Assembly (NCBI GenBank): GCA_024229935.1
Contig: JAAERX010000077.1
Location: 62,001 to 126,000 of the forward strand
Length of the DNA: 64,000 nt
From: Gammaproteobacteria bacterium
Lineage (GTDB): Bacteria; Pseudomonadota; Gammaproteobacteria; Steroidobacterales; GCA-2729495
Direction of reading: 5' to 3'
Part shown: positions 1-64,000 of the stretch, one piece after another
Numbering within the stretch: the first letter of the stretch is position 1
How the letters are laid out: each line of letters opens with the position of its first letter
Notes under the pieces: generated by a model
The model's input: only the letters and a program-made list of their open reading frames with translations
Told to the model about the DNA's origin: nothing
Databases searched by the model: none
Made by a program: the position numbers and the translations under genes

Positions 1-226
1 GTGCGGGTTCTCCGCTGGTCATAACCTGTTGTGCATGGTTTGCGAGATCACCTTCCAGGCAACCCCCACTGACCAGACCTGCATGGGAGCCATCGGCACG
101 CATAAGGAGCTGACGACCCGCCTTGCTGTAGGTTGAGCCTTTGGTTTCTACCACTGTTATGAGTACCAGCGCATCACATTGTGTGGACCAGGTCTGGAAG
201 GTCTCAATAAGTGAGCGGGTGCTCAA
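1..226 (-). CDS. XdhC/CoxI family protein, N-terminal part (runs off the window)
   Basis: The reverse strand encodes 75 residues before the window ends. They contain the XdhC/CoxI N-terminal pattern: a VVETKGSTYSKAG stretch at about residues 26-37, then LVSGGCLEGDL at about 51-61. XdhC proteins bind molybdenum cofactor and help mature molybdenum hydroxylases of the xanthine dehydrogenase family. The start is taken as TTG at 226, overlapping the TGA of the upstream quinone reductase gene as TTGA. The only upstream in-frame room is ten codons after a TAA, with no ATG or GTG, and an AGG lies about 9 bases before the TTG. Translational coupling is likely. The remainder of the protein lies outside the window, so full length and C-terminal domain are unknown. 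Confidence 0.75.
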   Translation of the reverse strand, partial: MSTRSLIETFQTWSTQCDALVLITVVETKGSTYSKAGRQLLMRADGSHAGLVSGGCLEGDLANHAQQVMTSGEPA

Positions 227-1281
227 GTTGCACCTGTCGGATTGTTGCTGTTTAGCTTAGCCAGAACTGGATCAACAATAAGCACCAGTTTGCCAGCAGT
301 GTCGTTAGCTTCAATGAGTTTGTGTGCAGATGCTGCGTCTTTTAGCGGCAGGCTGCTTTGTACGATGGGCTTTATCGTGCCATCTTCCAGTAACGGCCAG
401 ATATGTTCGTGTAATGCCTGAGCAATTCCACCTTTGGCTTCAGGCGTTCGTGCTCGCAGTGTTGAGCCGGTTACTGTTATTTTTTTGCTAAGTACAAGGC
501 CGAGGTTCAGGGTGCCTTTAGCACCGCCAAGTATACCGATGACAACAAGCCGTCCGTTTGTTCCCAGCAACTTAATGTTTTTCTCAAGATAGCTGCCGCC
601 AACAATATCGAAAATTACATCGATGCCACAGCCATCAGTCATCGGTTTAATGATGTCTAAAAAGTCTTCATTGTTGTAATTAATTGCGTATGTGGCCCCC
701 AGTTGTTCACAAAGTTTTGTTTTTGTATCACTCCCCGCTGTGGCATAGACTTCAGCACCAAGCGCTTGGGCCATTTGTATCGCAGTAGTACCTATGCCAC
801 TGGCCCCACCATGTACAAGTAAGCGTTCACCTGCCTGTATGCGCCCAAGTTCAAAAACATTGGTCCACACAGTAAAAAAGGTTTCAGGTATAGCTGCTGC
901 ATCACGCAGGCTAATGCCTTCTGGTACGGGCAGACACTGGATGGCAGGGACGGTGCAGTATTCGGCATAACCACCGCCTGCAAGTAATGCACATACGCGT
1001 TCACCTGTGCTGAATGATGTTACGTTATTGCCCGTGGTTGCAATCACACCCGCTACTTCAAGGCCGGGTAGTTCTGAAGCGCCTTCAGGGGGTGGGTAGA
1101 GTCCACGGCGCTGCAGGCAGTCAGGACGGTTGACACCTGCAGCAGCGACTCTGATTAAAACTTCATCAGCAGCAGGCACGGGTGTTGGCCGTGTGCTGAG
1201 TTGCAGAACTTCAGGTTCACCGGGTTTACTGATTTCGATGACTTGCATTGTGGTGGGTACACCGGTGGTTTCGGTGGTCAT
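223..1281 (-). CDS. NAD(P)H:quinone oxidoreductase, PIG3 / zinc-free MDR family
   Basis: A 352-residue medium-chain dehydrogenase/reductase. The GroES-like half carries GVNRPDCLQRRGLYPPP at 49-65 and the Rossmann glycine motif HGGASGIGTTAIQMA spans 157-171. These are typical of the TP53I3/PIG3-type, zinc-independent quinone oxidoreductases, usually about 325 residues. The extra N-terminal dozen residues suggest that translation may really begin at Met12, before QVIEIS. The family reduces quinones or activated carbonyls with NADPH in the cytoplasm; the substrate here is unknown. It is divergent from moaA and overlaps the xdhC-like gene by four bases, which suggests one transcript for the two. 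Confidence 0.85.
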   Translation of the reverse strand: MTTETTGVPTTMQVIEISKPGEPEVLQLSTRPTPVPAADEVLIRVAAAGVNRPDCLQRRGLYPPPEGASELPGLEVAGVIATTGNNVTSFSTGERVCALLAGGGYAEYCTVPAIQCLPVPEGISLRDAAAIPETFFTVWTNVFELGRIQAGERLLVHGGASGIGTTAIQMAQALGAEVYATAGSDTKTKLCEQLGATYAINYNNEDFLDIIKPMTDGCGIDVIFDIVGGSYLEKNIKLLGTNGRLVVIGILGGAKGTLNLGLVLSKKITVTGSTLRARTPEAKGGIAQALHEHIWPLLEDGTIKPIVQSSLPLKDAASAHKLIEANDTAGKLVLIVDPVLAKLNSNNPTGAT

Positions 1282-1390
1282 AGCATGCTTCTTATATAAG
1301 AGGGTGTAGTGTGCTAGTTGAGCATATTTTCTGACAGTGAGTATATCCCAGCAATACCAAGAGCTTTAGCCTGTTGTGAGGATAAATACA

Positions 1391-1409
1391 GATGATTATT
1401 CTCATTGAC
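1391..1409. promoter_or_regulatory. Possible Fur-box-like site between the divergent quinone reductase and moaA genes
   Basis: The stretch GATGATTATTCTCATTGAC contains a perfect 7-base Fur half (ATTCTCA at 1398-1404, TGAGAAT on the other strand). The second half matches the 7-1-7 consensus at only about four of seven positions. It lies in the 191-base divergent intergenic region. MoaA is an iron-sulfur enzyme, so iron regulation would make sense, but this is a weak sequence match only. Confidence 0.22.
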
Positions 1410-1472
1410 ATGCCGAGAGCTTGTGTTAGCGTCATTTTCCGGCAGCCGCCGTCATAACTATATAAATCAGGC

Positions 1473-2525
1473 ATGAGTGAAAAAAACCTTAGACCCCCCG
1501 AGGAAATGAACCGGGTTGTGCCGTTGCATGATCAGTTTGACCGTCCTTTGCATGATCTGCGTATTTCCGTGATGGATCGCTGCAACTTCCGTTGCCCTTA
1601 CTGTATGCCTGAACAGAAGTATCATAAAGACTTTCAGTTTATGAGTGCTGATAAGCGCTTGTCATTTAAGGAAATTGTGCGCCTGGCAAAATTGTTTGCT
1701 GGCCTTGGTGTCCACAAGTTGCGTATTACTGGTGGTGAGCCACTGTTAAGAGCCAGTCTTACTGATTTGATAGCAGAACTGGCAGCAATCGAGGGTATTG
1801 ATGATATAGCCCTAACTACCAATGGTGTTTTACTTGCTCAGCATGCATCAGCCTTAAAGGTTGCCGGACTTAATCGTGTAACTGTCAGTCTTGACTCACT
1901 GGATCCGCAGATTTTTCAACAAATGAGTGGTGGCCGTGGCAGTTATGAACAGGTTCTGGAGGGTGTCCAGGAGGCGAGCCTGGTTGGGCTTGTACCAGTC
2001 AAGATAAATGTTGTTGTTAAGCGGGGTGTTAACGATCACACCCTGGTTGATATGGTTGAGAAGTTTCGGGGTACGGGCATTATTGTTCGTTTTATCGAAT
2101 ATATGGATGTTGGCACAATTAATCAGTGGCAGCGGTCTGACACATTACCTGCCAGAGACCTTCTTGCGATGCTTAGTGAGCATTACTCACTGGTGCCTGC
2201 GGAACGTAATTACCATGGTGAAGTCGCCAGCCGTTATGTGTTTACTGATGGAACAGGTGAAATTGGTTTTATTAATTCAGTAACTGAGCCTTTCTGTGGT
2301 TCCTGTAGTCGTGTGCGTTTGTCTTCTGACGGCAAGTTGTTTACCTGTTTGTTTGCATCGGGAGGCCTTAATCTACGTGAGCCACTGCGTAATGGCATGG
2401 CTGATAATGACTTACTGAGCGTTATTACAAGTACCTGGGGTAAACGAACGGATCGTTACAGTGAATTGCGTGCCCGTGATGCTGCACCTGCCGATAAAGT
2501 AGAGATGTACTACATAGGTGGTTGA
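1473..2525 (+). CDS. moaA: GTP 3',8-cyclase MoaA, molybdenum cofactor biosynthesis
   Basis: A 350-residue radical SAM enzyme that, with MoaC, converts GTP to cyclic pyranopterin monophosphate. The SAM cluster motif CNFRCPYC gives Cys37, Cys41 and Cys44, and a GGEP motif lies near residue 88. The C-terminal substrate-binding cluster cysteines are visible as Cys275, Cys278 and Cys292 in FCGSCSRVRLSSDGKLFTC. The chain ends in the essential Gly-Gly (YYIGG). Length is normal for the family. It is followed at 28 bases by the acyl-CoA ligase start and further down by fdhD; moaC and mobA lie about 20 kb away. The 5' region shows no convincing Moco riboswitch. Confidence 0.97.
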   Translation: MSEKNLRPPEEMNRVVPLHDQFDRPLHDLRISVMDRCNFRCPYCMPEQKYHKDFQFMSADKRLSFKEIVRLAKLFAGLGVHKLRITGGEPLLRASLTDLIAELAAIEGIDDIALTTNGVLLAQHASALKVAGLNRVTVSLDSLDPQIFQQMSGGRGSYEQVLEGVQEASLVGLVPVKINVVVKRGVNDHTLVDMVEKFRGTGIIVRFIEYMDVGTINQWQRSDTLPARDLLAMLSEHYSLVPAERNYHGEVASRYVFTDGTGEIGFINSVTEPFCGSCSRVRLSSDGKLFTCLFASGGLNLREPLRNGMADNDLLSVITSTWGKRTDRYSELRARDAAPADKVEMYYIGG

Positions 2526-2553
2526 GAGTCTGGTGCCAAACCAGGAGGGCAAA

Positions 2554-4194
2554 ATGTTGCAAGGCCTGATGATGAATTCACCGCTGTTGATTACCACAAT
2601 CATGCGGTTTGCACTGCTTAATCATGCTGGGCGTGAAATTGTCTCTGTAACAGAAGATAACCCACGGCATCGTTATACTTATGCAGAAGCCTTTGCACGT
2701 GCGGCACAGTTGGCGAATGCCTTTCGTAGTCTGGGTATACAGCAGGGTGATCGTATAGCTACGCTTGCATGGAATGACCACCGGCATTTTGAGCTGTATT
2801 ATGGAATTTCCTGTTCCGGCAGTGTCTGTCACACCATTAACCCGCGTCTGTTCCCGGAACAGATCCATTACATTATTGAGCATGCTGAGGACCGGCTAGT
2901 TTTTGTTGATCCGGTGTTTGTGTCTGTGCTTGAGCAGCTGCAGGGTAAGCTTAATTCTGTTGAGTCCTTTGTTGTTTTGACTGATGCAGAACATATGCCT
3001 GAGACCACCTTACGAAATGCTGTGTGTTATGAAGATTTCATAGGGTCGCAGGCTGTAGATTTTGACTGGCCGAATCTGGATGAAACCACAGCCAGTTCCT
3101 TGTGTTACACCTCAGGCACAATGGGTGACCCCAAGGGTGTTTTATTCAGTCACCGGGCAACTGTATTGCATGCCTATGGGATTAGCCTGCCGGATGTTAT
3201 GAACTTGGGGCAACGTGATTGTGTTATGCCGGTGGTGCCCATGTTTCATGTTAATGCCTGGGGTGTGCCGTATGCGGTACCTATGATTGGTGCCAAGCTT
3301 GTATTACCCGGCTCACAGGCAGGTAACGGGGCTGTACTTTATGAATTGATGGAGTCTGAAGGTGTAAGTTTTTCACTTGCTGTACCGACTGTCTGGTTGG
3401 CCCTGCTGGAGTATCTTAAGCAGGCAGGTTTGCAGGCTGAGAGCCTTAAGCGAATTTGTGTAGGAGGAGCAGCATGCCCGGCATCTATTGTTGAGCGTTT
3501 TCGAGATGACCATAATGTGTATGTACACCATGCATGGGGCATGACTGAGATGAGTCCTGTAGGTGCTTACAATACGCTCAAGGCCGGTGCAAAAGAACTG
3601 CCTGATCATGAATTACTGGCTTTACAGTTGCGCCAGGGCAGAGGGTTATTTGGTGTTGAGATGAAAATTACGGATGATGCAGCCAATGCTTTGCCCTGGG
3701 ATGGTAAAACGAATGGGGCATTGAAGGTGCGTGGCAACTGGATATGCAGTGCTTATTATAAGAGTGATGAAGCTATTCTGGATGCAGATGGCTGGTTTGA
3801 TACGGGTGATGTCGCAACCATTGATTCAGAGGGCTTCATGCAGATTACGGACCGTAGCAAAGATCTGGTTAAGTCGGGTGGAGAATGGATTAGTTCGATT
3901 GAACTTGAAAATACTGCTGTTAATCATCCGGGTGTAGCAGAGGCAGCAGTTATTGCTGTGGCACATGAAAAATGGATCGAGCGCCCGCTTTTAATAGTAG
4001 TCCCCCATGAGGATGGTGGTATAGAGCATGACGAGATGCTGAACTGGTTTGCAGGTAAGGTTGTTAACTGGTGGATTCCGGATGATGTGGTGTTTGTCTC
4101 TGAACTGCCTCATACAGCAACAGGAAAAATAAAGAAGAGTAAGTTGCGTATGCAGTTTTCTGATTATCAGCTGCCAATTAGCAACAAGCACTAA
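2554..4194 (+). CDS. Acyl-CoA synthetase, medium/long-chain or DmdB-like
   Basis: A 546-residue ANL-superfamily adenylate-forming ligase that activates a carboxylic acid to its CoA thioester with ATP. The AMP-binding P-loop is [11 protein letters not shown] at 185-195. Further motifs are [13 protein letters not shown], the DGWFDTGD motif, [13 protein letters not shown] and the C-terminal catalytic-lysine region [12 protein letters not shown]. The N-terminus ([13 protein letters not shown]) and the [13 protein letters not shown] segment recall DmdB, the 3-methylmercaptopropionyl-CoA ligase of DMSP degradation, but also related medium-chain ligases, so substrate stays open. The start is ATG 2554 because AGGAGGG lies just upstream; an in-frame GTG at 2518 would overlap moaA and lacks such a site. 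Confidence 0.88.
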
Positions 4195-4206
4195 AAAGAA
4201 TCGTAG

Positions 4207-5055
4207 ATGAATAAGCCTGACCCTGCAGCTGTTGCCACTATACCGATTAAAAAAATAGATCGTACGGGCATTAAAAGTGCTGATGATATCGTTGCTGTGG
4301 AAGAGCCGCTTGCAATCCGATTGACTTGGCCAGAGCTTGATAACGCTAAGTATGTTATTCGTGATATTGCGGTAACCATGCGGACGCCGGGTCTTGATGA
4401 AGAGCTTGCGCTGGGCTTTCTATTTACCGAGGGCATAATTCTTTCGGCTGATCAGGTGGTGCAGGTTACCCGGCCTGTTGGTGATGATGCCAATAATATT
4501 ATTCTCATTGAGTTGAATGATGTGCCTGCTCTGCCTGCAGGCAGGCTGGAACGAAACTTTTTTATTACATCCTCTTGTGGGATTTGCGGTAAAGCATCAA
4601 TTGATGCCGTTCGTACACATGCACAGTTTGATGTACGGGGTGATGAATTTATGATGCCTGCAGAGGTCCTGGCTACGCTACCAAAATTACTGGCAAGAGG
4701 TCAGGATACATTTGCGGGTACAGGAAGTGTTCATGCTGCAGCTTTATTCTCGTCTGTGGGTCTGTGTAGTGAGGTTTATGAAGATGTCGGGCGGCATAAT
4801 GCTGTTGATAAGCTGATGGGTGCAAACCTGTGTGCTGGTCGTTTGCCATTATGGAATATGGGGCTGTTTGTTAGTGGTAGGTCCAGTTTTGAGTTGGTAC
4901 AGAAAGCACGCATGGCTGGCTGCGCCATGCTGGCTGCCGTTGGTGCGCCTTCAAGCCTTGCTGTTGAGCTTGCATGGGAGTCAGATATGACACTGGTAGG
5001 CTTTGTGCGTGATGGGCGGTTTAATGTTTATGCGGGGCCTGCAAGGATAGCCTGA
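4207..5055 (+). CDS. fdhD: FdhD, sulfurtransferase for formate dehydrogenase maturation
   Basis: A 282-residue FdhD protein. FdhD transfers sulfur from a cysteine desulfurase to the bis-MGD cofactor, which activates formate dehydrogenase. The sulfur-carrying loop SSCGICGKAS gives Cys124 and Cys127, and the family motifs GTGSVHAAALF and EDVGRHNAVDKL are present. It starts 12 bases after the acyl-CoA ligase stop, so it probably belongs to the moaA transcript. No formate dehydrogenase subunit is encoded in this window, so its client lies elsewhere. Confidence 0.96.
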   Translation: MNKPDPAAVATIPIKKIDRTGIKSADDIVAVEEPLAIRLTWPELDNAKYVIRDIAVTMRTPGLDEELALGFLFTEGIILSADQVVQVTRPVGDDANNIILIELNDVPALPAGRLERNFFITSSCGICGKASIDAVRTHAQFDVRGDEFMMPAEVLATLPKLLARGQDTFAGTGSVHAAALFSSVGLCSEVYEDVGRHNAVDKLMGANLCAGRLPLWNMGLFVSGRSSFELVQKARMAGCAMLAAVGAPSSLAVELAWESDMTLVGFVRDGRFNVYAGPARIA

Positions 5056-5082
5056 AAGTAGATTATTCTGCAAAATCGCGAC

Positions 5083-5109
5083 CCAGTGCAAAGGGTTATC
5101 AGGCACTGG
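5083..5109. repeat. Inverted repeat (7-bp stem) after fdhD
   Basis: CCAGTGC at 5083-5089 pairs with GCACTGG at 5103-5109 across a 13-base loop. It lies in the 123-base gap between fdhD and the flippase-like gene. There is no T-run, so it is not a textbook terminator; it may be an mRNA-stabilising or rho-dependent element. Confidence 0.35.
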
Positions 5110-5178
5110 TCTGTTAGTATCGTCAATGGTGTACTGCTTCATGTGTGATATTGCCCCGGTGAAAGACAGGAATCAGCA

Positions 5179-6144
5179 TTGACCTTACCTAACAATTTTA
5201 TTCGTCAGTTCCTCGTGTGTGTAGTTCTCAGTATCGTTTTTTATGGTGTCTGGGTGGCTTACACGGGTGCGGATGAGGTTTGGTCCTCAGTCCTGCTGCT
5301 TGGCTTGTCTGGTTGGGGCATTATTCTAGGCTTGTCACTTTTTAATTATTTACTTCGTTTTATTCGTTGGGATTTATACCTGCGGCGACTTGGCTGTAAT
5401 GTGCCTGTTTTAAGTAATCTTACGGCCTACCTTGCTGGTTTTGGATTTACAACAACGCCCGGGAAGGTAGGGGAGGCTATACGTTCAGTTTACCTGAAGC
5501 GTTTCGGCGTGAGTTATGTGCTTAGCTTGTCGGCTTTTTTTGTGGAACGATTTGTCGATATGATTGCCATGATTATTGTTGCTTCGCTGGCTGCCTATGC
5601 ATTTGAAAGTACCCGTTGGCTGGTAGGGCTGACATTTGTTGTGACAATTGCATTGTTGCCTTTGTTGCACAGCCAATGGCTCTATACTTTTATTGATCAT
5701 CGGCGGCAGGCATTAAAGTCAGTGCGATTACGTTCATTTGGCGAGCATATACTTAAGATGCTACAAATATCATCTGATCTTTTAAGTTCAGGACCGTTGT
5801 ATATAGGGTTATTTTTAGGCTTATGTGCCTGGGCTGCAGAAGGGCTAGCCCTTTATGTTGTATTAGACTATATGGGTGCAGATACTACTTTAGTACTGGC
5901 AGTCGGAATTTATGGGGTAAGTATACTGGCGGGTGCAGTATCCTTTGTCCCGGGTGGTCTGGGCGGGACAGAACTTGTTATGGGCTCCCTGCTCTTGTTG
6001 ACGGGTGTTGATGCACCTGTTGCAGCATCGGCTGTCATTGTATGTCGGTTAGCAACCTTGTGGTTCGCTGTAATTATTGGTCTTGTATGTGTTGTAGGTA
6101 AGGAAGTTGGTGATTCATCAACGTCGCTGATTCCAGAGAAGTGA
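5179..6144 (+). CDS. Flippase-like integral membrane protein, YbhN / LPG-synthase TM-region family (UPF0104)
   Basis: A 321-residue polytopic membrane protein with about eight hydrophobic segments. It carries the family signature NYLLRFIRWDLYLR (about residues 56-69), followed by a TTPGKVGEAIRSVYLKR loop, and, near the C-terminus, SFVPGGLGGTELVMG. Members of this family include the membrane domain of lysylphosphatidylglycerol synthase and proteins proposed to move polyprenyl-linked sugars. The start is TTG 5179, with AGG about 8 bases upstream. It begins 123 bases after fdhD and ends 6 bases before the UbiA gene. That makes it the probable first gene of the arabinose-donor cassette, where a lipid-linked sugar flippase role would fit. 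The role is inferred from context. Confidence 0.8.
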   Translation: MTLPNNFIRQFLVCVVLSIVFYGVWVAYTGADEVWSSVLLLGLSGWGIILGLSLFNYLLRFIRWDLYLRRLGCNVPVLSNLTAYLAGFGFTTTPGKVGEAIRSVYLKRFGVSYVLSLSAFFVERFVDMIAMIIVASLAAYAFESTRWLVGLTFVVTIALLPLLHSQWLYTFIDHRRQALKSVRLRSFGEHILKMLQISSDLLSSGPLYIGLFLGLCAWAAEGLALYVVLDYMGADTTLVLAVGIYGVSILAGAVSFVPGGLGGTELVMGSLLLLTGVDAPVAASAVIVCRLATLWFAVIIGLVCVVGKEVGDSSTSLIPEK

Positions 6145-6150
6145 ACGAGT

Positions 6151-7638
6151 ATGCAATCTGATACAAAACTAAATATAAATGTGCCGCTGGTTGTTGATGT
6201 TGATGGCACCCTTATTAATACAGATTTATTGCATGAGTCTGTATTTGCATTGCTCAAAATAAATATTCTTTATCTGTTTATGTTGCCTTTATGGTTGTTA
6301 AAGGGAAAAGGCTATCTCAAGCAACAGATTGCAGATCGGGTTGTGCTGAGGTTTGACCTGCTGCCATACCAATCTGAATTTCTCAGCTATCTCTGTGATG
6401 AGCATGAAGAAGGACGGCGCCTTATTCTGGCAACCGCCTCCAGTGCAGATTTTGCAACCGGAATTGCGAACCACTTGGGTATATTTGATGATGCTTTTGG
6501 TAGTAGTCCGGCCGAAAATAATGCTGGCTCTCGTAAACTGACACGCATCAAAGCTTTGCTAAATACGTTGCCCTTTGCCTATGCGGGCAATTCGGCTGTG
6601 GATCTGCCTATCTGGAAAGAGTCATGTGGCGCGATTGTTGTTAATGGCTCGAATGGTTTACGTGAGCGGGCCGAAAGTGTTACTGAAGTTGTTGGTGTAT
6701 TTGATGATCATCACAATTACTTGTTCAGCCTGCTTAAAGCAGTACGATTGCATCAATGGTTAAAAAATAGCCTTATCTTTGTGCCATTGATCCTCACCCA
6801 TCAGCTTACAGAAACCCAGTTATTTCTGCAGGCATTAATGGGGTTTGCTGCATTTAGCCTGTGTGCATCAAGCGTTTATTTGCTAAATGATTTACTTGAC
6901 CTGCCCGCTGACAGACAGCACCCTACTAAACGCTTTAGGCCTTTTGCAGCAGGTGATTTACCTGTTTTGTATGGCGTAATAGCTATGGTTTTGTTGTTAG
7001 TTTTATCCATGATCATTGCTTTACTTTTGCCACCATATTTTTTTCCGGTGCTTGTGTTGTATTACATTTGCACAATGGCCTATTCATTGTGGCTTAAGTC
7101 TGCGGCATTGGTGGATGGTGTAATGTTGGCGGGTTTATATACGCTTCGACTAATTGCTGGTGCTGCAGCTATTGCAGTTGCGCCAACCTTCTGGCTGCTG
7201 GCATTTTCTATGTTTCTTTTTATGAGCCTGGCATTGATCAAACGGTACTCAGAATTGCAATTACTACAGGCGGATGGAGAGGGGCAGTTGGCAGGAAGAG
7301 CTTATCGATCTGTTGACACAGAAACACTTGCGCAGTTGGGCACATCCAGTGGTTACCTGTCAGTACTTGTCCTTGCGTTCTATATCAATAGTGACAAGGT
7401 TAATGAAGCATATGTTCGGCCTGAAGCGCTCTGGTTGCTGTGTCCTATCATGCTCTACTGGATCAGTCGTATGTGGCTGCTAACTCGCCGTGGTGAGATG
7501 CATGATGATCCAGTTGTATTTACGATTCGTGACAGCCGTACATACTGGCTGGCATTTTTTGCATGTGTTTCATTTTTGCTAGCAACTTACTGGCCGTTTG
7601 TTAGAACCTTTATAACTCCGTTTTTGCCCGGCTTGTGA
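6151..7638 (+). CDS. HAD hydrolase fused to UbiA-type prenyltransferase (polyprenyl-phosphate phosphoribosyltransferase-like)
   Basis: A 495-residue two-domain protein. Residues about 10-190 form a HAD phosphatase, with motif I DVDGT at 16-20 and a later YAGNSAVDLPIW segment. Residues about 195-495 form a UbiA-type membrane domain with the prenyl-diphosphate/metal motif NDLLDLPAD at 246-254, followed by DRQHPTKRFRP. The UbiA half resembles mycobacterial decaprenyl-phosphate phosphoribosyltransferase (Rv3806c type), which makes decaprenyl-phosphoryl-5-phosphoribose. In mycobacteria a separate phosphatase removes the 5-phosphate, so the fused HAD domain could do that step here (inference). The next gene overlaps its stop by four bases as GTGA, pointing to translational coupling with the DprE1-like oxidase. 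Confidence 0.85.
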   Translation: MQSDTKLNINVPLVVDVDGTLINTDLLHESVFALLKINILYLFMLPLWLLKGKGYLKQQIADRVVLRFDLLPYQSEFLSYLCDEHEEGRRLILATASSADFATGIANHLGIFDDAFGSSPAENNAGSRKLTRIKALLNTLPFAYAGNSAVDLPIWKESCGAIVVNGSNGLRERAESVTEVVGVFDDHHNYLFSLLKAVRLHQWLKNSLIFVPLILTHQLTETQLFLQALMGFAAFSLCASSVYLLNDLLDLPADRQHPTKRFRPFAAGDLPVLYGVIAMVLLLVLSMIIALLLPPYFFPVLVLYYICTMAYSLWLKSAALVDGVMLAGLYTLRLIAGAAAIAVAPTFWLLAFSMFLFMSLALIKRYSELQLLQADGEGQLAGRAYRSVDTETLAQLGTSSGYLSVLVLAFYINSDKVNEAYVRPEALWLLCPIMLYWISRMWLLTRRGEMHDDPVVFTIRDSRTYWLAFFACVSFLLATYWPFVRTFITPFLPGL

Positions 7639-8957
7639 CTGAGCGAGGCTACACATCGTGGGGTCGTTTCCCGCAAATTAATCAATTAGGCAGAAGCTTT
7701 GCCTGGCGTAGTGATGAGCTGCCTGTTACTAGTGAAGATACTGATAGTTTATTGCCTTATGGCAACGGGCGTAGTTATGGTGATGTCTGCCTTAATCGAG
7801 GTGGAATTGTTTTAAGTACGCGTGGATTAAATCGATTTATCAATTTTGACCCCGAGGCAGGAATTTTACGCTGTGAAGCTGGTGTATTGCTGGCTGAAAT
7901 TTTGCAATTGATTGTACCTGCTGGCTGGTTTTTAGCGGTTAGTCCGGGTACACGCTATGCAACAGTCGGTGGTGCGCTGGCTAATGATGTGCATGGTAAA
8001 AATCATCATCAAGCCGGGGCTTTTGGTTGTCATGTTATTGCATTTGAATTATTGCGTTCGGATGGCAGCAGAAATCTGTGTTCACGGGAAGAAAATAAAG
8101 AATTGTTTGGTGCCACTATTGGTGGGCTTGGTTTAACCGGACTGATTACCTGGGTTGAATTACAGTTACGACCTGTCAATGGTTCGATGCTTAAGGAAGA
8201 AACCCTTAAGTTTGCAAATGTTGATGAGTTTTTTCACTTGAGTGAGGCTTCTGATCAAGATTTTGAGTATACCGTTGCCTGGGTGGATTGCGCCTCTAAG
8301 GGTGATTCACTGGGGCGGGGGTTATTTGCGCGTGCCAATCATGTGCCCTCAGAAACTGTGCAGGCTAAAGTAGATCTAGAGCCACGTATCTCGGTGCCAT
8401 TTCAATTGCCATGTTCACTGATCAATGGTTTTACTCTGAAGATGTTTAATGCCTGGTGGTACCGTCGTCAGCGTGAACGTCGCAAGACACGTAAAGTTCA
8501 TTTTCAGCCATTTTTCTATCCACTTGATTCCATTGGAAACTGGAACCTTATGTATGGTCCTAAAGGCCTGCTGCAATATCAGTGCGTTTTGCCCGGGGAG
8601 GATGGTCGTGAGGTATTGCGGCAGATGCTTGCTATAATTGCTCAATCTGGTAATGGTTCTTTTCTTGCGGTACTAAAAATCTTTGGTGAGCGTTTATCGC
8701 CGGGGCTTTTATCATTCCCGCGGCCTGGTGTTACATTGGCACTGGATTTTCCAAACAGCCCTGATGTATTTCGGTTGCTTGATCGGTTGGATGATATGAC
8801 CCGAGAAGTTGGTGGAGCAGTTTATCCTGCCAAGGATGCACGCATGAGCGCAGATAGTTTTCATAGTTATTTTCCGGCTTATGAAAAGTTTTCTGAGTAT
8901 GTTGACCCGGACTTTTCCTCAAGTTTCTGGCGCCGGGTATCAGGAGATGAATTGTGA
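7635..8957 (+). CDS. DprE1-like FAD-dependent decaprenylphosphoryl-ribose 2-oxidase
   Basis: A 440-residue FAD-binding oxidase of the VAO/ALO fold. FAD-binding signatures are LPYGNGRSYGD (about 40-50), SPGTRYATVGGALANDVHGKNHH (about 103-125, quoted as two adjoining pieces: SPGTRYATVGG and ALANDVHGKNHH), and GLTGLITWVELQL. The DVHGKNHH segment is characteristic of the DprE1 family, which oxidises the 2-OH of polyprenyl-phospho-ribose to a keto group. The GTG start overlaps the UbiA stop, and its own TGA overlaps the GTG of the following SDR. The mycobacterial cysteine targeted by benzothiazinones was not assessed. The partner order UbiA-DprE1-DprE2 makes the pathway call stronger than the single-gene evidence. 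Confidence 0.87.
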   Translation: MTERGYTSWGRFPQINQLGRSFAWRSDELPVTSEDTDSLLPYGNGRSYGDVCLNRGGIVLSTRGLNRFINFDPEAGILRCEAGVLLAEILQLIVPAGWFLAVSPGTRYATVGGALANDVHGKNHHQAGAFGCHVIAFELLRSDGSRNLCSREENKELFGATIGGLGLTGLITWVELQLRPVNGSMLKEETLKFANVDEFFHLSEASDQDFEYTVAWVDCASKGDSLGRGLFARANHVPSETVQAKVDLEPRISVPFQLPCSLINGFTLKMFNAWWYRRQRERRKTRKVHFQPFFYPLDSIGNWNLMYGPKGLLQYQCVLPGEDGREVLRQMLAIIAQSGNGSFLAVLKIFGERLSPGLLSFPRPGVTLALDFPNSPDVFRLLDRLDDMTREVGGAVYPAKDARMSADSFHSYFPAYEKFSEYVDPDFSSSFWRRVSGDEL

Positions 8958-9697
8958 GCGATGTTCTTATTATCGGTGCAAGTTCAGCAATTGCGCAGTC
9001 AGTAGCACGTATCTATGCGCAGGAAGGTGGACGGTTATTTCTGGTTGCACGTGATGCTGCACGATTGGATGCCATTGCTGATGATTTGCGTGTACGAGGT
9101 GCGCTACAGGTTGATACGCTTGCAGCTGATTTACTTGAACATGACCGTCACCCTGAAATTATTGAGGCTGCACTGGATGCTATGCCGGAACTTGATATAG
9201 CCCTAATTGCCCATGGGGTATTGCCTAACCAGGAAGCCTGTCAGATTTCAGTCGAAAGCAGTCTTGAGTCCATGGATGCAAATTTTATTAGTGTGGTTTC
9301 ATTGCTGACACCCTTGGCAAATAGGTTAGAAGCCCGAGGAGGAGGCACTATTGCTGTGATTTCATCAGTAGCGGGTGACCGTGGTCGACAAAGCAATTAT
9401 GTGTATGGAGCCGCTAAGAGTGGTCTTGATGCTTTTCTACAGGGGCTGCGTAACCGGCTGAGTAAGGTGGGTGTCAACGTGCTGACAATCAAGCCCGGTT
9501 TTGTAGCCACACCTATGACGGCACATATTGAGGGTCGTGGAGGTTTGTTGTGGGCATCACCGGAAACTATTGCTGAGGGAATAGCAAAAGCAATAGATAA
9601 GGAAAAGGATGTAGCCTATCTGCCGGGTTTCTGGTCGCTGATTATGTTGATTATCAGAAATATCCCCGAACGTATTTTCAAAAAACTGAGTCTCTGA
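8954..9697 (+). CDS. DprE2-like short-chain dehydrogenase (decaprenylphosphoryl-2-keto-erythro-pentose reductase)
   Basis: A 247-residue classical-length SDR. The nucleotide-binding motif is the atypical IIGASSAIAQ at 6-15, as in DprE2-type enzymes. The active site shows Ser137/Ser138 in AVISSVAGDRG and Tyr151/Lys155 in YVYGAAK. It would reduce the 2-keto product of the preceding oxidase to the arabino epimer using NAD(P)H. The GTG start overlaps the upstream TGA by four bases. The C-terminal hydrophobic stretch LIMLIIRNIPERIFKKL suggests membrane association, which fits a lipid substrate. It is the last intact gene of the cassette. Confidence 0.87.
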   Translation: MSDVLIIGASSAIAQSVARIYAQEGGRLFLVARDAARLDAIADDLRVRGALQVDTLAADLLEHDRHPEIIEAALDAMPELDIALIAHGVLPNQEACQISVESSLESMDANFISVVSLLTPLANRLEARGGGTIAVISSVAGDRGRQSNYVYGAAKSGLDAFLQGLRNRLSKVGVNVLTIKPGFVATPMTAHIEGRGGLLWASPETIAEGIAKAIDKEKDVAYLPGFWSLIMLIIRNIPERIFKKLSL

Positions 9698-9698
9698 G

Positions 9699-10130
9699 TT
9701 TTGTAATCAGGCCACCGGTATCGGTCAACTGGATGTCTTCGGCGATGTGCTGATGGAGGGTGCACTTGAGTTAAGGATCGGCCCGGATGCTGCTGCTGCA
9801 TTGGTGGTCGACGGTGTGCTGGACCTGAGTGATGCCGTCCTTAGCGTACTTGCAGATCTTGATCCTGAAGGCGAACTCTATGATTTCACCCTCGGTCAGG
9901 GTGACAGTTTTGACCTTGTTAGCGCCACCCAGATCAACGGTACTTTCGATACACTGTTTATCAGCAGCTACATTGAGCTTGATGAGGGGCTGAACTGGCA
10001 GACTGAGTACGTGACTGAAAACGGTTTTGATATTCTGCCAGTTACGGTAGTGCCGATACCGGCAGCTGCATGGTTGTTTGCTTCGGCTCTGGCAGGTTTA
10101 GGTTGGATGCGACGAAAACAGAGTGCCTAG
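9699..10130 (+). pseudogene. 5'-truncated secreted protein with PEP-CTERM/VPxPA-type sorting tail
   Basis: The open frame begins immediately after the SDR stop and reads as structured protein (GQLDVFGDVLMEGALELRI) before the first possible start, a GTG at 9747. There is no signal peptide, although the C-terminus has a full sorting tail: VPIPAAAWLF, a hydrophobic stretch and GWMRRKQSA. Acidic beta-rich repeats such as GVLDLSDAVLSVLADL fit the extracellular part of such proteins. A tail of this type needs an exported precursor, so the gene has most likely lost its 5' end. The fusion point would be within about 10 bases of the DprE2-like stop. An intact relative of the tail is encoded at 37571-38383. 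Expression as a cytoplasmic fragment cannot be excluded. Confidence 0.6.
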
Positions 10131-10154
10131 TTTCAGATAAAAACAACTTCACAG

Positions 10155-10182
10155 AAAACCCGATCCAGTGTCGGGTTTTTCT
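10155..10182 (+). terminator. Rho-independent terminator after the truncated PEP-CTERM gene
   Basis: AAAACCCGA pairs with TCGGGTTTT around a 7-base loop (tccagtg), and the T-run extends to about 10182. It is nearly the same as the terminator at 38406-38433, which follows the intact sorting-tail gene. Confidence 0.85.
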
Positions 10183-10208
10183 TATGGGTATTTCTGTGCT
10201 GCCCACCC

Positions 10209-10844
10209 CTATAGCTTTGCAGTTACGAAGGCATTGTTGCGCATTTCATGCGCAATGGTGGTGGTAGGCCCATGACCCGTCACGACAACAGTGCTTTCAT
10301 TGAGTGTATAGAGGCGAGTCTGAATTGATTCAACCAGTTGATGCATGTTCCCCCCGGGCAGGTCTGTGCGTCCCACTGAATCCAGAAATAGCGTATCACC
10401 GGCAATCAGCAGTGCGGAGTCCTCAAAATAAAAGCTCATGGAGCCGGGTGTATGGCCTGGGGTATGAATACAGCTTCCGGTACCGCATTCCAGTGGCTCA
10501 TCGTGCTCAAGCCAGTGGTCCGGGTCCGGCACAGGCTTGTAAGGTACACCGAATATTGCACATTGAGACTCAAGGCTATCCCACAGAAATTTATCATCTT
10601 TTTGCAGGCAGATCCGGGCACCAGTCTGTGCCCGAAGTTCACCAGCAGCAAGGAAATGATCTAAATGGGCATGGGTATGTATTAATGCCTCAATAGTGAG
10701 GCCAAGCCGGTTTGCGGATTCCATGATCTGGTCCGGGTTACCGCCCGGGTCAAATACATAGCCACGACCACTCACTGAATCTCCCAGAACAGTGCAATTG
10801 CACTGCAAAGGGCCGACAGGGAAACTCTCATGCACGATGCTCAT
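10209..10844 (-). CDS. MBL-fold metallo-hydrolase, glyoxalase II-like (YcbL type)
   Basis: A 211-residue metallo-beta-lactamase-fold hydrolase. The zinc motif THAHLDH lies at about residues 57-63, followed by HTPGHTPGS at about 107-115, a DTLF segment (the conserved aspartate) and a terminal VTGHGPTTT histidine. The length and N-terminus (GPLQCNCTVLGD) match the short glyoxalase-II-like YcbL group rather than full GloB, so thioester or S-lactoylglutathione hydrolysis is plausible. It converges on the truncated PEP-CTERM gene and its terminator. It has its own upstream region facing the next, divergent gene. Confidence 0.88.
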   Translation of the reverse strand: MSIVHESFPVGPLQCNCTVLGDSVSGRGYVFDPGGNPDQIMESANRLGLTIEALIHTHAHLDHFLAAGELRAQTGARICLQKDDKFLWDSLESQCAIFGVPYKPVPDPDHWLEHDEPLECGTGSCIHTPGHTPGSMSFYFEDSALLIAGDTLFLDSVGRTDLPGGNMHQLVESIQTRLYTLNESTVVVTGHGPTTTIAHEMRNNAFVTAKL

Positions 10845-10920
10845 GAGATATGCATCATACCGGCATTATCTGAAATGTGATGATGCCTTGGAAAATACTC
10901 ATAATTAATGGGACGAATCA

Positions 10921-11448
10921 ATGGATAATACTAGTAATGCCGCGCAGATAAGCCGCCGAACAATAATTGCTGCAGCTGGAGGCCTGGCTGCATGTGCCAC
11001 AGTTTCCACAGGAGGAAATAGACCCATGACTGAAGCACCTGTAAAGAGTGAGCTGGAAATAGAAAATGAACGAATTGTTACTCAGTTCTGTCTGGATTGG
11101 GCGACGCGTGATGTGGATCTGTTGGCATCCTACCTTGCTGAAGATGTTGAATATCAGATGTTTGAAGGCCGCCCGGATATTATTGGTCGTGATGCTTTTG
11201 TTAAGGAACTGGGAGGTTTTCTCAGCAATCTGAAAGAAGTGGAGTGGGAGATTCTGCGTACCTATGCTATCGGTGAGCTTGTGATAAATGACCGTGTGGA
11301 TCACTTTGTTGGTGAAGATGATAAGCGCAGTATGCATTTTTCTATAGCCGGTTTTTTTCTTGTCAGGGATGGGAAGATTAAACTTTGGAAGGATTATTCA
11401 CTGCCGGGTGGGATTTCTCAGGTAGGCGGCGCATTTACAGGTAGTTGA
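10921..11448 (+). CDS. Tat-exported lipoprotein of the limonene-epoxide hydrolase / NTF2-like fold
   Basis: A 175-residue protein. The N-terminus carries a twin-arginine motif, SRRTIIAAAGG at 11-21, directly followed by a lipobox LAAC with Cys25, so Tat export and lipid anchoring are predicted. The mature part is a limonene-1,2-epoxide-hydrolase-like domain. The catalytic triad appears to be present as Arg125 and Asp127 (NDRVDHF) and Asp158 (LWKDYS), and Tyr78 also matches. The family asparagine near Tyr78 is not obvious. Known members open epoxides or isomerise steroid-like substrates; an exported version is unusual. It is the first gene of the redox module that runs to 14886. Confidence 0.75.
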   Translation: MDNTSNAAQISRRTIIAAAGGLAACATVSTGGNRPMTEAPVKSELEIENERIVTQFCLDWATRDVDLLASYLAEDVEYQMFEGRPDIIGRDAFVKELGGFLSNLKEVEWEILRTYAIGELVINDRVDHFVGEDDKRSMHFSIAGFFLVRDGKIKLWKDYSLPGGISQVGGAFTGS

Positions 11449-11533
11449 TGGTTAAAATAACCACCAAAAACAATAGAATTGCCTGACTTTGTTATCGTGG
11501 GCAGATAATCGTAACTATATTGAAGGGAAGACC

Positions 11534-13114
11534 ATGGCAGTAAATGAAACAGAATCACACGCAGTACTTGAAAGTCTTTACAGTGTGATTGGTCACGACT
11601 ATGTCCTGACAAATGATGCGGACCGAGAATTTTATGCAATGGATGTATACAGTTTTCGTGAGTTACCAATTGCGGTAGTTCAGCCAGGTTCGTTGGAGGA
11701 TGTAACTGAGATAGCAAGAATTGCTGCTGAAGCAGGTATTGCTTTAGTGCCGCGTGGCGGTGGTGCTTCCTATACAGATGCTTATTTACCTGACACAGCA
11801 CAATCTTTAATGATTGATAGCTCAAGGATGAACCGTATTCTTGAGATTAATGATGAGGACATGTATGTCACGGTTGAACCCGGGATTACCTGGGCAGAGC
11901 TGACCAAAGCACTTAATGCCAAGGGCTTGCGCACTCCATTCTGGGGGCCTTTCTCGGGCCTGAAGGCCACGGTTGGTGGCTCAATGTCACAAAATGCTGT
12001 GAGCCTTGGCTCTGGTACTTTTGGAATCTCGGCTGATTCTGTGCTCTCTTTTGAAGTTGTGCTTCCAGGTGGTCAGGTTATCAGGACTGGCTCGAATGCA
12101 ACTGAAAATGGTGGCCCTTTTTTCCGCTGGTATGGACCGGATTTGACTGGCTTGTTTACAGGTGATGCGGGTGTGCTTGGGTTTAAGGCGCGGATTACAA
12201 TGCGGCTGATCAAAAACCCAACCCATAAGATGTCATGTTCTTATGGCTTTAATACTTTTGAGGAAATGGCGGCGGGGGCTGCCGCCGCTGCACGTGAGGG
12301 AGTTGCATCCGATAATTTTGGACTGGACCCCAAGTTGCAAGAGGGGCAGTTGGGTAGTGCAGATGCTGCCCAGAAAATAGAGGTGGCAAAGTCTGTTTAT
12401 GCAACAGCACGTAATCCGGTCGATGGTCTTAGCAAGCTTGTAAAGATGGCTATTGCCGGGGAAAGTTTTCTAAAAGCGTTCCCGTATTCAATGCACTTTA
12501 ATGTAGAGGGTTATAGTCGGGCAGAAGTTGCTACTAAATTGAACATGGTTCGGAAAGCAGTTGGCAGGCATGGCAATGAAATTGCCAATACTATTCCTGT
12601 AGTCCTGATGTCCAATCCATTTATTCCGTTATACCCAATACTTGGACCACGAGGGCAGCGTTGGGTGCCTATGCACGGCATCATGCCATTTTCCCGGTTG
12701 AATGATTTCCATGCGCGACTTAATGAGCTCTATGAAGAATATGCTGAGCGTATGGAGCGGCATAAGGTCGAGAAAGCGGCAATGTTTACCAGTATTAGTA
12801 CCCATGGCTTTCTGTATGAACCGGTATTTTACTGGGAGGATGATCGTACGCCTTATCACAAGCGGTATCTGCCGCAGGAATACCTGGATGTGTTGCCTGA
12901 GTATGAGGCTAATCCAGAAGGGCGTGCCTTGGTGGCCGAGATGAAAAGTCGTATATACGATATTTTTAATGAATTTGGCGCCATACATATGCAGATCGGC
13001 AAAGCTTATCCATATATGCGTGGACGTGAAGCCAATGCTGCTAATTTACTGAAGGCTATAAAGCAACAGCTTGATCCTCAGGGGCTAATGAATCCTGGCG
13101 GTCTTGGGCTTTAG
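11534..13114 (+). CDS. FAD-linked oxidase, VAO/PCMH family
   Basis: A 526-residue flavoprotein. The FAD-binding PCMH-type domain includes VPRGGGASYTDAYLP at 72-86, VEPGITWAELTKAL and LKATVGGSMSQNAVSLGSG. The C-terminal FAD-oxidase domain ends in LDPQGLMNPGGLGL. Such enzymes oxidise phenolic alcohols, 2-hydroxy acids or similar substrates and pass electrons to O2 or a cytochrome. The substrate cannot be read from the sequence. No signal peptide is visible, although several neighbours are exported. The start is ATG 11534, behind AAGGGAAG, rather than the upstream TTG at 11489. A cytochrome c gene three genes downstream recalls the p-cresol methylhydroxylase arrangement. Confidence 0.85.
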   Translation: MAVNETESHAVLESLYSVIGHDYVLTNDADREFYAMDVYSFRELPIAVVQPGSLEDVTEIARIAAEAGIALVPRGGGASYTDAYLPDTAQSLMIDSSRMNRILEINDEDMYVTVEPGITWAELTKALNAKGLRTPFWGPFSGLKATVGGSMSQNAVSLGSGTFGISADSVLSFEVVLPGGQVIRTGSNATENGGPFFRWYGPDLTGLFTGDAGVLGFKARITMRLIKNPTHKMSCSYGFNTFEEMAAGAAAAAREGVASDNFGLDPKLQEGQLGSADAAQKIEVAKSVYATARNPVDGLSKLVKMAIAGESFLKAFPYSMHFNVEGYSRAEVATKLNMVRKAVGRHGNEIANTIPVVLMSNPFIPLYPILGPRGQRWVPMHGIMPFSRLNDFHARLNELYEEYAERMERHKVEKAAMFTSISTHGFLYEPVFYWEDDRTPYHKRYLPQEYLDVLPEYEANPEGRALVAEMKSRIYDIFNEFGAIHMQIGKAYPYMRGREANAANLLKAIKQQLDPQGLMNPGGLGL

Positions 13115-13124
13115 TACAAAAGCC

Positions 13125-13958
13125 ATGACGAGCAAAGTGACGAGAAGAACGTTAATGGCAGGTGCCGGTGGTTTGTTAATTGCCGGAGCTGAGGGTTCTT
13201 TACCGGAGGTTTCGTCTGGGCCGATGCCGGGTACAGTTAAATTAGGCAGTCCCGAAGCGAATTTGGCTGGGTTTATACGCATGATGGCAAGTCTGGCTGA
13301 AGATGATGTGCCCTGGTGGTACAACGGTACTGTTTATGCAGTGCTGGGTGAAAAGCAGAACCCGCAGGCATTATTTACCTTTGAAGGCATGGAGCTTTAC
13401 CTTGTTACTCATCTTGATGATGGCACGTTCGAATTAACTGGCAATACTGTTACATTTTTCCGTGACTTTGAGGGTAAATGGTTGCATGACTATGCCAATC
13501 CATTCACTGGTGAAACAAATAGAGCAGGTGTTGCTGTACAAGGTGGTGGCCCCGGACGCGGTTTCAATGTTTCTGTTGATGGTGTAAGACCAACCAAACT
13601 GCGTGACAAGATTCCTGCTGAGCCATTAAAAAGATGGTGGAGTGTCGCTGCAAACCATGTCTGGATGAACAATGACACAGTTTACCCTCCAGGCCTGCCA
13701 CCGCCTCGCGCTCAAGGGCAGAGCATGTTTGTAGGTGTGGAGCAATTTAATAATTCTGATTTACTAAGATTGCCGTCAGTATTCAGCTCTACCGTGACAA
13801 TGCCATGGCCTGATTGGATGGAAATGGACGGTCATGAGGGGCACCTGTTATGGCATGCGGCCGGAGCAAAACTCAATTCACTTGATGAATTACCTAGAGA
13901 GTACCGAAAGCGTGCAGAAGCTGAATACCCTGAGCGGATGATTGTCGCTCGCAAATGA
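13125..13958 (+). CDS. Tat-exported DUF1838 family protein
   Basis: A 277-residue protein with a twin-arginine signal ([17 protein letters not shown], about residues 6-22). The rest matches the DUF1838 pattern as I know it: [11 protein letters not shown], then [14 protein letters not shown] with the W-x-NP-TGE core, and a C-terminal [18 protein letters not shown]. Function of the family is not established. DUF1838 genes are often found with catabolic oxidoreductases. The start is placed at ATG 13125, 10 bases after the oxidase stop; a TTG at 13104 would overlap the oxidase. The stop overlaps the ATG of the 2Fe-2S protein by four bases (ATGA), so the two are translated together. Confidence 0.78.
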
Positions 13959-14416
13959 TAAGTTTTAAGCTGAATGGTGAAGCTGTAACGGTTGATGTCC
14001 CTTCCGATATGCCTTTACTGTGGGTGTTGCGTGACCAGCTGGGTATGACGGGTACAAAGTTTGGTTGTGGTATTGCTCAGTGTGGTGCCTGTACCGTTCA
14101 TATGGATGGGCAGGTCATGCGTTCTTGTGTAGTGCCGGTTAATGCAGTGGCTGGACGTTCGGTGCGTACTATTGAGAACCTTGCTGATGATGCTAGTCTT
14201 AGCCTGGTACAGCAGGCTTGGATTGAGGAGCGAGTTGTACAGTGTGGTTATTGTCAGCCGGGGTTTTTAATGGCGGCAACGGCGCTATTGGATAAAAACC
14301 CCAACCCAAATGACTCTGAGATTGATGCAGCTATTACTAACATATGTCGCTGTGGGACTTACCCTCGTATTCGAAAAGCTATTCACCGGGCTGCTGCGAT
14401 ACGCAGGGGTGAATAA
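13955..14416 (+). CDS. 2Fe-2S small subunit of the molybdenum hydroxylase type (IorA-like), without its large subunit
   Basis: A 153-residue protein with two [2Fe-2S] clusters. The plant-type ferredoxin cluster has Cys38, Cys43, Cys46 and Cys58, and the all-helical second cluster has Cys97, Cys100, Cys131 and Cys133. This is the domain order of isoquinoline 1-oxidoreductase alpha and other xanthine-oxidase-family small subunits. Normally the large molybdopterin subunit follows at once. Here the next gene is a cytochrome c and no such subunit exists in the window. It either works with a large subunit encoded elsewhere or carries electrons between the FAD oxidase and the cytochrome. The start overlaps the DUF1838 stop. 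No signal peptide is seen. Confidence 0.92.
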
Positions 14417-14430
14417 TTAAACATTCTGAA

Positions 14431-14886
14431 ATGATGAGTAAAGATATGATGATACGGCAGTTCTTTTTGTTATTGGTGGTAGTTTTTTTTCTTGTCGCTT
14501 GTGCTCAGGAATCCCAACCACAAATTTCTGCTGAGGTAACTGAGCAGACAGCAGATGGTGCAATAATTGCAGGCGATGCTGTAGCTGGTCAGCGAATTTA
14601 TATTTTCTGTCAGTCCTGTCATTCCATTAATGAAGGTGGTGCTAATAAGATTGGGCCGAACCTCCACGGAATTTTCAATCAGAAGGCGGCACGGGTAGAG
14701 GGGTTTATGTACTCAGCAGCCCTGAGTTCTGCTGATATCACATGGACGGCTGATATGCTTGATCAATGGGTTGCCAGACCAGCAGCATTGGTTCCTGGTA
14801 CGACCATGGTATTTGCCGGGGTTAATGACCCTCAGCAAAGAGCTGACCTTATTGCATACCTCCAAGCATCTGGGGTTGAAAATTGA
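14431..14886 (+). CDS. Cytochrome c lipoprotein, mono-heme
   Basis: A 151-residue class I cytochrome c. A hydrophobic N-terminus ends in the lipobox LVAC with Cys24, so the mature protein is probably anchored to a membrane in the periplasm. The heme site is CQSCH (Cys60, Cys63, His64) and the likely axial ligand is Met126 in GTTMVFAGV. GPNLHGIFNQKAA is typical of cytochrome c550/c2-like proteins. It begins 14 bases after the 2Fe-2S gene and ends the module at a terminator. It is the likely electron acceptor for one of the upstream oxidoreductases. Confidence 0.93.
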   Translation: MMSKDMMIRQFFLLLVVVFFLVACAQESQPQISAEVTEQTADGAIIAGDAVAGQRIYIFCQSCHSINEGGANKIGPNLHGIFNQKAARVEGFMYSAALSSADITWTADMLDQWVARPAALVPGTTMVFAGVNDPQQRADLIAYLQASGVEN

Positions 14887-14922
14887 TAGTAAAGAAGTAT
14901 TTTTTAATGAGTTGAAGGTAAG

Positions 14923-14948
14923 GCGGTGCATTAGTACCGCTTTTTTTT
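14923..14948 (+). terminator. Rho-independent terminator after the cytochrome c gene
   Basis: GCGGT pairs with ACCGC across an 8-base loop and is followed by eight T residues. It closes the 10.9-14.9 kb module. Confidence 0.8.
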
Positions 14949-15050
14949 GCTTATCCTGAAGCTGCTATCTTTTGATTGAAAAAATATTGTAAATTTATAG
15001 CTTTAAAAAAGTCATTGATTGGTGAAGGTGAAACGCAGGTAAGGAAGTAA

Positions 15051-15149
15051 ATGACATTTAACCTGAGTTATATGGGTTTTGCTGTGGATGAGGTGGGAAA
15101 TGTAGTGACTGATACAGCAGGATTGTTGATAACTGTCTTGAGTTGGTGA
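15051..15149 (+). CDS. Possible small protein, 32 residues
   Basis: An ATG preceded by AAGGAAG at a good distance opens a 32-codon frame (MTFNLSYMGFAVDEVG...). The stop is TGATG, overlapping the start of the next small frame. The composition is moderately hydrophobic at the C-terminal end (GLLITVLSW). No homology is recognised. The ribosome binding site is the main support. It lies in the 650-base interval between the cytochrome c and porin genes, which otherwise has no gene. Confidence 0.25.
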   Translation: MTFNLSYMGFAVDEVGNVVTDTAGLLITVLSW

Positions 15150-15304
15150 TGATTGACTGGAGGCTGCCCAATTCCGCTGGCTTGGAGGTTGCTGGACTGG
15201 TTTGTATGCTGTTGCCGTGTACCGCTTACTTTCAGCTCGGGCATCTGGTTAAAGTGGTTACTACTGATTGTAGTACTCAGATTACCGCTGCATTGTCTAA
15301 CTAA
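15149..15304 (+). CDS. Possible small protein, 51 residues, coupled to the previous frame
   Basis: An ATG within the TGATG overlap opens a 51-codon frame with a short hydrophobic centre (GLEVAGLVCMLLPCTAYF). It could be a leader-coupled small membrane peptide or chance. No homology is recognised. Support rests only on the stop-start overlap with the better-initiated upstream frame. Confidence 0.2.
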   Translation: MIDWRLPNSAGLEVAGLVCMLLPCTAYFQLGHLVKVVTTDCSTQITAALSN

Positions 15305-15420
15305 AGATTACCTACGGGCCACATTGGCTGACTTACCTTGGAGGTATGGCAGCTCTATGCAGCAATTTTTGTGTAAGTACATGAAGTAATATCGTTTGTT
15401 TGTTTGTTTTATTTTATGAC

Positions 15421-15479
15421 AAGCCTGTAATAAAAAATGTACAGAATTTGTACCATTATACAAGTACCTTGCCAGGCTT
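15421..15479. promoter_or_regulatory. Nested inverted repeats in front of the porin gene
   Basis: AAGCCTG (15421-15427) and CAGGCTT (15473-15479) form a perfect 7-bp outer stem. Inside are GTAC/GTAC (15439-15442 and 15450-15453) and an alternative TTGTA/TACAA pair (15449-15453 and 15459-15463). The element ends 59 bases before the chosen porin start, in an AT-rich leader. It could be an operator or a structured 5' UTR. Confidence 0.35.
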
Positions 15480-15538
15480 TTCGGGGTATTGTTATAAAGG
15501 TTTAGTTTTTTAAATTTCATCAAATGGAGAAGTTCAAG

Positions 15539-16879
15539 ATGAAACGTTTTATTGCCCTGGTAGGGTTAACGGTACTGATGGCCCCACCTGTTGTGAATGC
15601 TGAAGTGAGTGATGCGGATTTTCAACAGTTGAAAGATTCCCTGAATCAAGCATTGAACCGGATTAATGAACTTGAGAAGCAGCGGGTTGATACAAATGCT
15701 AATTCAGAAGAAGAAACATCTGTGTCTGAGCAGGTCACAGCAAACACAGCAAAGCTTTCAAGATTAGATTGGGCGGAGCGTTTAAGAATCGAGGGTGACT
15801 TCCGTTACCGCTATGAGAATCAAGATGTAGATGACACTTTATTTAGTGGCACACCTCCGGGTCCTGATGGTGAGGCTTTTGGTGACACTATAGAGAATGG
15901 TTCGCGAAATCGTAACCGTATCCGGGCTCGTTTGGCTCTTATAGCTCAGTTACCCTCAAATGTTGAAGTTGGATTTGGTCTTGCTTCGGGTAGTGATGAT
16001 CCTGTTTCTGCTAATACAACGCTTGGTGGCTATTCTAATTCTAAAGATGTGTTTTTGGACCTTGCTTATTTTGACTGGAGCGGTTTTGAGAATACCAACA
16101 TTCGCGGTGGTAAGTTTAAAAACACATTTGAGGTAGTGGGCAAGAGTCAACTGCAGTGGGATGCAGACTGGCGTCCGGAAGGTATGGATATAGCTTGGGA
16201 TAACGACAGGTTCTTTGCTCAGGCACTGGGGACATATTTAGAGAGTGATAGTAAGAAAGACTCTGAGTTTGCCTATATGCTGCAAGCGGGTGCCCGGCTT
16301 GATCTGGGCTCTGTTAAGTTTATAGGTGGTGTTGGGTATACCGATATTGATGCTAAAGGTTCTGAATGCTTTTATATAGGTAATGACATTGCTGGGCAGG
16401 CCACTTGTCTGGGTAATCAGGCATCAGGGCCAAATGCTGATGGCAACTATGAATATATAAATGATTTTAATGTGTACAACGTATTCGCCTCGGCCGCTTT
16501 TGATGTCGTTGATACACCGGTCAGTATTTTCGGGGACTACATAAAGAATAGTGATGCTGATAATTATGATCAGGGTTATCTGGTTGGCTTACAGGTAGGT
16601 AAAATTAAAGACCCCGGTGATTGGCAGTTTAAGTACTACTACGAAGATATTGAGGCTAACTCAACACTGGCCTTGCTGGCCAACTCTGACTTCGGTGGTG
16701 GTGGCACCAACGGTAAGGGTAGCGTATTTTCAGCCGGTTATGGCTTAACCAAGCAGTCAAACCTCAAGCTGACCTACTATTTGGTTGAGCGTAACTCAGA
16801 TGGAATCAGTACCATTAACTTTGGTGATGATTTTTCCTTTGATACGCTGCAAGCAGACCTCAACTTTAAGTTTAAGTGA
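15539..16879 (+). CDS. Outer-membrane porin, putative porin (Porin_5-like) family
   Basis: A 446-residue precursor with a clear Sec signal peptide (MKRFIALVGLTVLMAPPVVNA). Next comes a short coiled coil (QQLKDSLNQALNRINELEKQ), then WAERLRIEGDFRYRYENQD and a run of alternating aromatic/acidic beta strands up to a C-terminal ...LQADLNFKFK. Ending on a near-terminal aromatic residue is usual for outer-membrane barrels. The family is seen in gammaproteobacteria as an uncharacterised diffusion porin. The start is ATG 15539, since GGAG sits 9 bases upstream; ATG 15524 lacks a site. The gene may serve uptake of the substrate used by the redox module before it, but a terminator separates them. Confidence 0.88.
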   Translation: MKRFIALVGLTVLMAPPVVNAEVSDADFQQLKDSLNQALNRINELEKQRVDTNANSEEETSVSEQVTANTAKLSRLDWAERLRIEGDFRYRYENQDVDDTLFSGTPPGPDGEAFGDTIENGSRNRNRIRARLALIAQLPSNVEVGFGLASGSDDPVSANTTLGGYSNSKDVFLDLAYFDWSGFENTNIRGGKFKNTFEVVGKSQLQWDADWRPEGMDIAWDNDRFFAQALGTYLESDSKKDSEFAYMLQAGARLDLGSVKFIGGVGYTDIDAKGSECFYIGNDIAGQATCLGNQASGPNADGNYEYINDFNVYNVFASAAFDVVDTPVSIFGDYIKNSDADNYDQGYLVGLQVGKIKDPGDWQFKYYYEDIEANSTLALLANSDFGGGGTNGKGSVFSAGYGLTKQSNLKLTYYLVERNSDGISTINFGDDFSFDTLQADLNFKFK

Positions 16880-16886
16880 CGGGCAG

Positions 16887-16915
16887 CTTTCAGGTCGGCT
16901 GTACCGGCCTGAAAG
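16887..16915 (+). terminator. Strong hairpin directly after the porin gene
   Basis: CTTTCAGG and CCTGAAAG form an 8-bp stem, extended after a one-base bulge by CGG/CCG, around the loop ctgta. There is no T-run, so it may act as an mRNA-protecting 3' hairpin as much as a terminator. Confidence 0.6.
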
Positions 16916-17017
16916 ATATCCCCCGGAACTTATAAAGGAATGCGGCTGAGCATTCCGATGAAAATGAGAAAGTTATGCCGAGATGCATTTAAGTATCAAG
17001 GTGAAAATGACGGCATT

Positions 17018-17054
17018 AAAAAAGGCGGTGTCCATGATGGTCACCGCCTTTTCT
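17018..17054. terminator. Bidirectional rho-independent terminator between the porin and mvaB genes
   Basis: AAAAAAGGCGGTG (17018-17030) pairs with CACCGCCTTTT (17042-17052) around an 11-base loop. A-run and T-run flank the stem on both sides, so it can stop transcription from both convergent genes. Confidence 0.85.
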
Positions 17055-17080
17055 GTTTCTGTATCAGGCTTGAAATAGTT

Positions 17081-18028
17081 TTAGCTGCCGATCCCCCAGC
17101 CATTGCCCGCATAACCCTTGGGTAATCCGGCATCCGGAGTAAAGCCATACATATCTTCACCAGGTAAAGCGGCAATCACGATGTCTCTTACCAGGAGTAA
17201 TTTATCGAGATCAATGCCGGTCTTAAGACCCATGGCGTCTAGCATGAATACGAGATCTTCGGTGACTATGTTGCCACTGGCGCCGGGTGCAAAGGGACAG
17301 CCGCCAAGGCCACCTAAGGATGAGTCTACCGTAGTAATGCCTTCTTCAAGGGCGGCAACAGTATTGGCAAGCCCGAGTCCACGAGTGTTGTGCAGGTGTA
17401 CGCCCTGCAGTTTTTCATTACCGACTTCGGCCCGTATTAATTTGATCAGGCGGCGTAACTGAGCTGGATTTGCATAGCCTGTAGTGTCAGAAAGGCCGAC
17501 TTCATCGCAGCCCAATTCTATGAGTTTTACAGCAACCTCCACGACTTTCTTTTCTGGTACTTCACCTTCCAGTGTGCAGCCGAAGGCGGTTGATAGCCCA
17601 CCCTCGAAATCAGGTCGCTGGTCTGTAGGAAGGGTATTTAGAAGCTCAACGATTTTGCGTACCTCATCGTAGACCTGCTCATGGGTCTTTTTGAGGTTGG
17701 CCTGACTGTGTGTCTCGCTTACCGATAAGGGCAGGGTGATCTTGTGAGCCCCTGCCTTGATAGCATTCTCTGCGCCCTTGAAGTTAGGCACGAGTGCAGC
17801 CACTGCCAGCCCGGGAATGCTGCGGGCGTATTCAACAATCTCAGCTGTATCGGCCAGTTGCGGCAATAATTTTGGTGGGACGAATGAACCTACCTCAATT
17901 TCGGGCACGCCCGCATCAGCTTCTGCCTTGATCCACGCTTTTTTTGCCTCGGTCGGCATAATGGCCTTAATGCTTTGGAGGCCGTCTCTTGGGCCGACTT
18001 CACTGACCAGAATGTCTATAGAACTCAT
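17081..18028 (-). CDS. mvaB: Hydroxymethylglutaryl-CoA lyase family protein
   Basis: A 315-residue DRE-TIM metallolyase. The N-terminal VSEVGPRDGLQS (about 8-19) holds the conserved Arg-Asp. GLSDTTGYANPAQL and HLHNTRGLGLAN supply the HxH metal site, and GGLGGCPFAPGASGNIVTED holds the catalytic cysteine segment. HMG-CoA lyase splits HMG-CoA to acetoacetate and acetyl-CoA in leucine catabolism; relatives split citramalyl-CoA. GAGGAAG upstream of ATG 18028 supports the start. It is divergent from the class III CoA-transferase gene. No methylcrotonyl-CoA carboxylase or isovaleryl-CoA dehydrogenase is nearby, which leaves its true substrate open. Confidence 0.85.
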   Translation of the reverse strand: MSSIDILVSEVGPRDGLQSIKAIMPTEAKKAWIKAEADAGVPEIEVGSFVPPKLLPQLADTAEIVEYARSIPGLAVAALVPNFKGAENAIKAGAHKITLPLSVSETHSQANLKKTHEQVYDEVRKIVELLNTLPTDQRPDFEGGLSTAFGCTLEGEVPEKKVVEVAVKLIELGCDEVGLSDTTGYANPAQLRRLIKLIRAEVGNEKLQGVHLHNTRGLGLANTVAALEEGITTVDSSLGGLGGCPFAPGASGNIVTEDLVFMLDAMGLKTGIDLDKLLLVRDIVIAALPGEDMYGFTPDAGLPKGYAGNGWGIGS

Positions 18029-18204
18029 GGTTTAGCTTCCTCTGTAGCCCGGTTTGTACCGGGGTGTCATATACGGGGTGTTATATATTCCGTTGCTGGG
18101 TAATAATTTGCCGCCCTGACGGGGCTTTCTGGCCTCAGCGGGACACGAATTCTAACGGAAAAGGGCGCCATGCGTATGGTGTCGATGAAGATCAAGGGAA
18201 AAAC

Positions 18205-19404
18205 ATGACAGACAAGCAGTCTTTGCCACTTGCAGGCGTCAAGGTTATTGAATTTACTCATATGGTTATGGGGCCGGCAGCAGGCTTGATGCTGGCTGAT
18301 ATGGGTGCTGATGTAATCAAGATTGAGCCGGTGGGTGGTGATGCCACACGTCGCCTTTTGGGTTCTGGTTCTGGTTATTTTCCAATGTATAACCGCAATA
18401 AACGTTCCTTTTGTGTGAACTTAAAATCAGCAGAGGGTAAAGCAGCTGTACTTAAACTTATTGAAAATGCAGATGTGCTGATTGAAAATTTTCGGCCAGG
18501 TACCATGGATCGACTGGGTTTCGGTTATGACGACTTGAGTAAGCTCAACTCAGGTTTGATTTATTGTTCAGAGAAAGGTTTCCTGGCTGGACCCTATGAG
18601 CATCGCACCGCACTTGATGAGGTTGCCCAGATGATGGGTGGGCTGGCTTATATGACGGGTCCTCCAGGGCAACCCTTGCGGGCAGGCGCATCGGTGATTG
18701 ATGTAACGGGTGGCATGTTTGGCGCTATTGGTGTGCTGGGTGCGCTCCATCAACGCAACTTGACTGGCAAGGGGCAAAAAGTGGTTGCGTCTTTATATGA
18801 AAGTACAGTCTTTCTTGTTGGTCAACATATGGCACAAAAAGCAGTCACCGGTAAGGCCGCTTCGCCAATGCCGGCACGGGTTTCTGCATGGGCCATTTAT
18901 CAGGTGTTCCAGACTAAAGATGACCCAGTATTTGTTGGTGTAGTCAGTGATAAGCAATGGGGGCTATTGTGTGAATCATTTGGTCTTGATGAGTTGGCTA
19001 ATGATGAGGCATTAAAAAGTAATAATGATCGTGTACTTGCCAAAGAACGCCTGGTGCCGATTATTCAGGAAGTGTTCATGGGGTATACCAAAGCAGAGCT
19101 CATGGAGAAGCTTGAAAAGACAGGCTTGCCCTTTGCCCCGATTGCACGCCCTGAAGATTTATTTGAGGATGAACACCTAAATGCCAGTGGTGGCCTGGTG
19201 CCATTTACTGTGACAGATGGTGATTTTAAGGGTGAGCAGGTTGAGTTACCTGCATTACCTCTTGAGATGGATGGTCATCGCTTTGGTTTGCATCAGCCAG
19301 TTCCGCATGCAGGTGAGCATACGCGTGAGGTACTTGAAGCGGCAGGTTATTCTGAAGACCAGATACAGTCCATGCTTGATGATGGCTCTATTGGTGCTGA
19401 ATAG
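18205..19404 (+). CDS. Class III CoA-transferase, CaiB/BaiF family
   Basis: A 399-residue CoA-transferase of the formyl-CoA/carnitine type. It begins with LPLAGVKVIEFTHMVMGPAAG, then ADMGADVIKIEP and NKRSFCVNLKSAEG. The likely catalytic aspartate lies in HRTALDEVAQMMGG, and RAGASVIDVTGG follows. These enzymes move CoA between organic acids, for example succinyl-CoA to a dicarboxylic acid. The substrate is not determinable. The start is ATG 18205 behind AAGGGAA; longer upstream frames have no site. The divergent HMG-CoA-lyase-like gene and the convergent LeuCD-like pair suggest a shared pathway for branched C5/C6 acids. Confidence 0.88.
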   Translation: MTDKQSLPLAGVKVIEFTHMVMGPAAGLMLADMGADVIKIEPVGGDATRRLLGSGSGYFPMYNRNKRSFCVNLKSAEGKAAVLKLIENADVLIENFRPGTMDRLGFGYDDLSKLNSGLIYCSEKGFLAGPYEHRTALDEVAQMMGGLAYMTGPPGQPLRAGASVIDVTGGMFGAIGVLGALHQRNLTGKGQKVVASLYESTVFLVGQHMAQKAVTGKAASPMPARVSAWAIYQVFQTKDDPVFVGVVSDKQWGLLCESFGLDELANDEALKSNNDRVLAKERLVPIIQEVFMGYTKAELMEKLEKTGLPFAPIARPEDLFEDEHLNASGGLVPFTVTDGDFKGEQVELPALPLEMDGHRFGLHQPVPHAGEHTREVLEAAGYSEDQIQSMLDDGSIGAE

Positions 19405-19423
19405 ATTTAGGGGTTAGACCCTG

Positions 19424-20044
19424 TTAAATATATATCCACGGTCGCTTTAGTTTGTCTCTTTCCTGAAATGCCATAATTTCATGATCCTGACGCATGGTGA
19501 TGGCAATTCCGTCGAGGCCTTCCAGCAACATTTCCTGATCTGCCGGTGCGATCTTGAATGAGTACTTGTTGCCATCAGGCCCTGTAACGGAGCAATTTTT
19601 CAAATTTACTTTAATGAGATTATTGTCCGGGTCAGACTCTACCTGTTTTGCCAGTTTCTCGACAATTTTATTATCGAGGATGACCGGCAGAATGCCATTA
19701 CGTACACAGTTGCCGTAAAAAATGTTGCCAAAACCGGGTGTGATAATGGCTCTGATGCCCCATTCTGCCATTGCCCAAACGGCGTGCTCGCGCGATGAGC
19801 CGCAGCCAAAATTGTCGCTGGATAACAAGATGCTGGCTTGCCTGTAGGGTTCCTGGTTCAGGATAAAGTCAGGGTTTTCTTCACGTCCGCCGGGTTCTGT
19901 ATAACGCCAGTTGGAAAACATGCCATCACTCAGCCCTTCTTTGGATACCCGTTTCATTTCCCGGCTGGGAATAATTACATCCGTGTCTATGTTGATGCGC
20001 ATGATGGGCGCGGCAATACCTTCAAGTACGGTGAACTTTTCCAT
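19424..20044 (-). CDS. leuD: Isopropylmalate-isomerase-type small subunit (LeuD family)
   Basis: A 206-residue aconitase-family small subunit, similar in length to LeuD of E. coli (201). It starts MEKFTVLEGIAAPIMRINIDTDVIIPSR. The swivel-domain signature DNFGCGSSREHAVWAM lies at about 77-92, and FGNIFYGNCVRNGILPV follows. With LeuC it would isomerise 2- and 3-isopropylmalate. It starts 3 bases after the leuC stop, with AGGACT as ribosome binding site inside leuC. leuB and leuA are not present in the window, so a catabolic role in hydrating another methylated dicarboxylate is also possible. Confidence 0.85.
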   Translation of the reverse strand: MEKFTVLEGIAAPIMRINIDTDVIIPSREMKRVSKEGLSDGMFSNWRYTEPGGREENPDFILNQEPYRQASILLSSDNFGCGSSREHAVWAMAEWGIRAIITPGFGNIFYGNCVRNGILPVILDNKIVEKLAKQVESDPDNNLIKVNLKNCSVTGPDGNKYSFKIAPADQEMLLEGLDGIAITMRQDHEIMAFQERDKLKRPWIYI

Positions 20045-20047
20045 GTT

Positions 20048-21472
20048 TCAGTCCTGGTCGGTCTTACTAATGTTGATATTGCGTACGTCGGTGATGTGGC
20101 CTTTGATGGCTGATGCAGCGACAGTAGTGGGGCTTGCAAGATGTGTCCGTGTCCGTGGGCCCTGACGGTTTTCAAAATTCCGGTTGGTGCTGCTAATAAC
20201 CCGTTCTTCAAGGCCAAAGCTTTCTCCGCCTGCGTAGAAACACATTGAGCAGCCTGATTCGCGCCATTCAAATCCGGCATCAGTGAAAATTTTATCAATA
20301 CCTTCCTCCTCAGCTGCTTTTTTAACCAGCCCTGAGCCCGGTACGCAGATGGCTTTAACGCCATCAGCTATTTTCCTGCCTTTAAGTATTTCTGCTGCTG
20401 CACGCAGGTCACTAACTCTGCTATTGGTGCATGAGCCTATAAAGGCGGCATCAATAGGAACTCCATCCATGGGTGTGCCTGGTTCAAGGCCCATGTAATC
20501 AAGAGCACGTTCCATTGATGTCCGAATGTTCTCGTTGGGTTCATCAGCAGGGTTGGGTATGTGCCTGTCAATTCCAATTTCATGCATTGGACTGGTGCCC
20601 CAGCTAACCTGAGGTACGATCTCTGAGCAGTCAATGGTAATTTCTTTATCAAAGCTGGCTTCAGGGTCTGTTTGCAGTGATTGCCAGTATGTTACTGCCT
20701 GATCCCACTGGTCTTCAGCTGGTGCAAAGGGGCGGCCACGAACATATTCAAAGGTCTTTTCATCCGGTGCAACCAGACCACTCCAGGCGCCAAACTCAAT
20801 GGTCATGTTGCACAGGGTCAGACGAGCTTCAATTGATAGCTTACTTATAGCATTACCGGCAAATTCAATGGCATAACCAATACCCCCAGCTGCTGTGTGG
20901 CGACCGATCAGGGTAAGGATCATGTCTTTGGCAGTCACCCCGGTTGACAGTTCACCATTGAAGGTGACGCGCATGGTTTTAGGCTTTTTTATGACCAGCG
21001 TTTTGGTTGCTAGTGCATGCTCGGCCTCCGTAGAGCCAATACCCCAGGCAAGTGCTCCCAGCCCGCCTAGTGTACCGGTATGACTGTCTGGACAGACAAG
21101 CGTAACGCCAGGCAGGGCAATCCCCTGTTCAGGTGAAATGACATGAGCAATACCCTGTCTTTGATCGCCCAGGTCAAACAGATTGATGCCGGCAGCCAGG
21201 GCCGCCTTACGGGTTGTTTGAATAAAGGCTGTACCACCTGGCATACGAGTATTGTCATCACGACCTGGAGTTGTATCAACAATATGATCCATTGTGCAAA
21301 AGGCCTGTTCAGGGTCACGAACATCACGGTTACTGGCCTCCAGACCTTTCAAGGCAACACTGCCCGTCCTTTCATGAAGAAAGATACGATCTATGTATAT
21401 AAGGGATGTGCCATCGCCCAGATCAGTGATTTGATGATCATCCCAGATTTTTTCAATAATTGTTTGTGGCAT
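20048..21472 (-). CDS. leuC: Isopropylmalate-isomerase-type large subunit (LeuC family)
   Basis: A 474-residue aconitase-family large subunit of LeuC length. The [4Fe-4S] ligands appear in FIGSCTNSR and in GCSMCFYAGGES. The usual bacterial LeuC continues CSMC with a L-x-MN segment, so this CFYAGG form belongs to a diverged subgroup. SNRDVRDPEQAFCTMDHIVD, VCPDSHTGTLGGLGALAWGIG and STNRNFENRQGP are normal family signatures. The partner is the adjoining leuD. The absence of leuA/leuB and the presence of lyase and CoA-transferase genes nearby leave open whether the pair serves leucine synthesis or degradation of a methylated dicarboxylate. Confidence 0.83.
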   Translation of the reverse strand: MPQTIIEKIWDDHQITDLGDGTSLIYIDRIFLHERTGSVALKGLEASNRDVRDPEQAFCTMDHIVDTTPGRDDNTRMPGGTAFIQTTRKAALAAGINLFDLGDQRQGIAHVISPEQGIALPGVTLVCPDSHTGTLGGLGALAWGIGSTEAEHALATKTLVIKKPKTMRVTFNGELSTGVTAKDMILTLIGRHTAAGGIGYAIEFAGNAISKLSIEARLTLCNMTIEFGAWSGLVAPDEKTFEYVRGRPFAPAEDQWDQAVTYWQSLQTDPEASFDKEITIDCSEIVPQVSWGTSPMHEIGIDRHIPNPADEPNENIRTSMERALDYMGLEPGTPMDGVPIDAAFIGSCTNSRVSDLRAAAEILKGRKIADGVKAICVPGSGLVKKAAEEEGIDKIFTDAGFEWRESGCSMCFYAGGESFGLEERVISSTNRNFENRQGPRTRTHLASPTTVAASAIKGHITDVRNINISKTDQD

Positions 21473-21644
21473 GTTCGCTTCCTGGCGAAAGATGATATTA
21501 GCTCGAGGCAGGTATGGGCAGCACTGGTATGCTAAGCACCATATACTTGTGTAAGTGGATTAACCTAGTGTATTTAGACAAATACTAACAGCACTTCAGC
21601 TGCCCGGTCTCCTGGGTGGGAATTATTTATAAAGCAGGTAATGC

Positions 21645-22178
21645 ATGGTAAATGTTAATACTGGGTTTTCAGTCGCTGGTTTGATTGGCGCCGTATGGGG
21701 CGCAGGTGGTCTTGTTGTTGTATTGCTGGATGCGATTAATCGCTTGTCCAGAATTGCTCTGCATGTATTTGATGGCGGATTAACCGGTTTTCAGTATCTT
21801 GTGCTGGCAGTCGTTATTATTTTAATGGCTTATTTTGAAGGCTACCGGGGCTTTCAGAAAAGTTTTTCACCCAGAACGGCTGCACGCGCTTACTATTTAT
21901 ATAGGAATCCGGAACCGCTTACCATTGTGCTGGCGCCGTTCTTTTGTATGGGCTATTTTCGGGCAAGCCGGGGTCCATTTCTGTTTGCCTGGGTTGGCAC
22001 TGTATTAATTGTATTGTTAATAATATTACTGCAGATATCGCCCCAGCCATGGCGCGGTATTATTGATGCTGGTGTGGTGGTTGGCTTGAGCTGGGGGCTG
22101 ATATCCCTGCTGTTATCAGCTTGGCAGGTTTTCTCAACGGGTATTTATGGGCTTTCACCAGAAGTGCCGCCTCGCTAA
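21645..22178 (+). CDS. Conserved-looking integral membrane protein of unknown function
   Basis: A 177-residue protein with about four to five hydrophobic segments, for example LIGAVWGAGGLVVVLLDA, YLVLAVVIILMAY and LFAWVGTVLIVLLIILLQ. Charged loops include EGYRGFQKSFSPRTAARAYYLY and FRASRGP. I do not recognise the family. The start ATG 21645 has AGG 6 bases upstream. It precedes moaC by 38 bases on the same strand, so it may be co-transcribed with the moaC-mobA-folE genes, but nothing in it points to cofactor synthesis. Confidence 0.75.
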   Translation: MVNVNTGFSVAGLIGAVWGAGGLVVVLLDAINRLSRIALHVFDGGLTGFQYLVLAVVIILMAYFEGYRGFQKSFSPRTAARAYYLYRNPEPLTIVLAPFFCMGYFRASRGPFLFAWVGTVLIVLLIILLQISPQPWRGIIDAGVVVGLSWGLISLLLSAWQVFSTGIYGLSPEVPPR

Positions 22179-22216
22179 TGCGTATAATGATGGACCTCAA
22201 TTTTAAGATCTGAATC

Positions 22217-22684
22217 ATGTTTTCTCATATAGATAAGAATAATCAACCGACTATGGTTGATGTCAGTGATAAGGAGGCAACCCAGCGTAGGGCACATGCA
22301 AGCGCCCGGGTTTATCTGCCTGCTGATGTCCAGGCTGCAATACAGGGTAATGATATCCAAACGGCCAAAGGCCCGGTATTTCAGACAGCTATTATTGCCG
22401 GCACAATGGGCGCTAAACGTACCCATGACCTGATTCCATTTTGTCATCCGCTTGGGCTTGAGTCCTGCAAGATCAGTATTGACCTTGATGATGACGGGGT
22501 GGCAGTTGTTAACTGTTGTGTGCGGGTGATACATAAAACCGGTGTAGAGATGGAGGCGCTGACGGGCGCATCGATTGCTGCACTAACAATTTATGACATG
22601 TGTAAGGCCTTATCTCATGACATTGTTATTGGTGATATCCAACTGGAATCTAAGATTGGCGGTAAAAGTGACTATCAGAAATAA
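22217..22684 (+). CDS. moaC: Cyclic pyranopterin monophosphate synthase MoaC
   Basis: A 155-residue MoaC (E. coli about 161). It works after MoaA to form cPMP from the cyclised GTP. Family motifs are MVDVSDKEATQRRAHA (13-28), the DLIPFCHPLGLESCKI segment and KTGVEMEALTGASIAALTIYDMCKA, which holds catalytic lysines. It is followed at 22 bases by mobA and then folE, so it forms a small GTP/pterin operon separate from moaA at 1.5 kb. moaB/mog, moaD, moaE and moeA are not in the window. Confidence 0.97.
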   Translation: MFSHIDKNNQPTMVDVSDKEATQRRAHASARVYLPADVQAAIQGNDIQTAKGPVFQTAIIAGTMGAKRTHDLIPFCHPLGLESCKISIDLDDDGVAVVNCCVRVIHKTGVEMEALTGASIAALTIYDMCKALSHDIVIGDIQLESKIGGKSDYQK

Positions 22685-22706
22685 GGGTGCCAATTCGGCA
22701 TAATGC

Positions 22707-23327
22707 ATGAGTTCACAGGCACCATTGCTGGGGTTAGTGCTGGCGGGCGGGCAGAGTCGCCGTATGGGTGCGGATAAAGCCGCATTGGAAATAGCGGGCG
22801 CTAGTATGCTCTCAAGAGCCGTAGCTATGCTGGAACTGATAATTGATCAGGTCTATGTTTCAGTAAATGCGGATCAAAGCGATGATCCATTTCGAACAGA
22901 ATATTCGGTAATATCCGATCGATTCAGTGATATAGGGCCTGCGGCAGGGTTGCTGTCTGCACATTTATATTCACCAGAGTCAGCATGGTTAGTGATAGCG
23001 TGTGATATGCCGCTGCTTACTGCGGCTACCTTGCTGCATTTACGTGATTCCCGGAAATCTGAAATGGCTGCCACAGTATGGGCGGCAGAGGATTCATCAG
23101 GGCCAGAGCCGTTGTGTGCTATCTATGAACCCGGTACTCTTGCGGCGTTCCTTGAGCAGGTTACTGCTGGGGGCAACCCAAGCCCAAGGGATTGGTTGCT
23201 GGCAGCGCAGGTCAATGTGCTGGCGGCACCCAATCAGGGCGTATTGAATAGTGCAAATACCCCAGAGGAATTTGCAACAATGACAGAAAATTTAAATGCG
23301 CCTGTAGGCGCTACAGACAAGAAATAA
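22707..23327 (+). CDS. mobA: Molybdenum cofactor guanylyltransferase MobA
   Basis: A 206-residue nucleotidyltransferase with the signature LGLVLAGGQSRRMGADKAAL at about 7-26, the GTP/pterin-binding N-terminus. ISDRFSDIGPAAGLLSA and VIACDMPLLTAATL follow. It adds GMP to molybdopterin to give MGD, the cofactor form used by formate dehydrogenase and other DMSO-reductase-family enzymes, which agrees with fdhD in the window. The stop overlaps the folE start as TAATG. Confidence 0.93.
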   Translation: MSSQAPLLGLVLAGGQSRRMGADKAALEIAGASMLSRAVAMLELIIDQVYVSVNADQSDDPFRTEYSVISDRFSDIGPAAGLLSAHLYSPESAWLVIACDMPLLTAATLLHLRDSRKSEMAATVWAAEDSSGPEPLCAIYEPGTLAAFLEQVTAGGNPSPRDWLLAAQVNVLAAPNQGVLNSANTPEEFATMTENLNAPVGATDKK

Positions 23328-23920
23328 TGACAAAAGAAAAAGAAAACAAGCCAACACTAGAAGCTGCTGAAGCAGCTGTTCGAACATTGCTTGATTGGAT
23401 TGGTGAAGACCCTGATCGCAAGGGTCTCGTTCGTACGCCGGCCCGAGTTATTAAATCATTTGGTGACTGGTACTCTGGTTATGATGAGGATCCTGCAGCT
23501 ATTCTTGGCTCGAGTTTTCCTGATGCCGGTGCCTATAAAGATATGGTGGCACTTGTAGATATCAATTTTGAATCTCACTGTGAACATCATATGGCGCCTT
23601 TTATCGGCATGGCCCATGTTGCCTATGTGCCGGATGGCCGGGTGGTTGGTGTCAGTAAAATTGTTAAAGTTGTTAATGCATTTGCAAAAAGATTGCAGGT
23701 GCAGGAAAAGCTGACACAGCAAATTGCTGATTGTATTAATGATGAGCTTAAGCCCAAAGGTGTTGCGGTGGTGCTACAGGCTAGCCATGAGTGTATGACA
23801 ACCCGCGGTGTGTATAAAAACAATATTAGGATGGTCACCAGCGCGATGCTGGGCTGTTTTCAGGACAATGAGAAGGTACGTACTGAGTTTTTGAGTATGA
23901 TTGACGCCAAGACTGCCTAA
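23327..23920 (+). CDS. folE: GTP cyclohydrolase I
   Basis: A 197-residue FolE type I. It turns GTP into 7,8-dihydroneopterin triphosphate for tetrahydrofolate and, through QueD, for queuosine. The zinc site is Cys85 and His88 in ESHCEHHMAPFIG, with Cys156 in SHECMTTRGVY. RKGLVRTPARVIKS and VVGVSKIVKVVNAFAKRLQ are family signatures. It is translationally coupled to mobA by TAATG, an unusual but logical pairing of GTP-consuming enzymes. queA and tgt lie further downstream in the window. Confidence 0.97.
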   Translation: MTKEKENKPTLEAAEAAVRTLLDWIGEDPDRKGLVRTPARVIKSFGDWYSGYDEDPAAILGSSFPDAGAYKDMVALVDINFESHCEHHMAPFIGMAHVAYVPDGRVVGVSKIVKVVNAFAKRLQVQEKLTQQIADCINDELKPKGVAVVLQASHECMTTRGVYKNNIRMVTSAMLGCFQDNEKVRTEFLSMIDAKTA

Positions 23921-24001
23921 ATTGTTTCATTTGCTTTTTTATTTATTGCAATAAAGTAATAGAATTTAATTTTTATTGAACGATTAACGAGTATTTAAAG
24001 A

Positions 24002-24469
24002 ATGGCTCACCTGATTAAATCTATGGATCAAGCAAAGGCGCTTGAGGGAACTGAGATTGGTGTATCCAAATGGATAGTCGTTGATCAAGAACGTATCAAC
24101 CGTTTTGCAGATGCTACGGATGATCATCAGTGGATTCATACTGATCCGGAACGTGCGGCTAAAGAATTTCCCTTAGGTACAACCTGTGCTCATGGCTATT
24201 TGACCATTTCTCTGATACCGGCATTAATTGGTGACATTATTGAGATTGATGGGCTTATTCGGATTATTAATTTTGGTATTAATAAAGCCCGGTTTCGTTC
24301 CATGGTGCCATCTGGTAGCCAGGTGCGGGTAAGAACAACGCTGAAATCTGCTAAAAAGCGAGCAGGTGCATTACAGGCCATTATGCAGTGTTCCATAGAG
24401 ATGGAAGGCCAGATGCGTCCCGTGGCTACTGCTGAACTGGTAGTGATGTATTTTGCTGACTGGCTGTAA
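24002..24469 (+). CDS. MaoC-like (R)-specific hydratase / dehydratase
   Basis: A 155-residue single hot-dog domain. The hydratase-2 motif is visible with Asp41 and His46 in ADATDDHQWIHTD, followed by FPLGTTCAHGYLT. Enzymes of this type hydrate trans-2-enoyl-CoA or dehydrate the 3-hydroxy form, in fatty acid, polyhydroxyalkanoate or branched-acid metabolism. The start ATG 24002 lies 7 bases after AAAG only, so initiation is not strongly marked. It stands alone between folE and a convergent DUF1499 gene; the AT-rich 80 bases upstream may hold its promoter. Confidence 0.88.
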   Translation: MAHLIKSMDQAKALEGTEIGVSKWIVVDQERINRFADATDDHQWIHTDPERAAKEFPLGTTCAHGYLTISLIPALIGDIIEIDGLIRIINFGINKARFRSMVPSGSQVRVRTTLKSAKKRAGALQAIMQCSIEMEGQMRPVATAELVVMYFADWL

Positions 24470-24481
24470 TTTTAAGCGTCT

Positions 24482-25210
24482 TTATTTAATGCCTGTTAAC
24501 TCCGCTGTGTAAGCTCTGATACGAGCTGCATTCACACCCATATCGCCTTTACCGATACGTGATTTTGAACGCACATCCACCAGTGTGCCTGCCTGACCTG
24601 CGCGTACACGAATGACTACATCATCCTTAAAGGCAACAAAAGGTGTAGTTGCGGTTGCTTCTATATGACCTTCTGCAGGTACGCTAGCGACAATTTCCCA
24701 GCCCATATTTTTAGCCGCTGCTAACGCCGCTGAAAAAACAGCTTCTGGTGGTTGTGAAAGGATAATGGTTTTTATATCCGGGTAGGCTTGGGCCTGAAGT
24801 TCTGCAGTCCCATCATCAAGATAGTCAATAGGGTTATCACTAGTGCCGCGAAGTGTTGCTACAAGCCTGAAGGCGGGTGGGTTTTGTGTGTCTGTTGAGA
24901 TGTCATGTATGGGGGCGCCACCGCCGCCCATGTTGCCAACATTAGACAGGGTTAATGCACCAAGTGTTATAGCCAGCCATCCTATAGCGGAAACATTGCT
25001 TATGCCTTTGCTACGAATGATGTTAATAATAACTATGGCAGCGGCACTAATAGTCAGTAAAGACCCGAGGGCGATGCTGAGCATTGCTGCAAAGGGAGAT
25101 AACTCGGCCTGACCAATAGCCAGCCCTGCGATAAACAGTATAAGACCTGCGCAGACTAATCGTGTGGTCCAGCTACCATCTGTTTTGTCAATCTGTGTTG
25201 TATTGTTCAT
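24482..25210 (-). CDS. DUF1499 membrane protein
   Basis: A 242-residue protein. The first about 110 residues hold three or four hydrophobic segments, including LVCAGLILFIAGLAIGQA, AAIVIINIIRS and IGWLAITLGALTLS. The C-terminal soluble half is a DUF1499 domain, recognisable from HDISTDTQNPPAF, then FSAALAAAKNMGWEIV and FKDDVVIRVRAGQAGTLVDVRS (given in pieces: FKDDVVIRVR and GTLVDVRSKSR). The function of the family is not known. The start is ATG 25210, because GAGG sits 9 bases upstream; a longer frame from 25264 has no such support. Confidence 0.82.
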   Translation of the reverse strand: MNNTTQIDKTDGSWTTRLVCAGLILFIAGLAIGQAELSPFAAMLSIALGSLLTISAAAIVIINIIRSKGISNVSAIGWLAITLGALTLSNVGNMGGGGAPIHDISTDTQNPPAFRLVATLRGTSDNPIDYLDDGTAELQAQAYPDIKTIILSQPPEAVFSAALAAAKNMGWEIVASVPAEGHIEATATTPFVAFKDDVVIRVRAGQAGTLVDVRSKSRIGKGDMGVNAARIRAYTAELTGIK

Positions 25211-25347
25211 TATAGAGTGCCTCATAATCAAGGCCTGTAAAACTAGCACATGAGCTGATTCCATGCTTAATTAGAAAACAATTTTTTATTGTGTATTACA
25301 CCGGGTAACTTATCCCGGATAAATTAACTAACCCAGGTAAGCCCGAT

Positions 25348-26208
25348 ATGGATCCCGTACTTGCAGATTTACTGAGCTTGCTCAGGCCTGAGAAGATTAA
25401 AGAAGATGTATTTCGTGGCGAGAGCAGGGATATTGGTACCCCACAGGTTTTTGGTGGGCAGGTTCTGGCGCAGGCACTTGCCGCAGCTGCACAGACTGTT
25501 GAAGCTAAACGCAGCCCCCATTCTCTTCATGCTTATTTCCTTCGTCGTGGTGATGTTGGGGCACCAATAGATTATGAAGTTGACCGGGCACGTGATGGTG
25601 CAAGTTTTAGTAACCGCCGGATTGTTGCTGTTCAGGAAGGCAGGCAAATATTTCATATGGCTGCATCCTTTCAAAGAGTAGAAACAGGTGTTGAGCATCA
25701 TGCAGAAATGCCCGATGTGCCAGGGCCTGGAGGTCTAACAGATCGGTTTGATGTTGATGCAGCTGTATTGGCACAACTGCATGAAAAAATGCAGTCATAC
25801 CTTAGTCGCAAACGGCCTTTTATGGTGCGCCCGGTACGCCAGCTGGATTTTCTAAAACCTGAAAAGCTTGAACCGGTTAAACATGTCTGGATTCGTTCGG
25901 TAGATGCGTTAGCCGATGACCTGTTATTGCATCAGTTGTTGCTTGCTTATGTGTCTGATTATGAACTGCTGGGTACGGCTACATTACCCCATGGTGTGAA
26001 CTTCACCAGCTCAAATACCCAGATGGCCAGTCTGGATCATGCATTATGGTTTCACCGTGATTTTCGTATAGACCAGTGGTTGTTATTTTCCTTTGATAGC
26101 CCAAATACTTCCGGTGCCCGTGGACTTGCACGTTCGATGGTGTTTACCGAGCAAGGTGAACTGGTGGCATCAAGTGCTCAGGAAGGTTTAATTAGGGTGC
26201 GAGATTAG
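25348..26208 (+). CDS. tesB: Acyl-CoA thioesterase II
   Basis: A 286-residue double hot-dog thioesterase, the usual TesB length. It hydrolyses medium- and long-chain acyl-CoA. The N-terminal signature is FGGQVLAQALAAA. The catalytic Asp-Thr-Gln set appears to be present: Asp in YVSDYELLGTA, Thr in SSNTQMASLDHALWFH, Gln in ASSAQEGLIRV. GTPQVFGG and LHAYFLRRGD are also typical. Its TAG overlaps the convergent carbonic-anhydrase-like stop by three bases. Confidence 0.95.
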   Translation: MDPVLADLLSLLRPEKIKEDVFRGESRDIGTPQVFGGQVLAQALAAAAQTVEAKRSPHSLHAYFLRRGDVGAPIDYEVDRARDGASFSNRRIVAVQEGRQIFHMAASFQRVETGVEHHAEMPDVPGPGGLTDRFDVDAAVLAQLHEKMQSYLSRKRPFMVRPVRQLDFLKPEKLEPVKHVWIRSVDALADDLLLHQLLLAYVSDYELLGTATLPHGVNFTSSNTQMASLDHALWFHRDFRIDQWLLFSFDSPNTSGARGLARSMVFTEQGELVASSAQEGLIRVRD

Positions 26209-26735
26209 TTATGCGGCTTTGCTGCCTGCAATTTCTGCAAATATCGGTTTGCTCGCTGTACGTAGCGTTTGGCATTTGCCTGCATTGCTTTAAGATCACC
26301 ATCAGTAACTTTACGAACCATTTTCGCAGGGGCACCCATGATGACTGAATTGTCAGGAAATGATTTTCCCTCAGTGACCAGGGCGTGAGCGCCGACAATG
26401 CAGTTTTTACCAATGCTGGAGCCATTCATAAGTGTTGCACCAATACCAATGAGTGAACCATCACCTATAGTACAGCCATGGAGCATGGCCATATGCCCGA
26501 CTGTGACATGGTCGCCGACTGTGCAGGGGTTGTTTGGATCAGTGTGACAGATAGAACCATCCTGAATATTTGAGCCATGACCAATCGTTATGGTCTCGAT
26601 ATCCCCTCGTAAAACAACCCCGAACCAGATGCTTGATTCAGCAGAAAGTTTTACATCCCCGATGATGTCAGCAGAGGGCGCAATAAATACTCCCTCGGCA
26701 AGTTCAGCTTGCTGTCCATCAAGATCGTATATCAC
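26205..26735 (-). CDS. Gamma-class carbonic anhydrase family protein (YrdA-like)
   Basis: A 176-residue left-handed beta-helix protein built of hexapeptide repeats. The zinc-binding histidines of the gamma-carbonic anhydrase family are His64 (SICHTD), His81 and His86 (VTVGHMAMLHGC). Length and the APSADIIGDVKL entry match YrdA/CaiE-type trimers. Carbonic anhydrase activity of many YrdA proteins is unproven. It lies 2 bases downstream of gpmA on the same strand, so it is probably co-transcribed, and its stop overlaps the tesB stop from the opposite strand. Confidence 0.92.
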   Translation of the reverse strand: MIYDLDGQQAELAEGVFIAPSADIIGDVKLSAESSIWFGVVLRGDIETITIGHGSNIQDGSICHTDPNNPCTVGDHVTVGHMAMLHGCTIGDGSLIGIGATLMNGSSIGKNCIVGAHALVTEGKSFPDNSVIMGAPAKMVRKVTDGDLKAMQANAKRYVQRANRYLQKLQAAKPHN

Positions 26736-26737
26736 AG

Positions 26738-27478
26738 CTAACCCTTGGCCTGATTGGCAACCGCTTCTGCAGCTTTTTTGGCAGCTTCTTCATCGCCTAT
26801 GTACCTGCTGCTTATCGGGGTCAGGTCATCGTTAAGCTCATAAAGTAATGGGATACCAGTAGGAATATTCAGGCTGGTGATTTCTTCATCCGAGATGCCC
26901 TCAAGCATTTTGACCAGTGCGCGCAGGCTATTGCCATGAGCAGTAATTAAAACATTCTCACCAGCTTTCAAGCGGGGTGCGATATGTGTTTCCCAGTAGG
27001 GTTCTACTCGCTCCAGTGTCGTCTTTAGAGACTCCGTGGCTGGCAGGTTGCCTATCCCTGCATAGCGCAAATCATGTTTGGGGTGTCTTTCATCATCCTC
27101 TGCAATGGGTGGTGGAGGTATGTCGTAACTACGCCGCCAAATATGTACCTGGTCATCACCATGCTGTTCTGCTGTTTCTGCTTTGTTTAGTCCTTGCAGA
27201 GCTCCATAGCTGCGCTCATTAAGTTCCCATGCGCGAATGACCGGCACCCACATTTGATCCATTTCATCAAGGGTCAGCCAGAGTGTGCGGATAGCACGCT
27301 TGAGTACAGAGGTATAAGCGACATCAAATTGTATGCCCAGGTCTTTGAGGTCCTGACCAGCCTGTTTTGCCTCAGCTATGCCCTGATCTGTCAGGTCTAC
27401 ATCTTTCCAGCCAGTGAAAAGGTTTTGGAGGTTCCACGTGCTCTGTCCGTGTCGACACAGGACCAGTTTGCCTGCCAT
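26738..27478 (-). CDS. gpmA: 2,3-bisphosphoglycerate-dependent phosphoglycerate mutase
   Basis: A 246-residue dPGM of glycolysis/gluconeogenesis. The phosphohistidine motif [10 protein letters not shown] gives His10. [30 protein letters not shown] and the second histidine in [12 protein letters not shown] are all present. Normal length for GpmA. It is transcribed toward the YrdA-like gene. Alternative cofactor-independent enzyme (GpmI) is not related. Confidence 0.96.
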
Positions 27479-27628
27479 AAGATGTACTCCGAATTAGGTT
27501 GTGCAAAGGTCGCGTAGTGTACCCGGTTTAGTTGCTTCTTGGTGTTGTAGATTTATCTACTGTGTATTTTTTGCTGACAGACATAACGTTATAAAAAAAG
27601 TTTAAATATTCTGTAAGTGCATGTCTAT

Positions 27629-28732
27629 TCAGGGAATATGTGCTTTCGCAAGGTAGCTGGTCGACTGCATCTCCAGTAAGCGACTTGCAGTACGCTGAAA
27701 CTCCATAGTCAGCTGAGTACCGGTATAAATATCGATAATGGGGCAAGCAGCTGAGACGATGAGCTTTACTCGCCGGTCATAGAATTCATCCACGAGTGCG
27801 ATAAATCGACGAGCTTGATTTTCCGTTTCTCTTGTAAGGGTGGGTACATTTGAGAGCAAAACAGTCTGGAATGCACGTGCAATCTCGATATAGTCATTTT
27901 GACTGCGTGGGCCATCACATAGTTCACTAAAGTTGAACCAGGCAATGCCATCAGCACGTTGGCGTGTCTGGATATTACGACCCAGAATCTCTATAGGCTG
28001 TCTTACGGTTCTGGAGTCAGGGGCAATTGCTGTAAAGTACTGCTCAAGATTTTGGTCCGCAGCTGTGTCCAGCGGTGCATGCCATATTTCAGCCTGAGCC
28101 AGGACTCGTAGCCGGTAGTCATTGCCATTATCAATATTGATCACATTGGCATTCGTTTCAATTAATTTGATAGCTGGCAGGAATTGCTGCCGTTGTAGGC
28201 CATCGTGATAAAGCTGCTTAGGTGGAATATTTGATGTTGCTACCAGGCATACGCCACGCCGGAAGAGCCCATCCAGTAATTTGCCCAGTATCATTGCATC
28301 GCCTATCTCTGAGATAAAGAACTCATCAAAACAAATAACTTTTGCCTCTGAAGCCAATTCTTCGGCAATAATTTCAATGGGATCTTCCTGTCCGGCTAGA
28401 TCCTTTAGCCGACCGTGTACCCGGTACATGAGGCGATGGAAGTGATAACGAAGCTTGTCTTCAAATGGCAGGGCATCAAAGAAAATGTCCATGATAAAGG
28501 TTTTGCCACGACCAACGCCGCCCCAAAGATAGGCACCTTTAGGAGGCGGTGGCTGGCCAAGTGTGCTACTCAGAAGGGGTAATTTGCGTAACCCAGCCAT
28601 TAATCCTCCGGGTCTATGCTGGCAGAGGCTTGTGTATACCCCGGCAAGTATTTCTACGGCTTCAGTCTGTGCTGGGTCGCTGTGAAAGTTATGCTTATCA
28701 AGCATGCGTTGATAGTGAGTTTGCAGTGTCAC
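27629..28732 (-). CDS. zapE: Cell division ATPase ZapE (AFG1-like)
   Basis: A 367-residue AFG1-family ATPase. The Walker A motif is GGVGRGKTF at 71-79 and Walker B is KVICFDEFFISEIGDAM. LYHDGLQRQQFLPAI and DGIAWFNFSELCDGPRSQNDY are family signatures. ZapE associates with the Z-ring and modulates FtsZ in E. coli; mitochondrial homologues act in protein quality control. The gene stands alone, 150 bases from gpmA and divergent from the ETF-QO gene, with its own promoter region at 28733-28900. Confidence 0.95.
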   Translation of the reverse strand: MTLQTHYQRMLDKHNFHSDPAQTEAVEILAGVYTSLCQHRPGGLMAGLRKLPLLSSTLGQPPPPKGAYLWGGVGRGKTFIMDIFFDALPFEDKLRYHFHRLMYRVHGRLKDLAGQEDPIEIIAEELASEAKVICFDEFFISEIGDAMILGKLLDGLFRRGVCLVATSNIPPKQLYHDGLQRQQFLPAIKLIETNANVINIDNGNDYRLRVLAQAEIWHAPLDTAADQNLEQYFTAIAPDSRTVRQPIEILGRNIQTRQRADGIAWFNFSELCDGPRSQNDYIEIARAFQTVLLSNVPTLTRETENQARRFIALVDEFYDRRVKLIVSAACPIIDIYTGTQLTMEFQRTASRLLEMQSTSYLAKAHIP

Positions 28733-28900
28733 AGATGTACTGCCTGTGCAGATTTAGTAAGGCCTGAAGATATAGCTTTGGGGTGCAGGTGCAAATTCAT
28801 GTGCTTATTCTAGCAGCCGACTCCGCTTCAGCCGAATGAATGAGTGAATTAATCAGCTACAATACCCCTGGTCAGTTGTGCTTAACAGGAAATGATTGAA

Positions 28901-30547
28901 GTGTCAGAACGTGAGTGTATGGAATTTGATGTGGTTATTGTTGGTGCTGGACCGGCGGGCTTGTCAGCAGCCTGTCATCTGGCAAAGCTGGCGAAGAAGT
29001 CCGATACGGAACTGAATATCTGTGTGGTTGAGAAGGGCTCAGAAGTAGGTGCTCATATTATTTCCGGTGCAATACTGGAACCCAGAGCTTTAAATGAGCT
29101 GTTTCCTGACTGGCAGGAACGTGGTGCTCCGGTCAAAACACAAGTTAGCAGTGATGAAGTGTTATGGATGACTGGTGATAATGCTGCTATCAAGGTGCCT
29201 GGTCTGTTTGTGCCATCCGCTATGCATAACAAGGGTAATTACATTATCAGCCTTGGTGAGTTATGCCGTTGGCTGGGTGAGCAGGCTGAAGCACTGGGTA
29301 TTAATATCTTCCCTGGTTTTGCTGCTGCAGAGATTCTCTATGAGGATGGCAGGGTTGCAGGTGTTATCACCGGTGACATGGGGCTTACTGAAAATGGTGA
29401 GCATAAACCTACTTATGAAGCAGGTTACGAATTGCGGGCTCGTTACACCATCTTTTCAGAAGGTTGTCGTGGTAGTTTGGGCAAGGAGCTTATGCAGAAA
29501 TTTAATCTGCGTGCCAATGCAGACCCGCAGCACTACGGTATAGGCCTGAAAGAAATCTGGGTGATTGACCCAGACAAGCATCAGGAAGGTTTGGTTGTGC
29601 ATACAGCAGGCTGGCCGCTTGACAGTCATACCGAAGGCGGTGGTTTCTTGTATCACGCTGCAAATAACCAGGTATATGCGGGGTATATCGTTGCGCTTAG
29701 CTACAGTAATCCACATCTGAACCCATTTAAGGAATTTCAACGCTGGAAGCATCACCCGAAGATTAGTCAGTACCTTGAAGGTGGTGAGCGAATATCCTAC
29801 GGTGCGCGTGCAGTAAACAAGGGTGGTATGCAGTCACTACCTAAAGTCAGTTTTCCCGGTGGCGTTTTAGCGGGTTGTGATGCTGGGTATCTTAATGGTG
29901 CAAAAATTAAGGGCTCCCATACCGCTATGAAGACTGGGATGCTGGCGGCCGAAGGTGTTTTTGCAGCCCTCAGTTCTGCTGAGCCTGATGATACTGTAGG
30001 TAACTATGAACAGCGGGTAAAAGATTCATGGGTATGGCAAGAGCTCTATACCGCACGTAATTTTGGGCCGGCACAACACAAATTTGGTAATTTTCTGGGC
30101 TCTGTATTTATCTGGATTGACCAGAATATCTTCCGTGGCAAGTTGCCGTTTACCTTGCACAATATCAGTGCTGATCATGACTCATTACAACCAGCAGCAT
30201 CTGTGACCCCAATTGTTTACCCGTCACCTGATGGTAAGATAAGTTTTGACTTGCTGTCATCAGTGTTTCTGTCGAGTACTAATCATGAAGAGAATCAGCC
30301 TGTACATTTACACTTGGCTGATACAACGATACCCATTGAAAAAAACCTACCCGAGTTTGATGAGCCCGCTCAGCGGTATTGTCCGGCGGGTGTTTATGAA
30401 ATAGTAGAAGAGGGTGGCAGCAAGCGTTTCCAGATCAATTCGCAGAACTGTGTCCACTGCAAAACCTGTGATATCAAAGACCCGGCCCAGAATATCAACT
30501 GGACAGTCCCCGAAGGTGGGGGTGGGCCTAACTATTCAGGTATGTAG
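28901..30547 (+). CDS. Electron transfer flavoprotein-ubiquinone oxidoreductase
   Basis: A 548-residue ETF dehydrogenase that passes electrons from ETF, fed by acyl-CoA and amine dehydrogenases, to ubiquinone at the inner membrane. It has the FAD-binding VVIVGAGPAGLSAACHLAKL near the N-terminus, GSEVGAHIISGAILEPRAL, and the 4Fe-4S site CVHCKTCDIKDPAQNINW near the C-terminus, ending GPNYSGM. The start is placed at GTG 28901 because AGGA (28887-28890) is 10 bases upstream; the in-frame ATG at 28892 is only one base from it. ETF subunits are not in the window. Confidence 0.96.
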   Translation: MSERECMEFDVVIVGAGPAGLSAACHLAKLAKKSDTELNICVVEKGSEVGAHIISGAILEPRALNELFPDWQERGAPVKTQVSSDEVLWMTGDNAAIKVPGLFVPSAMHNKGNYIISLGELCRWLGEQAEALGINIFPGFAAAEILYEDGRVAGVITGDMGLTENGEHKPTYEAGYELRARYTIFSEGCRGSLGKELMQKFNLRANADPQHYGIGLKEIWVIDPDKHQEGLVVHTAGWPLDSHTEGGGFLYHAANNQVYAGYIVALSYSNPHLNPFKEFQRWKHHPKISQYLEGGERISYGARAVNKGGMQSLPKVSFPGGVLAGCDAGYLNGAKIKGSHTAMKTGMLAAEGVFAALSSAEPDDTVGNYEQRVKDSWVWQELYTARNFGPAQHKFGNFLGSVFIWIDQNIFRGKLPFTLHNISADHDSLQPAASVTPIVYPSPDGKISFDLLSSVFLSSTNHEENQPVHLHLADTTIPIEKNLPEFDEPAQRYCPAGVYEIVEEGGSKRFQINSQNCVHCKTCDIKDPAQNINWTVPEGGGGPNYSGM

Positions 30548-30564
30548 CATTGGGGCTAGCCCCA

Positions 30565-31743
30565 TTAGATTTCAACTGCCATAGCCACTGCTTCACCACC
30601 ACCAATACAAAGTGATGCAACACCTTTGGTGAGATTGCGACTCCTAAGGGCATGAATTAGCGTAACCAGAATACGTGCGCCGCTTGCACCAATAGGATGG
30701 CCCAGCGCACAGGCACCACCATTTACGTTAACTTTTGCAGCGTCAATGTTGATGTCATGCATGGCTGCCATTGTCACGCAGGCGAAGGCTTCGTTAATCT
30801 CAAACAGGTCAACATCATCTGCAGACCAGCCTGCTTTTGACAGTACACTTTTGATTGCGCCTACGGGTGCGGTTGTGAACCATTCGGGTTCATGAGCATG
30901 CCCGGCATGTGCAACAATACGTGCCAGTGGCATCAGGCCGCGTTTCTCAGCATCGGATGCTTTCATCAGGATAAGTGATGCTGCTCCGTCTGAAATGGAT
31001 GAGGAAGACGCAGCCGTAACTGAACCATCTTTGGCAAAAGCTGGCCGCATAGTGCTGATACCAGCCAGGTCGCACTTTGTAGGCTCTTCATCTGTATCGA
31101 CAATACTTTCCTTACGGCGATAAGTGACAGTGACCGGTGTGATCTCTGCATCAAAACTACCGTTCTCAATAGCATTGACTGCTCGGGTTACGGATTCAGT
31201 TGTGAAGTTATCCTGATCTTCACGCGTAAAGCCGTATTTTTTTGCGGTTTCTTCAGCGAAGTAACCCATCATGTTGCCGTCGTATGGGTTTTGCAGGCCA
31301 TCAAAAAACATGTGGTCGAGCACATCCTGATGACCCATACGATAACCGGCGCGTGCCTTGGGTAGAAGGTAGGGGGCATTTGTCATGGATTCCATGCCGC
31401 CAGCCAGAACAATATTCGCTGAGCCGGCAAGAATTAGGTCATGTGCGAGCATGGCGGCCTTCATACCTGAACCGCAAACCTTGTTAATGGTGGTGGTGTC
31501 CACTGATTCAGGCAGGTTGCTTGCGAGTACCGCCTGGCGTGCAGGTGCCTGACCTAGACCGGCAGGTAAAACGCAGCCTATGACGGCCTCATCTATGTCT
31601 TTGCCCTTAATGCCGGTGTCGGTAAGGCATGCTTGTGTAGCAGCAGCAGATAATTGGGGTGAACTGGCACCGCTAAGATTGCCCTGAAATGAGCCAATGG
31701 GGGTTCGCCGTGCTGCAACTATAACTATGCTTTCTTTACTCAC
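30565..31743 (-). CDS. Acetyl-CoA acetyltransferase (thiolase)
   Basis: A 392-residue thiolase. The acyl-accepting cysteine is Cys90 in INKVCGSGMKAAMLA. The family histidine motif is NVNGGACALGHPIGASGAR, and the second cysteine lies in CIGGGEAVAMAVE. Best fit is the biosynthetic/degradative acetoacetyl-CoA thiolase group (AtoB/PhaA). It could cleave acetoacetyl-CoA arising from an HMG-CoA lyase reaction. It converges on the ETF-QO gene across 17 bases. Confidence 0.94.
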   Translation of the reverse strand: MSKESIVIVAARRTPIGSFQGNLSGASSPQLSAAATQACLTDTGIKGKDIDEAVIGCVLPAGLGQAPARQAVLASNLPESVDTTTINKVCGSGMKAAMLAHDLILAGSANIVLAGGMESMTNAPYLLPKARAGYRMGHQDVLDHMFFDGLQNPYDGNMMGYFAEETAKKYGFTREDQDNFTTESVTRAVNAIENGSFDAEITPVTVTYRRKESIVDTDEEPTKCDLAGISTMRPAFAKDGSVTAASSSSISDGAASLILMKASDAEKRGLMPLARIVAHAGHAHEPEWFTTAPVGAIKSVLSKAGWSADDVDLFEINEAFACVTMAAMHDINIDAAKVNVNGGACALGHPIGASGARILVTLIHALRSRNLTKGVASLCIGGGEAVAMAVEI

Positions 31744-31846
31744 TGATTTTTCCGTATTTAGTTGTATATTCGGGTTAGTGCGGTATCTATGCTACAGAGT
31801 TTACCGGGGTGACACATAAGCTGCTACATCGAATGGCGTTAGATGG

Positions 31847-32587
31847 TTATTTTTTTTCGAGTAGATCGGGTTCATCCATTGCCTGCAGGATCTGCATACG
31901 GCAATGCTCCATGGCTATTGCCAGGTCTTGGTTCTCAGTTGTGTCCAAGGGTGTGCCAATAATGATTTCGAGTTGAGCTGGGCGGGGCAACCAGCTTCCT
32001 TGTGGCAGCATTTTACGTGTGCCACGAATGGTTAGTGGCACCAATAACATATTGTTACGTGCTGCAATTGTGAATGCACCGTTTTGGAAGCGCCTTAGCC
32101 CAGGCTCAAGCCGGAATGTTCCTTCTGGAAAAAATGCCAGTGAGGCGCCATTGGTAGCGGTCTTAAGTATGCGGCGTGTACCTGAGGTACCACGCTTTGG
32201 ATCAAAACGGTCCACAAAATGCTCACCAGTACGATGCAAAACGAAGCTAAGTAGCTTGATCTGGCTTATTTCGCGCTTAATGACGAACTGGAAGCGATGC
32301 GGCAGGACTGCTGCCAGCAAGGGGCCGTCTAGATAGCTGGCGTGATTGGCGACAACAATGGCAGCATTCTTGGGTAACTGGTGGAGGCCGATAATTGTGG
32401 GCCAGGCACCGGAGAGGTGAAAGGCATAAATGCCCAATTTTCTTGCAATACGGCGACGACGGTGTTCACCGGGTGTTACAGCAACCATGCATATCAGGCT
32501 CAGCCACAGAAAGGCCCAGACAAAAAGAAACCTTGCTCCGTATAGCATGTAGCCTATTTTCTGTAGAAATTTTGGCTTATCTGACAT
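31847..32587 (-). CDS. 1-acyl-sn-glycerol-3-phosphate acyltransferase (PlsC-like)
   Basis: A 246-residue LPLAT-family acyltransferase for phospholipid synthesis. The catalytic NHASYLD gives His82 and Asp87 (HX4D), and the phosphate-binding motif FPEGT is at 153-157. One N-terminal hydrophobic segment (LFVWAFLWLSLICMVAV) anchors it to the inner membrane. The size suits PlsC. It lies about 100 bases upstream of the thiolase on the same strand; co-transcription is possible. A 287-base gap up to xerD holds no clear gene. Confidence 0.9.
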   Translation of the reverse strand: MSDKPKFLQKIGYMLYGARFLFVWAFLWLSLICMVAVTPGEHRRRRIARKLGIYAFHLSGAWPTIIGLHQLPKNAAIVVANHASYLDGPLLAAVLPHRFQFVIKREISQIKLLSFVLHRTGEHFVDRFDPKRGTSGTRRILKTATNGASLAFFPEGTFRLEPGLRRFQNGAFTIAARNNMLLVPLTIRGTRKMLPQGSWLPRPAQLEIIIGTPLDTTENQDLAIAMEHCRMQILQAMDEPDLLEKK

Positions 32588-32874
32588 TTTAAATTAAATA
32601 TTTATGTAATCAATTAGTGGATTTTGTGAAATCGGTCACGCCTTGTTGAGATTCATCAACACATACTTTCTACCGACCAGAAAGAATGAGCAGTCCGTAA
32701 TGACAAACGCGGCAGCGCAATTCACGGGTAAGTAATTGGATCCCTTGGTTTACGGTGGTTTATCTGAATCGATTATCCGCTGTTTTCAAAGTCATATTCA
32801 ATTGCTAACGCACATTTTTTCAGGTGGAGAAGTATATGAGCCCAAGCGTTTGCCGCGAAAGTTGAACTAGAGTA

Positions 32875-33807
32875 ATGTCTGAAAATATACATAATGTAGC
32901 TGAAGCTCAGGCTTCCAACTCTGCTGAGGCAGTTATCGATAAATTTCTCGATGCCATATGGATGGAACGAGGGTTGTCCGCAAATACGCTGGGTGCCTAT
33001 CGTGCTGATTTGGTGTCGCTACGCCGCTGGTTGGCGGAGCGTGATGCCAGTCTCATTTATGCAACCCGTAGTGATTTGCTGGCTTTTATAGCCTGGCGAT
33101 CAGAGCAGGGTGCTAAACCTCGTTCAACCGCTCGTCAGCTATCCAGTTTCCGCCGTTTCTATCGTTTCTTGTTACGTGAAGGCGTTATTCAGGAAGACCC
33201 CACCATCAAGATCGATATGCCACGTATTGGCCGTTCACTACCTCAGTCTTTGACTGAAGGTGAAGTAGAGGCGCTGTTGGCTGCACCTGATGTGAGTGAC
33301 CCACTTGGGCATCGTGACCGTACGATGCTTGAAGTACTTTATGCAACAGGATTACGCGTTTCTGAACTAATTAACCTGAAGCAGAGTGAAATTAATCTGA
33401 ATCAGGGTGTTCTGAGAATTGTTGGTAAAGGTGACCGTGAGCGTCTGATACCGTTAGGTGATGAATCACAGAACTGGATTCGTAATTTTATTGCTGGCCC
33501 AAGGTCAGAAATTTTACTTGAACGTCAGACTGATTACCTTTTTCCTACCCGTCGTGGTGACCGCATGACTCGTCAGGCTTTCTGGCATATCATAAAGCGC
33601 TACTCAAAGCAGGCGGCAATTGGCAGCAAAATGTCACCACATACATTGCGGCATGCATTTGCCACTCATCTGCTTAATAACGGTGCTGATCTGCGCGTGG
33701 TGCAGATGTTGCTGGGTCACAGTGATTTATCAACAACCCAGATTTACACGCATGTTGCCCGTGCTCGAATGAAGGAAATGCATTCACAGCATCATCCACG
33801 CGGTTAA
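32875..33807 (+). CDS. xerD: Site-specific tyrosine recombinase XerD
   Basis: A 310-residue tyrosine recombinase, slightly longer than E. coli XerD (298) because of about 15 extra N-terminal residues. The catalytic set is complete: Arg161 (ATGLRVSEL), Lys185 (VGKGDRER), His256 and Arg259 (PHTLRHAFATHLL), His282 (LLGHSDLSTTQIYTH) and Tyr291. With XerC it resolves chromosome dimers at dif. The position directly upstream of dsbC matches the common gammaproteobacterial xerD-dsbC order, which argues for XerD rather than a phage integrase. No strong ribosome binding site precedes ATG 32875. Confidence 0.95.
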   Translation: MSENIHNVAEAQASNSAEAVIDKFLDAIWMERGLSANTLGAYRADLVSLRRWLAERDASLIYATRSDLLAFIAWRSEQGAKPRSTARQLSSFRRFYRFLLREGVIQEDPTIKIDMPRIGRSLPQSLTEGEVEALLAAPDVSDPLGHRDRTMLEVLYATGLRVSELINLKQSEINLNQGVLRIVGKGDRERLIPLGDESQNWIRNFIAGPRSEILLERQTDYLFPTRRGDRMTRQAFWHIIKRYSKQAAIGSKMSPHTLRHAFATHLLNNGADLRVVQMLLGHSDLSTTQIYTHVARARMKEMHSQHHPRG

Positions 33808-33828
33808 TCTTGCAGATAATCTAATCAG

Positions 33829-33864
33829 GCCGTGCCTCAATTTTGTTGAGGCGCGGCTTTTTTA
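33829..33864 (+). terminator. Rho-independent terminator after xerD
   Basis: GCCGTGCCTCA (33829-33839) pairs with TGAGGCGCGGC (33847-33857), one G-T wobble, and is followed by six T residues. It separates xerD from dsbC. Confidence 0.9.
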
Positions 33865-34002
33865 TTGTTTTTGCTAATCAGGGTGATATTTGGTCTCTAT
33901 GCTAGAATCCGCGTCCTGTAGTTGCTTCTGTCCGGCTGAAACTAAATTCAGGCAGATGGGTCAAAGACTGTGATGCCCTGTAAATTTTATGAGTAAAGAT
34001 AT

Positions 34003-34740
34003 ATGCGATTGACATTAGGGATAGTAAGAACAGCGCTGCTGGCGCTTTTCACAATGCAGGCAGTTGCGGCTGAACTGCCCGAAAAATATGCATTTGTACA
34101 AGAGGTGCTTCCTGGTGTGGAAGTGACGTCTGTTACACCGGCAGCAATTAGTGGTTTGCTGGAGGTGGCTGTAGGTGCTGATATTTACTATATCTCTCAG
34201 GATGGCCGGTATTTCATGCAAGGTGAAATGATGGACCTTGATACACGTATTAATCTGACTGAGCAAAGTCGTAACGTGGCACGAGGAAAGTATCTTGCAG
34301 GCTTTAGTGATGACATAGCAATTACATTTGCAGCTGAGGATGAGAAGTACAAGGTGCTGGTCTTTACTGATATTGATTGCCCGTATTGCCGGAAATTGCA
34401 CCGTGAGATGGCTGATTACAATGAGCGTGGTATCACTGTGCAGTATTTGTTCTTCCCTCGCAGTGGTCCGGGTACAGACAGTTGGGCCAAGGCTGAAGCG
34501 GTATGGTGTTCAGACTCGCGGCAGGAAGCCATGACTAATGCCAAGAGTGGGCAGCTTGTCGAAGCTGAAGACTGTGGCAATACAGCAGTTGCTGATCACT
34601 ATAAGCTTGGTAAAGACCTTGGCATTGCCGGGACTCCCGCAATCTTTACAGAGTCGGGTGAGCTGATTGTTGGTTATCGCTCAGCTGATGAATTGCAGCT
34701 GTTACTCGAAGAAGGCAAGGATGAAGACCCGGCTGGCTAA
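34003..34740 (+). CDS. dsbC: Thiol:disulfide interchange protein DsbC
   Basis: A 245-residue periplasmic disulfide isomerase. A Sec signal peptide (MRLTLGIVRTALLALF..AVAA) is followed by the N-terminal dimerisation domain and a thioredoxin-fold domain. The active site is CPYC, Cys126 and Cys129, in FTDIDCPYCRKLH. The cis-proline segment GIAGTPAIFTESGELIVGY is present. A second cysteine pair (WCSDS ... EDCGN) matches the structural disulfide of DsbC. It stands after the xerD terminator and converges on fdxA, whose stop is 3 bases away. Confidence 0.95.
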   Translation: MRLTLGIVRTALLALFTMQAVAAELPEKYAFVQEVLPGVEVTSVTPAAISGLLEVAVGADIYYISQDGRYFMQGEMMDLDTRINLTEQSRNVARGKYLAGFSDDIAITFAAEDEKYKVLVFTDIDCPYCRKLHREMADYNERGITVQYLFFPRSGPGTDSWAKAEAVWCSDSRQEAMTNAKSGQLVEAEDCGNTAVADHYKLGKDLGIAGTPAIFTESGELIVGYRSADELQLLLEEGKDEDPAG

Positions 34741-34743
34741 TGA

Positions 34744-35067
34744 TTAGCGTTCCAGCAATTGAGCCTTATCAGGCTTGTCTTTCCACTCATCTGCATCGGC
34801 AGGTACGTCACCAATTTCGGTAATGACAGGCCAATCCTGACAAAGTTCTTCATTTAGCGGCAGGAAACCTTCCTGACCATCAGGAATTTCATCATCGGCA
34901 TAAATGGCATCAACAGGGCACTCTGGCTCACACAGTGTGCAATCGATACATTCTTCAGGATCGATAACAAGCATGTTTGGGCCTTCATGGAAGCAGTCCA
35001 CGGGGCACACTTCTACACAATCCTGATATTTGCATTTGATGCAGTTTTCGGTAACAACGAAAGTCAC
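34744..35067 (-). CDS. fdxA: 7Fe ferredoxin FdxA
   Basis: A 107-residue seven-iron ferredoxin. The [3Fe-4S]/[4Fe-4S] cysteines are arranged as Cys9, Cys12, Cys17, Cys21 and Cys25, then Cys40, Cys43, Cys46 and Cys50 ([14 protein letters not shown]). The acidic C-terminal extension ending PDKAQLLER is the usual FdxA tail. It carries electrons in the cytoplasm; its specific partner is not known. A clear AGGAG lies before ATG 35067. Confidence 0.96.
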
Positions 35068-35204
35068 TGACTTCTCCTGAAATAATCCGCTTCCTCAGAG
35101 CGCGGTACTGTAGCGGCAAAGGCTCAGAATTCCAAGACCCTGATGTCCCAATACGGTCCTTAAATAGACTTTTAATCCGTGCTGTGGAACCTGGATGGTG
35201 TCTG

Positions 35205-35771
35205 CTAGTGGTTTATTGGGGTTGCTGACTCCGTATGTACGTGCTCTATTCCGGTTTTGCGCTGAGTTAGAAACTGTTTCAGGGCAATGATTCCGCTGGG
35301 AAAGGCGATCTCATCCCAGGGTATTTCGTCAGGAGCATAAAGTCTGGCATCCAGACTTTCATCGCCTGTGGCGTATTCGCCATTATCCAGTGTGCCCCGG
35401 AAAAAGACATGCACCTGACCTGCCTGGACCACATCTACAACGGTGAGCATAGAGCCAAGGGTGATTTTGGCGCAGGCCTCCTCAAGAGTCTCTCTTGCTG
35501 CGGCTTCTTGCAGGGTTTCACTTAATTCCATAAATCCGGCTGGAACAGTCCAGTAGCCAAGACGGGGTTCTATGGCGCGTTTGCACAGCAGGATTTTGCC
35601 CTCGTACTCGGTGACGCAGCCCACCACCAGTTTTGGGTTTTCATACAGTACTGTTCCACAGCTTGAACAGACGTAACGGGGCTTGTTATCTCCGTCTGGC
35701 ACTTTTACGTCCACATTACTGCCACAGTTTGAACAGTTGGATATTTGCTGACCTAAGGGTTTGTTAGTCAC
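35205..35771 (-). CDS. NUDIX hydrolase with N-terminal zinc ribbon
   Basis: A 188-residue protein. The first about 30 residues form a zinc ribbon (CSNCG ... YVCSSCG), and the NUDIX box follows as GFMELSETLQEAAARETLEEA. The canonical glycine after the EE pair is Cys here, as in related NUDIX proteins with EEACA. The fold hydrolyses nucleoside-diphosphate-linked compounds such as ADP-ribose, NADH or FAD. The start is given as GTG 35771, since AGGA lies 9 bases before it. The ATG at 35813 adds 14 residues without an evident site, so the start is not certain. Confidence 0.87.
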   Translation of the reverse strand: MTNKPLGQQISNCSNCGSNVDVKVPDGDNKPRYVCSSCGTVLYENPKLVVGCVTEYEGKILLCKRAIEPRLGYWTVPAGFMELSETLQEAAARETLEEACAKITLGSMLTVVDVVQAGQVHVFFRGTLDNGEYATGDESLDARLYAPDEIPWDEIAFPSGIIALKQFLTQRKTGIEHVHTESATPINH

Positions 35772-35930
35772 GTCGAAGTATCCTGCTTTAAACAAAAAAT
35801 TGTTGATGTGCATGGTGGATTGAGGACAGTATTACATGGGTCAGCAAATGAGCAAAAGTGGCTACCTCCCCCCCAGTGGGTTATGACACTAAACTGATCG
35901 CTTAGACCATAATTATACTGTGGTAGGATA

Positions 35931-35962
35931 TTTACTTCTTTACTTCTTTACTTCTTTACTTC
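35931..35962. repeat. Tandem repeat of TTTACTTC, four perfect copies
   Basis: Four uninterrupted 8-base units, followed by a partial TTT, lie 70 bases before the GTG of the beta-propeller lipoprotein. An 8-base unit is outside any coding frame here. Slippage could change the distance between promoter and leader elements of the downstream gene. Confidence 0.9.
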
Positions 35963-36032
35963 TTTGCGAGTGAAGCGAAGATAACGGCCTTGATGGGCAG
36001 CTGTTTTTTGACAAATAATTTGGGAGTTAGCT

Positions 36033-37025
36033 GTGAAATATTTCAGCAGCGTTCTTTTGGTGGTGCTGGCAATTGGGTTAACCCATTGCGACAGCGGTCC
36101 GCCTCCTGTAGTTCAGGTGGAGCCACCACCACTTTATGTTCCGCCTTCCGGTCAGCTGCCTGGCGAATGGGAGAAGATTGGTAACTACGTGTTTACCATC
36201 GACCCGGCCCTTGATAAGGACGGTAATATTTATTTCACCTCTATTTTTCAGGATCGTATCTATAAGCTTGCTCCCGATGATGTGCTAACTGTTTTTGATG
36301 AAAAAACAGCCCGTACTTTTGGCCTCATGTTTGCCGCGGATGGACGGCTTATTGGTTGTCGTAATTTTGATGCGCAAATTGTGGCTTATGATATGCAGGG
36401 TGGGCGCGAAGTCCTTCTGCAAGGTGAACTGACCCCTGACCCAGAGAGTGAAGGCAAGAATAAAAAGATGGAGTTCTGTAATGGTCTGGTTGTGAGTTCT
36501 TCAGGTCATATCTGGTTTAATGATCGGTTGAACAAGCAGACGATTCACCTTAACCCGGAAGGTAAAGCCCGAGTTGTTGCCAGCGGTCATCGGCCCAATG
36601 GAATTATTCTTTCGCCTGATGAAAAGATATTGGTCACTACAGACAGCTATGCGCCAAAGTTGTGGGCATATGATGTGCTTCCGGATGGCAGTTTGAAGGA
36701 GAAGCCAGATTTCTTTGAGCCGTTACTGATGGGCAATTTCCCTAGAGAGAAACCTAATTTGTATGGTCGGCCAGGCACTGATGGTATGACAGTAGATGGT
36801 GAAGGTCGTTATTACGTCACGTCATTTATGGGCATTCAGGTGTACTCTGCTGATGGCAAGCACCTTGGGGTTATAAAACTCCCAGGCGGGGCTTTTCTCT
36901 CAGGTGTGACATTGGGCAGTGAAGAGTCTGGTTATTTATATGCAACGGGTAGACAAGGACTTTATCGAATGCCTCTTGACTATAAGTCGGGTCAACTGAG
37001 TGAAAGTTCGGATGCCAGTGATTAA
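36033..37025 (+). CDS. SMP-30/gluconolactonase-like beta-propeller lipoprotein
   Basis: A 330-residue exported protein. The N-terminus (MKYFSSVLLVVLAIGL) leads to a cysteine at residue 19, giving a lipobox-like LTHC with an unusual histidine at -1. A proline-rich linker (PPPVVQVEPPPLYVPPSGQ) comes next. The remaining sequence is a six-bladed propeller of the SMP-30/LRE type, with DKDGNIYFTSIFQDRIYKL, the EFCNGLVVSSSGHIWFND segment and HRPNGIILSPDEKILVTTDS. Metal-binding Asn/Asp positions are suggested by NG and TDS. The substrate is unknown; lactone hydrolysis is only a family suggestion. The start is GTG 36033 behind GGAG. An 8-bp tandem repeat lies upstream. Confidence 0.82.
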   Translation: MKYFSSVLLVVLAIGLTHCDSGPPPVVQVEPPPLYVPPSGQLPGEWEKIGNYVFTIDPALDKDGNIYFTSIFQDRIYKLAPDDVLTVFDEKTARTFGLMFAADGRLIGCRNFDAQIVAYDMQGGREVLLQGELTPDPESEGKNKKMEFCNGLVVSSSGHIWFNDRLNKQTIHLNPEGKARVVASGHRPNGIILSPDEKILVTTDSYAPKLWAYDVLPDGSLKEKPDFFEPLLMGNFPREKPNLYGRPGTDGMTVDGEGRYYVTSFMGIQVYSADGKHLGVIKLPGGAFLSGVTLGSEESGYLYATGRQGLYRMPLDYKSGQLSESSDASD

Positions 37026-37145
37026 TGTTGCCGGTCAAATACTGAAACTAACATCAGCAGGTTTTGGGTCATCCTCCTGGTTTAAGTCCTGAAATGAGTA
37101 TAGCCACTGATTTGTAGCAATGAGTTAAGGTTGCCATCTGTTTCC

Positions 37146-37160
37146 TGGTGTCTGACACCA
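37146..37160. promoter_or_regulatory. Perfect palindrome TGGTGTC-T-GACACCA before the decayed GntR gene
   Basis: A 7-base inverted repeat with one central base ends 7 bases before the gntR-like ATG. GntR-family regulators usually bind GT-rich/AC-rich palindromes in their own promoters. Alternatively this is a short REP-type palindrome; similar GACACC sequences occur repeatedly in bacterial genomes. Which reading is right is unknown. Confidence 0.45.
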
Positions 37161-37167
37161 TAAATAT

Positions 37168-37473
37168 ATGAACGTACTCCCTCTATATCACCGTGTCTTT
37201 CTGTCCCTGCGTGATCAGATACTCAATGGCATGTAAGACTGGCGTGAGCCTATGCCCAGTGAGAGGTTGCTGTGTTTAGAATTTGACGTATCTCGTGCCA
37301 CCATTTGTCATGCTCTGGACCTGCTTGAAGAAGAGGGCCTCATAGAGCACCGGCAGGGTGTTCCTACTTCTGCAAAGCCGCTGGAGGCATTATTGTGCGA
37401 TCTTTTTCATCATCAGTCTGGCAGCGTTATGTTTGCTGCCATGAAGCAGGTTGTGCCGCCATTATTATGTTAA
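37168..37473 (+). pseudogene. Decayed GntR-family transcriptional regulator
   Basis: The frame from ATG 37168 reads as a GntR winged-helix domain, with LYHRVFLSLRDQILNGM. It is interrupted by TAA at 37234-37236 where the family has an aromatic residue and glycine. The same frame goes on with MPSERLLCLEFDVSRATI and ALDLLEEEGLIEHRQG. The effector-binding half is missing: after about 100 codons the frame ends at TAA 37471-37473, and the usual GKGTFV wing is degenerate (GVPTSAKP). A nonsense mutation plus truncation makes a non-functional gene likely; restart at ATG 37252 could only give a partial helix-turn-helix. Confidence 0.85.
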
Positions 37474-37570
37474 ACTCTTCCAAAAGAGGCTTAATAAAAA
37501 CGGACCGTTAGGCAGCTTTGTTGGCGGTTTCAATCTCATAAAAAACTATGCCACTAAACAAGGGGCTAAA

Positions 37571-38383
37571 GTGATTAAGAGCTTACAGGCGGCGTTGTCT
37601 GCACTTGTATTACTAACAATTGGCAGTGTTGCGAACGCAGCTGTTATTAACATAACCGATCCGGATGCTGCACCAGTCAGCTCTACTATTGCCGGTTCAG
37701 GTACCGCCAGTATCGTTCATTACGATGGTTCTGATGCCCTCCGCCTGACCACTAACGTAGATGTAAACGACAAAGCAAATGTCACGGTCGATGGCTCCTT
37801 TGGCAATTTTGGGGATTTGCTTAACGATTCTGCGCTGAACTTTGAATACCGTTTCCAAAAAGCAGACGTTGCAGGTGGCAACATTTATGCGGCCCCGGCT
37901 TTAAGCCTGTTTCTGCATGATGAAAATTTTGTCGGCGATGGTTTTCTTGAAATTAAATACGAACACTATTGGGGAACAGGTGTCACGGCAGTGACGACAG
38001 ATACCTGGATTACTGCAAATATTGATTTTACTCAGGGCCCGATGTGGGCTAATGGTGGTCTAGGGCTGAATAATAGTGCCGGTGGCCCCCCATTGTTTAC
38101 ACTGCAAAACATTCTCGATGGTACTGCTTCGTCTACTGCGGCCTTAACTGAGGATGTGGTGCTTGACTACAGCGCACTGTTGGATGCCGATTTGGTTGGT
38201 ATTGGGTTGACAGTTGGCACTTATAACGCCAATCAGGAAGGTTATGTGGACTATGTGTCAATGACAACGTCTTCTGGTACAGATGTGTACAACTTCTCTG
38301 TAGTGCCTATTCCCGCAGCAGTCTGGTTATTTGGTTCGGCTCTTGCAGGTTTGGGGTGGCTGAGACGGAAACAAATCGTTTAA
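37571..38383 (+). CDS. Secreted protein with PEP-CTERM/VPxPA-type sorting tail
   Basis: A 270-residue secreted protein. The signal peptide is MIKSLQAALSALVLLTIGSVANA and the tail is VVPIPAAVWLF, a hydrophobic segment and GWLRRKQ, as expected for exosortase/archaeosortase-like processing. Between them lies a beta-rich, acidic domain of about 220 residues (for example ADLVGIGLTVGTYNANQEGYVDYVS) with no recognised catalytic motif. Such proteins are usually exported, cleaved and joined to exopolysaccharide-linked surface structures. GTG 37571 is chosen because AGGGG lies 6 bases upstream and the signal peptide starts there; the frame extends upstream without a signal. No exosortase gene is in the window. 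Confidence 0.85.
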   Translation: MIKSLQAALSALVLLTIGSVANAAVINITDPDAAPVSSTIAGSGTASIVHYDGSDALRLTTNVDVNDKANVTVDGSFGNFGDLLNDSALNFEYRFQKADVAGGNIYAAPALSLFLHDENFVGDGFLEIKYEHYWGTGVTAVTTDTWITANIDFTQGPMWANGGLGLNNSAGGPPLFTLQNILDGTASSTAALTEDVVLDYSALLDADLVGIGLTVGTYNANQEGYVDYVSMTTSSGTDVYNFSVVPIPAAVWLFGSALAGLGWLRRKQIV

Positions 38384-38405
38384 GTCACACCAAAATCTTA
38401 TCTTT

Positions 38406-38433
38406 AAAAACCCGACCTAGCGTCGGGTTTTTT
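38406..38433 (+). terminator. Rho-independent terminator after the PEP-CTERM gene
   Basis: AAAAACCCGA pairs with TCGGGTTTTTT around the 7-base loop cctagcg. It is almost identical to the terminator at 10155-10182 that follows the truncated sorting-tail gene. Confidence 0.88.
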
Positions 38434-38742
38434 ATATCAGTATTCCAGTTCGCCAGATTTCAGTTTGTATTCTGACCTGTGGATCAATGACTATTGGAGT
38501 TATTAGAAGTGGCATTTCCTGAAATATTATAGATTGATTGCTCTGTGGCCTTTTGTGTGTTGAGCGGTGTTTTTCTTTTCCTAATAAATTGAATGATATT
38601 TGTGGTTTCAGCTTGAATGGTGTATCTAGATTTGATGGCATTTAATATTATCCAAGTTATCCAATTAATATCTATTCTGTAGAGTTTTACACTTGATGAC
38701 AGTTTCTTCAGTGCTGTGTTTGGCCTTCTATAAAAGGGGTTC
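38434..38742. other. AT-rich intergenic region without a recognisable gene
   Basis: About 310 bases between the terminator and the next start. Short frames on the reverse strand have no start context and compositionally look random. The last part (AAAAGGGG) is the ribosome binding site of the following gene. I see no tRNA, repeat or riboswitch in it. Confidence 0.6.
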
Positions 38743-39144
38743 GTGGTGATTGGTGAGAGCATTTTGCTGCTAGCTATTATTCTCTTTTGGTATCTGTCAG
38801 ATATTCCTGTTTCCTACCTCACGGGATGGAATGCGGTAGTGAATTCGTATCGGTTTAATGGGGTTGTTGCAGGGGAAAAGTACCGATTACGTTCAGGCTT
38901 TGGGCATACCAATTTAACTTATACAGTCAATCAGGAAGGTTTCTTTATTAACAAGAATTTACCCTTAACTCTTGATCTGAGGAAAGTTTATATCCCTTTT
39001 TCAGAAATCAAGGAGCTCCATGATGATGCCATTTTATTTTCAGGGTGTTCAGTCTGGTTCAAGAAAACAACAAGGAAATACATTATTCCGCCCGTTATAG
39101 CGGATCATATTTTTAGGGCGCGTCCAGATTTGCGAGGTACGTAA
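38743..39144 (+). CDS. Small protein of unknown function with an N-terminal membrane segment
   Basis: A 133-residue protein that I do not recognise. The first about 18 residues are hydrophobic (ILLLAIILFWYL) and may be a signal anchor. The remainder is beta-rich and charged, with YRLRSGFGHTNLTYTVNQEG and TTRKYIIPPVIADHIF; a PH-like fold is conceivable but unsupported. Start GTG 38743 follows AAAAGGGG at a good distance; GTG 38746 is an alternative. The following gene begins 30 bases later. Confidence 0.6.
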   Translation: MVIGESILLLAIILFWYLSDIPVSYLTGWNAVVNSYRFNGVVAGEKYRLRSGFGHTNLTYTVNQEGFFINKNLPLTLDLRKVYIPFSEIKELHDDAILFSGCSVWFKKTTRKYIIPPVIADHIFRARPDLRGT

Positions 39145-39173
39145 GCGGTGTTGGCAGTGAGCCCGTTTCACGG

Positions 39174-39533
39174 GTGGATGAGCGCCTGGCTAAGGATATA
39201 CAGAAGTTTGTAGATGGGCCGGCTCATCAGCGCATTCAGGATGCCCGCGAGTCCCTGCAAATTTGGTTGATGGCCGCTGCGGCTATCCGGGATGGGTCTC
39301 TTGATAAAGCCGAGCAATCCATAATTGCAGAGGCGATGGGGCAGGAATTGCTAAGAAAAATGCTCGATCTGTTTTCAGGTTGCGGTGTGCTCGAAGTGCA
39401 GCAGATTGTGCGTGATAAATTAGTTGACTCCATTGGCTTCTATCAGTCCGTGGCACCGAATGATTACTCGGAAGAGCGGCCAAAGTTGGAAGCTCAAGTA
39501 GCGCGTGATTTCAGTCAGGCCGATTTCTGCTAG
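39174..39533 (+). CDS. Small helical cytoplasmic protein of unknown function
   Basis: A 119-residue, mainly helical and acidic protein (ERLAKDIQKFVDG, LDKAEQSIIAEAMGQELLRKML), with no signal peptide and three cysteines in the second half and at the C-terminus. I do not recognise a family. GTG 39174 is the only plausible start, although the open frame runs some 20 codons further upstream without any start codon. The 5' end may be wrong, or the gene may be shortened. It lies between two other unrecognised genes on the same strand. Confidence 0.5.
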   Translation: MDERLAKDIQKFVDGPAHQRIQDARESLQIWLMAAAAIRDGSLDKAEQSIIAEAMGQELLRKMLDLFSGCGVLEVQQIVRDKLVDSIGFYQSVAPNDYSEERPKLEAQVARDFSQADFC

Positions 39534-39588
39534 ATAGGCAAAAATATTGGAGCAGATTTTAAAAGATACTGCTTGGTAAGGAGAGCGC

Positions 39589-40461
39589 ATGCGGCAGCTT
39601 ATATCTATATTTATTATTTTATGTTTTGGTATGGTTCATGCGGCAGAGCATCAGGTGCACGTTTCAGAAGATGAGCAGAAAAGAGCTTGGTCTCTGCTTC
39701 AGGAAGGGCATAAGCTTAAACGCGATGGGGATCTAGCCGGAGCGATAGATAAGTATGAGTTATCTTTAGTTGCAGACCCCGGCCTTAATGCCGCGACTTC
39801 ATCACTTGAAGGCGCACAGGCAAAGTTAGCTATAGCCAATTGGGCAAAGGCGGCCCTACCTGCAGAGTGCCGCCAAACCGACGAGACTGCCGAGATAGAA
39901 TTATTGCTGGGATGCGCAACTGACCATTTCAGTATTTATGGGCAGCCCATACACCCGTCAATAATCGAGGCCCTTCAAGGTTGGATTTCTGACGGAGGTC
40001 ATCAAATTGTTTCGGTAAATGTAATTGATGCACAGGAAAGCAATTGGGTTTGCTGTGAAGACATTACGTTTGTTGAAAGCTCCGGCTTTTTCCTGGTGAA
40101 TGAGGATGAAGGCGGCTTCTTTGTATACAAAAGAATTGGCGTGACAGAATCCGGTTTGCATCTGTTGCATACAGTTCAGAATACCGGAGGGTCAGGCCAG
40201 TTCAATAGCATCATGATTGTTTCTGTTTCTCTGGACAAAGGGCTGCAGCAAGTTGAGGGGGCAGAAGACGTGATGGTTGTGCAGCCTCTGAATGACCGCC
40301 TGCTTGTCAAGAATCTTGGGTATATATCTTTAGGTGACCGCTGGGATGGCCGACTGTCAGTCGAAGGCGATGTTCTTGTTGTTGGGCAGGATGAAGGCTG
40401 GTTTTCGGGGCGAGAAGGTTATGAGGACAAAGGTTACCGAATACGAATCGAGTATCCTTAA
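39589..40461 (+). CDS. Exported TPR-containing protein of unknown function
   Basis: A 290-residue protein with a signal peptide (MRQLISIFIILCFGMVHAA). One tetratricopeptide-like unit follows (AWSLLQEGHKLKRDGDLAGAIDKYELSLVADPGLN, read as two adjoining helices, residues about 33-67). The C-terminal two thirds are beta-rich, with five cysteines, and unfamiliar to me. Start ATG 39589 has AAGGAGAG upstream, a good ribosome binding site. It is the last of three unknown genes and is followed by a region with a REP-like palindrome and tRNA remnants. Confidence 0.72.
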   Translation: MRQLISIFIILCFGMVHAAEHQVHVSEDEQKRAWSLLQEGHKLKRDGDLAGAIDKYELSLVADPGLNAATSSLEGAQAKLAIANWAKAALPAECRQTDETAEIELLLGCATDHFSIYGQPIHPSIIEALQGWISDGGHQIVSVNVIDAQESNWVCCEDITFVESSGFFLVNEDEGGFFVYKRIGVTESGLHLLHTVQNTGGSGQFNSIMIVSVSLDKGLQQVEGAEDVMVVQPLNDRLLVKNLGYISLGDRWDGRLSVEGDVLVVGQDEGWFSGREGYEDKGYRIRIEYP

Positions 40462-40778
40462 ATAGGTGCAGGAATTTACCCGATAATCACCACCGGGCTG
40501 TCCATGTTCTCCATAATTCTTGTTTTTCCTTGAAAATTTTCAGCGTTATCAAGAATGGGCGTGGTGGACTCACCCGCCACTTAGCTTGAATATTCTTTAG
40601 GTTTTCCCTTTATTAAAAACTGTAGGAATCAACACCGTGCATTTCCCGAAAGAGATAAGAAACTACTTCCTAAGCTTGCATAAGAAGAATAAATTAGGGT
40701 CAGAGTAAAAACCGATGATATTCATTGTTGCTCTGATCCTGTTTTATTTACTTTAGGGTTCTGAACAGACTAGTTAAG
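40462..40778. other. Intergenic region between the TPR-protein gene and tRNA-Leu
   Basis: About 320 bases with no convincing gene on either strand. The only structured element is the REP-like inverted repeat at 40696-40740, listed separately. The composition is mixed and the frames are short. Confidence 0.6.
40696..40740. repeat. REP-like imperfect palindrome
   Basis: AGGGTCAGAG (40696-40705) and CTCTGATCCT (40731-40740) form a 10-base inverted repeat with one mismatch around 25 bases. Sequences of the kind TTAGGGTCAGAGTAAAA are common in REP/RAYT-associated short repeats of gammaproteobacteria. Only one copy is seen in this window. Confidence 0.45.
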
Positions 40779-40863
40779 TGGTAGCCGAGGGCGGACTCGA
40801 ACCGCCACGCCCGAAGGCAAGGAATTTTGAATCCCTCATGTCTACCAATTCCATCACTCGGCC
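40779..40863 (-). tRNA. tRNA-Leu(CAA)
   Basis: On the reverse strand an 85-base tRNA folds completely. The acceptor stem is GGCCGAG with CUCGGCU, including a terminal G-U pair as known in some tRNA-Leu. A short D-stem follows, then the anticodon stem AGGGA/UUCCU with loop UUCAAAA (anticodon CAA, reading UUG). A long class II variable arm (GCC-uuc-GGC) and T-stem GGCGG/CCGCC with UUCGAGU complete it. A73 and the CCA end are encoded. The gene lies between the TPR-protein gene and queA, on the opposite strand. A protein-like frame over this stretch is only the tRNA read through. Confidence 0.95.
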
Positions 40864-40866
40864 ATA

Positions 40867-40893
40867 CATGTCTGCCAATTCCAGCACCCCGGC
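40867..40893 (-). pseudogene. Isolated 5' fragment of a second tRNA-Leu
   Basis: On the reverse strand, 27 bases just upstream of the intact tRNA-Leu read as acceptor 5' strand plus D-arm (GCCGGGGUGCUGGAAUUGG, then CAGACAUG). They match the same part of the intact tRNA at about 22 of 27 positions. The anticodon, variable and T arms are missing, and the intact gene begins 3 bases later. It looks like a truncated gene, through recombination between two adjacent tRNA-Leu copies or loss of the first. Confidence 0.7.
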
Positions 40894-40992
40894 ATTTTTG
40901 AGGACCCAGTGACTGATTCGGCGGATGCTAGGATACACGTGCTGACATACTTGTTCCATATTCAATAGCATCAATCGGTACAATGCCGGACT

Positions 40993-43151
<2,159 letters not shown>

Positions 43152-43174
43152 CTTGTATTTTTGGGGTAACAGTC

Positions 43175-43202
43175 TTTTGAACTGCCGTATCTGTGCCATA
43201 AT
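43175..43202 (+). promoter_or_regulatory. Probable sigma-70 promoter for yajC-secD-secF
   Basis: TTTTGA (43175-43180) and CATAAT (43197-43202) are separated by 16 bases, with TGTGC just before the -10 box. A GC-rich hairpin GGCC-gcggt-GGCC follows in the leader, 56 bases before the yajC ATG. The -35 match is moderate. Confidence 0.4.
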
Positions 43203-43257
43203 ACGCCGCCTTTGTGGGCCGCGGTGGCCTGCTCAACGTTAATAAAAGTAGCGATCA

Positions 43258-43584
43258 ATGGATTTCTTTATAAATAACGCATATGCCCAGGAAGCAGCTG
43301 GTGGCGCTGAGAGCCTGACAAGCCTGTTACCACTCGTGCTGATCTTCGTGGTTTTTTATTTTCTGCTGATTCGGCCTCAGAGTAAAAGGCAGAAGGAACA
43401 TAAGGACCTTGTTGCGGGTCTGCAGACTGGTGATGAAGTAACGACGGCAGGTGGTCTGTTAGGTAAAGTTACTGATGTTAAAGATAACTTTGTCAAAATT
43501 GAGATAGCCAGTAATGTTGTTGTGACAGTGCAGAAACATACAGTCAGCGCTGTTATGCCTAAAGGCACAATCAAAGCGGCATGA
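43258..43584 (+). CDS. yajC: Sec translocon accessory subunit YajC
   Basis: A 108-residue inner-membrane protein. One transmembrane helix (LTSLLPLVLIFVVFYFLLIRP, in pieces LTSLLPLVLIFVV and FYFLLIRP, about residues 20-40) is followed by QSKRQKEHKDLVAGLQTGDEV, then a small KOW-like domain with TAGGLLGKVTDV. Length and order with secDF are typical. It works in the holotranslocon next to SecYEG. Confidence 0.97.
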   Translation: MDFFINNAYAQEAAGGAESLTSLLPLVLIFVVFYFLLIRPQSKRQKEHKDLVAGLQTGDEVTTAGGLLGKVTDVKDNFVKIEIASNVVVTVQKHTVSAVMPKGTIKAA

Positions 43585-43639
43585 TGCCCTCTGACTGCGC
43601 ACAAAAAAATTTACCTTTACGTATTTCTGACGACATCTG

Positions 43640-45487
43640 ATGAATCATTATCCTGCCTGGAAAAATCTCCTGGTTGCCTTTGTTTTGGTAATTGGCGTGT
43701 TTATTGCTTTACCCAATTTGTTTGGTAAAGCTCCATCAGTTCAGATAAGCCGTGATGACAGTGGCAAATTGACTGAAGCAGCAACACTGAAAATAGAAGG
43801 TGCTCTTGATAAAGCAGGTATTGTGGCTGAAAACACCTTTGTAGAAAAAGGTCGGTTGATGTTGCAGTTTAATGATGTGGAGCAGCAGCTTCTGGCCAGT
43901 GAGTTACTGCGTGACAACCTGGGGGCAAACTATGTTGTTGCTTTGACGCTGGCGCCACGTACACCAGACTGGATTCGTGCAATTGGCTTGCAGCCTATGA
44001 GTCTTGGGCTTGATCTGCGCGGTGGGGTGCACTTCCTCTTTGAAGTTGATATGGATGCAGCCATATCTCAGCGCATGGAAATCATTTCCAATGACATTAA
44101 TCGTTTGTTACGCGCTAAACGTATTCGTCGGGCTGTTCGGGTTAGCGGTAATGAAGTGCGTGTTCGATTGGGTGATGCCAGCAATCTGGATCAGGCTGAG
44201 GAACTGATAAGCGACTATGACAGTCTGCTGGATATTCGCAGGGTTACTGTTGGCGAAGAAGAGCAGATTATTGTGCGTATGACCGATGATCAAATTCGTG
44301 CCCGCCAGGATTTTGCTATTCAGCAAAATACTGTCACATTGCGTAATCGTGTGAATGCTTTGGGCGTTGCTGAGCCACTGGTACAACGTCAGGGCATAAA
44401 CCGTATTGTTGTGCAATTGCCAGGAGTGCAGGACCCAGCACAGGCCGAACGTATACTTGATGCTACTGCAACACTTGAATTTCGACTGGTTTGTGAAGGT
44501 GAAAACGCCTATGAGGCCCAGCGGCGTGGGCGCTCGCTCAATGTTGGTTGTGAGCTTTTTTATGACCGTCAGCAACAGCCAGTACTCCTGAAACGGGGTG
44601 CGATAGTTACAGGTGATCAGCTGATAGATGCAAGTCAGGGTTTTACTGATGGTAGCCCCGCTGTGAACGTATCACTCGACGGTAAAGGCGCCGATGAGAT
44701 GTTACGTACGACTCGTGAAAATGTTGGTAAGCCGATGGCAGTCCTTTTTGTTGAACAGAGCCGGGAACTGGTTGAACGGGACGGCGAAACAGTACAAGTG
44801 ACTCAAACTGAGCGAGAAGTTATTAATGTTGCAACGATTAATGGTGTATTCAGCAGTCGTTTTCAGATTACAGGTGTAGATGTGGTTGAAGCACGTGACC
44901 TATCTATGTTGCTGCGTGCAGGTGCGCTTGCCGCACCTATTTATAAGGTTGAAGAACGTACGATAGGTCCGAGTCTTGGGCAGGACAATATAGACAGGGG
45001 CCTTAGCGCAATACTGCTCGGCTTTGCTCTGGTTGTGGTGTTTATGGGGTTGTACTACCGGGTGTTTGGTATCGCGGCCGACATTGCATTGTTTACTAAT
45101 CTGGTTCTTATGGTGGCAATACTGTCTATGCTGCAGGCTTCTCTTACTTTGCCGGGTATTGCAGGCATTGTGCTTACGGTTGGTATGGCTGTAGATGCCA
45201 ATGTATTGATCTTTGAGCGTATCCGAGAGGAACTGCGTAATGGTAATTCACCACAGGCAAGTATCCACTCTGGTTATGAGAAGGCCTTATCTACTATTGC
45301 TGATGCCAATGTTACAACATTGATTGCTGCGATTGTTTTATTCGCTTTTGGCACTGGCCCGGTTAAGGGTTTTGCTATCACCTTATCAGTGGGTATTGTG
45401 ACCTCGATGTTTACATCCATTATTGGTACTCGTGCATTGGTAAATCTAATTTATGGAGGTCGTCGTCTTGAGCGACTTCCCATTTAA
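43640..45487 (+). CDS. secD: Protein translocase subunit SecD
   Basis: A 615-residue SecD, the same length as in E. coli. An N-terminal transmembrane helix (LLVAFVLVIGVFIAL) is followed by a large periplasmic P1 domain, and five C-terminal helices complete it. Conserved signatures are LGLDLRGGVHFLFEVD near residue 118 and GMAVDANVLIFERIREEL in the membrane domain, which holds the proton-relay aspartate. SecDF pulls translocating proteins across the membrane using the proton gradient. It is 55 bases after yajC and 13 bases before secF. Confidence 0.98.
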   Translation: MNHYPAWKNLLVAFVLVIGVFIALPNLFGKAPSVQISRDDSGKLTEAATLKIEGALDKAGIVAENTFVEKGRLMLQFNDVEQQLLASELLRDNLGANYVVALTLAPRTPDWIRAIGLQPMSLGLDLRGGVHFLFEVDMDAAISQRMEIISNDINRLLRAKRIRRAVRVSGNEVRVRLGDASNLDQAEELISDYDSLLDIRRVTVGEEEQIIVRMTDDQIRARQDFAIQQNTVTLRNRVNALGVAEPLVQRQGINRIVVQLPGVQDPAQAERILDATATLEFRLVCEGENAYEAQRRGRSLNVGCELFYDRQQQPVLLKRGAIVTGDQLIDASQGFTDGSPAVNVSLDGKGADEMLRTTRENVGKPMAVLFVEQSRELVERDGETVQVTQTEREVINVATINGVFSSRFQITGVDVVEARDLSMLLRAGALAAPIYKVEERTIGPSLGQDNIDRGLSAILLGFALVVVFMGLYYRVFGIAADIALFTNLVLMVAILSMLQASLTLPGIAGIVLTVGMAVDANVLIFERIREELRNGNSPQASIHSGYEKALSTIADANVTTLIAAIVLFAFGTGPVKGFAITLSVGIVTSMFTSIIGTRALVNLIYGGRRLERLPI

Positions 45488-45500
45488 AGCCGGTTGAATC

Positions 45501-46433
45501 GTGAGAGTTATTAACAGTAAAACTAATTTTGATTTTATGGGTAGGCGTAATATTGCCATGGCGCTGTCGGCGCTCGTTATTATTGTATCCATTTCATCAC
45601 TAGCCATTAAAGGCCTTAATTTTGGTGTTGATTTTACTGGCGGCCTGTTGCTGGAACTGGGTTATGAGCAGCCTGCTGACCTGGGTGCTATTCGTGAGCG
45701 CCTGGAAGAGTCCGGGTTTGAAGGTGCACAGGCACAGCATTTTGGTAATACCAGTGATGTGCTTATTCGCATGCTGCCACGTCCTGATGTTGAAACCGCA
45801 CAACTAGGTCAGCAGATACTTACGTTATTAAAGGCTGGTGATGTCGCTGTTGAATTGCGCCGTGTTGAATACGTTGGTCCACAGGTTGGTGAGGAGCTGA
45901 CCGAGCGGGGTGGTACCGCCATGATATTCGCAATTTTAATGATCATGGCCTACATCATGTTTCGGTTTCAGTGGAAGTTTGCATTGGGTTCAGTTGCCGC
46001 ACTGGTGCATGACGTTGTCATTGTAGTTGGTGTTTTTTCTTTGTTGCAGTTGCCATTTGACTTATCGGTGCTTGCAGCAGTCCTGGCTGTGATCGGTTAT
46101 TCACTAAACGATACGATTGTAGTATTTGATCGAATTCGGGAAAACTTCCGTTTGATTCGCCGGGGTACATCTGCGGCAATTATGAATACTTCGATTAACC
46201 AGATGCTAGGTCGTACGATGATCACTAGTCTGACGACACTGCTTGTTGTGATGTCGTTATTTTTTCTTGGCGGTGAAGTGGTAAGTGGTTTTTCCAGCGC
46301 GCTTATGGTCGGTATTGTGGTGGGTACTTATTCATCAATCTATATAGCCAGTACTACAGCATTGGCACTTAATGTAAGTCCGGAGGATTTGCTGGAACAA
46401 AAGAAAGATGATGAATTTGATAGTGAGCCCTGA
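45501..46433 (+). CDS. secF: Protein translocase subunit SecF
   Basis: A 310-residue SecF. It has six membrane helices and the signatures NFGVDFTGGLLLELGYEQ and YSLNDTIVVFDRIREN. The acidic, Lys-rich C-terminus EQKKDDEFDSEP is soluble. The usual length is 300-325. GTG 45501 is the start. It converges on suhB across 29 bases. Confidence 0.97.
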   Translation: MRVINSKTNFDFMGRRNIAMALSALVIIVSISSLAIKGLNFGVDFTGGLLLELGYEQPADLGAIRERLEESGFEGAQAQHFGNTSDVLIRMLPRPDVETAQLGQQILTLLKAGDVAVELRRVEYVGPQVGEELTERGGTAMIFAILMIMAYIMFRFQWKFALGSVAALVHDVVIVVGVFSLLQLPFDLSVLAAVLAVIGYSLNDTIVVFDRIRENFRLIRRGTSAAIMNTSINQMLGRTMITSLTTLLVVMSLFFLGGEVVSGFSSALMVGIVVGTYSSIYIASTTALALNVSPEDLLEQKKDDEFDSEP

Positions 46434-46462
46434 TAGATATCAGTTGCTAATGTTCAGGTGTC

Positions 46463-47260
46463 TCAGGCCATAGTCGGGGTCAATAGCGGGCGTAATAAAT
46501 TTTCCAGGTCGCTATGTACTTTAGGGGCGCCAGCAATGATGTTGCCGGTTTCCATATAGTCCCCGTCATCTGTCATGCTGCTAATTATGCCGCCAGCTTC
46601 ACGCAGTATCAGGCTGCCAGCTGCAAGATCCCAGGGCTGTAAGCCAAATTCCCAGAAACCATCCAGACGACTTGCAGCCAGGTAACACAGATCGAGCGCT
46701 GCTGAACCCGGACGTCTGCAATCCCCAGCCACCTGCATAACGGCGCGAAACTGATTCAGGTAAGTTTCCATCCATTGGTCACTTGACCGGTAGGGGAAGC
46801 CTGTGCCGATGAGGGCGCCTTCCAGACGTTGCTGATTTTTTACACGAATACGGTGGCCGTCGAGTTGGGCACCAACACCGCGTATAGCCGTAAATAATTC
46901 TTGGCGGTTTGGGTCATAGACCACACCGACAGACATGCGACCTTTAATTTGTAAACCAATAGAAACAGCGTACATGGGGAAGCCATGTAGATAATTGGTT
47001 GTGCCATCAAGTGGGTCTATGATCCAAAGATGCTCATCACCTTCCCGCAGGCCCGATTCTTCGCCAAGAATGCCATGTTGCGGGTAACGCTCATGGATAA
47101 GCTCGATAATGGCTTCTTCGGCGGCAATATCAACTTTACTGACAAAGTCGTTGCGCGCTTTGCTGTGCACCTCAATTTGGTCCAGCTTTTTTGTGTAGCG
47201 CATGGCAAGATCGCCTGCACGGCGGGCGGCCTCGATAGCGGTATTTAGCAGTGCTTGCAT
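46463..47260 (-). CDS. suhB: Inositol-1-monophosphatase family protein SuhB
   Basis: A 265-residue Mg-dependent phosphatase. Metal-binding motifs are GEESG (about 66-70), WIIDPLDGTTNYLHGFP (about 79-95) and, C-terminally, LQPWDLAAGSLILREAGG. SuhB hydrolyses inositol phosphates and in E. coli also supports rRNA antitermination with Nus factors. The location between secF and trmJ, opposite strand, matches Pseudomonas-type order. Its 5' end faces trmJ across about 150 bases, which must hold both promoters. Confidence 0.96.
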   Translation of the reverse strand: MQALLNTAIEAARRAGDLAMRYTKKLDQIEVHSKARNDFVSKVDIAAEEAIIELIHERYPQHGILGEESGLREGDEHLWIIDPLDGTTNYLHGFPMYAVSIGLQIKGRMSVGVVYDPNRQELFTAIRGVGAQLDGHRIRVKNQQRLEGALIGTGFPYRSSDQWMETYLNQFRAVMQVAGDCRRPGSAALDLCYLAASRLDGFWEFGLQPWDLAAGSLILREAGGIISSMTDDGDYMETGNIIAGAPKVHSDLENLLRPLLTPTMA

Positions 47261-47409
47261 AGATATTCCGAGAAAACTGGTAACAGATGCAGATCATCAG
47301 TCCAGACGCGCCATGCGCGGTGAGCGCGGTAGAATAAGCAAACCAGCTGTAGAACACCAGCTTAAAATGAACTGCTGTGGAATGGCAGATACCTTTTGTA
47401 GGATAGAAA

Positions 47410-48129
47410 ATGAATCACCCTATACGTTTTGTGCTTTGTGAAACCTCCCACCCGGGGAATATAGGTGCTGCAGCTCGGGCGATTAAAACCATGGGTTTTA
47501 GTGACCTTACGCTGGTAAATCCAAAGGAATTTCCCAGCAGGGAGGCTGATGTCCGGGCCTCAGGTGCTGTGGATGTATTGCAGCAGGCTAAAGTGGTGGC
47601 TACGCTGGGTGAAGCGATAGCTGATAGTGGCCTGGTGGTGGGTGCGAGTGCCCGTCGGCGTAAACATCATTGTCCGGAACTGAACCCACGTGAATGTGCA
47701 GGCAGGACACTGACAATGGCTGCAAGCAAAGAGGTTGCTATAGTCTTTGGTACTGAACGTGTGGGGCTTTCCAATGAACAAATGGATCAGTGCAATGCAC
47801 TTGTTTATATTCCTGCGAACCCAGATTACAGTTCACTTAATCTTGCCTCAGCAGTGCAACTGATCGCCTATGAACTGAGATTTGCACAAGATTTATTTGA
47901 GCCTTTGCAGGAACCCGAATTTCCACCCGCATCCGGTCGGGATATGGAATTATTTTATGAGCATCTTGAACGTGTAATGTTTGCCAGTGGATTTCTGAAA
48001 CCTAATAACCCGCGCCATACAATGCGCAAGTTACGGCGTTTGTTTAATCGTGCTGAGCCTGATGAGCATGAACTTAATATTTTGCGGGGGTTGCTAGCCT
48101 CAGTAGAGACAGGTGATACCGATGACTGA
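47410..48129 (+). CDS. trmJ: tRNA (cytidine/uridine-2'-O-)-methyltransferase TrmJ
   Basis: A 239-residue SPOUT methyltransferase that modifies Nm32 of several tRNAs. The N-terminal IRFVLCETSHPGNIGAAARAIKTMG and LTLVNPKEFPSREADVRASGA are signature segments (given separately). The trefoil-knot SAM site is VAIVFGTERVGLSNEQMDQCN followed by IPANPDYSSLNLASAVQL. It precedes the isc genes as usual. Its end overlaps the cysteine desulfurase start by eight bases. Confidence 0.96.
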   Translation: MNHPIRFVLCETSHPGNIGAAARAIKTMGFSDLTLVNPKEFPSREADVRASGAVDVLQQAKVVATLGEAIADSGLVVGASARRRKHHCPELNPRECAGRTLTMAASKEVAIVFGTERVGLSNEQMDQCNALVYIPANPDYSSLNLASAVQLIAYELRFAQDLFEPLQEPEFPPASGRDMELFYEHLERVMFASGFLKPNNPRHTMRKLRRLFNRAEPDEHELNILRGLLASVETGDTDD

Positions 48130-49315
48130 TGATCTGAAAGAAACGGTTTATCTTGATTATGCAGCGACCACGCCAGTTGATCCGCGTGTGCGGGATTGTA
48201 TGGTGATGTGCCTTGAGCAAAGCGAAGGCTTTGGTAACCCGGCATCAAGTACCCATGTTTACGGTGAACAGGCAGCAGTTGTAATCAGGCAAGCCGCAAT
48301 AGATGTGGCCACATTGATTAATGCCAGCCCGGATGAGTTGGTATGGACATCAGGTGCAACCGAGTCTGACAATCTTGCAGTTTTAGGTGCCGCTCATTTT
48401 AAGGCTATGAAGGGGCGGCATATTGTCACTGTGGTAACCGAACATAAGGCTGTTCTGGAAAGTTGTGCACAGTTAGAGCAGGAAGGTTTTACGGTGACTT
48501 ATCTTCGTCCGGATGGCACAGGTCTGATTAGTGCTAAAGACCTTGCAGCAGCATTGCGTCCGGATACAACTCTCGTCTCGGTCATGCATGCGAACAATGA
48601 AACGGGTGTGGTTCAGGATATTGGTGCTATAGGTTCGGTCTGTCGGCAGCATGATGTTCTCCTGCATGTTGATGCTGCACAGAGTATTGGCAAGTTGCCT
48701 GTTGATGTAATTGCTCAGCAAATAGACTTGCTTTCATTCAATGCTCATAAGGCATGTGGGCCCAAGGGGGTTGGTGCCTTGTACCTTAATCGTGAGCGTA
48801 TCAGACGGATTGAACCACTGCTTTATGGTGGCGGGCAGCAGAGGGGCATACGACCCGGAACATTGGCAGTACACCAAATTGCTGGGATGGGGGAAGCTTT
48901 ACGTATTTTGGGTGATGAGATGGAGGCAGAAGCAAGCCGAGTCTCTTGCTTGCGTGACCGGCTGTGGCAGGGCATAGGACAGCTCCCTGGGGTAGTTCTG
49001 AATGGGCACCCTGAACAGCGTTTGTGCTCTATTTTAAATGTCAGCGTTGCGGGGGTGGAGGGTGAAAGTCTGCAGTTTGCGCTTGATGGCCTGGCTGTTT
49101 CCAGTGGTTCTGCATGTAATTCAAGCAGTGGTGAACCGTCCTATGTGTTGCGCAGCCTGGGGTTGTCAGATCAGCTGGCAGAGGCATCTATCCGTTTTAG
49201 CTTGGGACGATTTACTACGGAAGCTGATATTGATCAGGCCATTAAGTTATTCACCCGTGCACTAGCCTATTTGCAGGCATTGTCTTGCGGGGCAAGTATG
49301 AAGGTTAATGGATGA
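48122..49315 (+). CDS. Cysteine desulfurase, IscS-like
   Basis: A 397-residue PLP enzyme that removes sulfur from cysteine for Fe-S clusters, tRNA thiolation and Moco (through FdhD). The PLP lysine is Lys210 in LLSFNAHKACGPKG, and the persulfide cysteine is Cys332 in SSGSACNSSSGEPSYVLR. YLDYAATTPVDPRV is the group I N-terminus. It sits at the iscS position but without iscR before it. ATG 48122 overlaps the trmJ stop; GTG 48113 is an alternative three codons earlier. It is somewhat diverged from E. coli IscS (404 residues). The IscS function is inferred from motif and place. Confidence 0.9.
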   Translation: MTDDLKETVYLDYAATTPVDPRVRDCMVMCLEQSEGFGNPASSTHVYGEQAAVVIRQAAIDVATLINASPDELVWTSGATESDNLAVLGAAHFKAMKGRHIVTVVTEHKAVLESCAQLEQEGFTVTYLRPDGTGLISAKDLAAALRPDTTLVSVMHANNETGVVQDIGAIGSVCRQHDVLLHVDAAQSIGKLPVDVIAQQIDLLSFNAHKACGPKGVGALYLNRERIRRIEPLLYGGGQQRGIRPGTLAVHQIAGMGEALRILGDEMEAEASRVSCLRDRLWQGIGQLPGVVLNGHPEQRLCSILNVSVAGVEGESLQFALDGLAVSSGSACNSSSGEPSYVLRSLGLSDQLAEASIRFSLGRFTTEADIDQAIKLFTRALAYLQALSCGASMKVNG

Positions 49316-49671
49316 GTAGATACCCGCAGCAGGTTGTTGCTTATTTTCACCGTCCGGTTTGTTCTGGCGGTACGATGCTGCAAGGCGAAGCAGGCTCTGT
49401 AGAGCAGGGTGCATGGATTGCTATAGCAGCTGATTGTGAGGCAGGTCAGTTAAAAAATGTGGGTTTCCACGCATTTGCCTGTCCACATATAATCGCTGCC
49501 TGCCATTGGGCTGTTGAGGTGCTTGAAGGTGCACCAGTGCAGGCATTGCAGGATATACAGCTGGATAAACTGCAGCAAGAGTTCGAGATTCCTGTTGAAA
49601 AAGCAGGTAAACTACTGATTCTCAAGGATGCCTTTACCAGTTGTTATGCGGCTGCTGGAAGCGTCACTTAG
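49312..49671 (+). CDS. Divergent IscU/NifU-N-like scaffold protein
   Basis: A 119-residue protein in the iscU position, overlapping the desulfurase stop by four bases. Segments line up with IscU: VGFHAFACPHIIAACHWAVEVLEG corresponds to the YGCGSAIASSS region (Cys57 matches IscU Cys63), and LDKLQQEFEIPVEKAGKLLILKDAF corresponds to the C-terminal helix part (both quoted from about 50-73 and 85-109). The ACGD ligand segment of IscU is replaced, and the conserved His-Cys before the last helix is absent (KLLIL). Other cysteines are Cys17, Cys42, Cys64 and Cys111. It may be a scaffold with other ligands, a regulator of the desulfurase, or a degenerate protein. Confidence 0.7.
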   Translation: MSRYPQQVVAYFHRPVCSGGTMLQGEAGSVEQGAWIAIAADCEAGQLKNVGFHAFACPHIIAACHWAVEVLEGAPVQALQDIQLDKLQQEFEIPVEKAGKLLILKDAFTSCYAAAGSVT

Positions 49672-49716
49672 TTGTAAAAGCTAAAAGAGGCAGGCTGCTA
49701 TTTTAATGAGGAAAAT

Positions 49717-50040
49717 ATGGCAATAACACTGACAGACAGTGCTGCTGAGCGGGTACGGAGCTACCTTGAAAGCCGGGGGTCGGGTTTCGGGTTAAGGCTC
49801 GGTGTTAAGAAAACAGGTTGTTCCGGTTTTGCCTACGTCATTAATTATGCGGATGAGGTTGAGCCTGACGATATCGTGTTTGAGGATGCGGGCGTATCTG
49901 TTGTTGTCGACCCGGAAAGTCTTGCATTAATTGATGGTACTGAGGTCGATTTTGTTAAGGAAGGCTTAAATGAGGCATTTAAGTTTAGGAACCCGCAGGC
50001 AAGTAGTGAATGCGGCTGCGGAGAAAGTTTCAACGTTTAG
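49717..50040 (+). CDS. iscA: Iron-sulfur cluster assembly protein IscA
   Basis: A 107-residue A-type carrier. The three cluster-binding cysteines are Cys35 (KTGCSGFAY) and Cys99/Cys101 (SECGCGESF). [13 protein letters not shown] and [17 protein letters not shown] are family segments. It follows the IscU-like gene, but hscB, hscA, fdx and iscX, which normally come next, are missing; ndk is the next gene, 130 bases away. Confidence 0.95.
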
Positions 50041-50169
50041 GCGGACGTATGTGGCGCATTCGCGTCCGGTTCAGTGGATCCAGAATGATTTAAAAACAAA
50101 TGGTTCGCAGTTTTGCGCTATGCAAAATTGCGATTTTATGCAAATAACTTAAGGTATTGGACAAACAGT

Positions 50170-50601
50170 ATGGCTATCGAACGAACATTTTCCATCATCA
50201 AACCTGATGGAGTAGAAAAAAATTTAATTGGTGAGATTTATAAGCGCTTTGAAGGGGCAGGTCTGCATATTATTGCATCACGGATGATCCATCTTTCAAA
50301 AGAGCAGGCAGAAGGTTTCTATGCAGTCCATAGTGAACGTCCTTTTTTCAATGATCTGGTTGCTTATATGACATCCGGGCCAGTTATGGTGCAGGCACTA
50401 GAAGGTGAGAATGCAATCGTGCAGAACCGGACACTTATGGGTGCAACGAATCCTGCGGATGCGGATGCAGGAACTATTCGTGCTGATTATGCCGCGAGTA
50501 TTGAAGAAAATATTGTGCATGGATCAGACGGTCCTGATACGGCTGCAGAAGAAATTCAATTCTTCTTTGGTGATGATGGAATCTGCCCGCGCACACGTTA
50601 G
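50170..50601 (+). CDS. ndk: Nucleoside diphosphate kinase
   Basis: A 143-residue Ndk of standard length, moving the gamma-phosphate of ATP to other NDPs through a phosphohistidine. The catalytic His117 lies in [26 protein letters not shown] is the N-terminal signature. The start is ATG 50170; a longer frame from 50113 would add 19 non-conserved residues. It is placed between iscA and rlmN as in pseudomonads. Confidence 0.98.
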
Positions 50602-50660
50602 ATTTAACGGCTCTTGAAGTGCTTTGTATGTTTTCTCGCAATGATTAGTTGCTGATCTTC

Positions 50661-51764
50661 ATGATGAATACAGAATCTCTGAATCTGTTGGGTATGCCTC
50701 GAGGTGATCTCGAGGCGTATTTCTCATCTATGGGAGAAAAACCATTTCGTGCCAGACAGTTAATGCGCTGGATGTATCGTCGCTCAGTGCTGGACTTGGC
50801 TGAAATGACAGATCTTAGTCAGGCGCTGCGTGATCATTTGAATGGCAAAATCAGCCTTGGTTTGCCTGATGTCAGAGACCGTCAGCAATCAACAGATGGC
50901 ACGGTTAAATGGTTGCTGGATGTTGGTAAAAGTCAGGATGTTGAGACTGTCTTTATTCCAGAAGAGGGTCGGGGTACATTATGCGTATCCTCACAGGTGG
51001 GTTGTGCTATGGATTGCCCTTTTTGTGCTACCGGGCGTCAGGGGTTCAACCGTAACCTGTCAGCAGCTGAAATTATTGGTCAGGTGCTGCTTGCTGTACG
51101 AGATCTGGGAGGCACAGGTGAGGACTCTCCTGTAACAAATGTCGTGTTTATGGGCATGGGGGAGCCACTGGCAAACTTCCGTGAGGTAACTGCTGCATGT
51201 GATCTGCTAACTGATGATCTTGGTTTTGCTTTATCACGCCGCAGAGTTACGGTGAGTACATCAGGGCTTGTGCCGCAGATAAAACGTCTGGCAGAGGTTA
51301 CGAATGTTGCATTGGCTATATCTTTACATGCGACAAGAGATGAGTTGCGTAATGATTTGGTGCCTATTAACCGCAAGCACCCAATTACTGAATTATTGCG
51401 GGCTTGCTGGGATTATGCGGCTCAGACTAATAGTAAACAGATTACCTTTGAATACATTATGCTTGATGGTGTAAATGATGACCGACAAGATGCTATTGAG
51501 CTTGCTGGTTTACTGCAGGGGTATCCGGCAAAAGTAAACCTGATACCGTTTAATCCGGTTGCTGGCACGCCTTTTGGCAGAACGCCACAGAAACGTGTAG
51601 ATGCATTTCGAAAGGTTTTGATGGATAAGGGTGTCATTACAATTACGCGTCGCCCCCGCGGTGATGATATAGATGCTGCTTGCGGGCAGCTTGCAGGTAA
51701 TCTGGATAACAAAGTTCGGGTCCCGCTGGCACAAAAGATGTTGCATACGGTGAATAAATCATGA
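50661..51764 (+). CDS. rlmN: Dual-specificity RNA methyltransferase RlmN
   Basis: A 367-residue radical SAM enzyme that methylates C2 of adenosine 2503 in 23S rRNA and A37 in some tRNAs. The cluster motif CAMDCPFC gives Cys115, Cys119 and Cys122. The second conserved cysteine lies in IDAACGQLAGN near the C-terminus. GEKPFRARQLMRWMY and NVVFMGMGEPLANF are further signatures. The start is ATG 50661, with ATG 50664 as alternative; neither has a strong ribosome binding site. The stop overlaps the pilF start (ATGA). Confidence 0.97.
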   Translation: MMNTESLNLLGMPRGDLEAYFSSMGEKPFRARQLMRWMYRRSVLDLAEMTDLSQALRDHLNGKISLGLPDVRDRQQSTDGTVKWLLDVGKSQDVETVFIPEEGRGTLCVSSQVGCAMDCPFCATGRQGFNRNLSAAEIIGQVLLAVRDLGGTGEDSPVTNVVFMGMGEPLANFREVTAACDLLTDDLGFALSRRRVTVSTSGLVPQIKRLAEVTNVALAISLHATRDELRNDLVPINRKHPITELLRACWDYAAQTNSKQITFEYIMLDGVNDDRQDAIELAGLLQGYPAKVNLIPFNPVAGTPFGRTPQKRVDAFRKVLMDKGVITITRRPRGDDIDAACGQLAGNLDNKVRVPLAQKMLHTVNKS

Positions 51765-52528
51765 ATGTTCATAAATTGATTCCGATTCTTTTAGGCATGC
51801 TGTTAATTGGTTGTGTTACGACTAATAGTGCTGATATGCCGAAATCCAAAGAAGATGCGGCACGGCTGAATATGGACTTGGGCATAAGCTATCTGCGCCA
51901 GGGTGATTTGGACCGGGCTATGTACAAGTTGCAGAAGTCGCTTGATATAGAAAGCCATAATCCAACGGCACACCGTATGTTGGGACTGGTGTATGAAAGA
52001 ATGGATGACTTGCAGAGTGCAAAAAAGCAATATCAAATTGCGGTTAAACAGGGACCTGATGATGCGGACGCATTGAATCAGCTTGCAAGTTTTATTTGTT
52101 CAACTGGTGATGCTCGTGCCTCGCTTAAATATTATGACCGAGCATTAAAGGTCCCGCGTTATAAAAGTCGTTATAACATCTATACCAATGCAGGCATTTG
52201 TGCCAAGGAATTTGACCTGGAGCTGGCAGAAAGCTATTTACGTAAGGGGCTTGCTGAAAATGCGATCTTTCCTGAAGGGCTCTACCAAATGGCAGATGTA
52301 ACCTTCAGGCGTGGGCGTTACCTGCAGTCCAGAGCATTTATTCAGCGTCGTATGGAAGTTGCTCCTGCATCACCTGAGGTGCTGTGGTTGGGTTTCCGTA
52401 TAGAGATTGAATTAAACGATAAGTTATCTGCAGAAGAGTTCAGTAACAGATTGCTTGAAGAGTTTCCTGCATCCATAGAGACCAGGTTGCTTGAAGAATT
52501 ACAGCGTGATGTACAAAAAATTGGCTAA
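51761..52528 (+). CDS. pilF: Type IV pilus biogenesis lipoprotein PilF/PilW
   Basis: A 255-residue lipoprotein with lipobox LIGC (Cys18) after MNVHKLIPILLGML. TPR repeats cover about residues 30-220, including GISYLRQGDLDRAMYKLQKSL and AHRMLGLVYERMDDLQSAKKQY. PilF/PilW is the outer-membrane pilotin that helps PilQ secretin assembly. It overlaps rlmN by four bases and rodZ by about 20, matching gammaproteobacterial order. No other pilus gene is in the window. Confidence 0.93.
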   Translation: MNVHKLIPILLGMLLIGCVTTNSADMPKSKEDAARLNMDLGISYLRQGDLDRAMYKLQKSLDIESHNPTAHRMLGLVYERMDDLQSAKKQYQIAVKQGPDDADALNQLASFICSTGDARASLKYYDRALKVPRYKSRYNIYTNAGICAKEFDLELAESYLRKGLAENAIFPEGLYQMADVTFRRGRYLQSRAFIQRRMEVAPASPEVLWLGFRIEIELNDKLSAEEFSNRLLEEFPASIETRLLEELQRDVQKIG

Positions 52529-53312
52529 CAAAACTGAAACTGAGGCTGACCCAAGCACAACGGAAGAAATGGTTGATGCAAGCCCGGGTGACCGGTTGCG
52601 TAAGGCTCGTGAAACTATGGGCATGAGTGCTGAAGAGGCCGCTCATGATTTGCGTCTTGATTATGAGGTGGTCATAGCGCTTGAGGCTGCTCATTATGAG
52701 ACCTTGGGCGCCCCGGTGTTTATCCGTGGGTATATGCGTAGTTATGCGCGTCTTCTGGGATTACCAGAAGACGAAATAGTTGCGGGTTTTGTAGCGTATG
52801 AGACAGAACCTGAAGAATTTCGTACTTTATCTACACAATCAGTGGTTAAACCAGGTGCCAGTCTGGCTAATTTTATGCTCTGGGTATTATTAGGCATAGT
52901 TATTTTTGCTGGTTTAATTTATCTGATGATTGGTGATGAAAAGGAACCTGTCGGTGAAGTAGATAAAGGTGAATTTATAGCGCCTGTAACTGATTCGGTA
53001 GTTGTAGAACCAGCAGCAGAGCCTGTTTCAACAGGGCCGGTGTTGATGCAATTGACACTCAGTTTTACAGAAGAGTGTTGGGTCGAAGTATCTGATACTC
53101 GTAATCGTTTGATCTATGGGCTAGAGAAGCCGGGTACATCTATCACAGTAGAAGGTGAACCACCATTGCGTCTGTTTCTTGGTAATTTGCAGGCTGTCAG
53201 TATGAAGCTGGATGGTGAGGTTTTTATGGTGCCAGGCAGAGCACGCTCCAGAAACAATACGGCACGATTTACTATCAATGCTACTGATAAATCTGAGGCA
53301 AAACAGGAATGA
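52509..53312 (+). CDS. rodZ: Cytoskeletal membrane protein RodZ
   Basis: A 267-residue protein. The cytoplasmic helix-turn-helix ([25 protein letters not shown], in two pieces, about 26-50) is followed by the [19 protein letters not shown] segment, one transmembrane helix ([20 protein letters not shown]) and a periplasmic beta domain (DUF4115-type, [20 protein letters not shown]). RodZ links MreB to the wall elongation machinery. ATG 52509 lies inside the pilF end; an in-frame TTG at 52491 is possible, and the start is not certain. It overlaps hisS by four bases. ispG, which is usually between rodZ and hisS, is absent. Confidence 0.93.
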
Positions 53313-54577
53313 GTAAACAGGTTAGTAGTATTCGTGGCATGAGTGATGTGCTACCGGAAGATACACCGCTTTGGCAATATATTGAGGGAGTGCTCAAAAC
53401 AGTTGTGCAGAGTTACGGTTATCATGAATTGCGTGTGCCAGTAGTCGAGCGGACTGAGCTTTTTAAACGGTCTATCGGTGAAGTGACTGATATCGTTGAG
53501 AAGGAAATGTATACCTTCTCTGACCGTAATGATGAAAGCCTGACACTACGTCCGGAAGGTACGGCAGGAATTGTGCGGGCAGGCATCGGCAATGGTCTGC
53601 TTTATAACCAGAAGCAAAAACTGTGGTTAACGGGTCCCATGTTTCGATATGAGAAACCACAAAAAGGACGGTATCGGCAGTTTTATCAGTTTGATGTGGA
53701 GGCGTTTGGCTACGAAGGCCCGGATATTGATGCTGAACTGATTATGATCTCTGCACGGGTCTGGAAGTTGCTGGGTCTTGATGCACTTGAATTGCAGCTC
53801 AATTCACTGGGTACCCCTGAGTCACGCGTTACTTATCGTGCGGAATTGATAGAGTATTTTTCTGCGCATAAAGATGAGTTGGATGATGAGAGTCAGGCTC
53901 GCCTGCTGCGTAACCCGATGCGCTTGCTTGATAGTAAGCATCCTAAAATGCAGGCTTTAATTGAAGCGGCACCCAGAATTACAGATCACCTTGATAATGA
54001 GTCAGCAGAGCATTTTGCAGGTCTGCAGGAGCTACTTGGTGGGGCAGGCATAAAATTTAAGGTTAATAGTCGTCTGGTGCGCGGTCTGGATTATTATTCA
54101 CGAACAGTTTTTGAGTGGGTAACAGACAAACTGGGTGCGCAGGGCGCTGTTTGTTCAGGTGGGCGTTATGATGGTCTGGTTGAGCATCTTGGTGGTAAGG
54201 CCACACCTGCTATAGGTTGGGCGGTTGGTCTTGAGCGACTCATAGAATTGTATCGAGTGACCAATGGGGCTGGCCCAGTGACAGCTCCTGATGCCTATCT
54301 GGTGGCAGTTGGTGATGCCGCCGCAGCTCAGGCGCTCTTATTCGCTGAAATGCTGCGTAATGAGGTGCCGGGGATGATTGTGGAGGTGAACTGTGGTGGG
54401 GGCAGCTATAAAGCCCAGTTCAAGCGAGCTGACAAAAGTGGTGCCCGGGTGGCATTAATTCTTGGTGAGCAGGAGGTTGAGTCCAGACAGGTGGGTATTA
54501 AAGCCCTCAGGCAGGATGCAGAGCAGTTCACAGTAGCCTGGGAGAAGGCAGCTGCAGCTATAACTTCGACTGAATGA
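53309..54577 (+). CDS. hisS: Histidine--tRNA ligase
   Basis: A 422-residue class II aminoacyl-tRNA synthetase (E. coli 424). Motif 2 is [21 protein letters not shown] (about 108-128, split [12 protein letters not shown] and RYRQFYQFD). The histidine-specific segments are [15 protein letters not shown] and [13 protein letters not shown], and [14 protein letters not shown] is present. It is translationally coupled to rodZ (ATGA) and followed at about 110 bases by yfgM. Confidence 0.98.
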
Positions 54578-54687
54578 ACGGGGCAAATAATACTGAGAAT
54601 ACCCCGCCTAGCATATGAAGGGTGCAATAATATACAGTTTTGTGATGTTCGGTCTGACTGGGCATGAAATGATTTGAGGGTTTTTAA

Positions 54688-55407
54688 GTGGACGAGTTTT
54701 TAACAGACGATCAACAGGCAGATCGTGCTAAACAATGGTTGCGTGAGAATGGCGTATTTGTTGTTGCAGGTATTGTGCTTGGTCTGGCTTTATTATTTGG
54801 CTGGCAGCGTTGGGAAGAACACAAGCTTGTGCAGGCAGGTGAAGCTTCAGTAGTCTGGGAGCAGTTACGCTCTGCCATTGAAGGTGAGCGTTATAACGAA
54901 GTGGATGAAATACTGGCATTGCTGGAAAGTGACTATGCAACGACCCCCTATCTTGATCAGGGCAGATTGGCTATTGCACGCATGCACATGGATCGTAATT
55001 CACCGGAAGAAGCTCTTAATGTTCTGAATGCTTTGATTAAAAGCCCGGTTGATAATCAATTGCTTACAATTGCAGAATTACGTATTGCACAGATTTACCT
55101 CTATCAGGAACGTTTTGATGAGGCTCTTGCTATTCTTGGCCCTGATGAGGCAACGCCATTTGTGGCTTCATTCCATGAATTACGTGGCGACATTTTTTTT
55201 GCACAAGGGCAGCTTGAGAATGCCCTTGATGAATATCAGCTAGCACTCGATAAGGATAAGTATTCTGTTATTGATAGAGCCTATGTGCAGATTAAGCTTG
55301 ATGATGTATCAGGTTCTATTGCAGTAATGGTTATAGATGAGAAGGTCGAGCCTGTGGTTCAACAGGAAATACCATCAGTAGATATTCCTGCCGGTGAGGA
55401 AGAGTAG
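54688..55407 (+). CDS. yfgM: Ancillary SecYEG translocon subunit YfgM (TPR)
   Basis: A 239-residue inner-membrane protein. A cytoplasmic N-terminus (DEFLTDDQQADRAKQWLREN) is followed by one membrane helix (GVFVVAGIVLGLALLFGW) and a periplasmic TPR-like domain (LEALNVLNALIKSP, ELRIAQIYLYQERFDEALAIL). YfgM binds SecY and PpiD and influences periplasmic chaperone networks. The GTG start at 54688 is preceded by GAGGG. The order hisS-yfgM-bamB-der is the standard one. Confidence 0.94.
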   Translation: MDEFLTDDQQADRAKQWLRENGVFVVAGIVLGLALLFGWQRWEEHKLVQAGEASVVWEQLRSAIEGERYNEVDEILALLESDYATTPYLDQGRLAIARMHMDRNSPEEALNVLNALIKSPVDNQLLTIAELRIAQIYLYQERFDEALAILGPDEATPFVASFHELRGDIFFAQGQLENALDEYQLALDKDKYSVIDRAYVQIKLDDVSGSIAVMVIDEKVEPVVQQEIPSVDIPAGEEE

Positions 55408-55430
55408 CTAGAAATTTCCTGGTTTTAATC

Positions 55431-56615
55431 ATGCGTATTCTTCTTAAATATTGGCAGTACGGCAGTAAAATCCTTTTTTCTGTAGTGCTTGCACTCGCAC
55501 TGGTGGCATGTAGCTCAGCTGATATTGACCCAGAAGACTTGCCGGCAGAACTGGTCAAATTTAAACCGTCAATAAAAATAAGCAAGGTTTGGCGTAGGGG
55601 TGTGGGTGATGATACCGAAAATCTACGTCTTGCATTACGGCCTGCAACGGATGGTACTGCAATATATGGAGCTTCTCATGATGGGAAGATTATTGCAGTA
55701 GAGGCAGAAAAAGGCCGCCGTATCTGGAAAACCAAAACGGGCCTGCCGATTTCCGGTGGCCCCGGGACCGATGGTAAAGTTGTTGTTGCTGGTTCTAGTG
55801 ATGGTGATCTGGTTGCACTGGATGCTGTAACGGGAGCAGAACTGTGGCGTATCAGTGTTACCAGTGAAGTGCTTGCTGCGCCTGCTGTGGTGCTGGATAG
55901 GGCTGTTGTACGTACTGTAAACGGTAAATTGGCAGCGTTTAGTAATGAAACTGGTGAGCAGTTGTGGTCAATACAACAATCAATGCCCAAGCTGTCAGTA
56001 CGTGGGACTGCAGCACCTGTAATTGCACGTAATAATGTTATTAGTGGCTTTGATAACGGCCGGGTATCTGCATTTGATTTAAACGATGGTGCCCTTATCT
56101 GGGATGTGCTGCTTCAGTTACCAAGTGGGCGCTCTGAGATTGAACGACTTGCCGATATAAATTCAACCGTTGCTGTTGCTGGTGGTGATGTATATGCCGT
56201 TGGCTATCAGGGCCAGCTTGCGGCCATTGCTATAGAGTCAGGCAAGTTATTGTGGTCACGGGATATGTCCAGCTACAGTGGCCTGGCAGTAGATGTCAGT
56301 ACAATATTTGTCACCAATCAGTTTAGTGAACTTGTTGCACTGTCACGCGGCTCAGGCCGAGAATTGTGGCGAAAGAAAGAGCTGCGTAATCGAGATGCTT
56401 CGGCCCCTGCCGTAATAGGTGGTTCAGTCGTGGTGGGTGACTACGAAGGTTATCTTCATTGGTTTGATCTTGAAACCGGAGATTTGCAGGCCAGGGTCAG
56501 GGCAGGTTCAGATCGCATAAGCTCTCAGCCATTGGTTGTTAATGACATCCTGTACGTTATGAGTGATAACGGCTCTATGTATGCGTACAAAATCAAATCA
56601 TCTAAAAACCGGTAG
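55431..56615 (+). CDS. bamB: Outer membrane protein assembly factor BamB
   Basis: A 394-residue beta-propeller lipoprotein of the BAM complex. The lipobox is LVAC with Cys27. PQQ-like WD repeats recur with motifs such as GRRIWKTKTGLPISGGP, GAELWRISVTSEVLAAP and GRELWRKKELRNRDASAP. Eight blades would fit the length. It supports folding of outer-membrane barrels, together with BamA. Confidence 0.96.
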   Translation: MRILLKYWQYGSKILFSVVLALALVACSSADIDPEDLPAELVKFKPSIKISKVWRRGVGDDTENLRLALRPATDGTAIYGASHDGKIIAVEAEKGRRIWKTKTGLPISGGPGTDGKVVVAGSSDGDLVALDAVTGAELWRISVTSEVLAAPAVVLDRAVVRTVNGKLAAFSNETGEQLWSIQQSMPKLSVRGTAAPVIARNNVISGFDNGRVSAFDLNDGALIWDVLLQLPSGRSEIERLADINSTVAVAGGDVYAVGYQGQLAAIAIESGKLLWSRDMSSYSGLAVDVSTIFVTNQFSELVALSRGSGRELWRKKELRNRDASAPAVIGGSVVVGDYEGYLHWFDLETGDLQARVRAGSDRISSQPLVVNDILYVMSDNGSMYAYKIKSSKNR

Positions 56616-56624
56616 GAATGAACT

Positions 56625-58013
56625 GTGCTGCCTGCGATTGCTCTGGTTGGACGGCCTAATGTAGGCAAGTCCACGTTGTTTAACCGGTTGACCGGTACGC
56701 GTGATGCACTTGTTGCTGATTTTCCCGGTCTGACTCGTGACCGACTTTACGGTTATTGTCGTTCTGCTAATGATTCGGTAATCATAATTGATACCGGTGG
56801 TTTAAGCGGTGATCAGGATGAGATGAGCCGTCTCATGGCTAAACAGGTCGAATTGGCAGTCGCCGAAGCAGACGTGGTTGTCTTTTTGGTAGAAGCAGCT
56901 ACGGGCGTTACAGCTGGTGATGAAGAGATTACCCGGTTGTTGCGTCATTCTGGTAAGCAGGTGTTGCTGGCAGTTAATAAGGCTGAAGGTTTACCTGCAG
57001 CAGAAACAGCAGCTGAATTCTGGTCTATGGGGCTGGGTGAGCCACATGTGGTTTCTGCCGCGCGTGGTGACCGGGTTAATGATTTGCTAACTGCAGCATT
57101 AGCCCTGTGCCCTCCCGATACCGATGGGACAACAAGTGTAGTGCCATCGGGGACGCGTATTGCTGTGGTTGGCAGGCCCAATGTAGGTAAATCCACCTTA
57201 ATCAATCGTTATCTAGGTGAGGAACGCCTGGTTGCAACTGATGAGGCGGGTACCACGCGTGACAGTATCTACGTGCCTTTCGAATTTGAAGGGCAGAGCT
57301 TTGTACTTGTTGATACAGCAGGTATTCGCCGTCGTGCAAAGGTAGAGGAAGGTGTTGAAAAATTCAGTGTAGTTAAGTCACTTAAAGCCATCGAAGAAGC
57401 TGATGTCGTTATGGTTCTGCTTGATGGGCATCAGGGTATTACCGATCAGGATGTGTCATTGATTGGCCTAGTGTTAGAGCGTGGCAGGGCAATGACTATA
57501 GGCATTAATAAATGGGATGGCCTGAGTAGTGCTGAAAAAGGTAAGTTACGTCGTGAACTGGACCGGAAGTTGCCCTTTGTTGATTTTGTAAATCAGCACC
57601 ATATTTCAGCTAAGCATGGCAGCAATATCTATGAGTTACTTGCCAGTGCTGTGGACGCCGCAGAATGTGCATTTTGTGAGATGCCAACCAGCCGACTGAG
57701 TCAGATACTCAATGATGCTATTACTGCTCATCCGCCTCCGATGGTAAGGAGCCGCAGAATTAAGCTTAGTTACGCCCATCAGGGTGGGCGTAATCCACCT
57801 GTAGTTGTGGTGCATGGAAACCAGACTTCACGTTTACCGGGTGCTTATCGTCGTTATCTGGTGAATTGCTTTCGCAAAGCTTTTCGTCTGACGGGTACAC
57901 CGATGCGTCTGGAACTGGTAACCAGCCGGAACCCCTATGAGGGTAAACGTAATAAGCTGACCCCCCGACAGGCTCGCAGCCGTTTGCGGGTGCGTAACCG
58001 TGCCAAGCGTTGA
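56625..58013 (+). CDS. der: Ribosome biogenesis GTPase Der
   Basis: A 462-residue double GTPase (EngA). The two G1 motifs are GRPNVGKST near residues 9-17 and again near 186. Corresponding DTGG/DTAG switch and NKAE/NKWD motifs are seen. The C-terminal KH-like domain (LSQILNDAITAHPPPMVRSRRIKL in pieces: LSQILNDAI, HPPPMVRSRRIKL) is present. It acts in 50S subunit maturation. The GTG start at 56625 follows AGGAAT. It is 9 bases after bamB. Confidence 0.98.
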   Translation: MLPAIALVGRPNVGKSTLFNRLTGTRDALVADFPGLTRDRLYGYCRSANDSVIIIDTGGLSGDQDEMSRLMAKQVELAVAEADVVVFLVEAATGVTAGDEEITRLLRHSGKQVLLAVNKAEGLPAAETAAEFWSMGLGEPHVVSAARGDRVNDLLTAALALCPPDTDGTTSVVPSGTRIAVVGRPNVGKSTLINRYLGEERLVATDEAGTTRDSIYVPFEFEGQSFVLVDTAGIRRRAKVEEGVEKFSVVKSLKAIEEADVVMVLLDGHQGITDQDVSLIGLVLERGRAMTIGINKWDGLSSAEKGKLRRELDRKLPFVDFVNQHHISAKHGSNIYELLASAVDAAECAFCEMPTSRLSQILNDAITAHPPPMVRSRRIKLSYAHQGGRNPPVVVVHGNQTSRLPGAYRRYLVNCFRKAFRLTGTPMRLELVTSRNPYEGKRNKLTPRQARSRLRVRNRAKR

Positions 58014-58126
58014 AAGGCTTTGGCTGGTATTGCCATTTGGCGTTATGAACTTATAACTAATCAGCGCTTTGCAGGCGTTTCCTGTGTCGCATAATAGACG
58101 CTGTTGAAGATCCATGGCAGAGCATT

Positions 58127-59221
58127 GTGAGCACAGCACGTAAATATTTTGATTTCCCGGGTACTTTTGAAATGCGCCGTGGAGGTGTCCTTGAAACCCC
58201 CAGGGTTGCGTATGAGACCTGGGGTGAGCTATCGGCTGCACGTGACAATGCCGTAGTTATTTTCACTGGTTTGTCACCCTCTGCCCATGCAAGTTCTTCA
58301 CAGGAGGATAAGGCACCAGGGTGGTGGGAAGAGATGGTGGGGCCGTCACGACCCATTGATACCCGCAAATTTTTCGTGATATGTATTAATTCACTGGGCA
58401 GTTGCTTTGGCTCAACCGGTCCGGCATCTGTAAACCCCGCAACAGGCGAAGCTTACCGACTGGATTTTCCTCTGGTGACTCTGGAAGATGTGGCAAACCT
58501 TGGTCGAGAGGTGGTCCGCAGTCTTACTATTGAGCGCCTTTATGCATTGGTCGGTCCATCTATGGGTGGCATGACAGCATTGGCTTATGCGGCTATGTAC
58601 CCGGGTACCTATGAACGCCTGCTGATACTTTCAGCCGGGGCGCGCTCAATGCCTTTTGCTACTGCATTACGTGCATTACAACGTGAAATGATTCGTCGTG
58701 ACCCTGACTGGAATAATGGTGATTACCCTGAAGGTGGTGGACCTATTACGGGTATGCGATTGGCTCGTAAGCTGGGCATGATTACTTATCGTTCTGCTGA
58801 AGAATGGGAACAGCGCTTTGGTCGTGAACGGGTGCCTGAGGAACGTAAGTCCGGTGACAGTTTTGCGCTGGACTTTGAGGTTGAGTCGTATCTTGAGGCA
58901 CATGCAAACAAGTTTACGGGCCAGTTTGATCCCAATTGCTATCTTTATCTGTCACGCGCATCTGATATTTTTGATATTGCAGAGCACGGTGGGTCAGTAG
59001 AGGCCGGATTGGCGCGTATAAATGCACCTAAAGCACTAGTGATAGGTGTAGTAACTGATTTGTTGTTCCCAGTGCATCAGCAAGAGGAGCTTGCGGAAGG
59101 CATCCGGCAGTCGTCAGGCAGTGTTGAATTCCTTGAGCTGGCATCTATCCAGGGGCATGACTCCTTTCTGGTAGATATGGACAGGTTCCGTCCACCCGTA
59201 CATGACTTCCTTGCTGACTAA
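58127..59221 (+). CDS. MetX-family homoserine (or serine) O-acyltransferase
   Basis: A 364-residue alpha/beta-hydrolase. The nucleophile Ser145 lies in LVGPSMGGMTALAYAAM, the aspartate probably in GVVTDLLFPVHQ and the histidine in SIQGHDSFLVDM. The oxyanion/acceptor region reads SLGSCFGSTGPASVNP. The familiar acetyltransferases have QGTTGP or similar at this place, so an O-succinyl or a serine-specific variant is possible. It starts at GTG 58127 with only a weak site. It lies alone between der and the convergent xseA; metW, normally adjacent to metX in proteobacteria, is not present. Confidence 0.85.
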   Translation: MSTARKYFDFPGTFEMRRGGVLETPRVAYETWGELSAARDNAVVIFTGLSPSAHASSSQEDKAPGWWEEMVGPSRPIDTRKFFVICINSLGSCFGSTGPASVNPATGEAYRLDFPLVTLEDVANLGREVVRSLTIERLYALVGPSMGGMTALAYAAMYPGTYERLLILSAGARSMPFATALRALQREMIRRDPDWNNGDYPEGGGPITGMRLARKLGMITYRSAEEWEQRFGRERVPEERKSGDSFALDFEVESYLEAHANKFTGQFDPNCYLYLSRASDIFDIAEHGGSVEAGLARINAPKALVIGVVTDLLFPVHQQEELAEGIRQSSGSVEFLELASIQGHDSFLVDMDRFRPPVHDFLAD

Positions 59222-59225
59222 GCGG

Positions 59226-60653
59226 TCATAATTTATCTGCTTTAGTCTTACCGGTTTTGGTTGGCTTTTCAGGGATAGTCTTTTCAACGGTTGCTTCAAA
59301 TTGACCTTTGGCTAGCTGCGTTTTTATCCTGTCACCCGGTTTAAGGTTGCCAGCATTATTTAACAGCTTACCGGATGTTGAGCTCCACACAATTGCATAC
59401 CCGCGTTCCAGCGTTGCCAGAGGGCTGACTGCATTCAGGCTGCCAGCAGTAATTGCAGCACGGCTACTCACAGCATTAAGAATGTGACGCATGACACTGG
59501 TAAGTTGCTGTTGTTTTGCATTTAGTCGCTCGGTAAGTCGAGCCAGCTTTTCAGCAGGTACTGCATTACGTAACCGCATGGTGAGCTGTTGATATTCAGC
59601 CTGCTGTGTTTCCAGATGTTCCTGGGTGCTTGTTGTAAGTCTGCGGATAAGTTCGTCACTTCGTTGTTGTAGCTGGCCCAGTACAGCACCTGGGTGTATA
59701 CGATTCAGGCGGCTTGATAATTGTTTGTGCTGTTCAGATTGCGCAGCCCACAAGCGCCGCAGTGATAGCTCTGCACGGCGATCTATGGCAGTAAATGTGC
59801 GTAACAGTTCGTCCTTGTCGGGTGTGACAAGTTCGGCGGCACCAGAGGGGGTTGGGGCACGTACATCAGCGACCAGGTCTGTAATTGTAAAATCTATTTC
59901 ATGGCCTACACCAGAAATTATGGGTAGTGGGCAGTCATATATTGCACGCGCAACATTTTCTTCATTAAATGACCAGAGGTCTTCCAGTGAACCGCCACCA
60001 CGAGCAATAATTAACACGTCACATTCGTTTCGATTAATGGCAACTTGTAGTGCATGGATAATTTCATCATTGGCGCCATCACCTTGTACCCGGGTTGGAT
60101 AAATAATGATATCGGCAGTCGGGAAGCGCCGTTTTAGTATATGCAGAATATCCCGAATAGCAGCGCCAGTCGGGGAAGTGATGATGCCGATACGACCGGG
60201 TAGTTTTGGTAAATTTTGTTTATGCTGCACATCAAACAGGCCTGCTTTACTTAGTCTGGCCTTGAGGTCCTCAAATTTTCTGCGCAACAGTCCTTCACCA
60301 CCGTCCTCCATGTGTTCGACAATTAGCTGGTAATTTCCACGTGCTTCATAAATGCTAACGCGTGCCTGTAGAAGTACCAGAGATCCGTCTTCAGGGTGAA
60401 AATTCAGTTTGCGGTTATTGCCCCGAAACATGGCGCAACTGACCTGTGCCTTGTCGTCTTTAAGGGTGAAATAGATGTGCCCTGAGCCAGGGCGTGCCAG
60501 ATTAGATATTTCTCCGGACACCCAGAGGTTTGGAAGCCCGCCTTCAAGCAGACGTCTCGCCTCACGATTCAAGCGGCTGACGGTAAAGACATCAGTGTCG
60601 CCTGGATTGGAATTGGAGCTGAAAATATTGCTTCTATTGCTATCAGGAGCCAT
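59226..60653 (-). CDS. xseA: Exodeoxyribonuclease VII large subunit
   Basis: A 475-residue XseA. The N-terminal OB-fold (VSGEISNLARPGSGHIYFTLKDD, in two parts) is followed by the catalytic domain with GIITSPTGAAIRDILHIL, RGGGSLEDLWSFNEE and PIISGVGHEIDFTI. Long coiled-coil helices follow, then SPLATLERGYAIV near the C-terminus. With XseB it degrades single-stranded DNA. It is divergent from guaB across 160 bases and ends only 5 bases from the metX stop. Confidence 0.97.
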   Translation of the reverse strand: MAPDSNRSNIFSSNSNPGDTDVFTVSRLNREARRLLEGGLPNLWVSGEISNLARPGSGHIYFTLKDDKAQVSCAMFRGNNRKLNFHPEDGSLVLLQARVSIYEARGNYQLIVEHMEDGGEGLLRRKFEDLKARLSKAGLFDVQHKQNLPKLPGRIGIITSPTGAAIRDILHILKRRFPTADIIIYPTRVQGDGANDEIIHALQVAINRNECDVLIIARGGGSLEDLWSFNEENVARAIYDCPLPIISGVGHEIDFTITDLVADVRAPTPSGAAELVTPDKDELLRTFTAIDRRAELSLRRLWAAQSEQHKQLSSRLNRIHPGAVLGQLQQRSDELIRRLTTSTQEHLETQQAEYQQLTMRLRNAVPAEKLARLTERLNAKQQQLTSVMRHILNAVSSRAAITAGSLNAVSPLATLERGYAIVWSSTSGKLLNNAGNLKPGDRIKTQLAKGQFEATVEKTIPEKPTKTGKTKADKL

Positions 60654-60813
60654 TTTGTTGTCGTTTATGCCTGTTTCTGTGTAATAGGTAGTTTACGCGG
60701 ATTTGCTCGAGGCGTACCATTACGTGCTTGACCTCACGCGAATGCCAACCGGCCACCCTGGTGAGACCGGCGAATTTGTGTACATACAATAAACATATAA
60801 ATAAGGTTAACTT

Positions 60814-62280
60814 ATGCGGATAGCCAAGGAAGCACTCACCTTTGATGATGTATTGCTCCGCCCGGAATATTCGGACATTTTGCCACGCGAGGTGGAACTG
60901 AATACTCGGGTCACCCGCGAAATTCAACTTAATATTCCGCTTGTATCTGCAGCCATGGATACGGTTACTGAATCCAGGCTTGCTATTGCTCTTGCGCAAG
61001 AGGGCGGGATGGGCATCATCCATAAAAATATGAGCCCAGCTGATCAGGCACGAGAAGTTCGTCGGGTTAAGGTGTTTGAAAGCGGTATCGTCACTAATCC
61101 AATTACTGTGTCTCCTGATAAAACTATCAGAGAAGTTATAGAGCTAACTCGAGCCAAAGGCATTTCCGGTATGCCAGTGGTTGATAAGGGTAAGACAGTT
61201 GGTATTGTGACGCACCGTGATTTGCGTTTTGAAACCCAGCTTGATGCACCTGTGTCATCCGTAATGACACATCAGGATAAGCTCATTACTGTAAAAGAAG
61301 GCGCCGACAAAGAAGAGGTGTTGTCGTTGCTGCATAAATACCGTATCGAAAAAGTATTAATCGTTAACGATAATTTTGAATTACGTGGAATGATTACTGC
61401 CAAGGATTTTCAGAAGGCGGTTGACTATCCACTGGCATGTAAGGACCATCGTGGTGCATTACGTGTTGGTGCTGCTGTTGGCACCGGCGGCGACACGGAT
61501 GAACGTGTGGAGCAACTGGTAGCCGCCGGGGTTGATCTGATTGTTGTTGATACGGCTCATGGTCACACCAAAGGTGTCATAGACCGGGTTGGGCAGGTTA
61601 AGAAACAGTACCCGGATATGCAGGTAGTTGCTGGCAATATTATTTCGAGTGATGCCGCTGAGGCGCTGGTTAAGGCTGGTGTAGACGGGGTAAAGGTTGG
61701 CATAGGGCCAGGTTCCATATGCACAACCAGGATTGTGGCAGGTGTTGGGGTTCCTCAGATAAGCGCGGTTGCTGAGGTTTCTGAGGCCATGTTGAAGAAG
61801 GGTATACCGGTGATTGCCGATGGTGGTATTCGGTATTCCGGTGATATTGCTAAAGCAATAGTGGCAGGTGCTTCCTGCACTATGATTGGTAGTCTCTTTG
61901 CAGGTACTGAGCAATCTCCGGGTGAGGTTGAGTTGTATCAGGGGCGCTCCTATAAGTCCTACCGAGGTATGGGCTCTTTAGGTGCTATGTCGCAACAGCA
62001 TGGTTCATCTGACCGTTATTTTCAGGATTCATCTGAGCAGTTGGAAAAGCTTGTGCCTGAAGGTGTCGAGGGTCGAGTGCCGTTCAAGGGCAGTATGGTG
62101 GCAATAGTGCATCAGCTGGTGGGTGGAATCCGGGCTGCGATGGGTTACACCGGTTGTGGCAGTATTGATGAGATGCGTAGTAAACCTCAGTTTGTGCGTA
62201 TTACCTCAGCTGGTATGCGTGAGAGTCATGTGCACGATGTTTCTATTACTAAAGAAGCCCCTAACTACCGATCAAAATAG
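60814..62280 (+). CDS. guaB: Inosine-5'-monophosphate dehydrogenase
   Basis: A 488-residue IMPDH with complete domains. The CBS pair (about 95-205) lies within the TIM barrel. The active-site loop is [20 protein letters not shown] with the catalytic cysteine, and [17 protein letters not shown] and [14 protein letters not shown] follow. It catalyses the first committed step to GMP. It forms the guaBA operon with guaA, 43 bases later. The 160-base upstream region probably holds the promoter; TACAAT at about 60785 is a possible -10 box but no good -35 box was found. Confidence 0.98.
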
Positions 62281-62323
62281 CCTTACAACTATGTGAGGCT
62301 CTGTTTAAACAGAGGAAAGCAGC

Positions 62324-63925
62324 ATGTCGTCAGCTACCGGCATTGCAACAGCTACTGATGAAGCTGTATTGCATCGGGTACTTATTCTTGATTTTGGTTC
62401 CCAGTACACGCAACTGATTGCCAGGCGTGTACGTGAGGCCGGTGTATATAGTGAGATATTGCCGTGGGATGTTGACGAGACACTGATTCGTGAATTTGCA
62501 CCGAATGGGATAGTGCTTGCAGGTGGTCCTGAGTCAGTGGTGCTGGCGAGTCCGCCTCGTGCACCTCAGCTGGTCTTTGATCTGGGTGTGCCGTTGTTGG
62601 GCATTTGTTATGGCATGCAGACCATGGCTGCACAACTCGGTGGTGAGGTTGAACCATCGGATGAGCGAGAGTTTGGCCATGCAGAGGTCACAGTTACCGG
62701 TAAGAATCGTTTACTGGATGGCTTGCACGGCCTTGGTGACGATGACAAGGCGGCCATGAATGTTTGGATGAGTCATGGGGACAGGGTTAAGAAGTTACCT
62801 GAAGGGTTTGTAGTTGCAGCCAGCAGTGCTAATGCACCACTCGCAGCTATGGCAGATGAAACCCGCAATTATTATGGTTTGCAGTTCCATCCTGAAGTAA
62901 CGCATACGGATAATGGTCAGCTCATTATTGAGCGGTTTGTGCATGAGATCTGTGGCTGTCCCAATACTTGGAACCCTGGAAATATCATTGCCAGAGATAT
63001 AGAGAAAGTTCGTGATGAGGTTGGAAAGGGTAAGGTATTACTTGGCCTTTCCGGTGGAGTTGATTCTTCGGTTGTTGCGGCTTTGTTGCATGAGGCACTG
63101 GGTGACCAGTTAGTGTGCGTGTTTGTTGATCATGGCTTGCTACGTCTTAATGAAGGTGACCAAGTCATGGAAATCTTTGCGCAGAATCTGGGAGTCAATG
63201 TCATCCGTGTTAATGCCGAAGCGCGTTTTATGCAAGCCCTTGCAGGTGAAACGGATCCGGAAGCCAAACGTAAAATTATTGGCGGACTCTTTATCGATGT
63301 ATTTGAAGAAGAGGCAGACAAACTAGACCGGGTTGAATGGCTTGCTCAGGGCACTATCTACCCTGATGTTATCGAATCTGCCGGAGCAAAAAGTGGTAAG
63401 GCGCATGTGATCAAGTCGCATCATAATGTGGGTGGACTGCCGGAAGACATGAAGCTCAAGCTTATCGAGCCACTACGTGACTTATTTAAAGATGAGGTTA
63501 GAAAGATCGGTATAGAGTTAGGGTTGCCACGCGGCATGGTGTATCGACACCCATTCCCAGGACCCGGGCTAGGTGTACGTATATTGGGTGAGGTGAACAA
63601 GGAGTTTGCTGACCTATTACGACGAGCAGACTATATTTTTATTCAGGAACTTGAGAAGGCTGATCTTTATGATCAGGTTAGTCAGGCCTTTGCTGTTTTC
63701 CTGCCGGTTCGTTCGGTAGGGGTAATGGGTGATGGTCGTCGTTATGACTATGTTGTTGCCTTACGTGCAGTTGAGACCATTGATTTTATGACGGCGCGCT
63801 GGGCACATTTGCCTTATGAATTTCTAGATCATGTCTCACGCCGAATTATTAATGAGATTGATGGTATCTCCCGAGTCACCTATGACATTTCGGGTAAGCC
63901 ACCAGCTACAATTGAGTGGGAATAG
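62324..63925 (+). CDS. guaA: GMP synthase (glutamine-hydrolysing)
   Basis: A 533-residue GuaA. The N-terminal class I glutamine amidotransferase has the nucleophile Cys in [12 protein letters not shown] and a catalytic histidine/glutamate in FHPEVTHT. The ATP-PPase domain has the P-loop [12 protein letters not shown]. The dimerisation C-terminus ends [11 protein letters not shown]. About 15 residues longer than the E. coli form at the N-terminus ([16 protein letters not shown]). AGAGGAAAG precedes ATG 62324. guaA completes the guaBA operon. Confidence 0.98.
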
Positions 63926-63968
63926 TTCATATTATTTTTAGAAACAGGTACCTGCAGATATTGATACC

Positions 63969-64000
63969 ATGACTGATGCTGATGTGCATTTTATGGGGCA
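63969..64000 (+). CDS. Start of a further gene, possibly tRNA adenosine deaminase
   Basis: The frame from ATG 63969 stays open to the window end (MTDADVHFMG). tadA commonly follows guaBA and TadA proteins begin with such an acidic residue plus F-M pattern before the first helix, but ten residues are not enough. The ribosome binding site is poor. Kept as a low-confidence partial gene. Confidence 0.25.
   Translation, partial: MTDADVHFMG

Follow-up and report, generated by a model that had tools for sequence, protein, structure and literature searches.

Our results suggest that five neighboring genes in a gammaproteobacterial genome probably belong to two systems: the 2Fe-2S and cytochrome half of a periplasmic molybdenum dehydrogenase, and a separately conserved set formed by an FAD oxidoreductase, a DUF1838 protein, and a cytochrome c. 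The genes lie in a stretch of 64,000 nucleotides (hereafter, the window), for which an earlier, sequence-only reading had proposed a single redox module; its observation is partly confirmed by our analysis, and its interpretation is partly supported. As that reading held, five real genes follow one another on the forward strand. They encode a LEH/SnoaL_2 protein (10921..11448), an FAD oxidoreductase of the VAO/PCMH superfamily (11534..13114), a DUF1838 protein (13125..13958), an XdhC/CoxS-type 2Fe-2S small subunit of a xanthine-oxidase-family molybdenum dehydrogenase (13955..14416), and a mono-haem class I cytochrome c (14431..14886). The intervals between them are 85, 10, -4, and 14 bases, and a terminator-like hairpin follows on the same strand (14920..14943; 10 base pairs, then a T run; fold z -2.90), although the terminator scan alone carries no significance because it found 3 such sites where 4.0 are expected by chance. 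The twin-arginine starts of the LEH and DUF1838 proteins and the lipobox-like cysteines of the LEH protein and the cytochrome were called by eye; the Pfam TAT_signal model gives the LEH protein 15.6 bits, under its cut-off of 22.7.

Evidence for the dehydrogenase begins with the 2Fe-2S protein. It scores over the cut-offs for Fer2 and Fer2_2 (101.7 bits for the latter), retains all eight cysteines of two 2Fe-2S sites, and finds its best PDB match in 8gy3_B (4.2e-54). We take 8gy3 (entry title: aldehyde dehydrogenase) to be the membrane-bound aldehyde dehydrogenase (mALDH) of acetic acid bacteria. Proteins of this 2Fe-2S family work together with a molybdenum subunit, yet no gene for a large subunit stands beside the small one at the window locus. 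Furthermore, none of 36 loci has a large-subunit match within 8 kb of the FAD gene, and the two halves are never adjacent in the five genomes of the window's genus. The genome to which the window belongs (189 contigs) contains two Fer2_2 matches and two MoCoBD_1 matches. One small and one large subunit sit side by side on contig C152, which leaves the small subunit of the window and a large subunit at G000:C94:32470-34698. The latter has MoCoBD domains, a Tat-type (twin-arginine) start by eye, and a best PDB match to 8gy3_C (1.6e-69, residues 4-741), and it lies directly beside another DUF1838 gene. Judging from sequence, this protein is probably the large partner of the window's small subunit, which may instead have another partner. 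The link draws on co-occurrence and elimination, because large-subunit matches are missing from the surroundings of the FAD gene.

Across 40 genomes of this bacterial family, unpaired small and large subunits were both present in 28 and both missing from 8, with the large subunit alone in 3 and the small subunit alone in 1 (Fisher p = 1.8e-5, a value that overstates independence because the genomes are related). A small subunit counted as unpaired at an identity of at least 55%, a cut-off chosen in this analysis. The large-subunit places counted reach to E 1.2e-59, with a single place for each gene, and include contig fragments; 52 of the 2Fe-2S places were entered, and none of those left out was within 1.5 kb of an entered large-subunit place. 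Contiguous pairs occurred at 13 of 69 large-subunit places, and the other 56, including that on C94, had no small-subunit gene within 1.5 kb. The small subunits of the contiguous pairs are 53-62% identical to that of the window; the one in G036 reaches 64-68% in two pieces and 59% over its full length. Of the mismatched genomes, G015 combines a large subunit (39%) with small subunits of only 40-45%, G026 (73% complete) has a small subunit without a large one, and in G003 and G008 the small subunit is missing where a contig ends. Since most of the genomes are draft MAGs, and our own is in 189 contigs, a gene may have been missed in some of them.

The surroundings of these genes are also consistent with a molybdenum enzyme. 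On the forward strand, the window encodes MoaA (1473..2525; TIGR02666, 380.8 bits) and MoaC (22217..22684; TIGR00581, 168.7 bits) for molybdenum cofactor biosynthesis and FdhD (4207..5055; TIGR00129, 144.6 bits) for sulfur transfer to molybdenum enzymes, all over cut-off, along with a MobA-like nucleotidyltransferase (22707..23327; PRK14490, 169 bits, below the cut-off of 354). The only XdhC_C match of the genome lies 359 bases before the window. In G002 and G006, genes that resemble XdhC and MoeA (their best matches, though under the model cut-offs) are found about 5-7 kb from the module. Around the large subunits, a DUF1838 gene, an SDR-like gene, or both directly precede the gene in 11 of the 13 type-A loci of relatives that were drawn; L214 and L216 have neither. 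Those 13 come from 20 type-A places outside the window's own genome, of which a fourteenth, cut by a contig end, was drawn separately. No DUF1838 gene is among the listed genes of seven other large-subunit loci (L218-L224).

The sequence-only reading was right to see a 2Fe-2S subunit of the hydroxylase type next to a cytochrome c. In 28 of 29 genomes the small subunit is followed by a cytochrome c; in G007, no cytochrome match adjoins the unpaired small subunit. The window cytochrome (Cytochrom_C, 38.2 bits) has 151 residues, a lipoprotein-like start by eye, and a single CxxCH motif (CQSCH), and its PDB matches are c2- and mitochondrial-type. We propose that the 2Fe-2S protein and the cytochrome are electron-transfer subunits of a molybdenum dehydrogenase of the mALDH or isoquinoline 1-oxidoreductase kind, whose catalytic large subunit would be supplied from C94. 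The substrate would be hydroxylated or dehydrogenated at the molybdenum of the large subunit, and electrons would pass from there through one 2Fe-2S cluster and then the other to cytochrome c and on to a terminal oxidase. The small subunit, which has no signal of its own, could be exported through the Tat system together with the folded large subunit.

Two known enzymes offer a comparison. In 8gy3, the large molybdenum subunit and the two-cluster 2Fe-2S subunit are the chains that the C94 and window proteins match best in the PDB. Unlike in mALDH, the small- and large-subunit genes are here on different contigs, and the large-subunit gene has a DUF1838 gene next to it. The three subunits of mALDH are described as containing a molybdenum cofactor, haem c (three haems), and two 2Fe-2S clusters (PMC9171043). 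Our cytochrome is mono-haem and thus differs from the three-haem subunit described there; it could therefore act as a general carrier. In Pseudomonas putida KT2440, the consecutive locus tags PP_3621-PP_3623 stand for IorA-II, an isoquinoline 1-oxidoreductase beta subunit, and the AdhB cytochrome c (PMC7188995). By description, the alpha (2Fe-2S) and beta subunits and the cytochrome c of that set resemble our proteins, but in the window's genome the subunit genes are split. A literature search limited mostly to papers outside subscription gave nothing relevant on a molybdenum dehydrogenase with split subunits.

In the 40 family genomes, unpaired small subunits never exceed one per genome, and unpaired large subunits number up to four in some. 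A tentative extension of our reading, which we regard as possible but doubtful, is a plug-in system in which one 2Fe-2S/cytochrome c pair serves several scattered molybdenum subunits, with strongly multiplied, exported DUF1838 barrels carrying different hydrophobic substrates or products to these enzymes and to further oxidoreductases. If so, xanthine-oxidase-family dehydrogenases could be built from a common electron-transfer module and interchangeable catalytic subunits, the annotation of orphan small and large subunits would change, and several activities would be predicted to be lost with one small gene.

The second system is built around the FAD protein, relatives of which (at least 60% identity) occur in 37 of the 40 family genomes. 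Our 36 loci omit G012, G026, and G037, which have no such match, and G032, where the match is a contig fragment. The sequence-only reading had named scattering among relatives as evidence against a joint function, and here the picture is mixed: of the FAD orthologues, 22 have 6 kb or more of sequence downstream, and within 8 kb of these we found a cytochrome c 18 times, the 2Fe-2S gene 13 times, DUF1838 10 times, and LEH 7 times. The FAD, DUF1838, and cytochrome genes occur together, often with a LEH/SnoaL or alpha/beta-hydrolase gene, and this set survives without the molybdenum enzyme, as in G010, G011, L148, L149, and L172, whose genomes have no FeS or large-subunit match. L148, L149, and L172 lie outside the family and keep the three genes in the same order, the FAD and DUF1838 genes being about 1.8-1.9 kb apart. 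A path from FAD through the 2Fe-2S protein to the cytochrome, as first proposed, is therefore not supported: the FAD set outlives both molybdenum-enzyme subunits, and the 2Fe-2S protein is most likely part of the dehydrogenase. We reject it as an electron partner of the FAD protein, since the FAD set persists in its absence and its best PDB relatives are small subunits of molybdenum enzymes.

The FAD protein (526 residues; FAD_binding_4, 122.7 bits) belongs to the VAO superfamily by domain and by whole fold, in agreement with the sequence-only reading. In VIA-align comparisons with its predicted model (pLDDT 88.2), the best folds are D-lactate dehydrogenases (Z 36, rmsd 2.5, about 440 aligned residues), and VAO/PCMH enzymes score Z 28-33. 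Enzymes of the latter group that oxidize 4-alkylphenols bind the phenolate through an adjacent Tyr-Arg pair. There is no Tyr-Arg dipeptide in the 526 residues, so we reject a canonical phenol oxidase and with it that sense of the label "VAO-type." We likewise reject a canonical D-2-hydroxyacid dehydrogenase: although His 485 (ATG numbering; 484 in the alignments) aligns with the His of the EHG motif, the HxGDGNxH motif and the Glu of EHG are missing from the protein and four relatives aligned beside it, and both motifs are present in four GlcD-like proteins of the same genomes in the same alignment. The D-2-hydroxyacid dehydrogenases (LDHD, GlcD) are its best fold match but differ in these motifs. 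The protein is probably cytoplasmic, contrary to the extracytoplasmic location first suggested. None of 44 aligned sequences has a hydrophobic N-terminal segment or signal-like start (highest 14-residue Kyte-Doolittle mean, 1.49). That alignment comprised 34 of 75 loci and ten others, the exclusions including L154 (in-frame stop) and L172 (split frame), and L163 starts in it after an in-frame stop.

An alternative is that the FAD protein pairs with the cytochrome c as a flavocytochrome of the p-cresol methylhydroxylase or pinoresinol hydroxylase type, into whose locus the 2Fe-2S gene was inserted later. The frequent proximity of the cytochrome gene in those 22 loci is in line with this idea, as is its presence near the FAD gene where the unpaired 2Fe-2S subunit is missing (G005, G010, G011, G014, G015, G036, and G039). 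In addition, one of the better-matching folds is that of pinoresinol hydroxylase (9h40; Z 33.3, rmsd 3.6, 443 aligned residues). Nevertheless, we consider a flavocytochrome rather unlikely. The protein shares the FAD_binding_4 domain and whole fold with 4-cresol dehydrogenase, eugenol oxidase, and pinoresinol hydroxylase, but it has no Tyr-Arg pair and is nearer in fold to the D-lactate dehydrogenases, and because it has no signal-like start, donor and acceptor may be on opposite sides of the membrane.

Somewhat less likely still is the view that these genes are neighbors by convenience, sharing a molybdenum-cofactor neighborhood and no joint pathway. The FAD gene has no partner within 8 kb in G018, G019, G028, G029, G030, and G034 (with only 1.7 kb downstream in G028 and 4.7 kb in G034), as this view would have it. 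Yet DUF1838 stays with the 2Fe-2S and cytochrome genes in five of these (G018, G019, G028, G029, and G034), and the order of FAD, DUF1838, and cytochrome is kept outside the family. Finally, it is very improbable that all five proteins make up one extracytoplasmic module oxidizing a hydrophobic or aromatic compound taken up through the porin: despite short gaps, a single terminator-like hairpin, and exact five-gene sets in 5 of 36 loci (G000, G001, G002, and G004, four of the genus, and G017 of a neighboring genus), the other 31 loci lack some of the genes or have them farther apart (some are cut by contig ends), no molybdenum subunit is at the locus, the FAD protein and some LEH relatives lack a signal-like start, and L149 has a related porin in a group of phosphate genes. 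That no described pathway has exactly this gene set agrees with our literature search, which found none, although it covered few subscription papers and the absence is weak evidence.

Returning to the two systems that we favor, the DUF1838 protein passes PF08894 (59.9 bits; cut-off 25); probably it is exported and, as a barrel, binds some hydrophobic compound. Its predicted model (pLDDT 86.9) is a beta barrel, perhaps calycin-like: BFA1, Rv2717c, DUF3598, CpcS-like, and nitrobindin structures align with VIA-align Z scores of 8.2-10.3 over 123-143 residues, but the outer-membrane protein OpcA scores similarly (Z 9.0). In Foldseek, a PsbO chain was the single hit under E 0.001, and its TM-scores were poor. 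A nitrobindin-like haem protein is unsupported, since no His is invariant or nearly so over 36 sequences (of 47 proteins; one, L132, has a frame-shifted end). DUF1838 is strongly multiplied in this family (median, 10.5 copies per genome), whereas of 143 genomes drawn from the whole class only 3 carry it. Its copies adjoin molybdenum-subunit, FAD, SDR, luciferase-like, cytochrome, and SnoaL genes; no common theme could be named for its neighbors in the two other class genomes that carry it. In the literature we found only a table line naming ArtU of Streptomyces and no paper on PF08894; subscription papers lay mostly outside the search, which makes this absence weak. If our reading holds, it would give this poorly understood family a testable setting.

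The LEH fold of the first protein is borne out (SnoaL_2, 46.6 bits, cut-off 27; LEH, 40.9 bits, cut-off 24), and the closest PDB entry is limonene epoxide hydrolase 4xby (9.5e-11). Limonene-1,2-epoxide hydrolases have an active-site set of Asp-Arg-Asp, Tyr, and Asn, residues with known roles. The R-x-D and W-(K/R)-D stretches are kept in all 15 aligned sequences, as are Asp-Arg-Asp and the Tyr, but the Asn of the Tyr-Gln-Asn stretch is replaced in every one (YQN, 0/15). An S/T-RR stretch is present in 8 of the 15, and several others begin directly at the domain.

In L149, a lipoprotein-like protein of 600 residues is encoded between FAD and DUF1838; it belongs to no Pfam family at E 0.01 and no NCBIfam family at E 0.001, and the PDB gave nothing below E 0.27. 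Beyond the set, this locus continues with PhoU_div, a PHO4 phosphate transporter, Porin_5, a gene like that at 17081-18028 of the window, and PhoX. The porin near our five genes had been assigned to substrate uptake, which this arrangement does not support; with its relative among phosphate genes, the window porin may therefore serve phosphate.

Our analysis confirms that five genes lie together on one strand and are followed by a hairpin, as the sequence-only reading had observed. The run occupies positions 10921-14886 of the + strand, in a genome of 2.7 Mb (189 contigs, completeness 99.53%) where the window falls inside contig C76 (62001-126000). It encodes, in order, a LEH/SnoaL-fold protein (10921-11448), a FAD_binding_4 protein (11534-13114), a DUF1838 protein (13125-13958), a xanthine-oxidase-family 2Fe-2S protein (13955-14416), and a cytochrome c (14431-14886), with intergenic distances of 85, 10, -4, and 14 bases, and ends before a hairpin with a T run at 14920-14943. 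Export signals were assessed by eye, with no predictor: the first and third proteins have twin-arginine starts and the cytochrome a lipoprotein-like one. In our best reading, the locus provides one half of a split molybdenum dehydrogenase, the electron-transfer part, beside a separately conserved set of FAD, DUF1838, and cytochrome genes.

The 2Fe-2S proteins of the xanthine-oxidase family work together with a molybdopterin subunit, which we looked for at the five-gene locus and did not find. Genome-wide, there are two Fer2_2 matches, on contigs C76 and C152, and two MoCoBD_1 matches, on C152 and C94. Because the C152 matches adjoin each other, the 2Fe-2S protein in the window would, by elimination, be the small-subunit partner of the C94 protein (C94:32470-34698), a large subunit of 744 amino acids with a twin-arginine start whose gene directly adjoins another DUF1838 gene. 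Comparison with the PDB agrees with this pairing: the best chain for the window protein is 8gy3_B and that for the C94 protein is 8gy3_C (residues 4-741 covered), and these are named the small and large subunits of a single aldehyde dehydrogenase.

The same separation recurs across 40 genomes of the family, from which 69 large-subunit and 52 2Fe-2S places were compared. With pairing defined as lying within 1.5 kb, and unpaired small subunits counted at 55% identity or more, 13 large-subunit places were paired and 56 were not. Unpaired small and unpaired large subunits occurred together in 28 genomes, and neither occurred in eight. Three genomes had the large subunit only (G003, G008, and G015), of which G003 and G008 have contigs that stop short of where the 2Fe-2S gene would lie; the one with the small subunit only (G026) is 73% complete. 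Since the genomes are related, the Fisher test for this co-occurrence (p = 1.8e-5) is indicative only. No genome had more than one unpaired small subunit, while 17 of the 28 had two or more unpaired large subunits, up to four in G030, contig fragments counted. Small subunits of contiguous pairs were 53-62% identical to that of the window; the one in G036 reached 64-68% in two pieces and 59% over its length. None of six large subunits searched with Pfam, from a second kind (L218-L220, L241) and from contiguous pairs (L222, L225), carried a 2Fe-2S domain of its own.

Genes for MoaA, FdhD, MoaC, and a MobA-like protein all lie within the window, and the genome has a single XdhC_C match, 359 bases ahead of the window's start; XdhC proteins are maturation factors of the xanthine-oxidase family. 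In G002 and G006, XdhC-like and MoeA-like genes, scoring below NCBIfam cut-offs, are found some 5-7 kb away from the module. Of the 29 genomes in which a small subunit is unpaired, all but G007 (28 of 29) have a cytochrome gene after the 2Fe-2S gene. In five genomes (G018, G019, G028, G029, and G034) the FAD gene lies apart, yet DUF1838, 2Fe-2S, and cytochrome genes stay together, as they do on a G032 contig lacking the FAD gene. Relatives have 20 type-A large-subunit places, of which 13 (L205-L217) were drawn; 11 of these have an SDR-like and/or DUF1838 gene immediately upstream, and two (L214, L216) have neither directly before the large subunit. SDR family models matched both of the SDR-like genes that were searched; the others were named by eye. 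No DUF1838 gene appeared among the genes printed for seven loci of other large-subunit kinds (L218-L224).

The sequence-only reading had proposed the five genes as one candidate redox module, suited to oxidizing a hydrophobic or aromatic compound at the membrane. That single module is not upheld. LEH, FAD, DUF1838, and cytochrome genes are present in G010 and G011, where no 2Fe-2S or large-subunit match was found genome-wide. Outside the family, three loci (L148, L149, and L172, the last from a Woeseia sp. record) combine an alpha/beta hydrolase with FAD, DUF1838, and cytochrome genes, and neither match was found in any of five genomes (those of L147-L150 and L172), whose completeness is not given. 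As the set persists in this way, its three proteins seem to have some role independent of the molybdenum enzyme. The expected co-occurrence held only in part. FAD protein matches at 60% identity or more were found in 37 of the 40 genomes; 36 loci were read, 22 of them with at least 6 kb of downstream sequence. Within 8 kb of the FAD gene and on its strand, cytochrome c recurred in 18 of the 22, but 2Fe-2S in 13, DUF1838 in 10, and LEH in seven, and the exact five-gene order was limited to G000 (the window's own genome), G001, G002, G004, and G017.

As had been proposed, the flavoprotein is VAO-type in fold: its predicted model (pLDDT 88.2) is a complete VAO-superfamily fold. Scores were highest against D-lactate dehydrogenases (Z 36). 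The protein has neither the metal motif HxGDGNxH nor the Glu residue of EHG. Pinoresinol hydroxylase scored 33.3; VAO, eugenol oxidase, and p-cresol methylhydroxylase scored 28-30 and share the superfamily fold, but the Tyr-Arg dipeptide is absent from our protein. None of 44 FAD sequences has an N-terminal hydrophobic segment, and we take the protein to be a cytoplasmic enzyme, judged by sequence, of a subfamily in which no characterized member was found.

The DUF1838 model (pLDDT 86.9) is mostly beta, with about 10 long strands, and is likely a barrel. Membership of the calycin class is not proven by VIA-align, which gave Z of 10.3 for BFA1, 9.0 for Rv2717c, 8.9 for a DUF3598 protein, 8.5 for a CpcS-like protein, and 8.2 for nitrobindin, and also 9.0 for the outer-membrane protein OpcA. 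DUF1838 occurs in 38 of the 40 family genomes (median 10.5 copies, range 0-18), in three of 143 from an even sample of the class, own genome counted, and in none of 14 control genomes. Its 10 places in our genome include one adjoining a Mo subunit (L007), one beside SDR/NmrA genes (L005), and one beside a luciferase-like monooxygenase (L002). At L003 (6828-9686), a divergent DUF1838 gene stands beside a cytochrome c gene, then one for a SnoaL_3 protein whose start looks signal-like (by eye), so that three of the window's five partners meet again. Neighbors outside this theme are GDPD (L004), a beta-lactamase family protein (L006), and a protein of no Pfam family (L001).

A split molybdenum dehydrogenase would be a variant of an already known kind of enzyme. 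The unusual point, which is worth testing, is that several large subunits may share a single small one, and that DUF1838 is strongly multiplied alongside. The claim that no described pathway has exactly this gene set agrees with our literature search, in which no publication with this combination turned up, most subscription journals lying outside its coverage.

Several minor observations accompany these loci. In L007 (8520-10471), genes for PhoU_div and a PHO4 phosphate transporter are about 1 kb or less from the DUF1838-Mo subunit pair; in L149 (14800-21165), genes of both kinds adjoin the FAD-DUF1838-cytochrome set and are followed by Porin_5 and PhoX. Between FAD and DUF1838, L149 (11548-13350) encodes a lipoprotein-like protein of 600 amino acids, with no Pfam or NCBIfam family, whose counterpart in L172 (11579-13350) is split over two frames. 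SDR-family proteins near the FAD gene in L144 (11947-12969) and L145 (13715-14755) have twin-arginine, lipoprotein-like starts by eye, with similar starts in L145 (12708-13718) and L146; exported SDRs would be unusual, since one would not expect NAD(P) outside the cytoplasm. FAD paralogs at about 50% identity have exopolysaccharide-like genes (named by eye) nearby, and two others (33-38% identity; L040 8680-11764, L043 1-2794) precede a UbiD-like decarboxylase gene (by eye). Finally, the proteins at window positions 9747-10130 (no match in a Pfam search) and 37451-38383 have similar C-terminal tails, VPIPAAxWLFxSALAGLGWxRRK, which we take to resemble a PEP-CTERM-type sorting signal.
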